In this document: piece by piece, positions 1 to 64,000 of the stretch
Layout: every line of letters begins with the position of its first letter
Position numbering within the stretch: the first letter of the stretch is position 1
Assembly (NCBI RefSeq): GCF_001280425.1
Contig: NZ_LIUF01000001.1
Location: forward strand, 476,945 to 540,944
Source: Haloarcula rubripromontorii
GTDB lineage: Archaea > Halobacteriota > Halobacteria > Halobacteriales > Haloarculaceae
Direction: 5' to 3'
Length of the DNA: 64,000 nucleotides
Translations under genes and position numbers: made by a program
The notes under the pieces: model-generated
What the model was told of the DNA's origin: nothing
The model's database searches: none
Seen by the model: only the letters and a program-made list of their open reading frames with translations

Positions 1-1
1 C

Positions 2-289
2 CGTGCGCAGTTCAAGCAGTACGATGCGTATATCAAGGGTCGAGAGCCGGACGAGACACCGCCGGGGAACCCCAAATTCAGCCAGACAGCAGTCCAGCCA
101 AAGGGGTCGGATATCTATCAGGCGTCGACAGACAACGGCGGCGCGCGGGAGTCACTTGACGAGCCCGGGCCATACTTTTTCGCCGTCGACCACTCGAACT
201 ACCGGATGGAGACCCGGGTCGACGACTACGACGACCCGCTAAAGGCCTTCGTCGATCTCACCGTCATCCGGAGCAAGCTCCCCTTCTAG
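2..289 (+). CDS. Hypothetical protein, 3' part only
   Basis: An open frame enters from the left edge and ends at TAG 287-289, giving the last 95 residues of a protein. It is acidic and rich in Asp, Tyr and Pro, with no membrane segment and no motif I recognise. Its last four bases overlap the 3' end of the convergent ZIP gene. The frame choice rests on the haloarchaeal codon pattern (G or C in third positions) and the absence of stops; the start lies outside the window. Function unknown. Confidence 0.6.
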   Translation, partial: RAQFKQYDAYIKGREPDETPPGNPKFSQTAVQPKGSDIYQASTDNGGARESLDEPGPYFFAVDHSNYRMETRVDDYDDPLKAFVDLTVIRSKLPF

Positions 290-1098
290 ACGAATGCCAG
301 CGGCACCATCGCCAGCACGCCGACAGCGACGCCAGTGATGAGTTCGCGTTTGCCCCCACCCGGCAAACCGTCGCCGTACTCCAGCGCTTCTGGGATGAAC
401 TCCGTGAGCACGAGATACACCATCGCTCCAGCGGCGAAGCCGAAGCCGAACGGGAGAAACGCCTTCGCCAGCGTGACGAAGTAGTACGCGATGACGGCCC
501 CGACTGGCTGTGGCAGCGAGGAGAACACCGCCCACCAGACCATCTTCCACTCGCTGACGCCCAGCGAGCGGAGGGGGATGGCGATGGCAGTTCCTTCAGG
601 AATATTGTGGATAGAAATGGCGACCGTCATGAACACGGCAAGCAACGGGACGGAGACGCCCGCGATGCCAAGGGCGGAGTCTGGCGTCGCCGACTCCAGT
701 CCGAGTTCCGCGAAGGAGACGCCGACAGCCACGCCCTCCGGGAAGCTATGGACCGTCAGAATCCCCAGAATCAACAGGAGTTTCGTGAAATCTGCCTGTT
801 CGAACTCTTTGGGAGACCTGTCGAAGTCGTCCAGAAGTTCGTGCGCCACGGCGACAAGCGCGACACCGGCGAGGATTCCGGGGACCAGCAGCACCGGCGA
901 TCCGTATGCCAGCCCCTCGCGGACGAGGCCGAACAGCGAGGCGGCGACCATGATCCCCGAAGCTAGCCCCCACAGCACGACGTTCCACCGGTCCGAGAAC
1001 TCCTCGACGAGAAAAAACGGTATCGCGCCGAGGCCGGTGGCGAGCGCCGTAAGCAACCCCGCGACGAACACGAAGACAACGTTCTCCACGACGACCAT
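286..1098 (-). CDS. ZIP family divalent metal transporter
   Basis: Predicted 270-residue polytopic membrane protein that moves Zn2+ or a related divalent metal across the cytoplasmic membrane. The two metal-binding helices of the ZIP family are plain: HSFPEGVAVG in the fourth helix region and HNIPEGTAIAIP in the fifth. About eight hydrophobic segments are present, and a charged cytoplasmic loop (DDFDRSPKEFEQADF) precedes the first motif, although it is not the His-rich loop of some ZIPs. The ATG at 1098 lies about 26 nt downstream of an AT-rich box (1120-1129), which fits a leaderless transcript, and an inverted repeat sits between box and start. Substrate specificity cannot be read from the sequence. 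Confidence 0.9.
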   Translation of the reverse strand: MVVVENVVFVFVAGLLTALATGLGAIPFFLVEEFSDRWNVVLWGLASGIMVAASLFGLVREGLAYGSPVLLVPGILAGVALVAVAHELLDDFDRSPKEFEQADFTKLLLILGILTVHSFPEGVAVGVSFAELGLESATPDSALGIAGVSVPLLAVFMTVAISIHNIPEGTAIAIPLRSLGVSEWKMVWWAVFSSLPQPVGAVIAYYFVTLAKAFLPFGFGFAAGAMVYLVLTEFIPEALEYGDGLPGGGKRELITGVAVGVLAMVPLAFV

Positions 1099-1130
1099 AT
1101 CGGTCCTACGCCGCTCGGACCGATAAAAAT
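1099..1130 (-). promoter_or_regulatory. Promoter of the ZIP gene with inverted repeat operator candidate
   Basis: Reading the minus strand, a TTTTTATC box (about 1120-1129) is followed by ATCGGTCC, a 10-nt spacer, and GGACCGAT directly against the ATG. The arms (1099-1106 and 1117-1124) are perfect complements. With leaderless start geometry the repeat fills the space between TATA box and transcription start, the usual place for an archaeal repressor site. It could instead form an mRNA hairpin if transcription starts further upstream. Confidence 0.5.
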
Positions 1131-1182
1131 TGTCACTAACCTGATTTGTTTTGGCTGACCTAAACGGGTAGCCAGACGCTAT

Positions 1183-1194
1183 AGGTAGCTACCT
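1183..1194. promoter_or_regulatory. 12-bp palindrome upstream of the ZIP promoter
   Basis: AGGTAGCTACCT is a perfect 12-bp palindrome about 85 nt upstream of the ZIP start. Nearby are two loosely repeated octamers, TAACCTGA and TGACCTAA (about 1136-1162). They could be sites for a metal-dependent regulator, but no regulator can be assigned from sequence alone. Confidence 0.25.
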
Positions 1195-1353
1195 GGGAGC
1201 CTAATTGACGGCCTTGACACGGATACCGGCCATGCTACAGCGGTCGCAACGCCGTCGCGCACCTCCTGACAAAATTATGGTAATAAAAATCGGCAAGAAC
1301 CGCCCGTCTGGAAGTCGTACCGGCAGCAGTCGTCTGACTGTGACGGCACACGG

Positions 1354-1917
1354 TTACAGTGGCACCGATTCGACGGTCCGGTACGTCGGTCCGTCGGGTC
1401 CGAGTTCGCTCTCTTTGAGTCGAATTTCCTCGACCAGCAGGCGACCCACGTCGGGGTCGTTGTGCTCGACTGCGTTCTGTACTGTCTCTTTGCCGCCGGC
1501 GTGGTCCATTCTGGCGACGGTCGCGTGGGGCGTGAACTCGTGGTCTTCCGGCTCGAACCCCATCGCGACGGTCTGCTCTTCGATAGCGTCGTGCAGCGCA
1601 GTCAGTCCCGTGCCACCCTGGCCGTCGCGGACGCCGACCCAGACCACGCTGATGTAGGACAGCGACGGAAAGACGCCGAGACCGCCGAACTCGACTTCGA
1701 ACGGCTCGACGCCGCTGTCTTCAACTGCGGTTTCGAGGGCGGGGACGATCTCACCGACGCGGTCCGGGTCCGTATCACCAAGAAACTTCAGCGTGACATG
1801 GGCTTGTTCGGGGTCGGTCAGCCGAAGACCCGACACCCCGTCGAAGCGCGCCTGTACGCTCGCAACCGCGTCTTCGAGCCCGTCCAAGTCGACGCTGACG
1901 AACAGGCGTTTGGCCAT
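1354..1917 (-). CDS. thpR: RNA 2',3'-cyclic phosphodiesterase (2H family)
   Basis: Predicted 187-residue member of the 2H phosphoesterase family, historically called 2'-5' RNA ligase, which opens 2',3'-cyclic phosphates on RNA ends. Both catalytic HxT motifs are present: HVTLKF near residue 40 and HATVARM near residue 129. The MAKRLFVSVDLD start (ATG 1915-1917) is the typical family N-terminus; an upstream in-frame ATG at 1944 would add nine atypical residues. The physiological substrate in haloarchaea is not established. Confidence 0.88.
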   Translation of the reverse strand: MAKRLFVSVDLDGLEDAVASVQARFDGVSGLRLTDPEQAHVTLKFLGDTDPDRVGEIVPALETAVEDSGVEPFEVEFGGLGVFPSLSYISVVWVGVRDGQGGTGLTALHDAIEEQTVAMGFEPEDHEFTPHATVARMDHAGGKETVQNAVEHNDPDVGRLLVEEIRLKESELGPDGPTYRTVESVPL

Positions 1918-1996
1918 AATTAGCGGTTCCGGTCGTGTCCGCAAGAAAGCTACGACGGGGTCAGGGGCTGCTGCGGTCCGGGGCTGTATGCCACCG

Positions 1997-2359
1997 CTAG
2001 AGACCGTGTCCGAATCCCAGAGCGACCATTGCGACCGCGCCGCCGAAGAGAGCGGGGATGGCGGTGTCCGGCAGCAGTGTGAGGGAGAGCCGAGCGAAGA
2101 TGGCCGTCACAATCAGGAGACCCACCCGTGCTCGTTCTCGGGGCGTCTCTGCCGGACTGGACACCCAGCGCCAGAGCCCCGATAGCTGCACGTAGTAGCG
2201 TCCGACGAGGGCCGCCAGAACGACCGTTCCAGCGACGCCCGCTCCGGCAGCGGACAGTGACAGCGGAGCCCCATTCGAGGAGATAACAGCCCAGCCAACG
2301 ACCGCGAACACACCCCCGAAAAAGACAAGCAACGCGTCTACTGCCAGTGGGTCCCGCAT
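1997..2359 (-). CDS. Small polytopic membrane protein
   Basis: A 120-residue protein with three or four hydrophobic segments (roughly residues 9-27, 31-53, 79-98 and 101-118) and an Arg-rich cytoplasmic loop (PRERARVG). No family motif recognised. It is divergent from the TPR gene at 2444. Codon usage matches its neighbours, so it is likely to be real. Function unknown. Confidence 0.6.
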   Translation of the reverse strand: MRDPLAVDALLVFFGGVFAVVGWAVISSNGAPLSLSAAGAGVAGTVVLAALVGRYYVQLSGLWRWVSSPAETPRERARVGLLIVTAIFARLSLTLLPDTAIPALFGGAVAMVALGFGHGL

Positions 2360-2443
2360 ACCCGATAATCCGGTCGCAGGACACCTACATCTTCACGAGC
2401 CGTGGACGTAGCCCTTAACCGGATTGGCCGTCAATCAGGAGGT

Positions 2444-3172
2444 ATGACAGACCACGACGACGACCACGCTTTCTCCGAGGGGCAGGGGTTCGACGACCCC
2501 TACGAGGGGTTCGATCTCGAACCGCCGGAGTTCGAGGTGGACCCGGACAAGGTCGACCCCGTCGACTCCCGTGTCGTCACTGACCTGCTGGACCAGCGGA
2601 ACATCTCCTCTGACGCCGTCGACCCCGAGCAGCTGCTCGATGTCGGGCTGGAGTACATGCACATCAACCGCCACGAGCAAGCCGCGGAGACCTTCGAGCG
2701 GGTCGCCCAGTACACGGACGACGACCGGCTCAAACAGGAGGCCTGGACGAACAAGGGCGCGGCCCACGCGGAACTCGAAGAGTGGGACGCCGCCATCGGC
2801 GCGTACAAGGAAGCACTCAACTTCGACGAGGAGTCCGATCACGCCGCCACGGCGGAGACGAACCTGGCGTACGCGCTGTGGAAATCCGGCCGCTCCGAAC
2901 AGGCGCTCGAACACGCCGAACGCGCCGTCGAAATCGACCCTCGCTTCGGCGAGGGGTGGTACAACCGTGGCTTCTTCCTGCTCGAACGCGGGCTGGCCGA
3001 CGAGGCCATCGACGCGTTCGACAACGCCGTCCGCCTGGGCTTCCGGAACGCCGACGTGCTCGAAGAGAAGGCCCGCGCCCTCGAAGAGGTCGGCGAGTTC
3101 GACCGCGCGGAGGAGCTGGCCGAGGAAGTCGACGAGATGCGCGAGGAGGCCGAACAGCAACTGCTTGAATGA
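2444..3172 (+). CDS. TPR-repeat protein
   Basis: Predicted 242-residue cytoplasmic protein with an acidic N-terminus (about 65 residues) followed by at least four tetratricopeptide repeats, visible as the spaced A-x-A-W-x-N-x-G and EALEH-A-ERAVEIDP-type pattern, and an acidic coiled tail. TPR arrays act as protein-protein interaction scaffolds. The ATG at 2444 follows AGGAGGT, a good ribosome-binding site. Its stop overlaps the start of the DUF424 gene (ATGA), so the two are probably translated together. Confidence 0.85.
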   Translation: MTDHDDDHAFSEGQGFDDPYEGFDLEPPEFEVDPDKVDPVDSRVVTDLLDQRNISSDAVDPEQLLDVGLEYMHINRHEQAAETFERVAQYTDDDRLKQEAWTNKGAAHAELEEWDAAIGAYKEALNFDEESDHAATAETNLAYALWKSGRSEQALEHAERAVEIDPRFGEGWYNRGFFLLERGLADEAIDAFDNAVRLGFRNADVLEEKARALEEVGEFDRAEELAEEVDEMREEAEQQLLE

Positions 3173-3459
3173 TACTCAACGAACGCGACACCGACGAAGG
3201 GTTGCTCGTCTCGGTCTGTGACCCGGACATCATAGGCGAAACGTTCGAGAACGGCCCCGTGTCACTCACCGTCAACGAAGAGTTCTACGGCGGCGAAACG
3301 GCTACCGAAGACGAAATTGTCGACAGTCTCACCCGGTGTTCGGTCGCCAACATCGTCGGCGACGACGCCGTCAGCGTCGCCCTCGAACACGGCTTCGTTG
3401 ACGAGGAGAACGTCCTCGACCTGGGCGAGACGCGCCACGCGCAGTTGCTCTGGATGTAA
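3169..3459 (+). CDS. DUF424 family protein
   Basis: A 96-residue protein matching the archaeal DUF424 family, with the typical features of an early ICDP or VCDPDIIG motif, the ENG segment and the C-terminal GETRHAQLLWM. The family is widespread in archaea with no proven role. Start overlaps the stop of the TPR gene by ATGA, indicating coupled translation. Confidence 0.8.
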   Translation: MILNERDTDEGLLVSVCDPDIIGETFENGPVSLTVNEEFYGGETATEDEIVDSLTRCSVANIVGDDAVSVALEHGFVDEENVLDLGETRHAQLLWM

Positions 3460-3519
3460 GGTCGCTACCGCACGCTCGACCCCGACAGTCTTTGCACACG
3501 CCCGCCGACAGAGACACGT

Positions 3520-3978
3520 ATGTATTCTCGAGACCACGCCATCGTCTCTGCGGCGGTCGGAGCCGCTGGCGTTGTCGTCCTGCCGGTCCCCCTTCCCTGG
3601 TGGGCCGCTGTCGGTTACGCGGTCATCGTCGGCGTCGCCATCGACATCGACCACTTCGCCGTGGCTCGACTGGAGACCGGCGACTGGGCCGCGCTCTGGC
3701 ACTGTCTCCGAAACCCGAAGATCGCGGTGCTCGATCAGGACGAAATCTTCGACCCGCAGGACCTCTGGCCGCTCCAGCGGCTCCTCAGTCACCATCTCAT
3801 CGGCGGCGTGGCCGTGTTCGGCCTCTGGCTCGTTTCCGAGCCGCTGGCGCTGTTTACCGCCCTCGTCCTGTACGCCCACGTCCTCGGGGACCTCGTCTGG
3901 GACAACTACCTGCTTGAGACCTACCGGGAACAGCACGCGATGGCTGCCAAATCCGTGTCCGAGTCGGACTCCGAATAG
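3520..3978 (+). CDS. Membrane protein resembling membrane-bound metal-dependent hydrolases
   Basis: Predicted 152-residue membrane protein with several hydrophobic helices and conserved acidic/His motifs DIDHF (about residue 45) and HVLGDLVWD (about residue 124), plus LSHHL in between. These resemble the DUF457/YdjM-like group annotated as membrane-bound metal-dependent hydrolases, for which activity is mostly unproven. The ATG at 3520 is preceded by a typical upstream region; alone in its orientation block before sufS. Confidence 0.6.
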   Translation: MYSRDHAIVSAAVGAAGVVVLPVPLPWWAAVGYAVIVGVAIDIDHFAVARLETGDWAALWHCLRNPKIAVLDQDEIFDPQDLWPLQRLLSHHLIGGVAVFGLWLVSEPLALFTALVLYAHVLGDLVWDNYLLETYREQHAMAAKSVSESDSE

Positions 3979-4060
3979 GGCGAGGAACGGCCGCTACCGG
4001 ACGGGAAGAGTTCTAGGTGAACCGAAGGAATGTTGCCTGTTGAGCCCCTGAACAGAACTA

Positions 4061-5308
4061 ATGGGACACGCTGAATCTGAACTACTGGACGTGGAGCGTA
4101 TCCGCGAGGACTTCCCCATCCTCCAGCGCGAGTTCGGCGGCGAACAAGTGGTGTACCTCGACAACGCAGCCACCACGCAAACACCTGAGCCGGTCGTCGA
4201 GACCATCGCGGACTACTACCGGACGACGAACGCCAACGTCCACCGCGGTCTCCACCAGCTCAGTCAGGAGGCCAGCGTCGCCTACGAGGACGCCCACGAC
4301 CGTGTCGCCGAGTTCATCGGCGCGTCGGGCGAGCGCGAGGAAATCGTCTTCACCAAGAACACCACGGAGAGCGAGAACCTCGTCGCCTACGCCTGGGGGC
4401 TGAACGAACTCGGCCCCGAGGACGAGGTCGTCCTCACGGAGATGGAACACCACGCCTCGCTGGTCACCTGGCAGCAGATCGCCAAGAAGACCGGTGCGAC
4501 CTGCCGCTACATCAGCGTCGAGGAAGACGGCACCCTCGACATGGACCACGCCCGGGAAATCATCACCGACGACACCGCGATGGTCAGTGTCGTCCACGTC
4601 TCGAACACGCTCGGGACCGTCAACCCCGTCTCGGAACTGGCCGACATCGCCCACGACCACGATTCGTACATCTTCGTCGACGGCGCACAGTCGGTCCCGA
4701 ACCGGCCGGTCGACGTGGAGGAAATCGACGCCGACTTCCTGGCCTTCTCGGGACACAAGATGGCCGGCCCGACCGGCATCGGCGTCCTCTACGGCAAGAA
4801 ACACATTCTCGAGGAGATGGAGCCGTACCTCTACGGCGGCGAGATGATCAAGAAAGTCACCTTCGAGGACGCCAGCTGGAACGACCTCCCCTGGAAGTTC
4901 GAGGCCGGCACGCCGGTCATCTGTCAGGGCATCGCGCTGGCGGAGGCCTGTGACTACCTCGACGACATCGGCATGGAACGAATCCAGCGCCACGAGGAAC
5001 AGCTCGCCCAGTACACGCTGGAACAACTGCAGGCCGAAGGTGATGTCGACACGTACGGTCCGTCCGCAGGAACGGAACGCGGCGGCCTCGTCTCGTTCAA
5101 CCTCGATTCGGTCCACGCCCACGACCTCTCCTCTATCCTCAACGACTCCGCCGTCGCCATCCGCGCCGGCGACCACTGCACCCAGCCCCTCCACGACAAG
5201 ATGGGCGTCCCTGCCTCCGCGCGAGCCTCGTTCTACATCTACAACACGCGTGAGGAAGTGGACAAGCTCGTTTCGGCTATCGACGACGCGCGTCAGCTGT
5301 TCACGTAA
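4061..5308 (+). CDS. sufS: Cysteine desulfurase, SufS type
   Basis: PLP enzyme of 415 residues that takes sulfur from L-cysteine as a persulfide for iron-sulfur clusters and tRNA thiolation. The PLP lysine is Lys233 in FSGHKMAG and the persulfide-carrying cysteine is Cys373 in RAGDHCTQP. The N-terminal LDNAATTQTP and NVHRGLHQLS signatures are typical of group II (SufS/CsdA) enzymes. Full length. The likely acceptor scaffold sufU lies 0.75 kb downstream, separated by an oppositely oriented phosphatase gene. No sufBCD in the window. Confidence 0.95.
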   Translation: MGHAESELLDVERIREDFPILQREFGGEQVVYLDNAATTQTPEPVVETIADYYRTTNANVHRGLHQLSQEASVAYEDAHDRVAEFIGASGEREEIVFTKNTTESENLVAYAWGLNELGPEDEVVLTEMEHHASLVTWQQIAKKTGATCRYISVEEDGTLDMDHAREIITDDTAMVSVVHVSNTLGTVNPVSELADIAHDHDSYIFVDGAQSVPNRPVDVEEIDADFLAFSGHKMAGPTGIGVLYGKKHILEEMEPYLYGGEMIKKVTFEDASWNDLPWKFEAGTPVICQGIALAEACDYLDDIGMERIQRHEEQLAQYTLEQLQAEGDVDTYGPSAGTERGGLVSFNLDSVHAHDLSSILNDSAVAIRAGDHCTQPLHDKMGVPASARASFYIYNTREEVDKLVSAIDDARQLFT

Positions 5309-5330
5309 TCGTACTCTTCGTCTCCGTCAG

Positions 5331-5348
5331 AACGGAGAGAGTGCGCTT
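5331..5348. terminator. Hairpin between convergent genes
   Basis: TCTCCGT and ACGGAGA form a perfect 7-bp stem with a 4-nt loop, 22 nt after the sufS stop and before the 3' end of the opposing phosphatase gene. Placement between convergent genes suggests a transcription end signal for one or both; there is no long T-tract, so this is weak. Confidence 0.3.
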
Positions 5349-5408
5349 TGCAGTCGGACCTGGAGTCGCCGTATCGTGCCGCTGTCTCCGTCTATAGGAT
5401 AGCTGGAT

Positions 5409-5837
5409 TCAGTGGTCCGCCGCAAGGTAGATAACAGCCAGTTCATACAGCGCGGGGTTTGGCGTCGCAATCGGTCGCACCGCCTGCACGTCCGCCAGCG
5501 CGTCAGCGAGTGGACGGCCTTCCTCAGCAGCGAGGGCGGTCGCAAGCAGCGTCGAACTCCGGGAGACGCCGGCCTTGCAGTGAATCAGTGCCGGACCGTC
5601 CGCTCGGACGAAGCGGCGAGCGGTGTCGACGGCCGCCTCAAACGCCGCCCATTCGTTTCCCGGGCCGTCCGTGAGCGGGTGGTGAGCGGTCGTGAGCGGG
5701 TACACCTCGCTCGTCGCCGAAAGCACGTAGTCGAAGGTCTGGTCGTGTGTGTCGGGTCGTGCGGCGTGTTTGTTTCCGAGATACAGCGCCCGGTCACCGA
5801 TCTGTCGGATCACCGGCGCATCGCTGACGAACCCCAC
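5409..5837 (-). CDS. Dual-specificity protein phosphatase
   Basis: Predicted cysteine-based phosphatase. The catalytic P-loop HCKAGVSRS (HCx5R) is intact, and the general acid Asp lies in HHPLTDGPGNEW. The N-terminal RQIGDRALYLGNK is usual for small archaeal DSPs. The frame is open much further upstream, but the extra residues look non-coding. A TTTATTATT box at about 5910-5918 on this strand would put transcription start near 5885, so I prefer GTG 5837 (142 residues); GTG 5891 is the alternative. It separates sufS and sufU in opposite orientation. Confidence 0.8.
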   Translation of the reverse strand: MGFVSDAPVIRQIGDRALYLGNKHAARPDTHDQTFDYVLSATSEVYPLTTAHHPLTDGPGNEWAAFEAAVDTARRFVRADGPALIHCKAGVSRSSTLLATALAAEEGRPLADALADVQAVRPIATPNPALYELAVIYLAADH

Positions 5838-6053
5838 GGGTCGAACAGCGGGGGCATCTGCACCCGGAGACGAAGCATCGTTCCCTGCCACGGAGTGATA
5901 GAAACAGATAGCAATAATAAATCCTGCCGCTGCTGTGCCGCCGGTCCGTCTGCTTGCACGGCCTCTGATGGCCATTGTGGCGACCGGACAGACAGCGTGC
6001 GAACAGATACCTCGGAACGTTTTTCCGACTGACAGCCGTATCATAGTTCAATT

Positions 6054-6482
6054 ATGGGTATCGGTGGCTCGGATATGTACCGGCAGCAGATCCTCGATCA
6101 CTACAAGAACCCCCGGAACTACGGGGAGATCGAGGACCCGACGTTTACCCACATCGGCGAGAACCCGATGTGCGGCGACGAGATACGGATGGACGTTGTC
6201 CTCGACGAGGACGAGGAGACAGTCGAGCAGGTCGCCTTCCAGGGCGACGGCTGTGCCATCTCACAGGCTTCCGCGTCGATGCTCTCACAGGAACTGGCTG
6301 GGATGGCGGTCGAGGACCTGCAAGCGATGGACCGCGACGACATCACGGAGATGCTCGGCGTCGACATCTCGCCGATGCGGGTCAAGTGTGCCGTCCTCGC
6401 CGAGAAGGTGGCACAGGACGGCGCGGAGATCTACTTCGGCGAGAAGGACATCGACCGGACGACGACCGAAGACGACGACTGA
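6054..6482 (+). CDS. sufU: Iron-sulfur cluster scaffold/sulfur acceptor, SufU/IscU family
   Basis: A 142-residue SufU/IscU-like protein that would accept sulfur from SufS. Three conserved ligand cysteines are visible: Cys40 in NPMCGD with Asp42, Cys67 in GDGCAIS, and Cys112 in RVKCAVL. The SufU-type N-terminus YRQQILDHYKNPRNYG is clear, and an acidic tail ends the protein. The start MGIGGSDMY could alternatively be Met8. Near sufS, consistent with a working pair. Confidence 0.92.
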   Translation: MGIGGSDMYRQQILDHYKNPRNYGEIEDPTFTHIGENPMCGDEIRMDVVLDEDEETVEQVAFQGDGCAISQASASMLSQELAGMAVEDLQAMDRDDITEMLGVDISPMRVKCAVLAEKVAQDGAEIYFGEKDIDRTTTEDDD

Positions 6483-6537
6483 GAACAACTCGCACGCCGC
6501 CGACATCTTTTCACCGCTGCCAGTCACCAGAGCCGAT

Positions 6538-7302
6538 ATGCCCGACAACGAGTGGGACCCTGACGACTACGACGGTGGCCACGGCTTCGTTGCAGAGTAC
6601 GGAGCGGACGTGGTGGAACTGCTGGACCCCCAGCCAGGTGAGCGCGTCCTCGACATCGGCTGTGGCACCGGCCATCTGGCCGCCGAAATCGCCGACTGCG
6701 GGGCTGACGTGGTCGGCATCGACGCCGCCGAAGAGATGGTCACCCGCGCCCGGGAACAGTACCCCGAGCCGACGTTCGAAGTCGCCGATGCCCGGGAGTA
6801 CGAGCCCGAAAGGAGCTTCGACGCCGTGTTCTCGAACGCCGCTCTCCACTGGATTCCGGGCGCGGACCACGACGCCGTCCTGTCGATGGTCGCCGATGCG
6901 CTGACCGCTGACGGCCGCTTCGTCGCGGAGCTTGGTGGTCAGGGAAACGTCTCGCAGGTCGAAGCAGCGGTACGGGCCGAACTTGCTGACCGGGGCTACG
7001 ACACCGAAATTCCGTGGTACTTCCCAAGCATCGGGGAGTACACGCCGCGGCTCGAAGCACACGGGCTGGAGGTCACTGCAGCGTGGCTGTTCGACCGGCC
7101 GACCACACTGGACGGGGGTCCCGCAGGTCTGCGCGAGTGGGTCGAGATGTTCGGCGACGAAGTTCTCGCTCCCGTGGACGACAGCGAACACGGTGCCGTT
7201 CTCAATGAAGTCGAGGAGCGCCTGCGGCCGGAGCTGTACGACGCGGAGACCGAGACGTGGACAGTCGATTACCGACGACTCCGGTTCGTCGCCGGACGGT
7301 GA
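6538..7302 (+). CDS. Class I SAM-dependent methyltransferase
   Basis: Predicted 254-residue methyltransferase with the Rossmann SAM-binding motif VLDIGCGTGHLA (about residues 37-48), the acidic end of strand 2 in VVGIDAAEEM and a motif IV-like FDAVFSNAALHW. The last pattern is like trans-aconitate methyltransferase (Tam) and BioC. The substrate is not deducible. The ATG 6538 follows 55 nt after sufU; an overlapping frame upstream is a shadow of sufU. Confidence 0.85.
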   Translation: MPDNEWDPDDYDGGHGFVAEYGADVVELLDPQPGERVLDIGCGTGHLAAEIADCGADVVGIDAAEEMVTRAREQYPEPTFEVADAREYEPERSFDAVFSNAALHWIPGADHDAVLSMVADALTADGRFVAELGGQGNVSQVEAAVRAELADRGYDTEIPWYFPSIGEYTPRLEAHGLEVTAAWLFDRPTTLDGGPAGLREWVEMFGDEVLAPVDDSEHGAVLNEVEERLRPELYDAETETWTVDYRRLRFVAGR

Positions 7303-7335
7303 TTCGGACGCGGGACAACGATGGGAGCCGGGCGC

Positions 7336-9345
7336 TTACGCGAGGAACACGTGCCGCGGTCGGTCGGCCAGCACGTCCCGGCCCCAGTCGACCGTCTCCG
7401 AGAACTCCTCGGAGCGGAAGAAGGCCATCGCGTCCTCCTGTGAGTCCCACTGGCTGGCGATGAACATGTCGTTCTCGTCGTCGTGGTTGAACAGCAGCGA
7501 GGTCTCGCGGTGGCCGTCCATCTCTTCGAGCAGGCCGCCGACGGTGTCGAACTTCTCGACGAAGTCGTCGTGGTACTCGGGCTTGACCGTGTAGAACATC
7601 CCCATCGTCCCGAACCCGTCGCCCTCGCCGTGGCGGCCGACGACGCCGGGCAGGTCGGTGAGGTAGTTGCTGGCGGTCTGGGCGGCGTCTTCGGTGTCCC
7701 ACAGCGACGCGACGGCCGAGAGGTCGCCGTTGGCGTCGCCGTACACCGTCGTCTGGACGTGGGTGTCGTAGCGGTCGAACGCGCTCCGGAGGTCCGCGAC
7801 CTCCGAGTCGAGCGTCTCGGCGTCAGCCTCGGAGTACACCACGAGAGCGTACACGTCCTCGCCGTGTGGCTGGCCGGCGTAGACGCCCGCTGATTCGAGC
7901 GTCTCGCGGATGGACTGCGATGACTCGGCGGTCTGGGCGTCGCTGCCGTCCGCAGTCTCGTCGCTCTCGACCCCCTCGCCGAGGGAGCCGCCGAGTTGCT
8001 CGTCGACACCGTCGATATCTTTCAGGAACCCGGCTGCTGTCTCGGCGGCGTCTTTCGCCGTCCAGATGCTGACGACGTAGGTCTGGCCGCTGTCGGCGCG
8101 CACGGCCGTCCGGACGTGGCGGTCGTAGTGGTCGAAGTTGCTCTCAAGGTCGGACACGTCGTCGACGATGTCCTCCGCATCGGCCGAGGAATGGAACACC
8201 AGCGCGTAGTCGCCGGCGTCGTACGCGTCGCCCTCGTGCAGTCCCAGTCGGCCGAGCCGCTGTTCCGCGTCGTCGACCTCCTCAAAGTCGGCTGAGACGT
8301 CCGGCCGGCCGCCCGAACTACTCGACGAGTCCGAGCCGTCTTCGTCGGTCGACTCCTCGGAGTGCGGATGGTCGCCCTCACTGGCGCTCCCGGGATGGGT
8401 GCCGCCGTGGCTGTCGGTGTCTCCGCCGGCGTGTGCCCCTGTCTGTGCGCCGCTCGCCGCCGGCTCTTCGGCGTGGCCGTGACTCGCGCCGGCAGCAGTC
8501 GGCGCATGCTCGTGTTCCGCAACGTCCGTCGGCGTCTCGGGAGCGAACTCGTCGTCGGTCGGCACCCGCTGGCCGGCCAGCACGGCCGGCAACTCGGACG
8601 GGTCGAACTTCCGGCCGACGTAGAAGGGGCCAAACTCGGCGAACTGCGAGGTCGAGGGGTCGAAACGCATCTCCGTCAGCAGCTCCTTGATGTGGCGCAT
8701 GTCGTCACTCCAGAGCGTGATGCCCCACTCCCAGTCGTCGAAGCCGATGGAGCCGGCGATCATCTGGTTCACGTCGCCGCCGTAGGTCCGGCCGATGTCG
8801 CCGTGCCGCTTGATGTGGGCCGCCCGCTCCTCGAAGGAGGTGTCGTACCAGTTCTGGTCGGGCTGGCGGCGCTTGCTCATCGGGTAGAAGCAGACGAACT
8901 CCTCGTCCGGCACGTCGGGGTGGAGCCGGGCCTGAATGTACTGAGCCAGCCCGGAGTCGTCGTCAACCTCACCCTCGAAGTACTCGCGGGACTTCTCGGT
9001 GTACCCCGAGGCTTCCGTCACGGAGACGTAGGAGAACTCCCGCTCGGTGAAGGCGGCGAACTCCGTCTGCTCGAAGTGCCGTTCGGCCGCGTCGAGGTCT
9101 CCCATCGTCGGCCGCAGGTGGAGGATCATGATGTCGGCCTTGTGGCCCATAACGGTGTACACCGCCGTCTGGCCCTCCTCGGCGTCTTCGACGGCTTCGT
9201 AGGCGTCGAGGAAGCCGATCCCCTCTGAGAGCGCACGGTCGCGGACTCGCTGGGGGGCCTCGCGCCAGGCGTCCCAGTCGATGCTCCGGCAGTCGTGCAG
9301 CGCGTACCAGCCCTCTTCCGTGGCTGGCGGCTTTCGTTGGTCCAT
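7336..9345 (-). CDS. pitA: PitA-like fusion: chlorite dismutase/HemQ family domain plus ABM domains
   Basis: A 669-residue fusion. Residues 1-260 are a Cld/HemQ-type heme domain, with the candidate proximal ligand His181 in KRHGDIGRTYGG and the family block QMIAGSIGFDDWEWGITLW. Haloarchaeal Cld-ABM fusions are known as PitA, and Cld-domain relatives act as coproheme decarboxylases in heme synthesis. Residues 277-330 form a linker holding nine histidines. Residues 379-450 and 498-570 are diverged copies of one domain (YALV-S-ADAE ... W---DAA-TA). Residues 575-669 look like an antibiotic-biosynthesis monooxygenase (ABM) domain. Longer than the roughly 500-residue fusions I recall. No obvious operon partner. 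Confidence 0.85.
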   Translation of the reverse strand: MDQRKPPATEEGWYALHDCRSIDWDAWREAPQRVRDRALSEGIGFLDAYEAVEDAEEGQTAVYTVMGHKADIMILHLRPTMGDLDAAERHFEQTEFAAFTEREFSYVSVTEASGYTEKSREYFEGEVDDDSGLAQYIQARLHPDVPDEEFVCFYPMSKRRQPDQNWYDTSFEERAAHIKRHGDIGRTYGGDVNQMIAGSIGFDDWEWGITLWSDDMRHIKELLTEMRFDPSTSQFAEFGPFYVGRKFDPSELPAVLAGQRVPTDDEFAPETPTDVAEHEHAPTAAGASHGHAEEPAASGAQTGAHAGGDTDSHGGTHPGSASEGDHPHSEESTDEDGSDSSSSSGGRPDVSADFEEVDDAEQRLGRLGLHEGDAYDAGDYALVFHSSADAEDIVDDVSDLESNFDHYDRHVRTAVRADSGQTYVVSIWTAKDAAETAAGFLKDIDGVDEQLGGSLGEGVESDETADGSDAQTAESSQSIRETLESAGVYAGQPHGEDVYALVVYSEADAETLDSEVADLRSAFDRYDTHVQTTVYGDANGDLSAVASLWDTEDAAQTASNYLTDLPGVVGRHGEGDGFGTMGMFYTVKPEYHDDFVEKFDTVGGLLEEMDGHRETSLLFNHDDENDMFIASQWDSQEDAMAFFRSEEFSETVDWGRDVLADRPRHVFLA

Positions 9346-9428
9346 AGTCGCCGGTTACAGGTCGATAGTAAGGAAACTTCCCATGTCGTTCCGGGATGGC
9401 GACTTCTGGGCCAGCAGTTCAGGCTATG

Positions 9429-9437
9429 CTTTTATTA
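9429..9437 (+). promoter_or_regulatory. TATA-like box of the SppA-like gene
   Basis: An AT-rich CTTTTATTA element centred about 36 nt before ATG 9469; transcription would begin within roughly 10 nt of the start codon, giving a very short leader. Confidence 0.45.
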
Positions 9438-9468
9438 GGCCGACGTGACAGCGAATCGATGTTGTCGT

Positions 9469-10395
9469 ATGAACAACCCAATCGATAGACGGGTCGCGAC
9501 TGCCCTCCAGTCGTACACGGTACTTGCGGTTATTGCCATTCTCATTGGTGCCGCCGTCGTACCGTATGCGGCGTCGGTCGCCGAGGGTGACGAACAGTAC
9601 GTCGCTGTAGTGAATATCGACGAAACGATTTCCAGTTCTAGCTCACAGGACACGGTACAGCAGCTCCGTGAACTCCGCAGCAACGAGTCAGTTGAAGCGG
9701 TCGTCCTCCGGATATCGAGTCCCGGGGGAAGCGCCGCCTCCAGTGAATCCATGTATCTGGCCGTCAAACGGCTCGCAGCGGAGAAGCCGGTGTACACGAG
9801 CGTCGACCAGTACGCCGCCTCTGGCGCGTACTACACCGCGGTCCCGAGCGACCGCATCTACGTGACGCCGGCCAGCCTCGTCGGCCACGTCGGCGTCATC
9901 GGAACTGCACCGAGTGACGGGCTGAGCCCCGCCGCCACTACTGGCCCCGACAAGGCCCATCGAGGGATGACACGAGACCAGTACTACGCCAGCCTCGAAT
10001 CGATGAAACGAGCCTTTGTCGGTGCGGTCATGACCGAACGCGGTGACAGGCTCAACGTCTCCCGAGAGACCGTCGCCGAAGCCTCGGCGTATCAGGGCGG
10101 TCGCGCGGTCCAGACCGGCTACGCAGATGAAGTCGGCGGCCTCGAAGCCGCGATAGCCGGCGCAGCCGACGCTGCTGGCCTCTCGGAGTATCAGGTCGTG
10201 TACCACAACCCCGCAGACCCACAGGGGCTGTTCCTCCTCACCGGCGGGAGTGACGCCGGTGGGAACGCGACCGTCGCCGCCAAGGGCGCACCGTACACGT
10301 TCCAGGGCGTCGACACAGTCCACTTCCTCATGATATACGGCACGCCGGAGAATCAACAGGTCGTCTACAACAGCACCGCACAGGGAGGTGCCTGA
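9469..10395 (+). CDS. sppA: SppA-like signal peptide peptidase (S49 family, membrane anchored)
   Basis: Predicted 308-residue serine protease with one N-terminal membrane anchor (about residues 15-36) and the catalytic domain outside. The ClpP/crotonase-like fold shows in RISSPGGSAASSE, the candidate nucleophile Ser118 in QYAASGAYY, and GHVGVIG. Lys162 (TGPDKAHRGMT) is the best candidate for the catalytic lysine of a Ser-Lys dyad. S49 peptidases cut residual signal peptides in the membrane. Met at 9469 is preferred over the in-frame ATG at 9445, which would precede the expected transcript start. Its stop overlaps the next gene. Confidence 0.85.
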   Translation: MNNPIDRRVATALQSYTVLAVIAILIGAAVVPYAASVAEGDEQYVAVVNIDETISSSSSQDTVQQLRELRSNESVEAVVLRISSPGGSAASSESMYLAVKRLAAEKPVYTSVDQYAASGAYYTAVPSDRIYVTPASLVGHVGVIGTAPSDGLSPAATTGPDKAHRGMTRDQYYASLESMKRAFVGAVMTERGDRLNVSRETVAEASAYQGGRAVQTGYADEVGGLEAAIAGAADAAGLSEYQVVYHNPADPQGLFLLTGGSDAGGNATVAAKGAPYTFQGVDTVHFLMIYGTPENQQVVYNSTAQGGA

Positions 10396-11473
10396 AATGT
10401 CAGCCGATAGCTCACGTTCGAGTCCAGTCATTCGAGCAGGGTTTTTCGCTGGGATACTCGTCCTGTCGGTGATTGTCGGCACCGTCGCGGTTGGTGGCGG
10501 CGCACAGTCAGCCCCCGATGTGTCCCAGGTGAACGCCCCGTCGTTCAACAGCGGCGAGTCCGTCGCGATGCCGGCAGACGAGAGCGGTGAACTCTCGATG
10601 TCGGCCGACGCGTCCGGGAAGGTCGTCGTTATTGACGTCGCTCACGCCGGCGATATCGACCGCGAAGCGCTCACGCCGCTCGTCTCGACCCTGACCGAGA
10701 ACGGAGCGACTGTCCGCTACCACGTCGGTGAGCGACAGAGCGGGAGCCCGCTCAACGAGTCCCTCCGCTCGGCTGACGCCCTCGTCGTTCTCGGGGCAGA
10801 ACAGCGCTACACTGAGAGCGAACTGAACGGCCTCTCCGCGTTCAGCGACGCGGGCGGTCGCGTACTCTTGCTGAACGAGCCGTCACAGGCGAGTCCCGCC
10901 GGCTTGGGACTGTTCGGCCCGATTCGGTCGGATAGCGTAACCAAGCCGATGGCCCCACTGGCGAGCCAGTACGGCCTCTCGTACGGGAACGGCTACCTGT
11001 ACAATATGCACGAGTACGACACGAACTACCAGAACGTCTACGCGACGCCGACGGGCGAGACGGACCTCGCCGAAGGCGTCGACCGAGCGGTCTTCTACGC
11101 CGCGATCCCCGTTCAGGGCGGAGACACCGCACTCACGACGACGGAACAGACAACGCTCTCGAAAACCCGGCGACAGGACACGTACGGCGTCGTTGCCCGC
11201 TCGGGGAACGTCGCCACCGTCGGTGATACGAGCGTGTTCACGCAGGAGTTCCTCTACCGGGCCGACAACGAACAACTGGTCGGGAACCTGCTTGACTTCC
11301 TCGTCACAGGAGAGAAATCACCCGAAGACGCGCCACAGCCACCAGAATCAGATGATTCCGGTCCCGGCGGCTCGCTCCCCGGTACCGGAACGGGCGGTAG
11401 CGGCGCACTGCCATCCGAGCCGGATTCAACTCTGACGCCCGAACCGAACGAGACTGTGATGTCCGACGAGTAG
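10388..11473 (+). CDS. DUF4350-type exported or membrane-anchored protein
   Basis: A 361-residue protein with an N-terminal hydrophobic signal/anchor (about residues 17-36), then a flavodoxin-like DUF4350 segment (VVVIDVAHAGDID ... ADALVVLGAEQRYTESEL ... GGRVLLLNEPS), and an acidic Pro/Gly/Ser-rich tail. No C-terminal membrane helix is visible. GTG 10388 overlaps the sppA stop; ATG 10397 is an equally good start. The overlap implies that it is made together with the SppA-like protease and may present or regulate its substrates. DUF4350 domains also occur in MoxR/DUF58 clusters. Function inferred only from context. Confidence 0.7.
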   Translation: MPEMSADSSRSSPVIRAGFFAGILVLSVIVGTVAVGGGAQSAPDVSQVNAPSFNSGESVAMPADESGELSMSADASGKVVVIDVAHAGDIDREALTPLVSTLTENGATVRYHVGERQSGSPLNESLRSADALVVLGAEQRYTESELNGLSAFSDAGGRVLLLNEPSQASPAGLGLFGPIRSDSVTKPMAPLASQYGLSYGNGYLYNMHEYDTNYQNVYATPTGETDLAEGVDRAVFYAAIPVQGGDTALTTTEQTTLSKTRRQDTYGVVARSGNVATVGDTSVFTQEFLYRADNEQLVGNLLDFLVTGEKSPEDAPQPPESDDSGPGGSLPGTGTGGSGALPSEPDSTLTPEPNETVMSDE

Positions 11474-11535
11474 GGCGTCACCGGGCGCTTTCGTTGGAAA
11501 TACTGGTAGAACCCGCCGAACCGCGGCGAATGCAG

Positions 11536-11853
11536 TCAGTCGTCGAGATCGAACACGCGGCGCAGTTCGCGCTCGATCTCGTCGATATATTCGGAAAGCA
11601 CAGCGTCGAGTTTCTCGTCGTCGACGATGACCGCTGAGAGCCGTTCCGTCGGGTCTTCGGGTAGTTCGACGCTGAACTCGCCGTCCTCGTAGAACGGCTC
11701 TGACTCGTTGAGGATCTGCTGGTCGATGGCGTGGACCAGCTCGGAGTCGTACGTGTCGTTCATCCGCTCGAAGGCGTTCTTGTAGGCCTTCTGGAGCTCC
11801 GGGAAGTAGTTCGCGTACTTGTCTTCGAATTTCTTGGGATCGAACTCTGTCAT
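11536..11853 (-). CDS. Conserved haloarchaeal protein (DUF5783-like)
   Basis: A 105-residue, highly acidic, mainly helical soluble protein beginning MTEFDPKKFEDKY, with AYKNAFERMNDTYDSELVHAIDQQ. I recognise this as a conserved haloarchaeal family, probably DUF5783, without known function. No cysteine or membrane segment. Confidence 0.65.
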   Translation of the reverse strand: MTEFDPKKFEDKYANYFPELQKAYKNAFERMNDTYDSELVHAIDQQILNESEPFYEDGEFSVELPEDPTERLSAVIVDDEKLDAVLSEYIDEIERELRRVFDLDD

Positions 11854-11895
11854 TGCCAGAACGGTACGGGGCCGGGAATAAAGATGGCCCGATGT

Positions 11896-12129
11896 TCAGC
11901 GTTGTATCGTGCGTGCGTCCTTCCGGGGGAGATACATCGTGAGGTACGCGACGAAACAGATGCCGAAGATGCCACCGATGACGAGAAAGACGCGGATGTC
12001 CAGTCCGGCGATAGCTGCGAGAATCTCTTGCAGCGTTGTCCGCGGGTTCGCGAAGCCGAACGTTTCAGTGTAGGCTAGCAGGCCGGCAACGATGACGAGT
12101 GCAATATCGAACAGGCCCCGAGAGTCCAT
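11896..12129 (-). CDS. Small two-helix membrane protein
   Basis: A 77-residue protein with hydrophobic segments at about residues 6-22 and 46-67 and a basic tail (PRKDARTIQR). It lies in the same orientation as the DUF5783-like gene with a 42-nt gap. A GCTTTTATTGC box on the minus strand (about 12160-12170) may be its promoter. Function unknown. Confidence 0.55.
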   Translation of the reverse strand: MDSRGLFDIALVIVAGLLAYTETFGFANPRTTLQEILAAIAGLDIRVFLVIGGIFGICFVAYLTMYLPRKDARTIQR

Positions 12130-12224
12130 CGTGGGGTGTTCGGAGAAGCGGACGTATAGCTTTTATTGCTGATACTGGTGACAACGTCGTCAGTCTCACT
12201 ACCGCGCGGTTTGCTATGTTTCGA

Positions 12225-13688
12225 TTACGATATCTGGTCGGTGATAATCTCGTCGGCCGCCTCGATAAACGCCGACTCCTCCCCGGCCGGGATGGTCGCG
12301 CCCGCCGCGATGTCGTGCCCGCCGCCGTCACCACCGACGGACTGAGCGGCGTCGCGCATCACGACTGACAGGTCGACGCCCCGGCCCACCAGCGGACCGG
12401 TCGCCCGAGATGACACTTTCGTCTCGTCTTCGTCAGTACTGGCGAACGCGATAATCGGCTTGTCCGAGTCGACGCCGTCGGTCCCCAGCGCCATCCCGGC
12501 GACGATGCCGACGATAGTCTCGCGGATAGCGTCGCCGGCGTCGAACCACTGGACTGAGCCGGCCTGCGTGACGCCGCGCTCCGTGACGAGCGTGAGTCCC
12601 TCCGAGAGGTTCCGGCGGTGGTTCGACAACAGCGTCCGCGCCCGTTCAAGCGGCGCATCGCGCTCGCCGAGACAGACCGCCAGTCCCACGTCCGCCCGCT
12701 CGTAGCGGGCCGTGGCGTTCAGGAGCGTCGAGAACTCGCTCGCGTCCCGGAGTTCCGTCCCGCGCGGTTCCGTGGTCAGCGTGTAGGTCGTGCCGATGAG
12801 CGTCTCGATCTTGTCCGCCGGGACGCCGCGCTCGACGGCACGCTGGACCAGCCCGCTGGCGACGGTCTGGCGTTCGTCGTCGGAGAGGTCCGCCCACGTT
12901 CGCCAGTCGCCGTCGGCTTTCAGGTCCAGCCCGAGCCCTTCCAGGAACCGTGTCGCGCCGGCCTGGTCGTTCGAGATGCCCGGAATCGGCACTTCGGTTG
13001 CGTACTCAAGCAGCTTCGGCAACGGCCGGGTCTGTTTGCCGTACAGCGAGAGATCGGTCCCCTCCTCCAGCACGCCGGCGTCGACCCCCTCCTCGACGAG
13101 GGCGGCGTTGGTCCCCACGAGTTCGCCGCCGACGGCCTGCATGTCCCCGACCGCGCCAACGACCGCGAGCGCGGCGAGGTCGCGGTTGTCCGTCTCCCCG
13201 GTCGAGAGCGCGCGGGCGAGGACGTACGCCGCGCCCGCACCCGACAGCTCAGACGCGCCGTTGATGCCTTCGAGGAGCGGATTCAGGTGGGTCTCGAAGT
13301 CGGCGTAGCCGTCAGTACCGCTGACCGCGTCGGGGTGGCAGTCGTCCGGGTCGGACGGCTGGTGGTGGTCGGCGATGATTGCCTCGAAATCACCCGCGGC
13401 GACGTGCTCAGAGATGACATCTAGCTGGCCCGAGCCGAAGTCGGTGAACAGGACAGTGTCATACTCGCGGGCTGCGATGCTCTCGATTTCGGCTGCATCG
13501 AGTTGCTTCTTGAACACAGTCTCGACGGAGATACCGGCCCGCGATAGCGCCGCGGTGGCGATGGCGGCGCTGGTCAGCCCGTCGGCGTCGATATGAGAGG
13601 CCAGCAACACGCGGTCAGCCGCCCGGAGGCGGTCGGCGCAGGCGGCCGCACGGTCGGCGAGCGCTGGAACGGGGCCGGTCGTAGTCAT
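12225..13688 (-). CDS. DHH-family single-stranded DNA exonuclease (archaeal RecJ-like)
   Basis: A 487-residue DHH/DHHA1 phosphoesterase. Visible are the HIDADG motif (32-37), the LFTDFGSG motif (80-87), the DHH triad (107-109) and the DHHA1 glycine motif GGDGGGHDIAAGATIP (452-467). Archaeal RecJ-like proteins digest single-stranded DNA or RNA, and one (GAN) binds the GINS replication complex. This gene is not next to a GINS gene, so replication or repair cannot be chosen. Full length, all metal ligands apparent. Confidence 0.88.
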   Translation of the reverse strand: MTTTGPVPALADRAAACADRLRAADRVLLASHIDADGLTSAAIATAALSRAGISVETVFKKQLDAAEIESIAAREYDTVLFTDFGSGQLDVISEHVAAGDFEAIIADHHQPSDPDDCHPDAVSGTDGYADFETHLNPLLEGINGASELSGAGAAYVLARALSTGETDNRDLAALAVVGAVGDMQAVGGELVGTNAALVEEGVDAGVLEEGTDLSLYGKQTRPLPKLLEYATEVPIPGISNDQAGATRFLEGLGLDLKADGDWRTWADLSDDERQTVASGLVQRAVERGVPADKIETLIGTTYTLTTEPRGTELRDASEFSTLLNATARYERADVGLAVCLGERDAPLERARTLLSNHRRNLSEGLTLVTERGVTQAGSVQWFDAGDAIRETIVGIVAGMALGTDGVDSDKPIIAFASTDEDETKVSSRATGPLVGRGVDLSVVMRDAAQSVGGDGGGHDIAAGATIPAGEESAFIEAADEIITDQIS

Positions 13689-13763
13689 CGTACCGGAGAT
13701 TGGTGCGCTCCCGGATAAAAACGTTCAGACGTGCGGGCGCTCCGTGGAAGCCGGCCCGACTCG

Positions 13764-14306
13764 TCAGGCGACCTTCCGCCGACTGGTGAGCGTGACGGTC
13801 CGGTCGGCTGTCTCGATGGTCGTCCGGATGGTAATCCAGCCGCCAGCCCGTTGGATGGCGACGGCATCGCCGAACGACAGGTCGACGCGGCGGGTCGTGG
13901 TGTAGGACGCCCCCGCTTCGAGCGTGCCCACGTCTTCGGAGCCTTCCCAGACCACGTCGCCGTCGGTGGTGTTGCCGGCGTAAATCCCCGTGTAGACCGT
14001 GACATCTGCGGCCGTGCTGTTCTGCTGGTTTGTCAGCGTCGAGGTCACGTCTCGACAGGTCCGGCCGCACCCCTCGATTGCGTCAACGGTGAACGCGAAC
14101 GGTGGGGTGCGTGCCACGCCGCCATCAGAATCCCCAGTATCGGAGGGGGCAGTGTCGCTTTCGGTGGCTTCGGTGGTCGCCGTCGAGAACTCCGAGGTAT
14201 CCTCGTCGCTCCTTTCGGCTTGGGACGCGTCGAGGCCGGCGACGAACGCGCCGCCGACGCCTGCAAATAAGAGCGCGACGACGACGGCAAGTAGTTTCCC
14301 GTCCAT
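13764..14306 (-). CDS. Membrane-anchored extracellular protein
   Basis: A 180-residue protein with an N-terminal hydrophobic segment ([20 protein letters not shown]), then a Ser/Thr/Asp-rich linker, then a beta-rich domain with CGRTC and Asn-x-Ser/Thr sites. The pattern of a beta domain with a TLEAGASYTTTRRVDL stretch is like CARDB/FxLYD-type extracellular modules. ATG 14306 is chosen because the upstream frame adds an unlikely basic stretch. It starts 4 nt after the stop of a 58-codon ORF. Confidence 0.6.
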   Translation of the reverse strand: MDGKLLAVVVALLFAGVGGAFVAGLDASQAERSDEDTSEFSTATTEATESDTAPSDTGDSDGGVARTPPFAFTVDAIEGCGRTCRDVTSTLTNQQNSTAADVTVYTGIYAGNTTDGDVVWEGSEDVGTLEAGASYTTTRRVDLSFGDAVAIQRAGGWITIRTTIETADRTVTLTSRRKVA

Positions 14307-14310
14307 CAGC

Positions 14311-14487
14311 CTACGCACCGGCCCCTGCCATCGCGAAGGTAAGGCCCTGATCCGGGTCACTGCCGGGCGGACCGACAACGTCCATCGCGTTGTCGGTCTC
14401 TATCGCAGGCGCGACCGCGGCTGCCCCCGGTAGATGTGTCAATGCGAGCCCTAGCGTGTCGGCCGTGTGCAACAGGGCCTGTGTCAT
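14311..14487 (-). CDS. Possible small protein, 58 residues
   Basis: ATG 14485-14487 to TAG 14311-14313. The product begins MTQALLHTADTLG and is rich in Ala, Gly, Pro and Asp, with no membrane segment or motif. Support is its position, ending 4 nt before the next gene, and codons biased to G/C in third position. Without comparative data it could be a chance frame. Confidence 0.4.
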   Translation of the reverse strand: MTQALLHTADTLGLALTHLPGAAAVAPAIETDNAMDVVGPPGSDPDQGLTFAMAGAGA

Positions 14488-14701
14488 AGTGGGTTGTTAG
14501 TTGCTTCCGGTACCATCAAGTAACAAGACGGTACAGTCGACTAGCCACAGGTTTCTGTCGTTGTAATCGGTTAAACACGTATTAAACCGAGTAATACCCT
14601 GTTATTATAGTGATGTCAGTCATACGATGGAATATGGCTGCTGTCACGACCGAACAACAGTCGGTGCCGAATCGAGTTATCTCTCCGGCGGAGCGGGCGC
14701 G

Positions 14702-15427
14702 ATGAGCCTGCTCCGGCGGTTCGCGTTCGCGGTCCGGGCCAAGCTCAACGCCCTGCTCAACCGGACATCGGACCCAGCAGCGGAACTGGACTACTCCTAC
14801 GAACAGATGCGGGACGAGCTACAGGACGTGACCCGCGGTATCGCCGACGTGACGACCCAGAAGAAACGCCTGGAGATCCACCGGAACCGCCTGCGGTCGA
14901 ACGTCGAGAAACACGACACGCAGGCCCGGGCCGCCCTGCAGGAGGGCCGCGAGGACCTCGCGCGCCGGGCGCTAGAGAAAAAGCAGGTCAACGTCAGCCA
15001 GATTACGGAGCTGTCGGGCCAGATAGACGACCTGCAGGAGACACAGGACCGGCTGGTCGGCAAGCGGGCCGAACTCAGTAGCCAGATAGAGCAGTTCCGC
15101 ACGAAGAAAGAGACCATGAAAGCCCGCTATCAGGCCGCCGAGGCGTCGGCGCGGGTCTCTGAGGCCTTTACCGGCGCTGGCGATACGATGGCCGACGTCC
15201 ACCGGTCCATCGAGCGAGCCACGGAGCGCACCGAGCAGATGGAGGCGCGGGCGGCCGCGCTGGAGGAACTCGAAGCGAGCGGCGACCTCGAATCCGTACT
15301 CGACGGGGGCGACTCCATCGACCAGGAACTCGACCGCCTCTCCAGCGAGCGGGCCGTCGAGAACGAACTGGCGACGTTGCGGGCCGAGATGGACGAGCGC
15401 GAAGCCGTCGAAGAAGCGGCGGAGTAA
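14702..15427 (+). CDS. pspA: PspA/IM30 (ESCRT-III-like) family protein
   Basis: A 241-residue, almost entirely helical protein with the PspA N-terminus MSLLRRFAFAVRAKLNALLNRTSDP, AELDYSYEQMRDEL, and long coiled coils to about residue 150. PspA/Vipp1 proteins polymerise on membranes and protect them during stress; haloarchaeal homologues respond to salt stress. No helix 0 amphipathic residues are missing. An upstream in-frame ATG at 14627 would add a non-typical 25-residue leader, so ATG 14702 is chosen. Confidence 0.88.
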   Translation: MSLLRRFAFAVRAKLNALLNRTSDPAAELDYSYEQMRDELQDVTRGIADVTTQKKRLEIHRNRLRSNVEKHDTQARAALQEGREDLARRALEKKQVNVSQITELSGQIDDLQETQDRLVGKRAELSSQIEQFRTKKETMKARYQAAEASARVSEAFTGAGDTMADVHRSIERATERTEQMEARAAALEELEASGDLESVLDGGDSIDQELDRLSSERAVENELATLRAEMDEREAVEEAAE

Positions 15428-15443
15428 CCCGACCACAGCCGCG

Positions 15444-16226
15444 TTACTCGTGGTGTGTCGGAGCGGCCGCCTCGACGGCCTCACAGGCCAGCGCCTCGAA
15501 GTCGGCCTGGTCGGGAACGACATCGACCGAGATGCCGGCGGCCTCGGCCGTCTCTCGCGTCGGCTCGCCGATTGCGCCGACAGTCGCCTCGTTCAGTCCG
15601 TCGATAGCGGCCTCGCGGACCCCGCGCTCGGCGGCCGCATCGAGGAAGTGCTCGACGGTGAGCGAGGAGGTAAACAGCGCCGCGTCGAGGTCCCCGCTCG
15701 CTGCCAGCGCCGCGGACTCGCCCGATTCCGGCGGCCGGACCAGCCGGTAGAGGATTGTCTCGTGGACGTACGCGCCGGCCGCTTCCAGCCCGTCGGTCAG
15801 CACGGCGGAGCCATGGTCCGACCGGGCGACCTCGACTCTCGCGCCGGCCACCGCCCCGGAAAGCGTTTCGACCAGTCCGGTCGAGGAGTACTCCGCGGGG
15901 ATGATGTCGACGCCGTAGCCGGCCTCGTGAAGCGCCGCGGCGGTCGACTCGCCGATGGCACACACCGTCGCCTCGCCGGGGTCCCAGCCGGCCGCGGCGG
16001 CGAGTTCGACGCCGGTCTTGCTCGTCAGGACGACGTAGTCGGCGTCGGTGCGTGGCGTGACTTGGCCATCGTCGGCTTCGTCCCCGTCGGGCGTCGTCGA
16101 CTCGACGGCCAGCATCGGGTCCGGAACCGGGTCGGCACCGAGCGATTCGATGAGTTCGACCGCGTCGTCGAGGCGGTCGTCGTCGGGGCGGAACGCGGCC
16201 ACGCGGAGGCGCGGTTCCTCGCGCAT
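15444..16226 (-). CDS. hemD: Uroporphyrinogen-III synthase
   Basis: A 260-residue protein that closes hydroxymethylbilane to uroporphyrinogen III with inversion of ring D. HemD sequences diverge greatly; the call rests on the two-lobed pattern (VAAFRPDDDRLDDAVELIESLG early, then VVLTSKTGVEL, VCAIGESTAAAL, ALFTSSLTVEHFLDAA, VGAIGEPTRETAEAAG) and on being the last gene of the hemC-sumT-hemD operon. Start touches the sumT stop. Confidence 0.9.
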   Translation of the reverse strand: MREEPRLRVAAFRPDDDRLDDAVELIESLGADPVPDPMLAVESTTPDGDEADDGQVTPRTDADYVVLTSKTGVELAAAAGWDPGEATVCAIGESTAAALHEAGYGVDIIPAEYSSTGLVETLSGAVAGARVEVARSDHGSAVLTDGLEAAGAYVHETILYRLVRPPESGESAALAASGDLDAALFTSSLTVEHFLDAAAERGVREAAIDGLNEATVGAIGEPTRETAEAAGISVDVVPDQADFEALACEAVEAAAPTHHE

Positions 16227-16987
16227 CAGTACCCCTCCAGGAACTCTACCACCCGCTCGCGCTCGCCGGCCACCTCGCCGATGACGGTGATTGCCGGCGG
16301 TTCGATGCCGGCCTCGTCGCGGACCGAGACGATAGTGTCGAGCGTCCCGGTGGCGACCTGCTGGTCGGGCCAGGTCGCCCGCTCGACGAGCGCCACGGGG
16401 GTGTCGTGGTCCATGCCCGCCTCACGCAGGGCGTCGGTGTACTGCGGCAGCTTGCCGACGCCCATCAGGACGACGAGCGTGCCGCCGGTCGCGGCCAGGG
16501 CCTCCCAGTCGACGGCGGACTCGTCCTTCGTGGGGTCCTCGTGGCCCGTGACGAAGGAGACGGAGGAGGTGTAGTCCCGATGTGTGACCGGGATGCCGGC
16601 GGCCTCGGGGCCGGCGATGGCGCTCGTGATGCCGGGGACGACCTCGACCGGGATGCCGTTCTCCGCGAGGTGGGCCAGTTCCTCGCCGCCGCGGCCAAAG
16701 ACCGTCGGGTCGCCGCCCTTCAGACGGACGACGGTGTTGCCTTCTTCGGCCAGTTCGACCAGCCGGGCGTTGGTGTACTCCTGTGGCGTCCACTCGCCGC
16801 CGGCGCGTTTGCCCACGTCCTCGCGTTTCTCCTCGGGAATCATCCCGATGATTTCGGGGCCGGGAAGCTTGTCGTGGAGCACCACGTCGGCTTCCTCCAG
16901 CAGGCGCTTTGCTTTGACTGTCAGCAGGTCCGGGTCGCCGGGGCCGGAGCCAACGAGGTACACTTTGCCGGGTGCAGTATCCGTCAT
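16226..16987 (-). CDS. cobA: Uroporphyrinogen-III C-methyltransferase
   Basis: A 253-residue SAM-dependent tetrapyrrole methylase making precorrin-2 for siroheme, cobamide and alternative heme branches. Family signatures: VYLVGSGPGDPDLLTVKA (about residues 8-25), VVRLKGGDPTVFGRGGEE, and VPGITSAIAGPEAAGIPVTHRDY. Overlaps hemC by ATGA at 16984-16987 and abuts hemD. Single-domain form without the CysG dehydrogenase part. Confidence 0.94.
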   Translation of the reverse strand: MTDTAPGKVYLVGSGPGDPDLLTVKAKRLLEEADVVLHDKLPGPEIIGMIPEEKREDVGKRAGGEWTPQEYTNARLVELAEEGNTVVRLKGGDPTVFGRGGEELAHLAENGIPVEVVPGITSAIAGPEAAGIPVTHRDYTSSVSFVTGHEDPTKDESAVDWEALAATGGTLVVLMGVGKLPQYTDALREAGMDHDTPVALVERATWPDQQVATGTLDTIVSVRDEAGIEPPAITVIGEVAGERERVVEFLEGY

Positions 16988-18138
16988 TCCTCGTCGTCCT
17001 CCCGCGCCGTTGAAGCGTCATCGTCCGCGGCCGTCGAGTCCCGCTTGGCCTCGGCGATGAGGTCGTCCGCGCCCTGGTCGGCGAGTTCCGCTGCGAGATC
17101 CTGTGCCGCGTCGATATGGTACTCAGCCGGGATGTCACGGCCGACGGAGACCTCCTCCGTGCCGTCCTGTGAGAGGACGCGCACCCGCGTGTGGACGACT
17201 CCCCCTTCGAGGTGGGCGTGGACGCCGATGGGTGCGACACAGCCGCCGCCGAGTTCTTCGAGAATCGTCCGCTCGACGGTCGTCTCGACGCGGGTCTGGG
17301 GGTCGTCGAGTCGGTCTTTGATATCCAGCGCGAGGTCGCCGTCGACGGCGGTTACCGCCAGCGCGCCCTGGCCCGGAGCCGGCACGAACCGCTCGGGGTC
17401 GAGGTCGGACATCCCGACGTAGCGCGTGAGGCCGGCCCGGTGAAGCCCCGCCTTCGCCAGCACGATGGCGTCGTACTCGATATCCGGGTCCCGCTCCATC
17501 GCTCGCCGTTCGAACTCTGTGAGGTCGTCGAACCACTCCTCGACCGTGCGGTCGTAGGGGTGTTCTTCGTCTTCGTCGGTGTCGGGGTCGCCGGCGTTGC
17601 CCTTCCGCTCCTGTTCGGCCTCGTGGCGCTCCTGATGTTCCTGCTGGAGCGACGGGGCCAGTAGTTTCGCGAGACGCGTGTCGACGTTACCCCGGAGCGG
17701 TTCCACGGTGAGGTCGTCGCGCTCGGCGAGCAGTTGCGCCTTGCGTCGCAGGCTCGACGTGCCGACAGTCGCGCCGTCCGGCAGTTCATCGAGCGAGCGG
17801 CCGTCGGGCGTCACCAGCACGTCCTCGGCGGCGGCCCGCTCGGGGACCGCCGCGACGACGAGGCGCTCGGGCCGTTCGGTCGGCATGTCCTTCATCGAGT
17901 GGACCGCCGCGTCGAGTTCGCCCGCAAGCACCTTCTCGTCGAGGCTGCGTACGAACGCGCCGGTTTTCCCCAGTCGGTGAATGAGTTCGTCCCGTATTTG
18001 GTCGCCCGTCGTCTCCACCTCGACGAGTTCGACCGCCAGTCGGCGACTGCTCAGCGAATCCCGAACCGTCGCCGCCTGGCGCAACGCGAGGTCAGAGCCC
18101 CGCGTCGCCAGTTGCAGTGTCTCCCCGCGTGTTGTCAT
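16984..18138 (-). CDS. hemC: Hydroxymethylbilane synthase (porphobilinogen deaminase)
   Basis: A 384-residue enzyme polymerising four porphobilinogens. LATRGSDLALRQA at the start, VHSMKDMPTE, and the cofactor cysteine in LEELGGGCVAPIG are intact. Bacterial enzymes are about 310 residues; here an acidic, charged block of about 60 residues is inserted between RLAKL and YDAIVLAKAGL (nt 17476-17661), and the C-terminus carries an acidic tail. First gene of hemC-cobA-hemD. The start at 18138 (MTTRGETLQ) is preferred over 18147. Confidence 0.94.
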   Translation of the reverse strand: MTTRGETLQLATRGSDLALRQAATVRDSLSSRRLAVELVEVETTGDQIRDELIHRLGKTGAFVRSLDEKVLAGELDAAVHSMKDMPTERPERLVVAAVPERAAAEDVLVTPDGRSLDELPDGATVGTSSLRRKAQLLAERDDLTVEPLRGNVDTRLAKLLAPSLQQEHQERHEAEQERKGNAGDPDTDEDEEHPYDRTVEEWFDDLTEFERRAMERDPDIEYDAIVLAKAGLHRAGLTRYVGMSDLDPERFVPAPGQGALAVTAVDGDLALDIKDRLDDPQTRVETTVERTILEELGGGCVAPIGVHAHLEGGVVHTRVRVLSQDGTEEVSVGRDIPAEYHIDAAQDLAAELADQGADDLIAEAKRDSTAADDDASTAREDDEE

Positions 18139-18194
18139 ACACGACACTCCTCGGTCAGCGCGTAAAAGCGCACTTCTTCGCCGCTTCGATGTCG

Positions 18195-18467
18195 CTACGC
18201 AGTCGCCTCAGCGCCCACAGTTCCGAGAACGCACTGCGAAAGGAACCCCGCGATGAACGTTGTCGCGCCACCGGCGACGAGGGCGAAGTCTATCAGCCCG
18301 TCGAGCGTATCGACGGGACCGACGCTTACTGTGAGGACGACGTACGCGTGCAAGAGGACGTACATCACCGGCAGAAAGACCGCCGTACAGAACACGCCGG
18401 CGGCCGTCGCGCGTCGAATGACCGGCGGAACACGTCCAACCACTGGGAGGGAACTTGTCAGAGCCAT
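18195..18467 (-). CDS. Small membrane protein
   Basis: A 90-residue protein with two hydrophobic helices (about residues 24-46 and 57-80) and a short N-terminal basic amphipathic stretch. The frame is open upstream, but the upstream translation is Arg-rich and non-coding in look, so MALTSSLPVVG at 18467 is the likely start. It lies between hemC and the CDP-archaeol synthase gene on the same strand. Function unknown. Confidence 0.55.
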   Translation of the reverse strand: MALTSSLPVVGRVPPVIRRATAAGVFCTAVFLPVMYVLLHAYVVLTVSVGPVDTLDGLIDFALVAGGATTFIAGFLSQCVLGTVGAEATA

Positions 18468-18529
18468 CAAGTACGGTTTTGTGGTGGGTTCACGTAGCTC
18501 TGTGGTGCAGTCCGCGAGTCGCAACGTCG

Positions 18530-19075
18530 CTACCACGGCTCGTTTTTCAGCCCGAGCAAGTAGGCGATACCGTTCGTGACGACGTGGAGTACCGGCGTCG
18601 CGACGAGGACGACGACTAACACCGGGAGCGTGAACGTCGCGGTGAACCACGACGGCGCGGCCACGAATCCACAGAGCAACGCCCCGACGACGAAATCCAG
18701 CTGGTCAAGCCCGGGGAACGCCGCCCCGCGCTCGCGGCCGGTCCGGCGCTTGAGAAAGGACGCGCCGATGTCCCCGAGCATCGCCCCGAAGGCGAGACCG
18801 AGCCCCGCACGGAGCGGAAACGTCGGGAGATCGGTTCCCAGTGCGGCACCCACGGCGGGTGCGGACTGGGTCAATCCGAGCGCGAGAAGCGTCCCAGCAG
18901 CGGTGCCGATGAGTGTCCCACGCCAGGTCTTGCCGTCGCCTAATATCCGCCGCCCACCCCACGTTCGGCCACTGTCTATCGGTCTGCCGCCACCGGCGAG
19001 TACTGCGGCGTTGTTCGGGATGTACGCCGGCAACATCGCCCACAGCGCCCAGACGACCGTGTCGACCGTCTCCAT
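18530..19075 (-). CDS. carS: CDP-archaeol synthase
   Basis: A 181-residue integral membrane enzyme that transfers CMP from CTP to the unsaturated archaetidic acid precursor in archaeal phospholipid synthesis. The CarS (former DUF46) signatures are clear: [29 protein letters not shown] and [14 protein letters not shown], where the aspartates bind Mg-CTP. About five membrane helices. ATG 19075 gives the usual length; upstream frame is dismissed. Confidence 0.9.
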
Positions 19076-19218
19076 ATCCTCGCGGTCTGGCCCCGTCGTC
19101 TTAATCTGTGTGACTCGCTGCTGGGCAGGGGGCGACAGCGGACACAGACTCCAGTACTTACACGGGCGTGCCTGCACCCGTCGCTGGTCACGAATCTAAA
19201 AAAGATCGAGAGCTGGCC

Positions 19219-19593
19219 TCAGAACGGCGCTTCGGGGCCTTCGTCGTCGTCGCCGCCAACGTCGCCACCGCGGGACTCGCCGGGGAACGAGGGGCTCATG
19301 CCGCCGCTCCCGCCGGACATCCCCTCCTGCTGTTCCATCCCGGTACGCGCGGTGACCTCGTTGATCTCCGGGATCTCCTTTGTCATGCGCGTCTTGATGG
19401 CCTGGATGGTCATCGGCGAGATGCCACAGCCGGAACAGGCGCCGCCGAGGCGGATCGTGACGCTGCCTTCCTCGCGGTCGATCTCCTCGATGGCCGCGCT
19501 CCCGCCGTGCATCTGAATCTGGGGGAAGTTGCGGCGCAGGAAGTTCGTGATTCGCTCGCGCAGGTCGTTGGCGTCCTCTGTGTCAGTGCTCAT
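19219..19593 (-). CDS. NifU C-terminal-domain (Nfu-type) iron-sulfur protein
   Basis: A 124-residue protein whose first 80 residues are an Nfu domain with the CxxC ligand pair Cys53-Cys56 in GACSGCGISP. Nfu proteins carry a [4Fe-4S] cluster to target proteins. The remainder is a Gly/Met/Asp-rich flexible tail. The ATG 19593 (MSTDTEDAND) is the natural start. Third iron-sulfur gene in the window after sufS and sufU. Confidence 0.88.
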   Translation of the reverse strand: MSTDTEDANDLRERITNFLRRNFPQIQMHGGSAAIEEIDREEGSVTIRLGGACSGCGISPMTIQAIKTRMTKEIPEINEVTARTGMEQQEGMSGGSGGMSPSFPGESRGGDVGGDDDEGPEAPF

Positions 19594-19736
19594 AGTGAAT
19601 TGTATTCCGTCCCGGGAGGGCTTAGACCTTTGGACTAACATCTATATCACGGGGGAGAAATCGCAGCCTGTGGGGCGCATGTCAGTTACTCCGGCCATAC
19701 CTGAACCTTCTACCAGTGGGGCGAGTAGCCCGTCGT

Positions 19737-20261
19737 ATGACACCCCCCGCTGGCGAACCGCGGCTGTTCGAGTGTGCGACCTGTGGCGGCGTCGGCATCG
19801 GCGACAACCGGCCGGAGTGCTGTGACGGGCCGATGGAGACGGTCGAGACGGCGGAGGCGGCGGTGGACGAGCCGTCGCTTGAGAGCCTGTTGCGGACCGT
19901 CTTCGACATGTCCGGCACCGAACTGGACGTCTGTCTCTGTGTGATGGAGGGCGGCGAACTGACCGTGGCGGAACTGGCCGAGCAGATAGGCTACGACCGC
20001 AGCGTCGTCGCGCGGCACCTCAACCACCTCGCCGACTTCGGCGTCGTCGAGAAGCGCCGCCGCATCAGGCCGTCGGGCGGGCACGTGTACGTCTACACGC
20101 CACAGCCGCCCGAAGTCGTGCGGGAGCGGCTCCGCGGGGAGTTCCTGTCGTGGGTCCGGCTGGCAACGGCACAACTGGACGACCTGCAGCGTGAGAAGGT
20201 CGAAGCGATAGCCGACGCCGGGACCGACGAGCGCCAGTGGACCGTGTTTCAGGAGGAGTAG
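19737..20261 (+). CDS. Zinc-ribbon and winged-HTH transcriptional regulator
   Basis: A 174-residue predicted regulator. Residues 12-30 hold a CATCGG plus ECC cysteine cluster (zinc binding), and residues 50-125 a winged helix typical of the TrmB/ArsR/MarR-like group (VAELAEQIGYDRSVVARHLNHLADFGVVEKR). The C-terminal helix may dimerise. ATG 19737 is preceded by a GTAGCCCGTCGT stretch without a ribosome-binding site. Target genes unknown. Confidence 0.8.
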   Translation: MTPPAGEPRLFECATCGGVGIGDNRPECCDGPMETVETAEAAVDEPSLESLLRTVFDMSGTELDVCLCVMEGGELTVAELAEQIGYDRSVVARHLNHLADFGVVEKRRRIRPSGGHVYVYTPQPPEVVRERLRGEFLSWVRLATAQLDDLQREKVEAIADAGTDERQWTVFQEE

Positions 20262-20274
20262 CGGGGCGCTCGAC

Positions 20275-20748
20275 TCAGAGCCGGTCAGCGGTCACAGCGT
20301 AGACGACCGCGAGGACAGCGCCGTAGACGACGTGCCACAGCAGCGACGGGGGGGCGAAGTTCGGGAACGGGGGCGAGGCCGGCGAGCCGACCACGCTGAG
20401 CCAGACCGGCATCACGAGCGCCGCGAAGACGGCCCAGGTGACCACGCCCCAGCCGACGCCGAGTCCCAGCAGTTTCCCGGACGTGTCCAGGTTCAGCGCA
20501 CTCGCCAGCCCAGCAAACAGCACGCCAAGCACGGCCCCGTGCGAGAGGTGGACGACGAGACCAGCAGCCGGACTCGGTGGCGGGGCGAGGCCGTACAGCG
20601 ACGGGATGGCGACGGCCAGTGTCGGCGGGTTCATCGCCAGTATCAGCGCCCCCATGACAGCGCCCCCGGCGACGCCGCCGAGCACGCCGGCTTTCCAGTT
20701 TCCGGTACCGAGATCGTACGTTTGCGTCGTTTCTGTCGTCGTTGACAT
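20275..20748 (-). CDS. Polytopic membrane protein, haloarchaeal
   Basis: A 157-residue protein with four predicted helices, Gly/Ala-rich first helix (WKAGVLGGVAGGAVMGALILAMNP), a LVVHLSHGAVLGVLFAGL helix and a C-terminal LLWHVVYGAVLAVVYAV helix with conserved His. ATG 20748 (MSTTTETTQTYD) is chosen because the earlier frame gives an atypical sequence. Convergent with the HTH gene. Function unknown. Confidence 0.65.
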   Translation of the reverse strand: MSTTTETTQTYDLGTGNWKAGVLGGVAGGAVMGALILAMNPPTLAVAIPSLYGLAPPPSPAAGLVVHLSHGAVLGVLFAGLASALNLDTSGKLLGLGVGWGVVTWAVFAALVMPVWLSVVGSPASPPFPNFAPPSLLWHVVYGAVLAVVYAVTADRL

Positions 20749-20896
20749 GCATCTGACTCGTCGTGTCGTCTGACAAAAGAGCCGGCGTGGCTGTTCGACC
20801 TTGTGCCACGGCCCCGCAAGAGCTATACACCAGCTCTCACCGGCCATGGCCAGACAGGCAACCAAGTTTCAAGCCGGGGCCGGACGGACAGGTGGT

Positions 20897-21469
20897 ATGG
20901 CAGACGCCGACACAGTGATGGGACGGTTCGATACCCCTGAGATCGACGACCTCCCCGAAGACCTGCAGGACCGCATCGAAGAGGAGACCGACCGCGCCGG
21001 CTTCACGCCGAACATCTTCCCAGCGATGGCGTACCGCCCCTCGCATTTCCGGGCCTTTTTTGCGTACCACGACGCGCTGGTCGAGGAGACTGAACTGGAG
21101 CGCGAGGAAGTCGAGATGATAATCGTCGCCGTTAGCGGCGTCAACGACTGCCTCTACTGTATCGTCGCCCACGGTGCGCTCCTGCGGATTTACGCCGACG
21201 CGCCCAAGCTCGCCGAACAGGTCGCCGCGAACCACCGGACAGCGGACATCAATGAGACCCACAAGGCGATGCTCGATTTCGCAGTGAAGCTAACCGAATC
21301 ACCCGCCCGTATTGAGGACACGGACCTCGAACGGCTGGCGGAACACGGCTACAGCCGCCGCGCCATCTGGGACATCGGCAGCGTCGCCGCCTTCTTCAAC
21401 CTCTCGAACCGCCTCGCACAGCTCGCCGACATCCGCCCGAACGACGAGTTCTACAACCTGGGCCGCTGA
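20897..21469 (+). CDS. AhpD-like peroxidase-related protein (CMD fold)
   Basis: A 190-residue protein of the carboxymuconolactone decarboxylase/AhpD superfamily, of the peroxidase-related subgroup. The redox motif is complete: Cys85-x-x-Cys88 followed by His92 in NDCLYCIVAHGALL. These proteins are thought to reduce peroxides or support thiol redox. The ATG 20897 gives the standard N-terminus; an earlier in-frame ATG at 20801 is unlikely. Confidence 0.85.
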   Translation: MADADTVMGRFDTPEIDDLPEDLQDRIEEETDRAGFTPNIFPAMAYRPSHFRAFFAYHDALVEETELEREEVEMIIVAVSGVNDCLYCIVAHGALLRIYADAPKLAEQVAANHRTADINETHKAMLDFAVKLTESPARIEDTDLERLAEHGYSRRAIWDIGSVAAFFNLSNRLAQLADIRPNDEFYNLGR

Positions 21470-21496
21470 GAGGCCGCGTGCCGACCGCGCCTCGCC

Positions 21497-21664
21497 TCAC
21501 GCCGCCTCGGCCGGCCGCACTGTTTCAGCGCCACAGTCCGGGCAGGTCAGGTCCTCGACCGTCGCTACGCGCTGGGCAAACTCGGTCCCGCAGTCGTCAC
21601 AGCGGAATCGGTAGTGCTGTTCTCCGGAGCCGAACAGCTCGGAGACTGTGTCAATCACACCCAT
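21497..21664 (-). CDS. Small zinc-ribbon protein
   Basis: A 55-residue protein: MGVIDTVSELFGSGEQH followed by FRCDDCGTEF and LTCPDCGAET, two CxxC knuckles forming a rubredoxin-like zinc ribbon. Similar tiny zinc-finger proteins are common in haloarchaea and may bind nucleic acid or proteins. The 28 residues before Met at 21664 look non-coding. Confidence 0.75.
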   Translation of the reverse strand: MGVIDTVSELFGSGEQHYRFRCDDCGTEFAQRVATVEDLTCPDCGAETVRPAEAA

Positions 21665-21807
21665 ACTAGTACACTCAACGTCGAACCCCCAAAATCTTCC
21701 GGCTGAGATACATTTCCGGCCGGATTTGATACATATAGCATGCATCACAGCGCGTATCTATACACCTAGTAGTTCTGGTCTTGTCTATCAGGGGCATCCA
21801 CAGGTGT

Positions 21808-21945
21808 ATGAGCGAAACACTCTATCTGATGCAGAAAGACAGCGAAACGCGGATCGAAGTCGACGACGATGGCTACGACCGAATCATGGAGAACGGCAAC
21901 GTCGTCGGCCACCACATGAGCAACCCCATCGTCAAACTGACGTGA
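21808..21945 (+). CDS. Small acidic protein, 45 residues
   Basis: ATG 21808 to TGA 21943, too short for most gene finders. Begins MSETLYLMQKDSETRIEV and ends HHMSNPIVKLT. It has an ordinary haloarchaeal composition, and I believe it belongs to a conserved family of tiny haloarchaeal proteins. It is divergent from the zinc-ribbon gene. No function can be proposed. Confidence 0.55.
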   Translation: MSETLYLMQKDSETRIEVDDDGYDRIMENGNVVGHHMSNPIVKLT

Positions 21946-22052
21946 ACTGCTGACCTCCCCCGAACCAGAACCGGCTACTTTGCGAGTGCTGAGTTTTCCC
22001 GAACCACCAGCCAGAATCAGACCGCGTACAGCAACTACCGGGCAGGACGGCA

Positions 22053-22478
22053 TTACTTGGCGCTGGCGTTTGTCGACCCCTCAACTCCAGAACTCGGTTC
22101 CCCGCTTGCTTGCGGTGTGTTCAATCCACCGGTTGAGTCGCTGCTGTCGCCACCTGTGCCACTCGAAGCGGTCGTGTCGCTTGGGCCTGTGCCGCTGTCA
22201 GTTTCCAGTTCAGGTTCCGTTGATTCCGCCGGTGTCTCGGATTCAGGCGTAGCCGTCGCTGTCGGTGTTGTCCGTGCCGGTTGCTGCGGGCCAGCACCGC
22301 CGCCGGGCGTCGCTGTTTGTGGACCAGAGAGTGCTGTTTCGTTTGCTGGCACCTCTCTGGGCTGCTGGTCACCGCCACTGAACGGTGACGCTCCGAATCC
22401 AATACCGAGTAGCGCGGCGGCAACAGCGATAATCAAAATCAGGGCCCGTGGTGACAGCAGTGAGAGGTCTACGCTCAT
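22053..22478 (-). CDS. Signal-anchored Ser/Thr/Pro-rich low-complexity protein
   Basis: A 141-residue protein with one N-terminal membrane segment (about residues 12-29) followed only by Thr/Ser/Pro/Gly/Glu-rich sequence with several Asn-x-Ser/Thr sites, typical of a glycosylated surface stalk. It follows the Tat-exported protein gene by 32 nt on the same strand, so the two are probably one operon. Confidence 0.6.
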   Translation of the reverse strand: MSVDLSLLSPRALILIIAVAAALLGIGFGASPFSGGDQQPREVPANETALSGPQTATPGGGAGPQQPARTTPTATATPESETPAESTEPELETDSGTGPSDTTASSGTGGDSSDSTGGLNTPQASGEPSSGVEGSTNASAK

Positions 22479-22510
22479 TCAAATAGTGAAGGTCGCGTCC
22501 CGAAGTGTGG

Positions 22511-23737
22511 TTACTGTCCACCGCCGCTTGCGCCCGCACTAGTATCCCCGGTGACACCGCTGTCACCGGCCTCGTTCATCACGGTGACAGTGAACTGTGC
22601 GGTGGTGCTGATAACGGCCGGGTGTGAGTCGGCAATCGCCTGGTACGCGTCGTAGACATTCGACGCGGCTGAGTTTGCGCCGTTGTTCGTTATCGAGGGA
22701 TAGCCGTCGGTGCCGTCCATCACCAGTTCGGAGTTGCCCGTGTTGACGTCTTCCGGACGGACGTTTTCGAGCCACGAATCCTCCCTGATAGCCGTCTCCA
22801 CCGTGCTGTAGTTATCGTCAAAGTCGCTCCCAGTGAAGTACGGAATATCACTCTCGGTCAGTGTCTGGAGCGCGAACGTGTACCTGATTTCGACAGTATC
22901 GGTGTCTGAAGCACCGTCCTCGTCGACATCGAACCGGGACGTGTCGCCGGCCGCGCCGTAGTAGCCGCTCTCAGCGCCGGGGAAGTTGTTGACCAGCGGG
23001 AGCGTCCCGCCGTTGTCATCCAGAGACGAGTCGCCGTATTCGACAGCTCCACCCTCTGTCCGGGAGAGTTCGCCGCTATCAAGGTTCGAATATGCACTAT
23101 TCGCGCCGCCCATTGAGTTCCCAGCCAAGTACGACGATGCGTCGACGCCGTTGATGTCGGAGTAGTCCGCGTTCTCGTAGTCGGGGCGACCGAGTTCGTT
23201 GACGACCTCGATGGGGCGGGGCAGCGGCCGTGGATCCTCTGCCTTCCCGGTCGATCCGAAGCCGGGACTGGGATTGTCGTTGTCTCGGCTCGCCGACGAC
23301 CGGTTCATAATCGCGGACAGTGGGTCCGAAAACTCGAGATAGCCGGTGGTTCCTGGTTTCGACGCGTCCGCACCCTGAAGCGACCCCGGCGTCAGCCACG
23401 GCGTCGAACGGAACACCGGCGACCAGTCGCTCCAGTTGCCGTTGTCTCGGGTTCGACCTTCGATAACATAGAACACCTTCCCGACAGCTGTGTCCAGATT
23501 TTCCCACTCCACCCGGAACGTCGGGTCAATGGTGACCTTACTCAAGTCACCCCGGTCGTTTGTGACGCTGCTCGGGTTCGTCGCGCCGATGTCGACTGTC
23601 GCCGCTGCACTGTTACCAGAGAACGCAACCGACCCGAGTCCCGTTCCGGCCACTGCGACACCAGCCGTTCCAAGCATTTTCAGAGCGTTTCGCCTGTCAA
23701 TCGAGAGACTATCGTCTCTTGAACCGTCTTCTGACAT
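22511..23737 (-). CDS. Tat-exported protein of unknown function
   Basis: A 408-residue secreted protein with a twin-arginine signal (SIDRRNALKMLGTAGVAVAG, ending near SAAAT). The mature part is acidic, Asn/Asp/Gly/Ser-rich and probably beta-structured, with blocks such as NDRGDLSKVTIDPTFRVEW and WSPVFRSTPWLTPG that I associate with haloarchaeal exported proteins of unknown role. ATG 23737 follows GGAAGGTG, a good ribosome-binding site; GTG 23746 is an alternative. A GCGTATATATC box (about 23812-23822) on this strand gives a leader of about 50 nt. Confidence 0.65.
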   Translation of the reverse strand: MSEDGSRDDSLSIDRRNALKMLGTAGVAVAGTGLGSVAFSGNSAAATVDIGATNPSSVTNDRGDLSKVTIDPTFRVEWENLDTAVGKVFYVIEGRTRDNGNWSDWSPVFRSTPWLTPGSLQGADASKPGTTGYLEFSDPLSAIMNRSSASRDNDNPSPGFGSTGKAEDPRPLPRPIEVVNELGRPDYENADYSDINGVDASSYLAGNSMGGANSAYSNLDSGELSRTEGGAVEYGDSSLDDNGGTLPLVNNFPGAESGYYGAAGDTSRFDVDEDGASDTDTVEIRYTFALQTLTESDIPYFTGSDFDDNYSTVETAIREDSWLENVRPEDVNTGNSELVMDGTDGYPSITNNGANSAASNVYDAYQAIADSHPAVISTTAQFTVTVMNEAGDSGVTGDTSAGASGGGQ

Positions 23738-23811
23738 TGTTTGCACCTTCCCCCCCTACGGGGAACAGCACCGCACCACGAGAGCCATTCCACCCGTGGA
23801 CATCTGCATGA

Positions 23812-23822
23812 TATATACGCCT
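23812..23822 (-). promoter_or_regulatory. TATA box of the Tat-exported protein operon
   Basis: GCGTATATATC on the minus strand, about 80 nt before ATG 23737. This would give a roughly 50-nt 5' leader, agreeing with the visible ribosome-binding site. The surrounding 23738-23990 gap is AT-rich and otherwise holds no gene. Confidence 0.45.
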
Positions 23823-23990
23823 CTCAATTAAAGCTATTGAATTGGTAAGTATCTTATACTGACAATATATTAGAGTGGATAATATTTGGAAGAGTTCAAT
23901 TGTGGGGTAGTATGAAGACCCAATCCGCCGAAGAGCAGCCACAACTCATCTCCCAACAGTTTTTGCCGCTGGCTGTTGAAGCCGACAGCA

Positions 23991-24971
23991 ATGAGTGACG
24001 CCGACGGCGGTCCGAAACAGGTCTCGGACCCGGCCTACCACAGCGAGAACCACACGGCCGCCCAGACCTGCGGCTGGACGAAAAACGCCCTGCGCGGGGA
24101 GGGGAAGTGCTACAAGTACATTTTCTACGGTATCGAGTCCCACCGCTGCATCCAGATGACGCCAGTGGTGAAATGCAACGAACGGTGCGTGTTCTGCTGG
24201 CGCGACCACGCCGGCCACGCCTATGAACTCGGCGACGTGGAGTGGGACGACCCCGCGGCGGTCGCCGACGCCTCCGTGGAACTCCAGCGGAAACTGCTGT
24301 CGGGCTTTGGCGGCAACGACGAAGTCCCGCGCGAGGTGTTCGAACAGGCAATGGAACCGCGCCACGTCGCCATTTCACTGGACGGCGAACCGACGCTGTA
24401 TCCCCACCTGCCGGAACTCATCGAGGAGTTCCACGACCGCGACATCACCACGTTCCTCGTCTCCAACGGGACCAACACGGAGATGCTGGAGCGGTGTGAC
24501 CCGACCCAGCTGTACGTCTCCGTCGACGCCGCCGACCGCCAGACGTTCGATTCGACGGTGCAGGCGATGGAAGACGACGCCTGGGACTCGCTCATCGACA
24601 CGCTGGACGTGCTGGCCGAGAAAGACGACACCCGAACCGTCATCCGGACGACGCTGGTCAAGGGCCACAACATGCACCACCCTGAGTGGTACGCGGCGAT
24701 GTGTGACCGCGCCGACGCGGACTTCGTCGAGATGAAGGCGTACATGCACGTCGGCCATTCGCGGGGCCGTCTCGACCGCGACTCGATGCCCGACCACAGC
24801 GAGGTCCGGGAGTTCACGCGAGAGATGAGTGAGTACCTCCCTGACCACGACGTGCTGAAGGAGGTCGAAGACTCCCGCGTGGCGATGCTCGCCGAGGATG
24901 AGAACACGTGGGTCCCGAAACTGGAGAAATCGAGCGAGTTCTGGGAGCGGGACGCGCTCGTGGAGTACTGA
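23991..24971 (+). CDS. taw1: tRNA 4-demethylwyosine synthase (radical SAM)
   Basis: A 326-residue radical-SAM enzyme that joins pyruvate carbons to N1-methylguanosine-37 of tRNA-Phe, making the tricyclic wyosine core. The radical-SAM cluster ligands are Cys62-x3-Cys66-x2-Cys69 ([10 protein letters not shown]); a second cluster is expected from Cys27, Cys40 and Cys53, the spacing known in archaeal TYW1. [15 protein letters not shown] is also typical. ATG 23991 is the start ([10 protein letters not shown]); 23976 is an alternative. Confidence 0.93.
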
Positions 24972-25111
24972 CTGTATCGCAGACGAGACAGCGGCATCAC
25001 TACAGTGTGATGGATGTGAACGTGTTAGGCGGCGGTTTAAATTGTATCCAGAGCATACGTGCAGATACACTTCTGCTACCAACCCTATACCAGTTTTTTG
25101 CCGTTCCAAAA

Positions 25112-25127
25112 GTGGAATGCATTCCAC
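25112..25127. promoter_or_regulatory. Palindromic operator candidate upstream of rbkR-ribB
   Basis: GTGGAATGCATTCCAC is a perfect 16-bp palindrome 41 nt upstream of ATG 25168 and just upstream of a TATGCTTATCC box (about 25134-25144). The box-to-start distance of about 27 nt implies a leaderless mRNA. Since the gene itself encodes an HTH-riboflavin kinase, this is the natural autoregulatory site. Inferred, not proven. Confidence 0.55.
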
Positions 25128-25167
25128 CTTCGGTATGCTTATCCGGCGGGAATCCCTACTGCAGCGC

Positions 25168-25866
25168 ATGGCTGAATCAACGGGACAGGGCGTCGGTCGG
25201 GACGAGCTGGCGACGCTGAAACTGCTCGCCCTCGACGGTGCGCTCGATGAGTCGACGAAAGTGTCCTGTGCCGATCTCGCCGAACGGCTGGACGCCTCGA
25301 ACCAGACCGCCTCGCGGCGGCTCCAGCGGCTCGAAGACGCCGGGCTGCTGGCCCGAAACATCGTCAGCGACGGCCAGGAGGTCGAGCTGACCGGGGACGG
25401 CGAACGACGCCTCCAGTCAGAGTACGCTGACTACCGGCGCATTTTCGAAGCCGACGCCAGCGTCGACCTGACCGGCGTCGTCACCTCGGGGATGGGAGAG
25501 GGTCGCCACTACATCACGCTGCCGGGCTACATGGAGCAGTTCATCGAGCGGCTGGGGTACGAGCCGTTCGCGGGCACGCTCAACCTCGAACTCACGGCCG
25601 AGAGCGTCCGCAAGCGGGCGCGGATGAGCGCTATCGAGCCGGTCACCATCGAGGGCTGGGAGGACGACGAGCGGACGTACGGCCCGGCGTACTGCTACCC
25701 CGCCTCGATAGAGGGCGGCGACGGCGAGTACGAGCCAGCCCACGTTATCGCGCCCGAGCGGACCCACCACGGCGAGGAACAACTCGAAGTGATTGCGCCC
25801 GAAAAGCTCCGCGAGGTGCTGGAACTGGCCGACGGGGACGAGGTGATCGTGCATGTCTCGGAGTGA
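25168..25866 (+). CDS. rbkR: RbkR: HTH regulator fused to CTP-dependent riboflavin kinase
   Basis: A 232-residue two-domain protein. Residues 12-90 are a winged HTH ([30 protein letters not shown]) and residues 100-232 a CTP-dependent riboflavin kinase of the archaeal DUF120 family ([39 protein letters not shown]). It makes FMN from riboflavin; RbkR proteins are known archaeal regulators of riboflavin genes. ATG 25168 is favoured by promoter spacing. The 3' end overlaps ribB by 14 nt. Confidence 0.92.
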
Positions 25867-26527
25867 GGAAACCGCCGTCGAGGCCGACAGCGTGGCCGAC
25901 GCCGTCGCCGCCTTCGCCCGCGGCGAGCCGGTGCTGATCCACGACGCCGCCGACCGCGAGGGCGAGACGGACCTCGTCTACCCGGCCGGGGCCGTCACCC
26001 CCGAGGCCGTCGCCCGGATGCGTAACGACGCCGGCGGCCTCGTCTGTGTTGCACTCTCCGACCGGGTCGCCGACGCGCTGGAACTGCCCTTCATGCAGGA
26101 CGTGCTGGACCACCCCACCGCGGCCGACCACGACCTCGCCTACGACGAGCGCTCCTCCTTTTCGCTGACGGTGAACCACCGCGACACCTTCACTGGCATC
26201 ACCGACGACGACCGCTCGCTGACGATTCAGGAACTGGCCGCCGCTGCGACGGACCCCGACCCCGAGGCATTCAGCGAGGCATTCCGGTCGCCGGGCCACG
26301 TCCACCTCCTCCGTGCGGCCCCGGACGGCCTTTCTGACCGCGAAGGCCACACCGAACTCGCGCTCGCGCTCGCGGCCGCGGCCGACCAGCCCGAGGCCGC
26401 CGTCGTCTGTGAGATGCTGGACGACGAGACCGGCGCGGCGCTGCCCCCGGCGGCCGCGCGGGCCTACGCCGACCGGGAGGGGCTGGTCTACGTCGAAGGT
26501 GCCAGCCTGTTAGAGCGGTTCGAATAA
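25853..26527 (+). CDS. ribB: 3,4-dihydroxy-2-butanone 4-phosphate synthase
   Basis: A 224-residue enzyme converting ribulose 5-phosphate into the four-carbon precursor of riboflavin. Active-site acidic loop [13 protein letters not shown] (about residues 30-42), [32 protein letters not shown] and [10 protein letters not shown] are all in place. It starts inside rbkR (ATG 25853), so synthesis is coupled to the regulator-kinase. Slightly diverged from bacterial RibB, as usual in archaea. Confidence 0.93.
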
Positions 26528-26645
26528 CGGTGTGATAGACGCTCCCCCGCCGGACAGTCACTGGTGATAGACTGCTGTGTTGATGGCTCACAGCGGCGAC
26601 GAGACCCGAGTTCAGTGAGCGTCTCTGAGGTCGGTCCTGACATAG

Positions 26646-26655
26646 CTTTATATCA
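26646..26655 (+). promoter_or_regulatory. TATA box of the RDD gene
   Basis: GCTTTATATC centred about 26 nt before ATG 26677, matching leaderless initiation. Confidence 0.5.
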
Positions 26656-26676
26656 TTTTAGTGTCACCATGGGAGT

Positions 26677-27123
26677 ATGGCCTGGTTCGAACGCCCACAG
26701 CCCGAGATGGGCACCGAGGGCGACGTAGTCTGGCGGCGCATCGTCGCGATAGTAATCGACGTCGTACTCATCGGCGTCGTCTCGTCGGCTATCACCGGGA
26801 TTCTCGGGCAGGTTCGGCTCGCGTTCCTCGGGAGCCTGCTGGGACTTCTCATCGGCTTCGGCTACTACATCTACCTGGAGGGGACCTACGGACAGACAAT
26901 CGGGAAGATGGCCCTCGACATCGTCGTCGTGACGGAGGACGGCGACCCAATCGAGTACGGGCCGGCGGCGATACGGACCGTGCTCCGCATCGTCGACGCG
27001 CTGCCGGCGTTCTACCTCATCGGCATCGTTGCCGTTCTCGTCACGGACCGCAAGCAGCGGCTTGGTGACATCGTCGCAGATACGGTCGTCGTCCGCGCCG
27101 GCGAAACCGCGGGTATGCAGTGA
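26677..27123 (+). CDS. RDD family membrane protein
   Basis: A 148-residue membrane protein with the RDD signature: WRRIVAIVIDVVLIG (R and D in helix 1), GQTIGKMALDIVVV, and the C-terminal DRKQRLGDIVADTVVV. Three helices are visible. RDD proteins are mostly uncharacterised; a transport role is proposed for some. No operon partner. Confidence 0.85.
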   Translation: MAWFERPQPEMGTEGDVVWRRIVAIVIDVVLIGVVSSAITGILGQVRLAFLGSLLGLLIGFGYYIYLEGTYGQTIGKMALDIVVVTEDGDPIEYGPAAIRTVLRIVDALPAFYLIGIVAVLVTDRKQRLGDIVADTVVVRAGETAGMQ

Positions 27124-27229
27124 GACGCAGGTCGAAACTCTCGATTGAGGGAGGGCGTCAAGGGGCGGTAAACAAACGACCTCGCGTGGACCGTCAACAC
27201 TCTTAACCAAGGGAATCAATGGGGTAGAT

Positions 27230-27307
27230 ATGACACACGACGAGACAGCAGGAGGCACCACCTGCGGGCATCGCAACTGCCGACTCACCGGAGGGATCGT
27301 GCGATGA
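27230..27307 (+). CDS. Leaderless 25-codon micro-ORF coupled to ilvE
   Basis: ATG 27230 to TGA 27305-27307, overlapping the ilvE ATG as ATGA. A CTCTTAACC element (about 27199-27207) lies about 27 nt upstream, so this ATG may be the 5' end of the mRNA. The peptide contains CGHRNC (possible metal binding) and few branched-chain residues, which argues against classical attenuation. The ilvE ribosome-binding site GGAGG is inside this ORF. Real translation is not proven. Confidence 0.45.
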   Translation: MTHDETAGGTTCGHRNCRLTGGIVR

Positions 27308-28236
27308 GCGACCGTCCGGAGATGTTCGAGGGGACTGACCGTATCTGGATGGACGGCGAGTTCGTCGACTTCGAGGACGCACAGACCCACGTTCTCACGC
27401 ACGCGCTGCACTACGGGACCGGCGTTTTCGAGGGGGTCCGCTGTTACGACACTGAACAGGGGCCGGCCATCTTCCGCTGGGAGGAACACCTCGACCGCCT
27501 GTACAAGTCCGCAAAGCCCTACGACCTCGACATCGAGTTCAGCAAGGCGGAACTCACAGAGGCGACGACCGAACTCATCGAGACGGAAGGGTTCGAGTCG
27601 TGTTACATCCGCCCCATCGTCTACTACGGCTTCGATTCACTCGGTGTGAGCCCGAAGGACTGCCCGACGAAGACAACTATCGCAGCGTGGCCGTGGGGCG
27701 CGTATCTGGGCGAGGAAGCGCTGGAAGAGGGGGTCGACGTGATGGTGTCGTCCTGGCGCAAGCACGCCTCCAGCCAGATCCCGACCAACATCAAGACGAC
27801 CGGCCTGTACGTCAACAGTATGCTCGCCGGTGAGGAAGCCCGGCGGAACGGCTACACTGAGGCCATCGTCCTGAACAAGGAGGGCAACGTCGCCGAAGGA
27901 CCGGGCGAGAACATCTTCATGGTCCGGGACGGCGAAATCTACACCCCCGGATTGGCCGAGAGCATCCTCGAGGGAATCACCCGCAACACCGCAATCACGC
28001 TCGCCGAGGAGATGGGTTACACCGTCCACGAGGAAGCGACCATCTCGCGTGGCGAACTGTACACCGCGGATGAACTGTTCTTCACCGGCACGGCCGCGGA
28101 GGTCACGCCGATCCGGAGCGTCGACGACAACGAGATCGGCGAAGGGACGAAAGGGCCGGTCACCGACGAGATCCAGTCGGCCTTCTTCGACGTCATCGAG
28201 AGCGGCGACCGCGAAGAGTGGTTCCACTACGTCTGA
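27304..28236 (+). CDS. ilvE: Branched-chain amino acid aminotransferase
   Basis: A 310-residue class IV PLP transaminase for the last step of Val, Leu and Ile synthesis. PLP lysine is Lys164 in QIPTNIKTTGLYVNSMLA; HYGTGVFEGVRCY, EGPGENIFMV and FFTGTAAEVTPI are typical. GGAGG lies about 9 nt before ATG 27304, unlike the many leaderless genes here, which fits initiation on a downstream cistron behind the micro-ORF. Confidence 0.94.
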   Translation: MSDRPEMFEGTDRIWMDGEFVDFEDAQTHVLTHALHYGTGVFEGVRCYDTEQGPAIFRWEEHLDRLYKSAKPYDLDIEFSKAELTEATTELIETEGFESCYIRPIVYYGFDSLGVSPKDCPTKTTIAAWPWGAYLGEEALEEGVDVMVSSWRKHASSQIPTNIKTTGLYVNSMLAGEEARRNGYTEAIVLNKEGNVAEGPGENIFMVRDGEIYTPGLAESILEGITRNTAITLAEEMGYTVHEEATISRGELYTADELFFTGTAAEVTPIRSVDDNEIGEGTKGPVTDEIQSAFFDVIESGDREEWFHYV

Positions 28237-28256
28237 GACTGCGGTGAGCGGTGTGG

Positions 28257-28916
28257 TTAGTCGTCCGCGAGGTCGTCCTCGTCGGCGACCGGAATCGGCG
28301 TGGCGTTACTCCGGTCCGTGTCGCCGAAGCCGGCACTGAGAATGCGCGTCAGCGCTTCCTCGACGCGCTCGTCGACTTCCTCGTAGCGGTGGGGCTCGAC
28401 CTCAACGACGAAACCGGTCGTGATGTTCGGCGCGGTCGGCAGGAAAAGCACCTCGCGGCCGTCGTCGGTGGTCTGTCCCGTCTTGAACGCCGTCATCCGC
28501 ATCCCGTCCCACACTTCGAGTTTCACCGGCGCCTGGAGGTCTTCGGTTCCCCCGACAGCCGTCTCGACCGCCATCTTCGAGGCGTTGTACACCACCCGGA
28601 GTCCGGGGACGTGATTCATTGCGTCGTCGATGGCCCGTTCGACGATGTCGCCGAAGGCCGTCCGCATCAGGTACCCGATAGAGAACACGATGAGGATGAA
28701 GATGATCAGCGTCGTAAACACCCGGGCGAGTTCGACGGACGTCGTTCCCGAGGGGAGTCCGAGCGCCGATAGCAGTTCGGCGTCAATCGCCGGGATAACC
28801 GCCGCGGACGCGAGGATAGAGTAGAGATAGATGATAACGTAAACCGTCACCAGCAGCGGTAACAGGATAATAAGGCCGCTCGCGAAATCGCGCTTCCACG
28901 ACGTTGAGGAGGCCAT
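28257..28916 (-). CDS. DUF502 family membrane protein
   Basis: A 219-residue protein with two membrane helices (about residues 14-38 and 66-84) followed by the DUF502 cytoplasmic/extracellular domain with HVPGLRVVYNASKM and VEVWDGMRMTAFKTGQ. DUF502 proteins have no assigned function. Convergent with ilvE; acidic C-terminal tail. Confidence 0.85.
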   Translation of the reverse strand: MASSTSWKRDFASGLIILLPLLVTVYVIIYLYSILASAAVIPAIDAELLSALGLPSGTTSVELARVFTTLIIFILIVFSIGYLMRTAFGDIVERAIDDAMNHVPGLRVVYNASKMAVETAVGGTEDLQAPVKLEVWDGMRMTAFKTGQTTDDGREVLFLPTAPNITTGFVVEVEPHRYEEVDERVEEALTRILSAGFGDTDRSNATPIPVADEDDLADD

Positions 28917-29024
28917 ACAAATACGTGTCGGGCGCGGGATATGAGCCCTTTCCTTTGGTGCGTGTCCGTGCTGTTTCCCACGCAGTCGCTGACAAGGGAG
29001 CGTGACGGTGGAACCGCTGCCGGA

Positions 29025-30198
29025 CTACCACTCGGCGACGCTGCCGTCGTCGTGTCGCCAGACGGGGTTGTGCCAGTCGACATCCTGTTGGGACTGCTCC
29101 CGGAGGAACGCCTCGTCAATCTCGATTCCGAGGCCGGGGTCAGTGGGGACAGTGACGAACCCGTCCGCGTAGTCGAACACCGACGGGTCGGCGAGGTAGT
29201 CCAGCACGTCGGCGGCCTCGTTGTAGTGGATGTCGATGCTCTGTTCCTGAATGAGTGCGTTGGGCGAGCAGGCGTCGACCTGCACACAGGACGCCAGCGC
29301 GACCGGGCCGAGCGGGCAGTGCGGGGCCATCGCCACGTCGTAGGCCTCGGCCATCGACGCGATCTTGTACACCTCGGTGATGCCGCCAGCGTGTGAGAGG
29401 TCGGGCTGAATCACGTCGACAGCACCGTCCTCGAACACCTCCTTGTAGTCCCATCGCGAGTACATCCGCTCGCCCGTGGCGATGGGGATGTCAGTGTGGG
29501 CCGCAAGCGCCGGCAACGCATCGTTGTGCTCTGGCAACACTGGCTCCTCGATGAACATCGGGTCGTACGGTTCCATCGCCGAGGCCAGCCGCTTGACCAT
29601 CGGCTTCGTCACGCGGCCGTGGAAGTCGACGCCGATGTCGACCTCGGGGCCGACGGCCTCACGGACCTCCCGGAGCCGGGTCGCGGCGGCCTCGACCGTC
29701 GCCGGGGTGTCGACGCGCTCGATTTCCGGCGTGGCGTTCATCTTCAGCGCCGTGAAGCCGGCATCGGCCTGCTCCTGAGCGGCGCTAGCCACGTCGGATG
29801 GCTCGTCGCCGCCGATCCACTGGTACACTCGAATCCGGTCCCGGGCCTGCCCGCCAAGCAGCTGGTGAACCGGTGCGCCGAGTTGCTTGCCCGATGTCCT
29901 ACAGCGCCTGGTCGATGCCGGCGATAGCGGACATCAGGACCGGGCCGCCGCGGTAGAAGCCGCCGCGGTACATCGCCTGCCAGTGGTCCTGAATGGTCTC
30001 GTGATTTTCGCTGACGAGATAGCTATCGAGCAGTTCCTCGACGGCGGCGCGGACGGTGTGGGCCCACCCCTCGACGACGGGCTCGCCCCAGCCGACGGTG
30101 CCGTCAGCCGTCTCCAGCCGCAGGAACAGCCAGCGGGGCGGGACCTCGAACAGTTCGTAATCGACGATTCGGTTGCCACCCGCGTCGTCCGCTGTCAT
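29025..30198 (-). pseudogene. gnaD: Disrupted enolase-superfamily sugar-acid dehydratase (GnaD-like)
   Basis: Resembles haloarchaeal gluconate/galactonate dehydratases of the semi-phosphorylative Entner-Doudoroff route. Residues from MTADDAGGN to [10 protein letters not shown] are encoded at 30198-29902; then TAG (29899-29901) stands where TGG (Trp) is expected, and within about 10 nt a 2-base loss shifts the frame (about 29889-29895). The remaining part (GKQLGAPVHQLLGGQARDR... to 29025) contains the metal ligands of the fold: VDFHGRV, FIEEPVLPEHND, ATGERMYSR and the catalytic His in APHCPLGP. Otherwise intact, so decay is recent, or the lesion is a sequencing error. Confidence 0.85.
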
Positions 30199-30287
30199 TC
30201 CAGCGTCCCCCTCGGGCCATACGGACCAGTCCCGTCAACGGCATTAGGCGGCGTTTCGAGCCGCGCTCCGTCGATTTGTGGAGTCAT
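30195..30287 (-). CDS. Possible 30-codon leaderless micro-ORF before the gnaD-like pseudogene
   Basis: ATG 30285-30287 is about 28 nt downstream of an ACTATATACACG box (minus strand, about 30309-30320), and the ORF ends in TGA overlapping the next ATG (ATGA). It could be a leader peptide like the one before ilvE, or the true N-terminus of the dehydratase shifted by another frameshift. Confidence 0.3.
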
Positions 30288-30405
30288 GTGAGCACACAAA
30301 AAAGACGTGTATATAGTGATTGCGTGATTCCAGAATAGCCATCAGCGCCGTAGCTCGGTGTCGGTGAGTAACGCAGACCCGTCGGTAGCAGTCAGTTGCG
30401 GCGAC

Positions 30406-31290
30406 TTACTGCTCGCGGTGTCGCTCCCACGTCCGGACGAGGGCAGCGAGCGTCTCGTTCACAGGCACCGGCTTGGTCGCGGTGTCGGCGACGTAGCCGT
30501 TGATAGCGTCGATTTCCGTTCGCCGGCCGGCCGAGACATCCTGGAGCATCGACGAGTGGTTGGCGGCGGTGTCGTCGACGACACGCTCGACGAGCGACAC
30601 CGCACGCTCGTCGGAAAGGTTGACGTCCTGCTCGCGGGCGACGGCGGCTGTCTCCCGGGCGGCGTCCGCGGCGATAGCGTCGGCCGGCGAGTCGGCCAGC
30701 GCGCCGTTCTCCACGCGGGCAAGAGCCGTCACGGCGTTGATGCCGGCGTTGACCGCGAGTTTCTCCCAGAGGCGGGTCGGCATGTCCGTGGCGACGGTCG
30801 TCTCGATGCCGGCCGCGCGGAACGCCGCCCCGACCTCGTCAGCGACTGTGGACCGGCCGCCGTCGCGGTCCCCCAGCACAACCTCGCCGCGGCCGGTGAA
30901 CGCCACGGTGCCCGGTTCTCGAAGTCGTGCCCCGTAGGAACACGTCCCCGCCAGCACCGGACAGTCCAGTTCGGCGGCCAGCTGCGACTCGTTGCCCATT
31001 CCGTTCTGGAGCGAGAGGCAAGCGTCGAAGGTACAGTCCGCGAGGTCCGCTGCAAGGGCGGCGGTGTCGTAGGCCTTGACCGTCACCAGCGCGAGGTCAG
31101 CGCCCTGTGAGACTGTCGTCTGTGCGTTCGGGTAGACCCGAAACTCCTCGGTTCCGACGACCGAGAGCCCACTCTCGGTGACGGTGCCGACGTGTGGCTC
31201 CCGCCCGACGAGCGTCACGTCGTGTTCGCGGGCGAGCAGGCCACCGACGAGGCTGCCGAGGCTCCCGGCACCGACGACGACAATATCCAT
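30406..31290 (-). CDS. Ketopantoate reductase family protein (ApbA/PanE)
   Basis: A 294-residue NAD(P)H-dependent reductase with the GAGSLGSLVGGLLA dinucleotide-binding loop at the N-terminus, the family lysine/asparagine in WEKLAVNAGINAVTAL, and NHSSMLQDVSAGRRTEIDAINGYV. Known members reduce 2-dehydropantoate for coenzyme A synthesis, though paralogues vary. The open frame continues upstream to 31716, but it overlaps the opposite gene; ATG 31290 is the start. Confidence 0.88.
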   Translation of the reverse strand: MDIVVVGAGSLGSLVGGLLAREHDVTLVGREPHVGTVTESGLSVVGTEEFRVYPNAQTTVSQGADLALVTVKAYDTAALAADLADCTFDACLSLQNGMGNESQLAAELDCPVLAGTCSYGARLREPGTVAFTGRGEVVLGDRDGGRSTVADEVGAAFRAAGIETTVATDMPTRLWEKLAVNAGINAVTALARVENGALADSPADAIAADAARETAAVAREQDVNLSDERAVSLVERVVDDTAANHSSMLQDVSAGRRTEIDAINGYVADTATKPVPVNETLAALVRTWERHREQ

Positions 31291-31378
31291 ACCGCCCCGC
31301 AGGGACGGCCGGGACAAAAACCCATCACCGGCGGGCGAAATCAGCACGCACTTGGCCGCGAGTGACGAACGAGCGGGT

Positions 31379-31936
31379 ATGGGCGACTCCGACGACGCCG
31401 AGGCGGTAGTCCGGGCCATCGACGAGATTGGTATCGACCAACTGACCGAGACGATTGTCACGGCGTGGGAGGGAATCGGTGGCGGCGTCGAACCGGGACC
31501 GACCTGGCCGGAAGACGAAATCAGGCGTCGGTTCGAACTGTCCGAGCCGGACGAAGCGGTCGGGCTGGACGTGCTCGCGGCGGTGCTTGACGCGTCGCCG
31601 CGGTCTCCGGAAAAAGCGTTCGTCCACCTCGGTGTCGGGCGGCGGGACACCCCCCAGCACGAACGATTCGCTGTCGAGACGCTCGCGGGCCACACCGACG
31701 TTTCGGCGACCGACACTCACACGACCGGTACGGTGCCGGTGACGGCAGAAACGTTCGACGCGCTGGCGCGAGTCTACGGAGGCACGCTGGTGTACGTAGT
31801 CATCGGTGACGACGACGGGCAGGCGATTCTCGAACTCGACTGGACGACACTCCGATTCTCGCTCCCGCCGTCGGCCGCCGAGACGGTGCAGGAAACAGTC
31901 GGACCGGCCGTCGCCGAGCGATTCGAGCAGGCATAA
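31379..31936 (+). CDS. Hypothetical haloarchaeal protein
   Basis: A 185-residue acidic soluble protein with no recognised motif. It has mixed alpha/beta composition with a VYVVIGDDDGQAILELDW hairpin-like end. The start ATG 31379 gives the typical acidic MGDSDD N-terminus; an upstream in-frame start at 31178 overlaps the opposite-strand panE-like gene and is rejected. Divergent from that gene. Confidence 0.6.
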   Translation: MGDSDDAEAVVRAIDEIGIDQLTETIVTAWEGIGGGVEPGPTWPEDEIRRRFELSEPDEAVGLDVLAAVLDASPRSPEKAFVHLGVGRRDTPQHERFAVETLAGHTDVSATDTHTTGTVPVTAETFDALARVYGGTLVYVVIGDDDGQAILELDWTTLRFSLPPSAAETVQETVGPAVAERFEQA

Positions 31937-31980
31937 GCCCACATATGCGGTCGGTGGTTCCGGATAGCCACCGTGCCGGC

Positions 31981-32274
31981 TCAGTCCTCCTGCCAGTAGT
32001 AGATATCCTCTTTTGGCGCGTTGCAAGACGGGCATTCGTCGGGGATGTCCGCTATCTGGCCCATTTCGCCACATTCCCAGCAGCGCCACATCAGTTCGGC
32101 CTCGCCCGCGGCCCCGGCACGCAAGTGCTCGCTCGACATCGCCTCGATGCCGTCTTCGACCGTGACGTAGAACCCGTGTTCGTCGAATCCGCGGATAGTC
32201 CCGAGTTCGTTACCGGCCTCGTCGTACACCGTCTGTCCGAACGAATACTCCTCGCTTTCGATGTTCGTGGTCAT
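31981..32274 (-). CDS. PRC-like and rubredoxin-like zinc-ribbon protein
   Basis: A 97-residue protein: residues 1-60 contain a small beta domain resembling a PRC-barrel-type start (GQTVYDEAGNELGTIRGF), and the C-terminus holds CWECGEMGQI and CPSCNAPKE, a rubrerythrin-like zinc or iron knuckle. I believe this is the haloarchaeal DUF7130-type family. Function unknown. Start at 32274 (MTTNIE) or 32283. Confidence 0.75.
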   Translation of the reverse strand: MTTNIESEEYSFGQTVYDEAGNELGTIRGFDEHGFYVTVEDGIEAMSSEHLRAGAAGEAELMWRCWECGEMGQIADIPDECPSCNAPKEDIYYWQED

Positions 32275-32402
32275 GTCAACCATACATAGAGCTAGTCGTC
32301 CCGAAATATGTTAAATGCTACCGTGAAGCAGGAATTGCATGACTGACGAGCCGAATCGCGGGTCAGCAAGCCCACGGGCAGACTGACAGCACGCCAGCGT
32401 CG

Positions 32403-33611
32403 CTACCGCGAAAACAGGCTGTTGTGGACGGGTGCGAAATCGCTCTCCTGACTGTCCTCGACCACCGAGTCGGTGACGGCCTTGCCGTCGACACCAGCAG
32501 CGAGGAAGTCCGCGAGCGGGGGCCCGACGTTGTCCGGTTCGACGAGGAAGGCGTCGTGGCCGTGGTCGGAGTCGATGACGTGGTGGGCGACGTTTGCATC
32601 GGCCGTCCGGAGCGAGTCGGCCAGCGCTTCCGCCTGCTGGGTGGTGAAGTGCCAGTCGGCGGTGAAAGACATCACGAGCGCGTCGCCGTCGAAGGCCGCC
32701 AGCGCGTCCGCGTCGGACTCGAACCCGGCGGCGAGGTCGTAGTTGTCCATCGCCCGCGTCAGGTAGAGGTAGCTGTTGGCGTCGAACCGCTCGGTGAACT
32801 TCTCGGCGTTGTAGTCGAGGTACGACTCCACGTCCCGGTAGGGGAAGAACGCGCCCGCGGCGTCGGTGGGGAACGTGCGGACGGCGTCCCGGCCGGCGGC
32901 GCGGCGGCCGAAGCGGCGCTCCATCGACGCCTTCGAGAGGTACATCACGTGGCCAAGTTGGCGGGCCAGCGCCAGTCCGTCGCTGGGTGGCTCGTCGTCC
33001 TCGCCGTAGTAGTGGCCCTGCTTCCAGTTCGGGTCGGTCGTGATGGCCCGGCGGGCGATGGCGTCGAGCGAGAGACACTGCGTGTCCAGTCGTGCGGCGG
33101 CGGCGATGGGAACGATGCGGTCGACGTGGTCCGGGTGGCGCTTGGCCCACTCCAGGACGTTCATCCCGCCGACGCTGCCGCCGACTACGGCGTGGAGGTG
33201 GGGAATCCCGAGCTCGTCCAGCAGGGCGCGCTGGGCCTCGGTCCAGTCCGTGACGGTGACCGGCGGGAAGTCCGTGCCGTAGGGCTCGCCCGTCTCCGGG
33301 TTCTCGCTTTTCGGCCCCGTCGAGCCGTAGCAGGAACCGGGCACGTTCGCACAGACGACGTAGTACTCCGTGGTGTCGATGGCCTTGCCCGGGCCGACGA
33401 TGTCGTCCCACCAGGCGCGGGCCTGATCGGCGCTGTCGACCCGGTCGCGGCCCGCGACGTGGGCGCTGCCGGTCAGTGCGTGACAGACCAGCACCGCGTT
33501 GCCGCCGTCGAACTCCCCGTAGGCCTCGTAGGTGATTTCCAGATCCGGAATCGTCTCCCCGCAGTCGAACTCGAACTCGCCGAGCGAGATAGTGTTGTGT
33601 TCGACGTTCAT
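32403..33611 (-). CDS. metX: Homoserine O-acetyltransferase
   Basis: A 402-residue alpha/beta hydrolase that acetylates L-homoserine for methionine synthesis. The nucleophile is Ser146 in [10 protein letters not shown]; the C-terminal [10 protein letters not shown] carries the catalytic His, and [15 protein letters not shown] holds the Asp region. [13 protein letters not shown] forms the oxyanion part. Starts within the metY stop (ATGA 33608-33611), so metY-metX is an operon. Confidence 0.94.
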
Positions 33612-34894
33612 GAGACTCGTTCGATGGCCTCGTCGATGTCTGCGATGATGTCCGCTGGGTCCTCGATGCCGACGCTGAACCGGAGGAGGTCCGGCGTGAC
33701 GCCGCTGGCACGCTGCTCCGCCTCGCTGAGCTGGGCATGGGTAGTCGAGGCCGGGTGGATGACCAGCGTCTTGGCGTCGCCGATGTTGGCGAGGAACTGG
33801 GCGAGGTCCGTCTCCTCGCAGAACCGCCGGCCGGCGTCGTAGCCGGCTTCCAGCCCGAAGGTGACGATGCCGCCGAACCCACCGGAGAGGTACTGCTGTG
33901 CCAGGTCGTGGGTTTCGTGGCTCTCCAGCCCGGGGTAGGTGACCCAGGCGACCTCGGGATGGTCGTCGAGATGCTGTGCGACGGCCATGGCGTTCTCGCA
34001 GTGACGCTCCATCCGCAGGGAGAGCGTCTCCGCCCCCTGAAGCGTCGCCCAGGCGTCGAAGGGTTTCTGGCCGTCACCGAGCGACCGGAGTGCGCGCTGG
34101 CGGGCGGCGACCGAGAAGGCGCGGTCGCCGAAGGCCTCCGAGAAATTCTTGCCGAAGGCCTCGTTTTCGCCGCCCAGCTCCGGGAATTTCTCGGGGTACT
34201 CGGCCCAGGGGAACGAACCGCCGTCGACGAGGACGCCGCCGACGGTCGTCCCGGAGCCGTGAATCCACTTCGTCGTCGACTCCCAGAGGAGGTCCACGCC
34301 GTGATCGAGCGGATTGCACAGCGCCGGCGTCCCGAACGTGTTGTCGACGAAGACCGGCACGCCGTGGTCGTGGGCGACCTCGGCGATCTCCTCCATCGGC
34401 GGGACGACGAGCGACGGGTTCCCGATGGTCTCGAAGTGGACGTAGGCCGTATCCTCGTCGATGGCGTCGGCGTAGGCGTTCGGGTCGAGCGTGTCGACGA
34501 ACCGCGTTTCGACGCCCCGACGGCTAGCGGTGTTGGAGTAATAGGAGTGGGTGCCGCCGTAGATGGAGGAAGCCGTCACGATGTTGTCGCCGTTGGCCGC
34601 GAGGACGAACGTCCCGGCATCAAGCGCGGCCATCCCCGACCCCGTCGCGACGGCGTCGACGGCGTTTTCGAGGGAGGCGATGCGGTTTTCGAGCATCCGG
34701 ACGGTGGGGTTGTCAAAGCGCGAGTAGACGTTGCCGTCGTCCTCCAGCGCGTACCGGTCGGCCGCGGTGTCGGCGTCCTCGAAGACGTACGACGAGGTCT
34801 GGTAGATGGGCGGTGCGCGTGCCCCTGTGGCCGGGTCCGGCTCCTCCTGGCCGGCGTGGACACAGCGCGTCCCGAATCCGTAGTCGTCAGTCAT
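33608..34894 (-). CDS. metY: O-acetylhomoserine sulfhydrylase
   Basis: A 428-residue PLP enzyme of the Cys/Met-metabolism family that converts O-acetylhomoserine plus sulfide to homocysteine. PLP lysine is Lys209 in [35 protein letters not shown] and VDNTFGTP are family signatures. First gene of metY-metX. A 13-bp inverted repeat lies about 30 nt upstream. Could also take other acylated homoserines. Confidence 0.93.
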
Positions 34895-34924
34895 GTGCAG
34901 TATGCATATATCTCTAGCTATCTA

Positions 34925-34937
34925 TAACTCAGAGTTA
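34925..34937 (-). promoter_or_regulatory. Inverted repeat in the metY-metX promoter
   Basis: TAACTC-A-GAGTTA is a perfect 13-bp inverted repeat, overlapping an AT-rich TTATAG box on the minus strand about 30 nt before ATG 34894. The position suits a repressor of methionine synthesis. The remaining 34938-35037 holds the moxR upstream region. Confidence 0.4.
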
Positions 34938-35037
34938 CGGCAATACTCTCTTATTGTGATAGAATGACACGGCATCGGTTCGCCGGCAGGCGAAACCGAG
35001 GGAGAGGGTATTTGTCGGTGGCTGTCTACACGCCCGT

Positions 35038-35991
35038 ATGGACCACGACACTGCCGGACGAACCAGCCGACAGATCCTCGACGCCGTCGGCAGTGCCGTC
35101 ATTGCTGACGACCACTTCCTCGAAACCGTCATGACCGGGATTCTCGCCCGGGGGCACGTCCTGCTCGAAGACGTGCCGGGGACGGGGAAGACGCTCACAG
35201 CCCAGTCGTTTGCGACGGCGCTCGACCTTTCCTTCAAGCGGGTGCAGTTCACGCCGGACCTGCTGCCGTCCGACATCACCGGCTCGAACGTGTTCAACGA
35301 GGCCACTGGCGAGTTCGACTTCCAGCCCGGCCCCGTCTTCGCCAACGTCGTGCTGGCCGACGAAATCAATCGCGCACCACCCAAGACACAGGCCGCGCTG
35401 CTCGAAGCCATGGGCGAGAAGCAGGTGACCGTCGACGGGGTGACCCACGACCTGCCCGACCCTTTCTTCGTCATCGCCACGCAGAACCCCGTCGAACAGG
35501 AGGGGACCTTCGGACTGCCGGAGGCCCAGCGGGACCGCTTCATCGTCAAGACGTCGATGGGGTATCCCGACTTCGGCGGCGAGCGCGAACTCATCGACCG
35601 GCGGGCCGACCGGACGGCACAGGCCCCGAGCGTCACCAGCGTCATCGACGGCGACCGCCTGCCGGCGTTGCAGCGGACTGTCGAGTCGGTCACTGTCGAC
35701 GGCACACTCCGGGACTACGTTGTCGAACTCGGGCGCGCCACCCGTGAGGACGACCGCGTCGATGTCGGCGTTTCCCCGCGTGGTATTCAGCGGCTGTTCG
35801 AGGCTACTCGCGCCGCTGCGGTCCTCGACGGCCGCGACTACGCTGTCCCGGACGATGTCAAAAGCGTCGTCAAGGTGGCGTTCGCCCACCGACTCGTCCT
35901 GACTGCCGACGCGGGCGTCCGCGGCGTCGACCCAGCGACCGTCGTCGACGACGTGCTGGACCGAGTCGAGGTGCCGGCGGTCAGTCCCTGA
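35038..35991 (+). CDS. MoxR-type AAA+ ATPase
   Basis: A 317-residue MoxR ATPase. Walker A is GTGKT at residues 48-52, Walker B LADE with Asp108-Glu109, and the family-specific NPVEQEGTFGLPEAQRDRF sensor region is present. MoxR proteins act as chaperones for assembly or maturation of other proteins, often with DUF58 and transglutaminase genes. The partner genes lie downstream on the opposite strand (36450-42830). Confidence 0.93.
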   Translation: MDHDTAGRTSRQILDAVGSAVIADDHFLETVMTGILARGHVLLEDVPGTGKTLTAQSFATALDLSFKRVQFTPDLLPSDITGSNVFNEATGEFDFQPGPVFANVVLADEINRAPPKTQAALLEAMGEKQVTVDGVTHDLPDPFFVIATQNPVEQEGTFGLPEAQRDRFIVKTSMGYPDFGGERELIDRRADRTAQAPSVTSVIDGDRLPALQRTVESVTVDGTLRDYVVELGRATREDDRVDVGVSPRGIQRLFEATRAAAVLDGRDYAVPDDVKSVVKVAFAHRLVLTADAGVRGVDPATVVDDVLDRVEVPAVSP

Positions 35992-35993
35992 TC

Positions 35994-36404
35994 TCAGGTT
36001 CGTTCGGTTTCGCGCTGCCGATCCAAGTCCTGTCCCCGGGTCGCCGCACTGCCTTCGAGACCTTCCAGCGTCTCCGTTTCGAGCAGACGCTCCAGTTTCC
36101 GCTCGAACTGTTCGTCGGTCAGTTCCCCCTCGGCGTACCGGCGGCGGAGGCGCTCCAGTGGAGTCTCGTCGCCACTATCGCTCGACGGCACTGGAGCCGC
36201 GTCCTCGATAGCTTCCGCCTCTTCGTCCGGCTCACCGTACAGCAGCTCCGTCAGCGGGACGACCACCACATAGCCGACGAGCAGCGCCGCGAGCCACCAC
36301 TCCTGCCCGGTGAAGAGAGCAACGAGCCAGAAGCCGGTGACCGCCAGCGAGGCGAGTTCCGTCGCGTTCTCTCTGGCTCGGTTCGGTGGAGACCAGTCAG
36401 ACAT
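35994..36404 (-). CDS. SHOCT-domain membrane protein
   Basis: A 136-residue protein with two short hydrophobic segments in the first 55 residues and a C-terminal SHOCT domain (PLERLRRRYAEGELTDEQFERKLERLLE), thought to mediate oligomerisation. Acidic Ser/Asp-rich linker between. Convergent to moxR with 2 nt between the stops. Confidence 0.8.
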   Translation of the reverse strand: MSDWSPPNRARENATELASLAVTGFWLVALFTGQEWWLAALLVGYVVVVPLTELLYGEPDEEAEAIEDAAPVPSSDSGDETPLERLRRRYAEGELTDEQFERKLERLLETETLEGLEGSAATRGQDLDRQRETERT

Positions 36405-36449
36405 ACTGCTGACTTGTCACCACACCACAATGGATTGTTCGGTGCGGGC

Positions 36450-38063
36450 CTACCGTATCGCAGCCACCAGCGCCAGCACGGCGACGAGACAGACAACGAG
36501 GCCGGCCACGGCGACCGACGGCTCGACAGCAATCGAACCACGGGCGACGGCGGAGAGACCCAGCGTCGCCGCCGCGCCGACGCCGCCTACCCCGACAGTT
36601 CCGCCGGTGTGGACGAGTTCGGTGCGGCGCGTCGCGGCCCCGGGACCGGCCTCGTGTCCCAGCGTCGTCCCAAATGACCCGGCGTCCCAGACAACGACTG
36701 CACCGACCAGACCTGCGAGCACCAGCCACGTCGGCGTCGAGAGCGTCGCGGCGAACGCGGTTGCGCCGAACAGCCCGGCCGCGGCGAGCGTGACGCCGGC
36801 CGTCCGCGCACGCAGATAATTCGTCGCCAGCGCCAGCCACAGCTGCCCGGTCACGCCGATGAGCGAAAACAGCGCCACAACGGCTAGCGCCAGCATGACC
36901 GTCTCTGGACCGTACACGTCCAGTATCGGAACGAGGAACTGTTCGACAGCCGGCGCGGCCGGCGTCGTTCGGAGCGCCGTCTCGAGAGCATCGACTGCCG
37001 GCCCCGCGACCGCAACCGCGGCCAGCGCGATGACGCCGCCGCCGACGTACGGTGCGAGGACGGTCCCCACGCGGTCGGCCGAACTCTGGACCGTCCGTCG
37101 GAGGAACCAGACGGCCACTGTGACGACCGTCCCGATGAGGAACAGCCACCAGAGGAGGCCGCGAAGGCCCGGTGCGGCCGTGATTGCGACGATGAACTCG
37201 TACAGCCCGACCGGGAGCAGTCCGGCCAATGACTCCTGACCGAGACCCAGTTCGAGCAGGCCGGCGACCGGTGCGACCAGCAGGGCGAGCCGGCCTGTCC
37301 ACCGGAGCGTGCGTTCGACGGCGGCGACGGCCCTGTCGACGTCGGGCGCATCACTCGTTTCCGGGACAAGTTCGGAAAGCGGCAGGGCGTCAAGTCCGCG
37401 GGCCAGTGCCGCGGCGGCGAGGGCGAGCAACAGGCTGAAGATGGCGATATGGGTTCGCCCGGGGACCGGGTCGAAAATCGGGTCCAGCACCCGTGTGAGC
37501 AGTTCGCCGGTCAGTTGCTGGATGCCCGGCGTCCCGGCGTTGGACTGCAGGAAGTCGACAGCGCCACGCGCAAACAGTACGAGGCCAACAGCGAACGGGA
37601 CGGCGGTCGTCCGCACGACGACGCCACCGTAGGTCTCCGCCCGCTCGGTGTCGACGACACCGCGGGTGGCGGCGGTCGCACCGAAGACAGCGGTCAGGCA
37701 ACCGAGGACGACAAACACTTGCGACAGGAGCGTGACAACTGCCGGTCGGACGCCAGCCTGCGAGGGGGCAGGGAACAGTTCGGCCCCCAGTGAGACGACC
37801 GTGCCGCCAGTGGCAACGGAAAGCCCGACGGCGACCGGCAGCGCGAGAACGCTGGCCAGCACAGTCCCGACTGCCTGCCAGCGGTCCCACCCGCTCAGCC
37901 ACAGCGACAGCGCCAGCAGCACGCCGGTGGCCACACCGACGAGTGCGGCCCGGTCAGCTGAAACGGTTCCCAGCAGTGCCGCGACCAGCAACGCCGTCAC
38001 GCCGACGACGATGGCGAGGCTGGTCCAGGGCATTCGGGTCGGAAGTGTGGTGTGAGTGTCCAT
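36450..38063 (-). CDS. Polytopic membrane protein (DUF7519-like)
   Basis: A 537-residue protein with about a dozen hydrophobic helices and very little soluble sequence. It lies 2 nt after the DUF58 gene and probably belongs with it. I recall this as the DUF7519-type haloarchaeal partner of DUF58/TgpA clusters. No catalytic motif seen. Confidence 0.7.
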   Translation of the reverse strand: MDTHTTLPTRMPWTSLAIVVGVTALLVAALLGTVSADRAALVGVATGVLLALSLWLSGWDRWQAVGTVLASVLALPVAVGLSVATGGTVVSLGAELFPAPSQAGVRPAVVTLLSQVFVVLGCLTAVFGATAATRGVVDTERAETYGGVVVRTTAVPFAVGLVLFARGAVDFLQSNAGTPGIQQLTGELLTRVLDPIFDPVPGRTHIAIFSLLLALAAAALARGLDALPLSELVPETSDAPDVDRAVAAVERTLRWTGRLALLVAPVAGLLELGLGQESLAGLLPVGLYEFIVAITAAPGLRGLLWWLFLIGTVVTVAVWFLRRTVQSSADRVGTVLAPYVGGGVIALAAVAVAGPAVDALETALRTTPAAPAVEQFLVPILDVYGPETVMLALAVVALFSLIGVTGQLWLALATNYLRARTAGVTLAAAGLFGATAFAATLSTPTWLVLAGLVGAVVVWDAGSFGTTLGHEAGPGAATRRTELVHTGGTVGVGGVGAAATLGLSAVARGSIAVEPSVAVAGLVVCLVAVLALVAAIR

Positions 38064-38065
38064 TG

Positions 38066-39454
38066 TTACACGCTGAACAGGTCCGCAAGCGAGGCGCGAA
38101 GCGCCACGTCGATTGGGCTGTCGAGGTCCCAGTCGATAACGGTCGCGCGGGACAGTTCGGCTCGCTGGAGGCGGGCGGCGCGTTCCGTACTCGCGACGGC
38201 CGCGCCGAGCGAGTCGCCGCGGGCCAGCGACGGACTGACGAGCGTCGTCGGGTAATCGCGGACCGCGAGCGACGACACCAGCGAGACGGACCAGTCGTCG
38301 GCGGCCGGTGAGAACACGACCACCTGCGCGGTCGGCGGGAGCCGGGCGAGTACGGCGAGCAGGGCCGGGTCCTCGATGGTCCCGCCGTCGGCCGTCGTCA
38401 CCCTCGCCGCTTCGCCCCGGGACTGCTGTTGTGGCCCGTCCTCGGACACGTCGGCGTCACCGGCCGTCTCGGCGTCCGACTGCCGGGCCGCGGCGCGTCC
38501 CACGCTGTCGAATATCTGTCTCGCGTGGGCGGCCGCGTGACCGCCCGAGGCGTCGACCCACGCCAGCCCGTCCGGCCCGAGCCCGCCGGGGACATCTTCT
38601 TCGGCCAGCCCGACGGCACAGACACTTGCGACGACGCTAGTCCGGGAGAGCGCGTCGAACAGACGCTCGGCCGCGTACGCCGATAGTTCGGCTCCGGTCG
38701 GGTACCCCGGCTCCGGCGTCACCCGGGCCGGCGGCCGCGCGTCCACGACCAGCACCGTCCTGACGGCCTGTTCCTCCCGGTAGTCGATGGTCGTCAGCTC
38801 GTCGGTCTTGGCGTAGCGCCGCCAGTCGATGCGATTGACCGGGTCCCCGGGCTGGTAGCTCCGCGTCGAGTGGAACTCCAGACCGCTCCCACCGGTGTCG
38901 GTCGGGAGTGTGCCCGCCCGCGGGAGCGTGGCGTCGGCCATCGGCACTTCGGAAACGGTGTTCGAGCAGGTCAGCGTCCCGTCACCGGCCACCGTCAGGT
39001 CGACGGTCACCTCGTCGCTGGCCGACAGCGTCCGCACCCGCACCGCGGCGGCGTCAAACGTGTAGGTCCCCCGCTTTGCCATCACAGCGTAAGACAGCGT
39101 CACGCTCTCGTCGGGCCGAAGCGAGGTACAGAGCCGCGGTGACCCCTCGACGACGGCCAGTTCCTCGGGCACGCCGTCGATGACCCGCACGTCGGTCAGC
39201 GAACTGCTGCCAGTGTTCGCGAGCGTGAGTTCGACCGTAACCGGTTCGCCCGGCGTCGGCTGGGCGTCGGAGACGGACCGTGTCGCTTGCAGGTCAGTTC
39301 CCGCCGGGAGCCGCGAGAGCGCGCCGTACGCGACGTAGATGAGCGGGATTGCAGTCGCTGCGAGCAACAGCGGCTCGGCGGTCAGAAGCGAGACGCTGAC
39401 GAGAAACAGCGCGGCTGCGAGGCCGCCACTCCAACGGCGCACGCGGCGGTGCAT
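38066..39454 (-). CDS. DUF58 family protein
   Basis: A 462-residue protein with two N-terminal helices (MHRRVRRWSGGLAAALFLVSV...), a beta domain, and the DUF58 signature TRSYQPGDPVNRIDWRRYAKTDELTTIDYREE followed by a vWA-like fold (VLVVDARPPARV). Partner of MoxR in many genomes, function unproven. The open frame extends to 39616, but ATG 39454 is the sensible start, 2 nt after the next gene upstream. Confidence 0.88.
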   Translation of the reverse strand: MHRRVRRWSGGLAAALFLVSVSLLTAEPLLLAATAIPLIYVAYGALSRLPAGTDLQATRSVSDAQPTPGEPVTVELTLANTGSSSLTDVRVIDGVPEELAVVEGSPRLCTSLRPDESVTLSYAVMAKRGTYTFDAAAVRVRTLSASDEVTVDLTVAGDGTLTCSNTVSEVPMADATLPRAGTLPTDTGGSGLEFHSTRSYQPGDPVNRIDWRRYAKTDELTTIDYREEQAVRTVLVVDARPPARVTPEPGYPTGAELSAYAAERLFDALSRTSVVASVCAVGLAEEDVPGGLGPDGLAWVDASGGHAAAHARQIFDSVGRAAARQSDAETAGDADVSEDGPQQQSRGEAARVTTADGGTIEDPALLAVLARLPPTAQVVVFSPAADDWSVSLVSSLAVRDYPTTLVSPSLARGDSLGAAVASTERAARLQRAELSRATVIDWDLDSPIDVALRASLADLFSV

Positions 39455-39456
39455 CG

Positions 39457-40056
39457 TCAGCGCGCACCTCCAGAGACTTGCTCGATAGCGTCGACCGTCC
39501 GGCGGATGCGGCGGCGGCGCTCGCTCTCCGGGTCGAGCCACAGGCGGAGCCGGGCCAGCAGTGACTGCGGTTCGTCGGGAGCGAGCAGCGCCGCCGCGAC
39601 GGCGTCGTCGGTCCACGTCCCGGCGCGTACTGCCCGGTGAGCGGACGCCTGCGAGACGCCGGCACCGATAGCATAGGCCGTCGTCGCTGCCGCGGTAAGT
39701 CGCTCGGTAACCGTGTCCATCGCCGCGTCGTCGCCAGCGACGGCGTCGTCGATAGCCGCGTCAATGTCAGCGGCGAACAGCCGGCTCTCCGTCGCTGTCA
39801 CGTCTTCCGGAGGACTGTCGAGGGCCACGTCGAAGGCAGTCGGTGAGCCACTGCCAAGCAGCCCGCCGAGCCAGCCGGCGAGGACCGCACAGAGGCCCAC
39901 GGTCAGACTCCCGGCGAGAAGGGCAGTCGTCGGAGCAACACTCCCGAATACGGCGACCAGCGACGCGCCGGCAGCCGTCGGCGCAAACAGAAGGGAGGCC
40001 GCGACAACGGTCGCCAGCAGCCCCACAGTCCCGAAGACGACCGTTCTGAGGCGCAT
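39457..40056 (-). CDS. Membrane protein (DUF7269-like)
   Basis: A 199-residue protein with two N-terminal helix pairs (residues 5-30 and 44-68) and a soluble helical domain at the C-terminus. Sits between the transglutaminase and DUF58 genes with minimal spacing (its start overlaps the transglutaminase stop). Probably a DUF7269-type accessory protein of that complex. Function unknown. Confidence 0.65.
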   Translation of the reverse strand: MRLRTVVFGTVGLLATVVAASLLFAPTAAGASLVAVFGSVAPTTALLAGSLTVGLCAVLAGWLGGLLGSGSPTAFDVALDSPPEDVTATESRLFAADIDAAIDDAVAGDDAAMDTVTERLTAAATTAYAIGAGVSQASAHRAVRAGTWTDDAVAAALLAPDEPQSLLARLRLWLDPESERRRRIRRTVDAIEQVSGGAR

Positions 40057-42830
40057 CAGGCCTGCCCCTCCGTTGCGTCGTCAGTGTCGTCGGTCGCGGT
40101 GGACTGCTGTCCGGCGGCCGTCTCTATGATCCGGATCGCGTCCTCGACGGCTGCCACGTGTTCCTGTGGGTCCCGCTGGCCGTACTCGACCGCCCGGAAC
40201 GCATCCCGGACCGTCCGAACAGCGGCCGGCGGGAGACCGTCGCGTTCGATTGCGTGGGTCGCGATCTCGCCGGGTGTCCGCGTCCAGTACCGCCGAAGGG
40301 AAACGTGAGTCAGGAAGCGCGTCCACGCTTCGCGGATGGTGACGCGGGCCGCGGTCGTTCCGTCGCCCCCGTTGGACGCAGTCGTGGAGACAGCCGCCAT
40401 CGCATCGCTGGCTGCGTCTTCGGCCGCTGAAAGTCGTTCAGAGATCCACGCTCGCAACGCGTCGAGCAGTGTCGCCGGCGACCGGTGGCCGGCGAGCAGG
40501 TCACGGAGCGCCGTGACAGTGAGTTCGAGTCGTGTTCGGAAACGGCCCAGTAAGTCATCGGCCACCACCGCAACGCCGACAAGCGCCCCGACGGCGAGTT
40601 CGCGTACGGCCCGCACCCAGCCCCAGAGCGTCCCCGGCGTGACGTTCCGCCGTCGAGCGCCGACGACCGTTCCGGCAACGAGGACACCGAGAGCGCCAGC
40701 GACGACCGCGGCGTTGACGAACAGACCGCCAACGGTCGTCGTGGTCGTCTGTCCGTACTTCGAGACGGAAATTTCGGCGCTTGCCGCGACTGGCATACCG
40801 ACCGTCGCCTGACCGGCCGCGCCGGTTCGTGCTGTCGGCTCCCCGCCGAGTGTGACTGTGGCGTTCGTGACCGGGTCCCCGCCCATCGTCGCGTTCACCG
40901 TCTGGCCAGCGACCGGCACGGCCAGCGGGAGCGTCGGCGACGTTGCTACGGAGAGCCGCTCAAGCACGACAGTCGTGTTACCGCTGACAGCGTCGCGCTC
41001 GACGGCAACCGAGACGTTGCCCGGTTCGGCCGGGAGCGTGACCGATGCCCGCCCCTGTCGGTCCGTCGTCGCCACCTGCTCGCCGTCGAGCAGGACATCG
41101 CCGTCCCGAACCGGCACGCCGTCGACGGTCGCAGTGACAGTCACCTCGCCGCCGGTGACCTGTTCACCGGTGATACTCACCGACGCGGTCGTGTTCAGTT
41201 CGTAGCTCGCGTTCGTCGACTGCTGGGCCTGCGGGCCGGTCACAGCGAAGGCGCGAGCGCTGTCACGCGGGACCGAGGGAGCGACGAGTGATGCCTCGTT
41301 GCTGGGTGCATCAACGGAAATCGTCAGCTCGGCTTCATACGGGACCGTCCCGGAAACGGTGCCGTCCGGGCCTGTCGTTCCGACCGGCTCACCGTTGAAC
41401 GCGACCATCGCGCCCTCGACCGGCGCGCCGTCGCGTGTCACCGTCGCGGCCACCGCCGCGCCCGGCGTCGCCGTCCGGTTGAGTTCGATGACGAACTCGC
41501 CGGACTGCGAGACAGTCTGTCCGTCGCCCGAGTCGCCGGTCCCGTCGGTGTCACCGGTCCCGTTTGCACCCGTCTCAGTTCCCTCGACCCCGTCGCTCGC
41601 TGACTCTTGCCCATCGCCAGTCGGGGCTTCAGTCTGTGGCTCGCCCGTCGGCGTTCCGACGGCGAACTCCTCGTCGGGACTTCCGGACTCCGATGCGCTG
41701 TACGCCTGACTACTGTTTTGCATCGCCTGCTGTTCGGATTCCAGCCGCTCCTGCCCCGGCGTCGGGTCGAACTTCACCCAGCCGACGCCCTCGAAGTACA
41801 CCTCGACCCACGCGTGGGCGTTCATTCCGCGAACGGTGTACTGGTTCTGGCCGGTCCGCTCGCCGGTGGAGTAGCCGACGACGTAGCGCGCCGGGATGTC
41901 CTGACTCCGCAGCATCACCACCATCGACGTGGCGAAGTACTCGCAGTACCCCTCGTCCATCTGGAAGATGAACTCCGAGGCCACGTCGTCTTCGGGCGGC
42001 TGACTGACGTTCAGCGAGTAGTTCTTGTTCGTCTCCAACCACCGCTCGATGGTCGCTGCCGTCTCGTAGGGCGAGTCGCTGTCCTCGGTCAGTCGGTCAG
42101 TAAATGGCCCCACCTGTGCCGAGGTCGACGCCGGGACGCCCGTGTAGCGCGATTCGATCTCCTCGGGGTAGTCGCGGCCACTCGTCCGCAGCACCGCCGG
42201 GTCGTCGGGAGGTGTCACGCTGGTCGCGCTGTATGTCGTTCCGGCAGGCAGTGGTCGCTCGGACGTGACTGCGCCGTACTCGGTGACCATCACGTCGTCA
42301 CGGGACACCGACTTCGGCCGCCAGACGGTCGGGAGCGACGTTGCGGACTTGGCCAGTTGTACCTCGTAGTCGACCGTCGTGTCGGCCATCCCGTCGACCG
42401 CCATCGGTCCCTGATAGGCCTGTGGGTCCGCACGCCCGTCCCACCCCGTCCCGGTGTAGGTTTCGTACGCGCCGGTCCGCCAGTACGCCGGTTCCGAACT
42501 CGTGACGGTGAAATGCGGCTCCGTGTCCTGTGACTGGTACGGACTGTCGCCGCTGTTGAGCGACCCGCCCACGCTGGTCTGGCTCCCCGGGTTCAGCGCG
42601 CCGAGTTGGCCGCCGCTGCCGCCGGCTGCGGTCCCGCCGGCCTCCCCGAACGGGTTCTCCTGCGGAAGCGGAATAAGCGATTCAATCGGGCTCTGTGTCC
42701 CACCGGGTGCCAGAACCGGGAGCGTCGCCGTCGCCAGCACCACGGCGACGACACACACGGCAGTGAGGAGGACACGGAGGTAGTCCCGGTCTGCCGATAC
42801 GTCGTCGAACGGCGAGTCGTCGGAGCCCAC
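40056..42830 (-). CDS. TgpA-like transglutaminase-domain membrane protein
   Basis: A 924-residue protein. One membrane helix near residue 20-40; an extracellular transglutaminase-like domain with the triad Cys296 (EGYCEYFA), His339 (NAHAWVEV) and Asp355 (KFDPTPG); Thr/Gly-rich linker; three Ig/CARDB-like repeats (TVTRDGAPVEGA..., VTATVDGVPV..., ATMGGDPVTNA); a helix near 730; and a DUF4129-like helical C-terminus. Papain-fold enzymes of this kind cleave or cross-link proteins outside the cell. First gene of the block with the DUF7269-like, DUF58 and DUF7519-like genes. Confidence 0.9.
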   Translation of the reverse strand: MGSDDSPFDDVSADRDYLRVLLTAVCVVAVVLATATLPVLAPGGTQSPIESLIPLPQENPFGEAGGTAAGGSGGQLGALNPGSQTSVGGSLNSGDSPYQSQDTEPHFTVTSSEPAYWRTGAYETYTGTGWDGRADPQAYQGPMAVDGMADTTVDYEVQLAKSATSLPTVWRPKSVSRDDVMVTEYGAVTSERPLPAGTTYSATSVTPPDDPAVLRTSGRDYPEEIESRYTGVPASTSAQVGPFTDRLTEDSDSPYETAATIERWLETNKNYSLNVSQPPEDDVASEFIFQMDEGYCEYFATSMVVMLRSQDIPARYVVGYSTGERTGQNQYTVRGMNAHAWVEVYFEGVGWVKFDPTPGQERLESEQQAMQNSSQAYSASESGSPDEEFAVGTPTGEPQTEAPTGDGQESASDGVEGTETGANGTGDTDGTGDSGDGQTVSQSGEFVIELNRTATPGAAVAATVTRDGAPVEGAMVAFNGEPVGTTGPDGTVSGTVPYEAELTISVDAPSNEASLVAPSVPRDSARAFAVTGPQAQQSTNASYELNTTASVSITGEQVTGGEVTVTATVDGVPVRDGDVLLDGEQVATTDRQGRASVTLPAEPGNVSVAVERDAVSGNTTVVLERLSVATSPTLPLAVPVAGQTVNATMGGDPVTNATVTLGGEPTARTGAAGQATVGMPVAASAEISVSKYGQTTTTTVGGLFVNAAVVAGALGVLVAGTVVGARRRNVTPGTLWGWVRAVRELAVGALVGVAVVADDLLGRFRTRLELTVTALRDLLAGHRSPATLLDALRAWISERLSAAEDAASDAMAAVSTTASNGGDGTTAARVTIREAWTRFLTHVSLRRYWTRTPGEIATHAIERDGLPPAAVRTVRDAFRAVEYGQRDPQEHVAAVEDAIRIIETAAGQQSTATDDTDDATEGQA

Positions 42831-42913
42831 GTCGGATTGTCGTACTGTCCCGGCGCTGTCGGCATAAATCTGCTGTCAGCGTGGGAGGACAGTGACTCCG
42901 ACGTGCCGGCTGT

Positions 42914-42924
42914 AAGATATAAAC
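42914..42924 (+). promoter_or_regulatory. TATA box of the 91-residue protein gene
   Basis: AAGATATAAAC centred about 29 nt before ATG 42949, consistent with a leaderless or nearly leaderless mRNA divergent from the transglutaminase gene. Confidence 0.45.
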
Positions 42925-42948
42925 CGTCGGCGGGGCAACCGGAGAGCA

Positions 42949-43224
42949 ATGACCGACGACGAGGAGACGGTCCAGTGCTGGCTGGTCGAACGCTCCAGTT
43001 TCGGCGACGAGCGCATGGTGACACTCATCTACGCGCCTCCGGCGGGCGACCGCCACCTGACCAAGCAGCTCTCGCCGAACCTGCTCAGGCGCAAACGGAT
43101 TACGGCAGCCGTCGACGTCGAACCCGAGCGGCTCGAACCGGTAAACGACGAGGAGACACAGGAGCGCTACGCCACGGAGGCCCAGCGGATGGCCGAGCGC
43201 CACGACCCCGACGCCGAAGTGTAA
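42949..43224 (+). CDS. Conserved haloarchaeal protein, 91 residues
   Basis: A small, soluble, charged protein with no recognised motif; it begins MTDDEETVQCWLVERS, with a central AAVDVEPERL. It is divergent from the transglutaminase gene and is followed 95 nt later by the ABC-2 exporter genes. Function unknown. Confidence 0.6.
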   Translation: MTDDEETVQCWLVERSSFGDERMVTLIYAPPAGDRHLTKQLSPNLLRRKRITAAVDVEPERLEPVNDEETQERYATEAQRMAERHDPDAEV

Positions 43225-43319
43225 GCGGGCGTTTCGACAGCTACGGCCCGTCTATCGAGTTTTTTGATTGATACCTGGAACACGAAAGACTATACAGGCG
43301 GCCGTCACAAACCGGCCGT

Positions 43320-44255
43320 ATGGCAGCGATAGAACTGGATGGCGTCACCAAGCAGTTCGGGAGTCTCACCGCGCTGCAAGGGGTCGACCTCACCGTCGAG
43401 GAGGGCGAAATCTTCGGCTTCCTCGGCCCGAACGGGGCCGGGAAGTCGACAACGATCAACATCCTCCTTGATTTCGTCCGCGCGACCGACGGGTCGGCGA
43501 CGGTACTCGGCCACGACATCCACGAAGAACCGAAGCGAATCCGTGCCCGCACTGGAGTCCTCCCCGAAGGTTACGACGTGTACGACCGGCTCACCGGTCG
43601 GCAACACCTCTCCTTTGTCATCGAATCGAAAGACGCCGACGAAGACGCCGATGCACTGGCCGAACGGGTTGGCATCGCCGACGCCATCGACCGCAAGGCC
43701 GGCGGCTACTCCAAAGGGATGCAACAGCGCCTCGTGCTGGCGATGGCGCTCGTCGGCAAGCCCGACCTCCTCATCCTCGACGAGCCGACGACCGGACTTG
43801 ACCCGAACGGCGCACGGCTGATGCGTGAAATCATCCGCGAGGAGAACGAGCGCGGCGCGACTGTCTTTTTCTCCAGTCACATCCTCGGCCAGGTTGAGGC
43901 CGTCTGTGACACGGTCGGCATCCTCCAGAACGGCCGCCTCATCGCGAAAGACAGCGTTGCCGGACTTCGCGAGGCCGCCGCCGGAGACACCGTCCTCCGT
44001 GTGACGCTTTCCGACGGCGACGGCACCGACGCCGCAGTCGCGGCTATCGAGGGGCTCGACGAGGTGTCGACCGTGACTGCGGACGGAACCACGCTCACCG
44101 TCGGCTGTGACAGTGACGCGAAGATGGCCGTCCTCAACGCTGTCGAGGAAAGCGGGAGCGAGGTCGCCAACTTCGAGACCGAGGAGGCCTCGCTCGATGA
44201 AGTGTTCGCCGCCTACACCGAGCAACAGGAAGAGCAGGCGGAGGTCGACGCATGA
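43320..44255 (+). CDS. ABC-2 type exporter ATP-binding protein
   Basis: A 311-residue ATPase with Walker A GPNGAGKST (about residues 37-45), signature YSKGMQQRL, Walker B LLILDEPTTGLD and the switch His in FFSSHI. A C-terminal regulatory domain of about 90 residues is present, as in NosF/DrrA-like exporters. Overlaps its permease gene by ATGA at 44252. Confidence 0.93.
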   Translation: MAAIELDGVTKQFGSLTALQGVDLTVEEGEIFGFLGPNGAGKSTTINILLDFVRATDGSATVLGHDIHEEPKRIRARTGVLPEGYDVYDRLTGRQHLSFVIESKDADEDADALAERVGIADAIDRKAGGYSKGMQQRLVLAMALVGKPDLLILDEPTTGLDPNGARLMREIIREENERGATVFFSSHILGQVEAVCDTVGILQNGRLIAKDSVAGLREAAAGDTVLRVTLSDGDGTDAAVAAIEGLDEVSTVTADGTTLTVGCDSDAKMAVLNAVEESGSEVANFETEEASLDEVFAAYTEQQEEQAEVDA

Positions 44256-45256
44256 GCGCCGAACAGAACCCGGTCAAGCGCCTCCTCGGAGACATCGATA
44301 CGAGCATCAAGAACTCCGAGTTCGCCGACTGGTACCCAATCTCGAAAAAGGAGTTCCGTGACACGGTCCGCTCGCCGTGGATCTGGGTCCTCTCGCTCAT
44401 CTTCATCGTGCTGTTCGCCCTGCCGGCGGTGCTGGGCCTGTATTTCAATATCGGCCAGCAGTTCGCCGAGGCCGGGGCGTCGCTGACGACGGACGCGTAC
44501 GTCCGCTTTGCACTGCCGATTGCAGCACCGCTGCTTCCCGCTGTGGCAATCGTCATCGGCTACGCGGCGATTGCCCGCGAGAGCGAGCGCGGCTCCCTGA
44601 AGATACTGCTGTCGCTCCCGTACACGCGCGGCGAGCTGCTCGCCGGCAAGTTCGTCGGCCGGAGCGCGATCACGCTCATTCCGGTCACGGTCGGGTTCCT
44701 GACGACCTTGCTGGTGTTGCTCCCGTCAGAGATCGAGATTGCGTGGGAATCGTTCCTGCTGTTCGCGCTCGCCACGATGACATACGGCGTTGTGTTCACG
44801 GCGTTCGCAATCGGCCTCTCGGCGGCGCTGAAGACCGCTCGGCGGGCGATGGCGGCGTCGCTCGGAATCTACGTGTACCTGCAGGTGTTCTGGTCGAACC
44901 TCGGGGCCGGCCTCGGGAACCTGCTGTCGGACCACGCGAACATCGACCAAGTGACCCAGCTACACGTCGAACTGTTCGTCTCGCTGCTGAGTCCCATCGC
45001 GGCGTACCGCACGCTCGTCCAAGAGGTACTACAGGGCTCGCCGATCCGCTCGCGGCTCCTCCTCACGTCGAACCCGCAGGTGACGTGCGAGGAGATGCTG
45101 GGTGGAACGCTCGAAGTGACACAGGCCGGTGCCGAGTGTGCTAACGCCGCCTTGCCGCCCCAGTACAGCACTGTCGCGGTCATCGGCTATCTCCTGTTGT
45201 GGCTGGTCATCCCGCTGGTCGCCGGCTACTACGTCTTCGAGAACAAGGACCTCTGA
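44252..45256 (+). CDS. ABC-2 type permease
   Basis: A 334-residue membrane protein with about six helices, cytoplasmic coupling region YPISKKEFRDTVRSPWIW, and ESERGSLKILLSLPYTRGELLAGKF, which is the NosY-like permease signature. Two external loops carry Cys residues. Partner of the ATPase upstream; the exported substrate is unknown. Confidence 0.9.
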   Translation: MSAEQNPVKRLLGDIDTSIKNSEFADWYPISKKEFRDTVRSPWIWVLSLIFIVLFALPAVLGLYFNIGQQFAEAGASLTTDAYVRFALPIAAPLLPAVAIVIGYAAIARESERGSLKILLSLPYTRGELLAGKFVGRSAITLIPVTVGFLTTLLVLLPSEIEIAWESFLLFALATMTYGVVFTAFAIGLSAALKTARRAMAASLGIYVYLQVFWSNLGAGLGNLLSDHANIDQVTQLHVELFVSLLSPIAAYRTLVQEVLQGSPIRSRLLLTSNPQVTCEEMLGGTLEVTQAGAECANAALPPQYSTVAVIGYLLLWLVIPLVAGYYVFENKDL

Positions 45257-45271
45257 ACGGCCAGTAACACA

Positions 45272-45281
45272 ACAGTATTAT
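45272..45281 (+). promoter_or_regulatory. TATA box of the DUF7504-like gene
   Basis: ACAGTATTAT centred about 27 nt before GTG 45304, supporting GTG as a leaderless start. Confidence 0.5.
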
Positions 45282-45303
45282 TCGGAGAAGGTGACGTACT
45301 ACT

Positions 45304-45975
45304 GTGCCTCCAGAGTGGGCCTGTAATCACTGTAATTTCGTGGCCGTGGCGGGGACATCTCGGGACCTGATCCGTCGGATTCGAAGCCACCAGCGTCAAG
45401 CAGGCGGCAGCCTTCTCTTGCATGAGTCACCGAATAGCGATCAGGCACAGGATACGTGTGTTCGACATCTTAGTGCGAACGGGTCCGCTAACACGGGCGT
45501 GCTTATTGTTACGAAGTCACCGGCGCTGAAACTCAAGACGTGGCATCACAATGTTGGGGACTGGCCACAGCGACTCGAAATCCTCACACCCAACATGGCA
45601 GCGCAGCTTCCGGCAGAAGATATCGTCAACGATGAGGATTTCATCGACGGGCCGCTGGGAGTCACCGAACTCACGTCGGCTGACCTGAAGGGGCTTGCAA
45701 AAGAGATTGACGACATACTAACTGACCTCGATAAAGCAGTTGACAATCTCACCGTTTGTGTTGAAAATATGACAGAGGTCGCCAATTCGTTCGGGCCGCA
45801 GCCGGTGTTCAAGTTCACGCATGCGCTGAACGGTCGGTTCAGAAGTCTCGGGGCGTACGCACACTGGCACTACAAACCGGACACACAAATCGAGTCATCG
45901 AACCACCTGTTCAGGCAACTGTTCCAGCTACTGCACGAGACGCGGTCCGAAAAGAGTCACTTCGAAGTGCTCTAG
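45304..45975 (+). CDS. Zinc-knuckle and RecA-like (DUF7504-type) haloarchaeal protein
   Basis: A 223-residue protein. The N-terminus has Cys-x-x-Cys (ACNHCNF) with later His, suggesting a small zinc finger; the centre, with LLLHESPNSDQAQDTCVRHLSAN and TGVLIVTKSPALKLKTWHHNVGDWPQRLEIL, resembles the haloarchaeal DUF7504 signal-protein fold without an intact Walker A. The C-terminus is helical. GTG 45304 start is set by promoter spacing. Function unknown. Confidence 0.6.
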   Translation: MPPEWACNHCNFVAVAGTSRDLIRRIRSHQRQAGGSLLLHESPNSDQAQDTCVRHLSANGSANTGVLIVTKSPALKLKTWHHNVGDWPQRLEILTPNMAAQLPAEDIVNDEDFIDGPLGVTELTSADLKGLAKEIDDILTDLDKAVDNLTVCVENMTEVANSFGPQPVFKFTHALNGRFRSLGAYAHWHYKPDTQIESSNHLFRQLFQLLHETRSEKSHFEVL

Positions 45976-46050
45976 CCAAGGTCCAATAGCATTCGATACC
46001 ACAACCAGCGTCCGCACCACAGGGGGCAGGTCTGCACTCAACCGCCGCCC

Positions 46051-48141
<2,091 letters not shown>

Positions 48142-48272
48142 TTACGTCTCGGATACAAAAACGGCTCTGCTCCGACCCTCGGATCGGGAGAACAACAGAC
48201 GAAAGCTGTGAGTGCGTTTCCTACGCCGCCACTGTCCGGTATGACGAGACAGAGATGGTGCAGAAATTCTGG

Positions 48273-48590
48273 TTATCGACCGATGCTGGATTTGGGGGCC
48301 TTGATGACGAGTTCCCCGTCGCTTCGGACAGTGATCGAGTGATCGGCATATTCAAACGAGATACTGACAGGTGTCGAACGGTTCGAGGAGTCGATAAGCG
48401 AGTCGAGCGCTTCGGGGTCGACAGTCTCGTACAGCGGTGCGAAATCGGTCTGTTCCCGCCCGGTGAGGGCGGAGATATACTCAGTCACGGCCGCACTCGG
48501 TCGAGTCTCGGTCCAGTCGAGCTGTTTTCTGGTCACGTTCATCGGTCTTGAGGTGTCGCTTTCCGTACTCCGCCTGTTACTTTTACTCAT
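48273..48590 (-). CDS. HalOD1 output-domain protein
   Basis: A 105-residue protein with the HalOD1 pattern: EYISALTGREQTDFAPLYETVDPEALDSLI and VSISFEYADHSITVRSDGELVI. HalOD1 is a haloarchaea-specific output domain of signalling proteins, often found alone. Met17 (48542) is an alternative start. Partner kinase not in the window. Confidence 0.8.
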   Translation of the reverse strand: MSKSNRRSTESDTSRPMNVTRKQLDWTETRPSAAVTEYISALTGREQTDFAPLYETVDPEALDSLIDSSNRSTPVSISFEYADHSITVRSDGELVIKAPKSSIGR

Positions 48591-48729
48591 GCGGTTTGTC
48601 TATCTACATCAAAGTAGCAAGCAGTAATATAGTCTTCCCAGCATTATCAAACTGTGAAAACGCCAAGTGGTGGCCGCTGAATCCTCCAATTCAAGCTATA
48701 GACCCGGTCTTCGTCGGTTTTCACCTGCG

Positions 48730-49833
48730 TTACAGATCGGCGACGTCTTCGATTGCGTCGGTTAGCTCCTTGATGCTCTCGACGGTGTGTTCGCCCATGT
48801 GTCCGATACGGAAACTCTCCTCGCTGATGTCGCCGTAGCCGCTGGAGAACACCATGTCGTACTCCTCGGAAACGGCCTCGACCGTCTCTGCGACGTTGAT
48901 GTCCTGCGTGTTCTCGATGCAGGTCACCGTCTGGGACTCGTAGCCGTCCTCGGGATACAGGTCGAAGTGCTCGCGGGCCCACTCGCGGGTGTACTCGGCC
49001 ATCTCCTGATGGCGCTGGTCGCGGGCGTCGTGGGTCTCATCGAGCATGTGTTTCATCTGCTTGCGGTAGGCGAGCATGAGCGGAATCGCCGGCGTGGAGT
49101 GAGTCTGGCCCTTCCGGTCGTAGTAGTCGAGCGTGCGCTGGAAGCCGCCGTACCACGACGCCGAGTCCTTCTCCAGTTCCCGCTCGTAGGCGGCGTCGCT
49201 GACAGCACAGACGGCCAGTCCGGGCGGCATAGCGAAGGCCTTCTGCGTGGACGTGAAGATGGCGTCGATGCCGTGGGCCTCGATGTCGATCTGATCGCCG
49301 CCGAGACAGGAGATAGCGTCGACGATGAAGTAGGTGTCCGGGTACTCCGCGACCACGTCGCCGATTTCCTCGATTGGGTTGCGGACGCCGGTCGAGGTCT
49401 CGTTCATCACGGCCCCGACGGCGTCGTAGTCGCCGGATTCCAGCGCGTCGCGGATGTCGTCGGGCTTGACCGCCTGGCCCCAGTCGTACTCGATGCGGTC
49501 GACGTCCTTGCCCAGTCGCTCGGCGACGTTGGCCTGGCGCTCGCTGAACGCGCCGGAGGTCGGCACGAGCATGCTGTCCTCGACTAGGTTCAGCGTCGTC
49601 GACTCCCAGAACTCCGTGCCCGACGCCGTGAGCACGATAACGTCGTTGTCGGTCCCGAGGAACTCCTTCGTGTCCTCGACGATGGTGGTGTAGAGGTCGG
49701 TCATCCGGTCCATCCGGTGGCCGAACATCGGCTCGGCCATCGCCTCGATAACGTCCTCCCGCACCTCTGTCGGCCCCGGAAGATACAGCGTCTTGTCCTG
49801 ATACTCGTCTTTGTATTCGCGTTTTTCGGTCAC
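48730..49833 (-). CDS. Class V aminotransferase (alanine-glyoxylate / serine-pyruvate type)
   Basis: A 367-residue PLP transaminase with YLPGPTEVREDVIEAM and HRMDRMTDLYTTI near the N-terminus; the PLP lysine is in FTSTQKAFAMPPGLA; and VDAISCLGG binds PLP. Substrates are likely alanine or serine with glyoxylate or pyruvate. GTG 49833 follows AGGTG and fits family length; ATG 49875 adds 14 residues. Confidence 0.88.
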   Translation of the reverse strand: MTEKREYKDEYQDKTLYLPGPTEVREDVIEAMAEPMFGHRMDRMTDLYTTIVEDTKEFLGTDNDVIVLTASGTEFWESTTLNLVEDSMLVPTSGAFSERQANVAERLGKDVDRIEYDWGQAVKPDDIRDALESGDYDAVGAVMNETSTGVRNPIEEIGDVVAEYPDTYFIVDAISCLGGDQIDIEAHGIDAIFTSTQKAFAMPPGLAVCAVSDAAYERELEKDSASWYGGFQRTLDYYDRKGQTHSTPAIPLMLAYRKQMKHMLDETHDARDQRHQEMAEYTREWAREHFDLYPEDGYESQTVTCIENTQDINVAETVEAVSEEYDMVFSSGYGDISEESFRIGHMGEHTVESIKELTDAIEDVADL

Positions 49834-49970
49834 AGAACCACCTGTAGTAGGTACACTCTCGAATCCGGGAGGCATGGTAGTTTTGATACCAAGCGAACCG
49901 GCAAGCGCCCTGACGCGGGCGGACCGCTCACGGAGAAAACACTCAGATACCGATTGTACCCTCCACGAAG

Positions 49971-49979
49971 TATTTATCA
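49971..49979 (+). promoter_or_regulatory. TATA box shared by opposite transcripts
   Basis: TATTTATCA centred about 26 nt before ATG 50001 (plus strand) fits leaderless start geometry. Read on the minus strand it is TGATAAATA, about 100 nt before the aminotransferase start, so it may drive both genes. Confidence 0.5.
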
Positions 49980-50000
49980 GTTGAACAATCACGTTCGAAC

Positions 50001-50159
50001 ATGGGTCGCCACACCCAACTCACAGATGCCCAGCGAGCGGCTGTTGCCGATAGAGCGGTCGAACAAGTCGCCGACACGCTGGTCGAGATGCACGCCGACT
50101 CGCAACTGAGCCAGCGCAAACCGCTCAGCGACGACGATACCAGCGGATACCGTACATGA
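50001..50159 (+). CDS. Small leaderless protein, 52 residues
   Basis: ATG 50001 to TGA 50157-50159. The product is soluble, helical and hydrophilic (MGRHTQLTDAQRAAVADRAV...), ending near GYRT. The TATA box 26 nt upstream is good evidence that it is expressed. Its 3' end overlaps the opposite zinc-ribbon gene by 35 nt. Function unknown. Confidence 0.55.
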   Translation: MGRHTQLTDAQRAAVADRAVEQVADTLVEMHADSQLSQRKPLSDDDTSGYRT

Positions 50160-50661
50160 CCAGCCCGGCGTAAATCGCCGGCCCAACCAGAACTGTCGCG
50201 CTGGTCGCCACCATTCCACTGAACAGATATCCGAGGAACACGTCGATAAACACCAGCAGGAAGGGGGCGAGCGCAAGTGCCTTCCCGCCGGTTCTGAGCG
50301 CCGCGTCGAACGTCGGCTGTGTCGCAGCAATCGCTCCGACGCCGGCGACGACAAGGAGATACAGCGCAGCGCCCGGAGGCGAGACGAGTGGGAGCGTGAA
50401 CAGGGCGATACCGGCGAGGACGACCCCAACGATTGTCGACCCGTTGTCGCTCTGGGTGAGTGCGTTCTGGATACCGTCGAGGTCACCGGCGTTGAGTGCC
50501 GCTTCAAGATCAGACGTGGTCTGACTGCCGCCGGCGTCGAGAACCGTCGTCCCGGTTCCGGCGTCGACCGGGCTATCGAAGTCCCGACCGCAGTGCATAC
50601 ACCACGTCGCGGTCGCACTGACTTTCTCCGAGCAGTGAGGGCAGCGGGGATCGGCGGTCAT
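50125..50661 (-). CDS. Zinc-ribbon membrane protein
   Basis: A 178-residue protein: N-terminal CPHCSEKVSATATWCMHCG zinc ribbon (residues 7-25), flexible acidic linker, then three to four hydrophobic segments and a basic end. This DUF7577-like layout occurs in haloarchaea. No activity known. Confidence 0.7.
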   Translation of the reverse strand: MTADPRCPHCSEKVSATATWCMHCGRDFDSPVDAGTGTTVLDAGGSQTTSDLEAALNAGDLDGIQNALTQSDNGSTIVGVVLAGIALFTLPLVSPPGAALYLLVVAGVGAIAATQPTFDAALRTGGKALALAPFLLVFIDVFLGYLFSGMVATSATVLVGPAIYAGLVMYGIRWYRRR

Positions 50662-50735
50662 ACTGTCATGTTCGAGGGCGCACAGTTAGCGGTTACGGGG
50701 GGAGAATATACACGTCTACACAGTAAACGGGAAGT

Positions 50736-51359
50736 ATGGATTGGGTCGCACGGGCCGAGAGCCTCCTGTACGACGGCGAGGCAATCGAAGCGGACGTTCG
50801 GCTGGACCGTGGTGGCGTCGTCGTGACGAGTCACCGCGTTCTCGTGTTCACGCCGGACCGCGAGGGATCGAACTACCGGCAGGTCGACCGACCCAACGTC
50901 GAGGGCGTCGACGCCACCACGAGCGGCGACTGGTCGTTCCTCGAACTCGGCGTAAAGGCGCTGGTCGTGGGTATCGTGCTGGTAGCTGCCGGGATGACCG
51001 TCAGCCTCGATAGCCTCGTCGGCAACGTCTCACTGGACAGCGGCGGTGCTGCGAGTGCCGTCGGCATCGGCGGGATGCTCGGGATGCTCCAGACGATGCT
51101 GACGCTGATGGCGCAACTTGACGACCTAATGCGACTGTTTGGCGGTCTTGCGCTGGCCTTTGCCGCCGTTGTTCTCGGAGTCTATCTCTGGAGTCGCGAC
51201 CGCTTGCTCGTCGTGCGTGTCGCCGGTGACGACGACATCGAACTGGCCGCACCAGACGACGAGAGCGTCGTCGAGCGGATCGAAGCCGCCATCGTTCCGG
51301 GAACACCCACTTCCGATGCCGAAGAGACGACACAGCCGCCTGACGACCCGCTCCCGTGA
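50736..51359 (+). CDS. Membrane protein with PH-like N-terminus
   Basis: A 207-residue protein: residues 1-60 are a beta-rich PH-like segment (VVVTSHRVLVFTPDREGSNYRQVDRPNVEGVD), followed by two membrane helices (about residues 74-94 and 138-155) and an acidic Pro/Thr-rich tail. It is 33 nt upstream of uvrC, on the same strand. Function unknown. Confidence 0.65.
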   Translation: MDWVARAESLLYDGEAIEADVRLDRGGVVVTSHRVLVFTPDREGSNYRQVDRPNVEGVDATTSGDWSFLELGVKALVVGIVLVAAGMTVSLDSLVGNVSLDSGGAASAVGIGGMLGMLQTMLTLMAQLDDLMRLFGGLALAFAAVVLGVYLWSRDRLLVVRVAGDDDIELAAPDDESVVERIEAAIVPGTPTSDAEETTQPPDDPLP

Positions 51360-51392
51360 CGTTCAACCCCGCCGAGTACCAACGCTGAGCCA

Positions 51393-53138
51393 ATGGACGC
51401 CGACGAGGTCCGAGAACGCGCGGGGTCGTTGCCACGGGAGCCCGGCGTGTACCTGTTTGAACAGGGCCGGGACGACACGCGCCGAGTCCTCTACGTCGGA
51501 AAAGCCGTCGACTTGCGGGACCGCGTGCGCTCCTATGCCGACCCGCGCAGCGAGCGCATCGCCAAGATGGTCGAGCGGGCCGGGACCATCGACTTCGCCG
51601 TCACCGACACCGAGACACAGGCGCTGTTGCTCGAAGCGAACCTCATCAAGCGCCACCGGCCGCCCTACAACGTCCGGTTGAAAGACGACAAGTCATACCC
51701 GTTGGTGCAGTTGACCGACCATCCCGTCCCTCGAATCGAGGTGACGCGCGACCCGGCGGACGGCGCGACCGTCTACGGGCCGTTCACCGACAAGGGTCGG
51801 GTCGAAACGGTGGTGAAGGCCCTGCGGGAGACCTACGGACTACGGGGGTGTTCCGACCACAAGTACAGCAATCGGGACCGGCCCTGTCTGGACTACGAGA
51901 TGGGCATCTGCACCGCGCCCTGTACCGGCGAAATCAGCGAAAGCGACTACGCCGAGGACGTGGAAGCGGTCACGCGGTATTTCGAGGGCGAGACCGGCGT
52001 GCTCGCGGACCCGCTCCGACGCGAGATGGAGGCCGCCGCCCAGTCCCAGGAGTTCGAGCGCGCCGCGAACCTCCGGGACAAGCTCGGGGCCGTCGAGGCG
52101 CTCCACGGCGAGGGCGACACCGCCGTCAGCGACTCCGGTGGGTACCAGACGACGGACGTGCTGGGGGCCGCTATCGAGGGCGAGCGGGCCATCGTCGCCC
52201 GGCTCCACGCCGAGGGCGGCAAGCTCGTCGAGCGGGACCGGCACACGCTCGAAGCGCCGGACGGCGAAGGAACCGCTGGCGTGTACCGGGCGTTCATCCC
52301 GCAGTACTACGCCGAGCGGGAGCTACCCGACCGGATTCTCTGTGCCGAATCCCCCGCCGACCCGGACATCGAAGCATGGCTTGAGAGCGAGGGCGTCATG
52401 CTTGGGGTGCCCGGGGCCGGCCGAGAGGCGACGCTGGTCGACCTCGCGCTGAAAAACGCCCGTCAGCGCGGCGGGACCGACGACGAGACCGGCCGACTTG
52501 CCGACGCGCTGGGCATCGACCGCCCGAACCGCATCGAAGGGTTCGACGTGAGCCACGCCCAGGGCCGGTCTGCCGTCGGGTCGAACGTCACCTTCGTCGA
52601 CGAGACGCCCAAGAAAAGCGACTACCGGCGGAAGAAGCTCACCGAGCGAAACGACGACTACGCGAATATGCGCGAACTCCTCCGCTGGCGGGCCACGCGT
52701 GCCGTCGAGGAGCGGGACGACCGCCCGGACCCGGACCTGCTGCTCATTGACGGCGGTGACGGCCAGCTCGGGGCAGCTCGCGACGCTCTCGCCGAGACCG
52801 GCTGGGACGTGCCGGCCGTCGCGCTCGCGAAAGACGAGGAGCTGGTCATCACGCCCGACCGCGTGTACGACTGGGACGACGACGCCCCGCAACTCCACCT
52901 GCTCCAGCGGGTTCGTGACGAAGCACACCGCTTTGCCGTCCAGTACCACCAGACGCTGCGGGACGACGTGTCGACGACGCTGGACGACGTGCCCGGCATC
53001 GGCCCCGAAACGCGGAAGCGACTGCTCCGGCGCTTCGGCAGCGTGGATGGCGTCAAAGCGGCCTCCGACGAGGAACTGACAGCTATCGACGGTATCGGCG
53101 AGCAAACCGCGGAGACGATTCGGACCAGACTGCAGTGA
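51393..53138 (+). CDS. uvrC: UvrABC system protein C
   Basis: A 581-residue excinuclease subunit that nicks on both sides of DNA damage. GIY-YIG nuclease at residues 1-100 ([27 protein letters not shown]), UVR motif around residue 200, RNase H-like 5' nuclease domain ([29 protein letters not shown]), and C-terminal HhH pair ([15 protein letters not shown]). Haloarchaea acquired UvrABC from bacteria. Starts 33 nt after the upstream gene. Confidence 0.95.
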
Positions 53139-53158
53139 TTTCGTATAGCGAGTAACGG

Positions 53159-53168
53159 TTTATTTTTG
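53159..53168 (+). terminator. T-rich stretch after uvrC
   Basis: TTTATTTTTG lies about 20 nt after the uvrC stop. Archaeal termination uses T-rich runs in the non-template strand, so this is the likely uvrC end. Confidence 0.4.
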
Positions 53169-53237
53169 AAAGGGTCGGGCTCACCCGTACTCCGACAGGG
53201 AGACGACGAGAAAGGCGTTACGGCCCGTATTGGCCAC

Positions 53238-53954
53238 CTACGGCTCGACAACCGAGTTCCGGAGCGTTCCGACACCCTCGTAGGTTATCTCGATCGTGTC
53301 GCCGGGCGCGACAGTCCCCGGGTTGGCCGGGCTACCGAAGGCGACGACGTCGCCGGGGCGGAACGTGAACCGCTCCGAGAGGTACGCGACCACCTCGTGG
53401 GGACCGAACAGCATCTCGCTGGTGTTGGCAGACTGGCGGCGCTCGTCGTTGATGTCGGTGTACATGTCGATGCTGGTGGGATCAACGTCGGTCTCGATCC
53501 ACGGCCCCAGCGGCCCGGAACCGTCGAAGGCCTTTCGCGCGGTTCGGCCCTGCTGGTCCAGCGCATCGACATCGTTCAGGACCGTGTATCCCCTGACCGC
53601 GTCGGGAACGTCGGCCGGGTCGAGGTCGTGACAGCGCTTGCCGATTACGGCGGCCAGTTCACCGGCGTAGGTGAGCTCATCGGTGAACGGCGGGTAAGGA
53701 ATGTCCTGCTCATGGGCGAGTAGCGCCGCCGGCGGCTTGATGAAGAAATCCGGCTCCTCAGGCCGGTCGTAATCCATCTGGTCGTTCGTAGCGGCGTAGT
53801 TCCGACCGACGCAGTACAGCGCGGTCGGATCACACGGCGGGAGCAGTCGTCCATCGCGGCCGACCACGTACTGTCCATCGTCAGCGTGGACGACACCGTC
53901 AACGTATTCGCCGGTGACCGGTCCATGGTCCGTCAGCAGTCGCGCGATTCGCAT
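53238..53954 (-). CDS. Fumarylacetoacetate hydrolase family protein
   Basis: A 238-residue FAH-fold enzyme. YCVGRNYAATNDQMDYDRPEEPDFFIKPPAAL begins the core; metal ligands appear in DELTYAGELAAVIGK and in the later NDVDALDQQGR segment; PGDVVAFGSPANPG closes it. The family covers fumarylpyruvate hydrolases, oxaloacetate decarboxylases and acylpyruvases; the substrate is not known. Met at 53954 (MRIARLLTDHG) is the usual start. Convergent to uvrC. Confidence 0.87.
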   Translation of the reverse strand: MRIARLLTDHGPVTGEYVDGVVHADDGQYVVGRDGRLLPPCDPTALYCVGRNYAATNDQMDYDRPEEPDFFIKPPAALLAHEQDIPYPPFTDELTYAGELAAVIGKRCHDLDPADVPDAVRGYTVLNDVDALDQQGRTARKAFDGSGPLGPWIETDVDPTSIDMYTDINDERRQSANTSEMLFGPHEVVAYLSERFTFRPGDVVAFGSPANPGTVAPGDTIEITYEGVGTLRNSVVEP

Positions 53955-54231
53955 ACGGGGTGGTCGAGAGCCGGTCAAAAAGGCGTGTCGGCTACAGTGT
54001 GCACCGATCGACGGCTATCATCGTTCTCACGGCCGAGAACGCTTGTCTGTCGACGTTTCAGCCGAGAGTCGACCAGTTTTTGTGACTGAAAATAAATTCA
54101 ATATCGCTATATCAAATATCTCGAGAAGAATAGTTGAGACCGAGCGTCCCAATGCATAGCCACCAGGCCAGTTGCTTGGTTTGCGATCAAGCCGTATGAC
54201 ACTCAGGACACTCCGCGTACGAATGCAACAG

Positions 54232-54966
54232 TTACACTGAGGAGAAGTACGACTGACCGAAACGAAGCATGTCGCGGTCAAATTCTTCTGGATCGTCAAC
54301 TCGGAAGTGAAAGAGCTGGTTTCGCATATCCCCTATTTCAAGCACTAACTCGCGAATTACGTCCTGTTGGTCGTCGAAGAGTGATTCAAACTCCTCCCAG
54401 TGAATCGAAATGAACTGGGCGTAGTGTGCGTAACTACAGTGCTCGATTGACGCCGGTGTAGGCAGTGGGTGTTCCTCGTCGAACGTTTCGCCCAACTGCT
54501 CCGACAGCGAATCCCCGAACACTCGCGTGAAAACATCACGCAACTGCATTTCGATGGACTCGATCAACAGAAACGGCTCGAGCATCTGTTTCAGTCGCGT
54601 CAAGAGATCGTAGTCGGTCAGAATCCGCCACTCGTCGTCTCGATCGACTATGATGTACGTGTACTCCGCGAGTGCATCGAATACGGCGAGCAGATTCTCG
54701 TCCTCGCTGATGGTGTGTGCATCTTCGACGGCCGCTCCGACCGAGATCTTATCGAGCGTTTTGTGTCCGACCTCCAGCCGCTGGAATGCAAGGAGGGTCC
54801 GGACCACGGACCTGTAGGTGACAATCCCGACGAGTTCGCCGTCACGTTCGACACCGATCTGGGTGTAGCTGTTCTCGAACATCTGACGGAGTGCCGATTC
54901 GAGCCCGAGGTCGTATTCGACGGTCTGGAGGGTATTCTCGATAGGTAAATCGGCGATTGTGTACAT
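54232..54966 (-). CDS. CBS-pair protein with HEPN-like C-terminal domain
   Basis: A 244-residue protein. Residues 1-128 form a CBS pair (NTLQTVEYDLGLESALRQMFENSYTQIGV and HTISEDENLLAVFDALAEYTYIIVD). Residues 132-235 are helical with IESIEMQLRDVF and IGDMRNQLFHFR; Arg215-x4-His220 matches the Rx4-6H core of HEPN ribonucleases. This suggests an adenine-nucleotide-controlled RNase or RNA-binding module. ATG 54966 is preferred to 55023. Lower GC than its uvrC-side neighbours. Confidence 0.7.
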   Translation of the reverse strand: MYTIADLPIENTLQTVEYDLGLESALRQMFENSYTQIGVERDGELVGIVTYRSVVRTLLAFQRLEVGHKTLDKISVGAAVEDAHTISEDENLLAVFDALAEYTYIIVDRDDEWRILTDYDLLTRLKQMLEPFLLIESIEMQLRDVFTRVFGDSLSEQLGETFDEEHPLPTPASIEHCSYAHYAQFISIHWEEFESLFDDQQDVIRELVLEIGDMRNQLFHFRVDDPEEFDRDMLRFGQSYFSSV

Positions 54967-55320
54967 GGATGATAGGAACGTTGGTCCGTAGCCAACTATG
55001 CGTTTCCGTCCGTATCCAAACAACCGCTGTGTCCATGTTATTCAGTAGTCCGAGAAAGTTGATTGCATTGGTCTTTAGTTAGGCCTCCCACACACTTCGT
55101 TGTAGTGCTGAGGGCCAGCATTTCAAGCCGGCTCGTGTGTCACCTTTGACCTGGACGATTTTGACAGGCGAGAGACCCTCTCATCAGCATCCGGTGGTTC
55201 GTAAGAGTATTTCTCTTGACGTTCAATTCTGGATGGCGGACGAAGCGCAAACCAATACCACCCAGCGTGGAAATTCGATGGTCGACGGAATAGATCCGAC
55301 TGAAACGAGACGATCGGTGC
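54967..55320. other. Intergenic stretch without a supported gene
   Basis: 354 nt between the CBS protein gene and the COG1361 fragment. A short plus-strand frame (from about 55232) contains an Arg-Arg-rich, Tat-like start but has no mature part. No repeat or IS end was found. Confidence 0.4.
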
Positions 55321-56665
55321 TTACTGACGGAGCCACCACCACCCGCTCACAATCACGACTGCCGCGAGTACGGCCACACCGACGACGAAGGCAGTATCGC
55401 CGCCCGGACCCGACGGTTCTGCGATGGTTACTGCTACGAGCGACGGTTCCATCCGGATCATGTCACCGTTGGTCGTCTCGACGGTCGCGTTGAGCGCGAC
55501 GGCGTGGGTGCTCTCGACTGCGGCCTCCGAGACCGAGAGTTCGAAGCCGAGCGTCGCGGTCTCGCCGGGGTCGAGCGCGCTGACGAACGCGCTGGGGGAT
55601 TCGCTGGTGAACGGCGGGGCCGTCGCGAGGCTGACTCGTACGTCTTCGAGGCGCGCGTCGCCGACGTTCGTGACGCGGACGCTGAGCCTGTTGCTCGTGT
55701 CGATGCCGTAGCTGGCGTTCACCGCCTCGAACGCGAGGCGGTCGGGCTGGGGTACGACATCACCGCGGAATTGGAGCGGCGTGCTCTGTCTGTCGGCACC
55801 GCTTGGCCCCTCGTAGCGGACGGTCACGTCGAACGGGCGGGGACCGGCCGCAGCTGTCGGGGCGACTACCGCGTCCAACGAGAACTCAGCCGTGGAGCCA
55901 GTCTCGATATCGCCGAGGGCGTACGTCGTCTCCGTGAACCGGACGTTCGGCGATGGAGAGGAGATCACGACCACGACATTGCGTGCCGGCGTGGGGCCGC
56001 GGTTGACGACCGTCCCGCGCACCCGCCCCTCCTCACCGACAGTCATCGAGACGTCGGGGTCGCGGACAGCGAAGTCAGGGTCGGGCGCGACGGCCACCCC
56101 GATGCTCGCTGGCCTGGCCGACGCGTCAGCACCCCGGTCGGTCCGGTAGTCGACGGCCGCGTCGAGCGTGTAGGTCCCGCCCGCCGTGCTGGGCGGCGCG
56201 GCCACGTCGAAGGTAAACGTCCGCTCGGCCTCGGACGGCCAATCCCCGACAAACCGAGTGCTCGCATCCCCTCCGTCAACGGCAAGTGCCCCACCGGCCG
56301 ATCGGAGGGCGAGCGTGGCCTCGTTCGTCCACGACCCGTCGTTCCGGAGCGTGACCGCGAGAGTTCCCGACCCGCCGGCCGCTACGTCGCTTTCCACGTC
56401 GGTGACGACGAACTGGCGGTCGGTCTGTGGTTCAACGCCGACGACGCTGGACGCGTCGGTCTGCCGGACGCCGCGGTCGTCGTCGAACGCCGTTGTCACC
56501 CGAAACGGGTACGTCGCGTTCGTCGCCGTCTCGGTCGCCGCGACCACGTAGGTGAGCGTCTGTTGTTGCCCGGGTGCCCACGCGCCGGCGTACTGGCTCG
56601 ACGTTCCCGACGACCCGACGCGGACGTCGGGGTCCAGCGAGTCGAGTGAGATAGCCGTCTCGTTC
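55321..56665 (-). pseudogene. COG1361 surface-protein gene, 5' end lost
   Basis: The 3' three-quarters of a COG1361/S-layer-type gene: tandem CARDB-like beta domains (VVTDVESDVAAGGSGTLAVTLRN, TYALGDIETGSTAEFSLDAVV, SVRVTNVGDARLEDVRVSL) and a C-terminal membrane anchor (FVVGVAVLAAVVIVSGWWW). It parallels the intact gene at 60479-62413. The signal peptide and first domain are missing; upstream sequence switches into an ABC ATPase gene at about 56665, in another frame. Confidence 0.75.
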
Positions 56666-56989
56666 GCCGCCTTTGAGCGACGATTGGTAGTCAAGGTACT
56701 CGCGGCCCGTAACCTGTTCGTCAAGGCCTGGATCGCCTGGCAGATACCCGATTTCAGCCTTCGCTTCGAGGAGTTCGTCTTCGTCGCGAACGTCATGGCC
56801 GAGCACCGTCGCGGTTCCCTCGGTCGGCGACTGGAAGCCGAGCAAACTGCGAATCGTCGTCGTCTTTCCCGCGCCGTTCGGCCCGAGGTAGCCGAAAATC
56901 TCGCCCTCTTGAACGGTGAACGTCAGGTCATCGTTGGCCCGAACGTCGCCGTAGTGTTTGCTCAGCTCCGATACCTCAATCGCCGCCAT
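56660..56989 (-). pseudogene. ABC transporter ATPase gene, 3' part lost
   Basis: The first 110 or so residues of an ABC exporter ATPase (MAAIEVSELSKHYGDV, LGPNGAGKTTTIRSLLG, VTGREYLDYQSSLKGGE) break off before the signature and Walker B motifs. The last readable residues lie in a run (about 56655-56677) that also reads as the COG1361 frame. An ATATTATATTC box about 26 nt upstream (57013-57025) supports ATG 56989. Confidence 0.75.
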
Positions 56990-57226
56990 GGGCGCAAATG
57001 ACGGCAAGAGAATATAATATTTTGTACGAGTGGGGTATTTTTACAGTTGTAGGTGGCCGGTTGCTCCGCCTGCCTGCGAAGTTTTGAACGCCATTATCAG
57101 ACCTGGTTGAGAGAGTACTCCGGTGTTTTTGAGCTGTGCCACGTTTCATTGGAAGCGTACCTGTCAAATATCTTTGTATTGATGGTTTCGTATAGGATGT
57201 TCTTCGGAATACGGTATTGAGGTCGG

Positions 57227-57823
57227 TTAGGCTATCAAATGCGAGTCAATATGGGAGAAAAGAGACTCTCTTGCTCGTACTGCTGCGGCTTCACGGTTGG
57301 TTGTGAGACGGGTGTACATGGTTCCTTTGATCACCGCCAGAATGTGCTCGGCCTCTTGCGCCGGGTCAACGTCTCGGAACACATTTGTGCGGACACCACG
57401 GCGGACGGTCGTTTCGATGATTGTTGCGAGTCGGTTGTCGATCTCGGTGAACTGCTCGCGGAACGCCTCCTGTTCTAGCGCTTGCGGAGAAATAGTGACT
57501 AATACGCAGTGAAGCTGGCGTTTCTCCTTTTTTAACTGGCTCGGTAGGAGTGTCGTTATGATGTGGTCAAGGTCTTCTTTCGGATGGTCGCCGATGGTCG
57601 TATTGATTGTCGATTCGAATCGATCGATAGAAAACTTGAGAAACTCGATTAGTAGAGCGTCTTTTGAGTCATAGTAGTGATATATCGTCGATTTAGCTTT
57701 GTCGAGTTCGTCCGAAATGAGCGATATCGAGAGTTTAGCGTAGCCACTCTTAACTAGTGCTTGGTGCGTTGCATACATGATTTCTCTCTCGGTGGCACCC
57801 AGTGTGTCACTATGGTCAGTCAT
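57227..57823 (-). CDS. TetR family regulator (A)
   Basis: A 198-residue regulator. HTH at about residues 33-55 (SISLISDELDKAKSTIYHYYDSKDALL) with the TetR-type STIYHYY recognition helix; the C-terminal ligand-binding part is helical. It stands downstream of the RND gene and upstream of the disrupted ABC gene, all on the minus strand. A perfect inverted repeat (57849-57867) lies 26 nt before ATG. Confidence 0.88.
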   Translation of the reverse strand: MTDHSDTLGATEREIMYATHQALVKSGYAKLSISLISDELDKAKSTIYHYYDSKDALLIEFLKFSIDRFESTINTTIGDHPKEDLDHIITTLLPSQLKKEKRQLHCVLVTISPQALEQEAFREQFTEIDNRLATIIETTVRRGVRTNVFRDVDPAQEAEHILAVIKGTMYTRLTTNREAAAVRARESLFSHIDSHLIA

Positions 57824-57848
57824 CTGAACAGTCTCTCCCTAGTTGGTT

Positions 57849-57867
57849 GCTACGGTACCACCGTAGC
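57849..57867. promoter_or_regulatory. 19-bp inverted repeat before TetR regulator A
   Basis: GCTACGGT-ACC-ACCGTAGC has 8-bp perfect arms. It lies between the RND 3' end and the tetR start, so it could be the operator of this TetR or, less likely, a terminator stem for the RND gene (no T-run follows). Not seen again in the window. Confidence 0.4.
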
Positions 57868-57958
57868 CCGGTCTCCCCGAACCACACACTCTTCGGGCCA
57901 GAACTAGACCATCCGATTTGGTCGTAACAGGCCACGAGTATGGGCAGAAGGGAGCCCA

Positions 57959-60451
57959 TTAGTTCGGACTCCATGTTGAGCGCGACGGAAGCAGTGTTTC
58001 GAGCGTGTCCCGACTATTGTCCCAGATGACAATCGATGTCGGGAGGACCAGTATGGACGCGATGAACGAATAAAGGACGCTGAGGGCGATCAGCAATCCA
58101 AACTGGCCAAGGATCGGAACAACCGCGAGGACAAGCACTCCGGTACCGGACGTTGTGGTGACCATGCTGCCCGCCAGTGCGCCACCAGTTCCACGGACGC
58201 TGATGTCGAGCGCTTCAAGCAACCCGGTGTCGCCGCGGTACTCCTCGGAGAACCGATGCACGAGGTGTGCGGAGTAATCGATACCAAGCCCGATTCCGAT
58301 CGATAGTGTCGTTCCGGTGAGGACGTTGAATGGAATATCCAGATACCGCATTGTCGTCGCCAAGGCGGCAATAGTGAGCAGTATCGGTACGAGATTCGCA
58401 ACCCCCAATCCGGGACGACGTTCAAGTAGCCAGTAGGCGAAAAGCAGGAACGCTGCAGATGCAAGAATTGCGAGAGCCAGGCTGATATACGCTGATTCTG
58501 CGATTACATCAGATACAGCTTTTAATACCACAACACTGCCAGTTGCGGTCGCCTCCATCCGAAATTCGTCTGCAACGGCTCTCGTATCGTCTGTCACTTC
58601 CTGTTGACTTGCATCAGACTCGACAGAGTATACGATGCGCGTTCGCGCGTAATCGTCAGTCATATACGATTCCGCGCGGTCACCGTACGGCGAATCATAC
58701 AGCGCGTTGTAGATGGTCGGAAGATTCTGGTCAGGCACACCGTTACCGTTTTGATCGTTCTGTGCGACGAGTTGACGGAACTCCGGCGAAGCTCGCTCGT
58801 ACCGATTAATCACGGTAAGGATACTTGTCGTGTCTGCACTCCCGCCAGCTGTAACAAAGGAGTCGGGTGGATCCTGATTCGCCCGGTGAATCTCCTCTAG
58901 CGCTGTTCCGTCCTGTAAGGACCCTTCAACATATATCGTTACTGTGTCACTCTCACCGCTTTCGAAGGTGTCTTCAAGATAATTTATCTGTTTCGTGACG
59001 GTGTACTCGCTCGGAGCCACAGCTTCCGGCAGAACCTCAACGTATCCGGGATTCTCCTCCGGTGGGAGGAAGTCTTCAGTGGTGAATCGGGTATCAATCC
59101 CAGTTCCATACGCTCCCATAGCTGCCGTAGACACCAGTACGAGGGCAAAGAATATGTACGGGGCTCGGCGGGCGATTGTCACGCCGACGGTTAGCGACTT
59201 GCCGACTGCGGAGTCCTCAGAGCCGATTGGAGCGATACTGAATTCAGGGAGGTCGTATCGCACTCGCTGCCGGTCGATGAAGTGCTTGAACGACGGCAGG
59301 AAAATACCGAAGATGAGGAACGTGAATATGATTCCGACGCTGGCCACGAAGCCGAGGTCGCGGATCGGACCGAGCTGGCTGGTCCCGTTTGCGGCGAATC
59401 CCAGCACTGTGGTTCCTGTCACGATAAAGAACGCAGGGAGCAACTGGTCAGTTGCGGTCCGCATCGCGGGTGTTGGGTCGATGTCCTCGATCCGTTCTTC
59501 GCGGTATCGGTTCACAGCGTGAATCCCGAAGTCGATTCCGATGGCAAGAAGCAACGGCGGGACTGTGATCAACATCTGCGTGAAGGGGATACCGGCCCAT
59601 CCCATGAACCCGAATGTCCACACAATCGCCATCGCAAGGGAGACCAGGCCAATGAGCAGGTCAAACGGGTCCCGGTACGCGATAATGAGGAAAAACAGAA
59701 TCAGAACCACGGCGGCTGGGACAACAAGCCCCAACGAGTCGGAGATGACGCTGCTCAACTCCGCAGAGATGAGTCCACTACCAAAGACAGAGATATCACC
59801 GTCAACCGAGCTGACAATGAACTCCGCTTCCTGTTGAATGGGCGTCAGCGGTGATGACCCTTCTGTCCCAGCACTGCTTGAGACACCTGAAACCTCGTGT
59901 GTGACAGTCGTCAGTGTTGCAGATGCCGAGGGCTCTTCTCGGTTTAGATCGTTGCTGAGGAGCCCCGCAACTGCCGGCTGGCGCTCAAGTGTGGTTCGGG
60001 TGGCGGACTTAATCTCCGTCTGGGAGGCTGCTTCTACGGCATCGATCTGCTCTGGGAGTGTGTCCGCGTTCGGGTCCAGCGTCTGGGCGACTGCCTGTGC
60101 GACGCTTGTCGTCCCGACAACGTCCTGTGATTCACGCTGTGTAAGCCGGTTCTGTGCTTTCAGCATATTGAGGATAGCCGGCTTCGACAGGACGTTCTGG
60201 TCCTTTTGAATAAGCGTTGTAGAGCCAGTCCCCTCACCGAACGGTTCGCGCTCGAAGTTGTCGTTGACCTCGTCGAACGCTTCCTGTGCGGGAACGCCGT
60301 CAGTGAACTGTGATGTCCCTGAGTCGGTCGCGGTCATGCCGAACCCCGCCGACAGAATGAGGGTTGTGATGATGAACACAGCGACGACTGTCTTGTCACG
60401 GTTGACAATCCAATCGTCCAGTATGTCGATGTATTTCTGATAATCTAGCAT
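57959..60451 (-). CDS. RND/MMPL family transporter (HAE3-like)
   Basis: An 830-residue export pump built of two repeats, each with one helix, a large extracellular loop and five helices. Typical blocks are LLLAIGIDFGIHAVNRYREE and LSIGIGLGIDYSAHLVHRFSEEY, with the proton-relay aspartates of the fourth helices (IDFG, IDYS). HAE3 members export lipids or amphiphiles. The gene starts 27 nt after the COG1361 gene, so the two probably form one transcript. Confidence 0.88.
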   Translation of the reverse strand: MLDYQKYIDILDDWIVNRDKTVVAVFIITTLILSAGFGMTATDSGTSQFTDGVPAQEAFDEVNDNFEREPFGEGTGSTTLIQKDQNVLSKPAILNMLKAQNRLTQRESQDVVGTTSVAQAVAQTLDPNADTLPEQIDAVEAASQTEIKSATRTTLERQPAVAGLLSNDLNREEPSASATLTTVTHEVSGVSSSAGTEGSSPLTPIQQEAEFIVSSVDGDISVFGSGLISAELSSVISDSLGLVVPAAVVLILFFLIIAYRDPFDLLIGLVSLAMAIVWTFGFMGWAGIPFTQMLITVPPLLLAIGIDFGIHAVNRYREERIEDIDPTPAMRTATDQLLPAFFIVTGTTVLGFAANGTSQLGPIRDLGFVASVGIIFTFLIFGIFLPSFKHFIDRQRVRYDLPEFSIAPIGSEDSAVGKSLTVGVTIARRAPYIFFALVLVSTAAMGAYGTGIDTRFTTEDFLPPEENPGYVEVLPEAVAPSEYTVTKQINYLEDTFESGESDTVTIYVEGSLQDGTALEEIHRANQDPPDSFVTAGGSADTTSILTVINRYERASPEFRQLVAQNDQNGNGVPDQNLPTIYNALYDSPYGDRAESYMTDDYARTRIVYSVESDASQQEVTDDTRAVADEFRMEATATGSVVVLKAVSDVIAESAYISLALAILASAAFLLFAYWLLERRPGLGVANLVPILLTIAALATTMRYLDIPFNVLTGTTLSIGIGLGIDYSAHLVHRFSEEYRGDTGLLEALDISVRGTGGALAGSMVTTTSGTGVLVLAVVPILGQFGLLIALSVLYSFIASILVLPTSIVIWDNSRDTLETLLPSRSTWSPN

Positions 60452-60478
60452 TGTGACATAGATGTTAGCTTCAGACGG

Positions 60479-62413
60479 TTACTGTCGCCTGTACCAGACG
60501 ACACCGCCAGCGACTGCAAGGAGTCCAATGCCACCAATCAGCCACAGTGGCGTCCCTCCGCTTCCAGACTGGTTCGTGACATCTATTGGGACACTGTAGG
60601 TGTCAGAAACCCGTTTTTCTCCATCAGGCGTCTCGTACTGGAAGTCTAGGTTGAGCGGATACGTCTTCTCCAGCGCATCACTACCCGCCGAAAGCTGGAC
60701 GGAGACCGTTTCTGACTCTCCGGGTTTCAGTTCAGCAATGAACGTTTCGTCGTCACTGCTACTGAGGGGATCATTGACGAACGCCTTCCCCTCAATGCTT
60801 GTTAGCGTCTTGTCCTTCGTGTTGGTTATCGTAAACGTGATTGACCGGTCTTGGCCCACACCGAGCGTCGAATTCTGAATTTCGATGTCGAATTCATCCT
60901 GACTGCCAGCCACCTCTGAGCGGACCTCAAGCGTGTCTGCTTTGACCCTGTCACCGTTATCGTCGCGGTAGCTCACGCCGAAGTCAAACTGTCGAGCGCC
61001 TGCCTCTGCGCTGTTGGATACATCAACACCAAAGCTGAACTTGGCCGATTCGCCCGCATCGAGATCTCCGACAGCGTACTGTGACTCTTTTGGCGACAGT
61101 GTTGACTGCTGACTTTCCCATGCGATGACGACGTTTTCGACATCACGCGTACCAGTGTTTGTGATGGTTGCGCTCAGTGATCCGTCTTCACCGGCCTGCA
61201 GTGACGTTTCGATGTTGGACACGCCGAAGTTCTGTTCCGGCGCAGGACTGAGGCTTAATTGCACATCATCGTATGTGCTGGTATCGCCTTCCTGGTCGTC
61301 ATACTGCACGTTGGCCGATAGCGCGTAGCTTCGGTCTTCAGCATCGGGGCTCGCCGTCGTGTCGACGCGGACGGTCCGGACTTCTCCCGGTTCCCATTCC
61401 CCCACGTAGGCGGTTGTGGATGAGCTTTTTCCAAACGTTATGTCGGCGTTCTGTGAAACAAACGTGACAGATGCATCATTAACAGTCAACGGGCCCGTGT
61501 TGCGGAGTTGTACCTCATACGTGCCCGTGTTACTGACCGCAACAGAACTACTTGAATTGACAACCGAGAACTGTTGTTCTGGGTCAGGTGCGACTGCGAT
61601 GGATTGTGCTACAGATTGTGTTCGGAGGCCGTCTTCGTTATCAAATGCGACCGAGAGCTCAAAACCGTACGGCTCCGGCTCCGCAGCTTCAGCAGAACTC
61701 ACGCGATAGTTGAACGTCCGGACTTCTCCCGGTTTCCACGTATCAACGAATCGTGAAGTGGCAGCGCCGCCGCTCACTGTGAGGTCCTGATTCTGTGATT
61801 CCAGTGTTACTGCAGCGTTCCGTGCGGCACTATCTCCAGTGTTTTCGACGCGAACTGCTACCGTGCCTGTAGAGTCAACGCGTGCATCCGAGTCAATGTC
61901 GGTCACATTAAACGTGGCGTCATCGGTGACGTCGATCTCGATGTCGACAGTTCTGGTTTTTCTGTCTTCGTCCCGTGACCCTGTCCCTTCAGAAATATAG
62001 CTTGTGTGCTTGTAGTCAAGTCGCAGTTGTGCATCGTACGTTCCAGAACTGGCGTCTTCGTCCACGCTGATGTCAAACGGCACTGTTACTTTCGGCCCGG
62101 CCTGTAGCGTGCCGAGACTGCGCTTCGAGTTCTTGACTGAGATAGGGGCATCGCCTGATCCGAGTGACACAGTAAGCCCCTTTGCCGTTGTTACTTCGCT
62201 GTTCAACGCCGGGTTTCGAGTGGAGCCGCTATCAAGCTCTCCGGTGTTGACCAGTGAAATTTCTATGGTCTTTTGTTCGCCCGGAGCGACTGTGTCGTCT
62301 TCAATTGTTGCCACGATATCGGGGCTCCCAACGACCGCAGCGGTTGCCGTTCCGCTGGTAATGGTAATCCCGACTACAGCCAGAAGTAGCAGTTTATACT
62401 TTGTAGAGGCCAT
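60479..62413 (-). CDS. COG1361 / S-layer-type extracellular protein with C-terminal anchor
   Basis: A 644-residue surface protein: signal peptide (MASTKYKLLLLAVVGITITSG), several CARDB/NEW3-like beta domains with repeated DLDAGESAKFSFG, VRVENTGDSAARNAAVTL patterns, and a C-terminal helix followed by WYRRQ. Upstream of and coupled to the RND transporter, for which it may be an outer adaptor. ATG 62413 is chosen; the CACTATATGTG box (62519-62529) gives a leader of about 80 nt. Confidence 0.82.
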   Translation of the reverse strand: MASTKYKLLLLAVVGITITSGTATAAVVGSPDIVATIEDDTVAPGEQKTIEISLVNTGELDSGSTRNPALNSEVTTAKGLTVSLGSGDAPISVKNSKRSLGTLQAGPKVTVPFDISVDEDASSGTYDAQLRLDYKHTSYISEGTGSRDEDRKTRTVDIEIDVTDDATFNVTDIDSDARVDSTGTVAVRVENTGDSAARNAAVTLESQNQDLTVSGGAATSRFVDTWKPGEVRTFNYRVSSAEAAEPEPYGFELSVAFDNEDGLRTQSVAQSIAVAPDPEQQFSVVNSSSSVAVSNTGTYEVQLRNTGPLTVNDASVTFVSQNADITFGKSSSTTAYVGEWEPGEVRTVRVDTTASPDAEDRSYALSANVQYDDQEGDTSTYDDVQLSLSPAPEQNFGVSNIETSLQAGEDGSLSATITNTGTRDVENVVIAWESQQSTLSPKESQYAVGDLDAGESAKFSFGVDVSNSAEAGARQFDFGVSYRDDNGDRVKADTLEVRSEVAGSQDEFDIEIQNSTLGVGQDRSITFTITNTKDKTLTSIEGKAFVNDPLSSSDDETFIAELKPGESETVSVQLSAGSDALEKTYPLNLDFQYETPDGEKRVSDTYSVPIDVTNQSGSGGTPLWLIGGIGLLAVAGGVVWYRRQ

Positions 62414-62501
62414 GTTACTTGAGAATCCGTTCAAACCGCGTCTCGTTGCTAGCGACACTCCGTCTTGGAATTCTTCGTTTGTGAGTAGCCATTTCGTGCT
62501 G

Positions 62502-62517
62502 TTGACTAAACGTTCAA
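62502..62517. promoter_or_regulatory. Operator candidate 1, TTGA-N7-TTCAA
   Basis: TTGACTAAACGTTCAA, 16 bp. It is placed immediately downstream of the COG1361 TATA box, where a bound repressor would block initiation. Confidence 0.5.
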
Positions 62518-62738
62518 TCACATATAGTGCTTTCGTATCTTCCGGGGGCCAGACGAAAACAGGTACTCAATCAAAGCCAACACTACCTTGCTATCTATCG
62601 TCTTCAACACAGTTCTACAGGCCTTATCAGACACTAATCGGTTTGAGGCAGCAGGGGGATGTATCTATGAATAGAACAAACCAGAGGACAATCCAGTGCG
62701 ACCCGCTGAGACAGCGGACGACAATATGCTTAAGTTTA

Positions 62739-62754
62739 TTGAATGTATATTCAA
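62739..62754. promoter_or_regulatory. Operator candidate 2, TTGA-N7-TTCAA
   Basis: TTGAATGTATATTCAA, a 6-bp-arm inverted repeat with 4-nt centre, about 145 nt before the tetR start. It shares the outer TTGA and TTCAA and exact length with site 1. Confidence 0.5.
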
Positions 62755-62899
62755 GAATATGGTTATCTGCAACTGTACCCGCTATCCAGTTCAATGATAG
62801 AAAATACAACCCAGATTGATGTTGTGCCCTACAGTAAGAGTCGTGAAACCGTGAGCCATTTGAACCGTAACAGACAAGCAGGAAACGGTCGAAGCAACG

Positions 62900-63499
62900 A
62901 TGACTAACGAGATATCCTTTTTCCGGGACCCAGATGGAACTCGCGAGGAGATTCTTGAATCTACATTCTATGCATTACGTCAGCACGGGTACGCGGATTT
63001 GACTATTTCAAAGATAGGTGATGAATTCGGGAAGAGTCAGTCGCTCATATATCATCATTACGATAATAAGGACGAGTTGTTGGTAGATCTTCTGGATTAT
63101 ATGCTGGAGCAGGTCGAAAATCAGGTTCCACTTCCCAATCAGTCCCCTGAAGAGTATATCGAAATAATCGTCGATGAAATATTCGGCACCAGCAGCAACA
63201 GTGATGTCGAGTTTTCGCAGGCTGTAATTGAATTGCGGGCGCAAGCAGCACACGACGACGATTACAACCGCCTCTTTCGCAGGAGTGATGATTTCATTCG
63301 AAAACAAATCGCTCGTGTCATCCGGGCAGGTGTTGATGCAGGCGCATTTGATGTCGAAGACCCATCCCAAACAGCCGCGCTGTTCCACACCGTTTTAGTC
63401 GGTATTCAGGCAGAACGAATTACCAGTGATGAGGAGACTATCGACGATGTGAGAGCCGAGTTTCAGCGGTATATCGAGAACTGTCTACTCCCTGAGTAA
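62900..63499 (+). CDS. TetR family regulator (B)
   Basis: A 199-residue TetR protein with HTH at about residues 34-56 (ISKIGDEFGKSQSLIYHHYDNKDELL) and helical ligand domain. Divergent from the COG1361-RND operon; two matching candidate operators lie between them, so it likely represses the operon and perhaps itself. Related to but distinct from TetR A. Its codon use is more AT-rich than the core genes. Confidence 0.9.
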   Translation: MTNEISFFRDPDGTREEILESTFYALRQHGYADLTISKIGDEFGKSQSLIYHHYDNKDELLVDLLDYMLEQVENQVPLPNQSPEEYIEIIVDEIFGTSSNSDVEFSQAVIELRAQAAHDDDYNRLFRRSDDFIRKQIARVIRAGVDAGAFDVEDPSQTAALFHTVLVGIQAERITSDEETIDDVRAEFQRYIENCLLPE

Positions 63500-63639
63500 C
63501 CCTTTGACAGTCGCGCTTAACTGAGCAATTAACTGCCACCGCCAGCCGTTATGCCGCTACCGGGCATTGACTGCCAGTTCGATGCGGGTTTTATTACCAG
63601 TCAGACGAACTTTTGCCCGTATTGTGGCCAATCTATCGT

Positions 63640-64000
63640 ATGGTTGCAACTCGTGACTCTCAACGCACTGTCTTTCGACGGATCGCACAACAGTCATACA
63701 CTGAGTGGCCAGCATATGATTCGACACCACTGTACGAACGAAGTTCTCCCGCCGGCCTGGAAGGGGACATCCGAACCGTTGCCTCCACATGGTTCGACTA
63801 TAAGGACCACCACTCCGTCAATGAGTTCGTATCTCACTACCCATAGCGTCTGTCGAGTTTGGGCCACATGACTGGTATTCTAGAGTAACCCAGTACGGGA
63901 TGGCCCAACTGTTCCGATTATTTCTGCTCAAAGAACGTCACGGCTGGGCCCATGAAACAGCACTTCCCACATACCTCACCCAGCACCCAGAACGCCGTGA
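63640..64000 (+). pseudogene. Decayed haloarchaeal transposase (ISH type), runs off the window
   Basis: ATG 63640 begins MVATRDSQRTVFRRIAQQ, as in haloarchaeal ISH transposases, continuing to VNEFVSHYP. A TAG follows at about 63844; GHMTGILE resumes, then TAA at about 63886, then a shifted frame with MAQLFRLFLLKERHGWAHETALPTYL. So there are at least two stops and one frameshift. Terminal repeats not seen; the right part lies outside. Marks an accessory boundary. Confidence 0.7.

What the first reader, a model, noticed from the sequence alone, without database searches (positions are those of the whole stretch)
25112..25167. Palindrome directly before the TATA box of rbkR-ribB
Seen: GTGGAATGCATTCCAC, a perfect 16-bp palindrome, then a TATGCTTATCC box, then ATG about 27 nt later. 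The first gene is itself an HTH-riboflavin kinase. Known: RbkR proteins regulate archaeal riboflavin genes. Inferred: this is its operator, letting flavin status set ribB and rbkR together.
Basis: partly seen in the sequence, partly recalled or inferred. Interest (0 to 1): 0.5.

Follow-up and report, generated by a model that had tools for sequence, protein, structure and literature searches.

The report
Haloarchaeal operator for vitamin B2 genes
The short palindrome is one part of a deeply conserved DNA switch in front of a vitamin B2 (riboflavin) operon whose first gene encodes its likely own regulator, and in most salt-loving archaea examined this switch sits on the opposite side of the promoter's TATA box from where more distant archaea of the phylum keep it.

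Summary
The palindrome is real (25112-25127), but a perfect 16-mer is expected 1.7-1.9 times per window by chance. Conservation makes the case. It is the inner part of a longer element: half-sites TnnCA/TGnnA in alternating orientation every 9 bp (TTCCA-N4-TGGAA-TGCA-TTCCA, 25104-25126), directly before BRE/TATA. A 39-nt pattern of element plus TATA gave 67 stretches in the genome collection; 66 lie 61-67 nt before rbkR in halophilic archaea (one titled only Euryarchaeota) and one is a Bacteroidetes MAG. ribH, arfA and arfC promoters lack it. The dyad TnnCA-N4-TGnnA also precedes rbkR in 80 of 100 genomes outside the order (0 of 99 control stretches). Outside the order a TATA-like run lies upstream of the dyad in 65 of 79; here and in most Halobacteria it lies downstream; side needs one change on the RbkR tree. 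Position predicts activation here, repression there. Binding, ligand and sign are untested. RbkR operators are a published kind; that paper was not held.

The parts
   Evidence: columns 2, 5 and 6 of the site alignment: T and A in at least 90% of rows of A2, C in all; 80, 81 and 78 of 81 distinct sites
25113..25117 (-). middle half-site TGGAA (TGnnA); with the left one it makes the dyad TnnCA-N4-TGnnA, 25104-25117
   Evidence: T 79, G 81, A 80 of 81 distinct sites; the same dyad in 80 of 100 rbkR upstreams outside the order
25122..25126 (+). right half-site TTCCA (TnnCA)
   Evidence: T 80, C 80, A 78 of 81 distinct sites
25112..25127 (.). the reported perfect palindrome = middle half-site, joint TGCA (25118-25121), right half-site and one flanking base each side
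   Evidence: perfect in 9 of 24 same-genus sites, 0 of 11 other sites of the order, 5 of 66 collection sites
25131..25135 (.). CGGTA: BRE position, and also one further 9-bp step (possible fourth, degenerate half-site CGnTA for TGnnA); cannot tell which
   Evidence: C, G and A invariant in 28 aligned sites; CGnTA within 10 nt before TATA in only 4 of 74 other promoters
25138..25142 (+). TATA box CTTAT
   Evidence: CTT invariant in 28 aligned sites; TTAT starts 29 nt before ATG, the general haloarchaeal peak
25168..25866 (+). rbkR: winged helix plus CTP-dependent riboflavin kinase
   Evidence: PF01982 147.8 bits (cut-off 25), HTH_20 33.4 bits (cut-off 27); best solved match 3cta/5trd, E 4.8e-34
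25853..26527 (+). [quoted passage not shown]
   Evidence: TIGR00506 214 bits (cut-off 177)

Best explanation
The element at 25104-25126 is the operator of RbkR, the product of the first gene of the operon that it precedes. RbkR, presumably as a dimer, reads pairs of half-sites TnnCA/TGnnA set 9 bp apart; the left-middle pair TTCCA-N4-TGGAA is the unit shared with the rest of the phylum, and the reported palindrome is the joint to the next half-site. Shown by comparison: the element, its tie to rbkR-ribB, its phasing and its place against TATA. Inferred: that RbkR binds it; and that, because it lies just upstream of BRE/TATA at fixed spacing, bound RbkR helps the basal factors onto the promoter, so that the operon is activated when FMN is scarce and released when FMN rises. 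My odds: RbkR operator about 0.93; activator sign, given that, about 0.65.
For: Conserved block -65..-24 in 15 distinct same-genus rows (1.12-1.42 bits per column against 0.17-0.42 further upstream); 35 of 38 relatives' upstreams carry the site; 66 of 67 collection hits lie before rbkR, 56 of them at exactly 64 nt; best profile hit in this genome is this place only; dyad in 80 of 100 rbkR upstreams outside the order against 0 of 99 control stretches, 2 of 100 for the reversed motif, mean 4.1 of 100 in shuffles; further TGnnA exactly 9 bp upstream in 27 of 79, 0-2 at the other 12 offsets; ribB follows rbkR in the first 20 of 20 outside genomes that I compared by eye; [quoted passage not shown] also PMC6737238, passage).
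Against: No binding data. ribH, arfA and arfC promoters lack the element, so it would control a single operon here. If CGGTA is a bound half-site, RbkR would cover the BRE and repress. A test for a weak BRE was inconclusive. The covariation that favours the left pair (z 3.3) does not allow for kinship, and unrelated column pairs score higher (ranks 11 and 19 of 276). 20 of 100 outside upstreams have no exact dyad. By position RbkR would repress in the outside genomes, which fits poorly with binding hindered by FMN (recalled).
Confidence: 0.65

Rival explanations
1. RbkR operator, but for repression: dimers on TTCCA-N4-TGGAA and on TTCCA-N4-CGGTA cover the BRE and keep TFB off, so RbkR represses its own operon.
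For: CGnTA stands exactly one 9-bp step after the right half-site and is invariant in C, G and A in 28 aligned sites, while only 4 of 74 other promoters have CGnTA within 10 nt before TATA; outside the order tandem dyads 18 bp apart are seen, and there the dyad lies downstream of TATA, a repressor position.
Against: CGGTA coincides with the BRE position and also stands before ribH, in 24 of 30 upstreams (-60..-20), without the rest of the element; its first letter departs from TGnnA. Right half-site and CGnTA show no covariation.
Confidence: 0.3
2. Operator of a regulator other than RbkR that happens to control rbkR-ribB.
For: No binding test exists here; conservation before a gene does not name the binder.
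Against: The element or its dyad goes with rbkR through the phylum, the gene encodes a helix-turn-helix protein, and no second place in this genome gives a convincing profile hit (only the best 150 of 822 and 682 candidates were scored).
Confidence: 0.05
3. Chance palindrome without function.
For: Perfect 16-mers are expected 1.7-1.9 times in the window and 2 are there; the perfect form is kept in few relatives.
Against: The half-site pattern around it is conserved across families of the order and in the phylum.
Confidence: 0.01

Closest known systems
RbkR operators and riboflavin regulons of archaea (Rodionova et al. 2017, Nucleic Acids Res 45:3785; not held, content recalled; cited in passages of PMC8305020 and PMC10746257)
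   Same: Same regulator-kinase, same pathway, operator before rbkR and riboflavin genes; Haloferax rbkR (HVO_0326) already bears the name in PMC8305020.
   Different: I could not compare the haloarchaeal motif or site position with the published ones. Phased half-sites and the change of side against TATA are what I add, and they may be in that paper.
TK0271, activator of aromatic amino acid operons in Thermococcus (PMC6737238, passages)
   Same: Palindromic site upstream of BRE/TATA of biosynthesis operons.
   Different: Half-site TGGACA-N8-TGTCCA, several operons, other regulator; a works-like comparison only.
TFB-RF1, activator in Pyrococcus (PMC5937170, passages and abstract)
   Same: Activator that recruits TFB from a site near its own operon's promoter.
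   Different: Other protein; relies on a weak BRE, which my test did not show here.

Membership tests
RbkR protein | winged helix-turn-helix fused to a CTP-dependent riboflavin kinase domain | tested here: met
   PF01982 147.8 bits (cut-off 25), HTH_20 33.4 bits (cut-off 27); aligned through HTH and kinase with 3cta/5trd, E 4.8e-34 (that this chain is Thermoplasma RbkR is recalled)
RbkR protein | NCBIfam equivalog NF010762 (HTH/riboflavin kinase) above its curated cut-off | tested here: not met
   224.5 bits, full-length match (14-231), but cut-off 279; I read this as a narrow cut-off, not as a different protein
RbkR protein | riboflavin kinase activity and flavin/CTP-dependent DNA binding | not testable with these tools
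   needs purified protein
RbkR operator | conserved inverted-repeat site before rbkR orthologues | tested here: met
   35 of 38 relatives, 66 of 67 collection hits, dyad in 80 of 100 outside the order
RbkR operator | same site before other riboflavin genes (regulon) | tested here: not met
   ribH and arfA: no R2 hit in 60 loci, TnnCA-N4-YGnnA in 1 of 30 and 1 of 30; arfC: TnnCA-N4-TGnnA in 0 of 30. arfB, ribL and transporters not examined. ribB itself is in the operon.
RbkR operator | match to the published lineage motif | not testable with these tools
   source paper not held
RbkR operator | binding by RbkR, helped by CTP and hindered by FMN (recalled) | not testable with these tools
   needs gel shift
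archaeal activator site | upstream of BRE/TATA | tested here: met
   site 25104-25126, TATA 25138-25142; same order of parts in 28 aligned sites (profile included TATA) and 66 collection sites (pattern required it)
archaeal activator site | expression falls without the site | not testable with these tools
   needs reporter

The most novel reading that the evidence does not exclude
The RbkR operator moved once from downstream to upstream of the TATA box, after two deep-branching lineages of the order had split off, while regulator and rbkR-ribB operon stayed the same; the same flavin-sensing enzyme-regulator thereby changed from repressor to activator of its own operon, or reversed its ligand response.
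Probability: 0.5. Interest if true: 0.65.

Novelty: new member of a known kind. Interest (0 to 1): 0.45.

Why it matters
It turns an isolated palindrome into a defined operator with half-sites, phasing and one target operon, testable in Haloferax or Haloarcula. The change of side against TATA would give a natural pair of lineages for asking whether one archaeal regulator activates or represses by position alone.

Tried and rejected
Regulon in this genome: profiles R1 and R2 found no convincing second place (only the best 150 of 822 and 682 candidates were scored), and the 3-mismatch matches of the palindrome elsewhere were not pursued. Promoters of ribH, arfA and arfC: no operator. R2 on the first 20 upstreams outside the order gave 1 hit; the single dyad, seen by eye and counted by regular expression, was the better common form. 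Weak-BRE test for an activator-dependent promoter: inconclusive, the rbkR median (39 distinct sequences) lies at the 46th percentile of 74 other promoters. CGnTA as a general haloarchaeal BRE: no peak at the BRE position in 285 stretches, 4 of 74. Paper searches: two papers hold RbkR with riboflavin and archaea; neither gives a haloarchaeal motif in the passages I saw.

Full report
What is there. The palindrome is at 25112-25127 as stated, between a TYW1-like gene (ends 24971) and the operon rbkR (25168-25866) - ribB (25853-26527). RbkR has a helix-turn-helix and the CTP-dependent riboflavin kinase domain; its best solved matches are 3cta/5trd (E 4.8e-34; Thermoplasma RbkR by recall) and the kinase MJ0056. 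It stays below the cut-off of the NCBIfam equivalog NF010762 (224.5 against 279 bits). As a bare palindrome it is not remarkable: two perfect 16-mers occur in the window, 1.7 (composition) or 1.9 (Markov) are expected.

Conservation near home. RbkR was found in 38 of 41 genomes (own plus 40 relatives). Of their 38 upstream regions 35 carry a clear site. In 15 distinct same-genus rows mean information is 1.12 bits per column at -65..-40 and 1.42 at -40..-24, against 0.70 at -24..0 and 0.17-0.42 further up. Without gaps, 28 distinct sites of 42 nt share three half-sites TnnCA, TGnnA, TnnCA in alternating orientation, one every 9 bp, then TtCGgTATgCTTAT. These sites were picked with a profile that includes the TATA part. 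The perfect 16-mer is kept in 9 of 24 same-genus sites, 0 of 11 from other families of the order, and 5 of 66 collection sites.

Collection scan. The pattern TNNCANNNNTGNNANNNNTNNCANNTYCGNTAYNCTTWT, scanned over the genome collection, gave 67 stretches; I expect about one by chance (my arithmetic). One is a Bacteroidetes MAG with no rbkR in its stretch. The other 66 (haloarchaeal titles, one only 'Euryarchaeota archaeon') lie 61-67 nt before the rbkR start, 56 at exactly 64, the start being extrapolated from the tblastn alignment. In this genome the full profile hits once (E 1e-10). In 41 genomes 35 have a hit at E 2.9e-4 or better, all at rbkR; most of these sites or their copies built the model. 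The best hit away from rbkR has E 0.02. The six genomes without such a hit are G011, G038 and G039 (no rbkR found), G025 (kinase part only), G032 and G034 (below). ribH, arfA and arfC upstreams lack the element; other riboflavin genes were not examined.

Beyond the order. In the phylum sample 139 of 146 genomes have a match to RbkR. I read 100 upstreams of the 111 outside the order. TnnCA-N4-TGnnA lies near the gene in 80 of 100, against 0 of 99 in stretches further upstream, 2 of 100 for the reversed motif and a mean of 4.1 of 100 in shuffles. Typical forms are TCTCAATTTTGAGA and TATCAATATTGATA. In 27 of 79 a further TGnnA stands exactly 9 bp upstream, with 0-2 at every other offset from -16 to -4; a common form is TGAGA-TGCA-TCTCA, the same joint as in the window. 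In the first 20 of these genomes ribB follows rbkR directly (match ends 1-94 nt apart, by eye). In 81 distinct sites of Halobacteria the variable letters of left and middle half-sites covary (0.44 complementary against 0.32, z 3.3, 1 of 2000 shuffles), those of middle and right do not (z -0.1). This control ignores kinship and other column pairs score higher, so I give it little weight.

Change of side. Outside the order a TATA-like word lies upstream of the dyad in 65 of 79 (58 upstream only, 7 both sides; 5 downstream only, 9 neither). In the haloarchaeal collection set it lies downstream in 66 of 66 (57 downstream only, 9 both), but there the pattern required it. In two genomes of the order, G032 and G034, the half-sites run over the start codon (TTTCA-AATC-TGTTA-TGCA-TGCCA-GAAC-TGGAA in G034), so downstream of where TATA should be; I placed their TATA by eye and it is weak. 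On an RbkR tree of 46 rows, rooted on the 13 outside rows, G032 and G034 branch first within the order, the 31 upstream rows form one group (support 99/97), and side needs one change. Three of the 13 outside rows (G041, G046, G060) had no exact dyad and were labelled with their group.

Mechanism. [quoted passage not shown] PMC6737238 (passage) says the same of activators. By that rule RbkR activates rbkR-ribB in most Halobacteria and represses it outside the order. By recall of the abstract of Rodionova et al. 2017, CTP helps and FMN hinders RbkR binding. Activation fits that in Halobacteria (low FMN, more RibB and kinase); repression elsewhere does not fit easily, which is one reason to test the sign. 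The main rival is that CGGTA, one more 9-bp step on, is a bound half-site over the BRE, which would make RbkR a repressor here too. A test of BRE strength did not decide.

Known or new. RbkR operators and riboflavin regulons are a published kind, and Haloferax rbkR already bears the name (PMC8305020, passages). I could not read the source paper, so the haloarchaeal motif, and even the change of side, may be in it. I file the element as a new member of that kind. In the listings of searches and in the passages I read, I saw nothing on the phasing or the change of side.

Noticed in passing
L074-L103, -60 to -20 before the ribH match: CGnTA stands before the TATA-like word of ribH in 24 of 30 upstreams (14 of 30 for arfA), as in rbkR, while only 4 of 74 other promoters have it within 10 nt before TATA (the stretches compared differ in length). 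It may be a shared BRE variant of riboflavin genes.
   Followed up: partly
window 30569-30584: The other perfect 16-bp palindrome of the window, GTGTCGTCGACGACAC; about the number expected by chance.
   Followed up: no
G172:C1:398913-400191: A second, diverged rbkR match (38% identity, one TGA inside) directly followed by a second ribB match (61%) in a genome that also has the usual pair.
   Followed up: no
G077, G092, G102, G127, G137 (one genus), G132, G180 (same family): Five genomes of one genus have no match to RbkR and a RibB only 38% alike; two more of the family have the kinase part alone. RbkR control may be lost or replaced there.
   Followed up: no
G014, G015, G020: Three or four matches to GTP cyclohydrolase III (arfA family) in one genome, some of them fragments with a stop inside, against one in most relatives.
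   Followed up: no
L040 (G034) and L039 (G032), rbkR start: Four phased half-sites overlap the rbkR start codon, so the operator would also be translated.
   Followed up: partly
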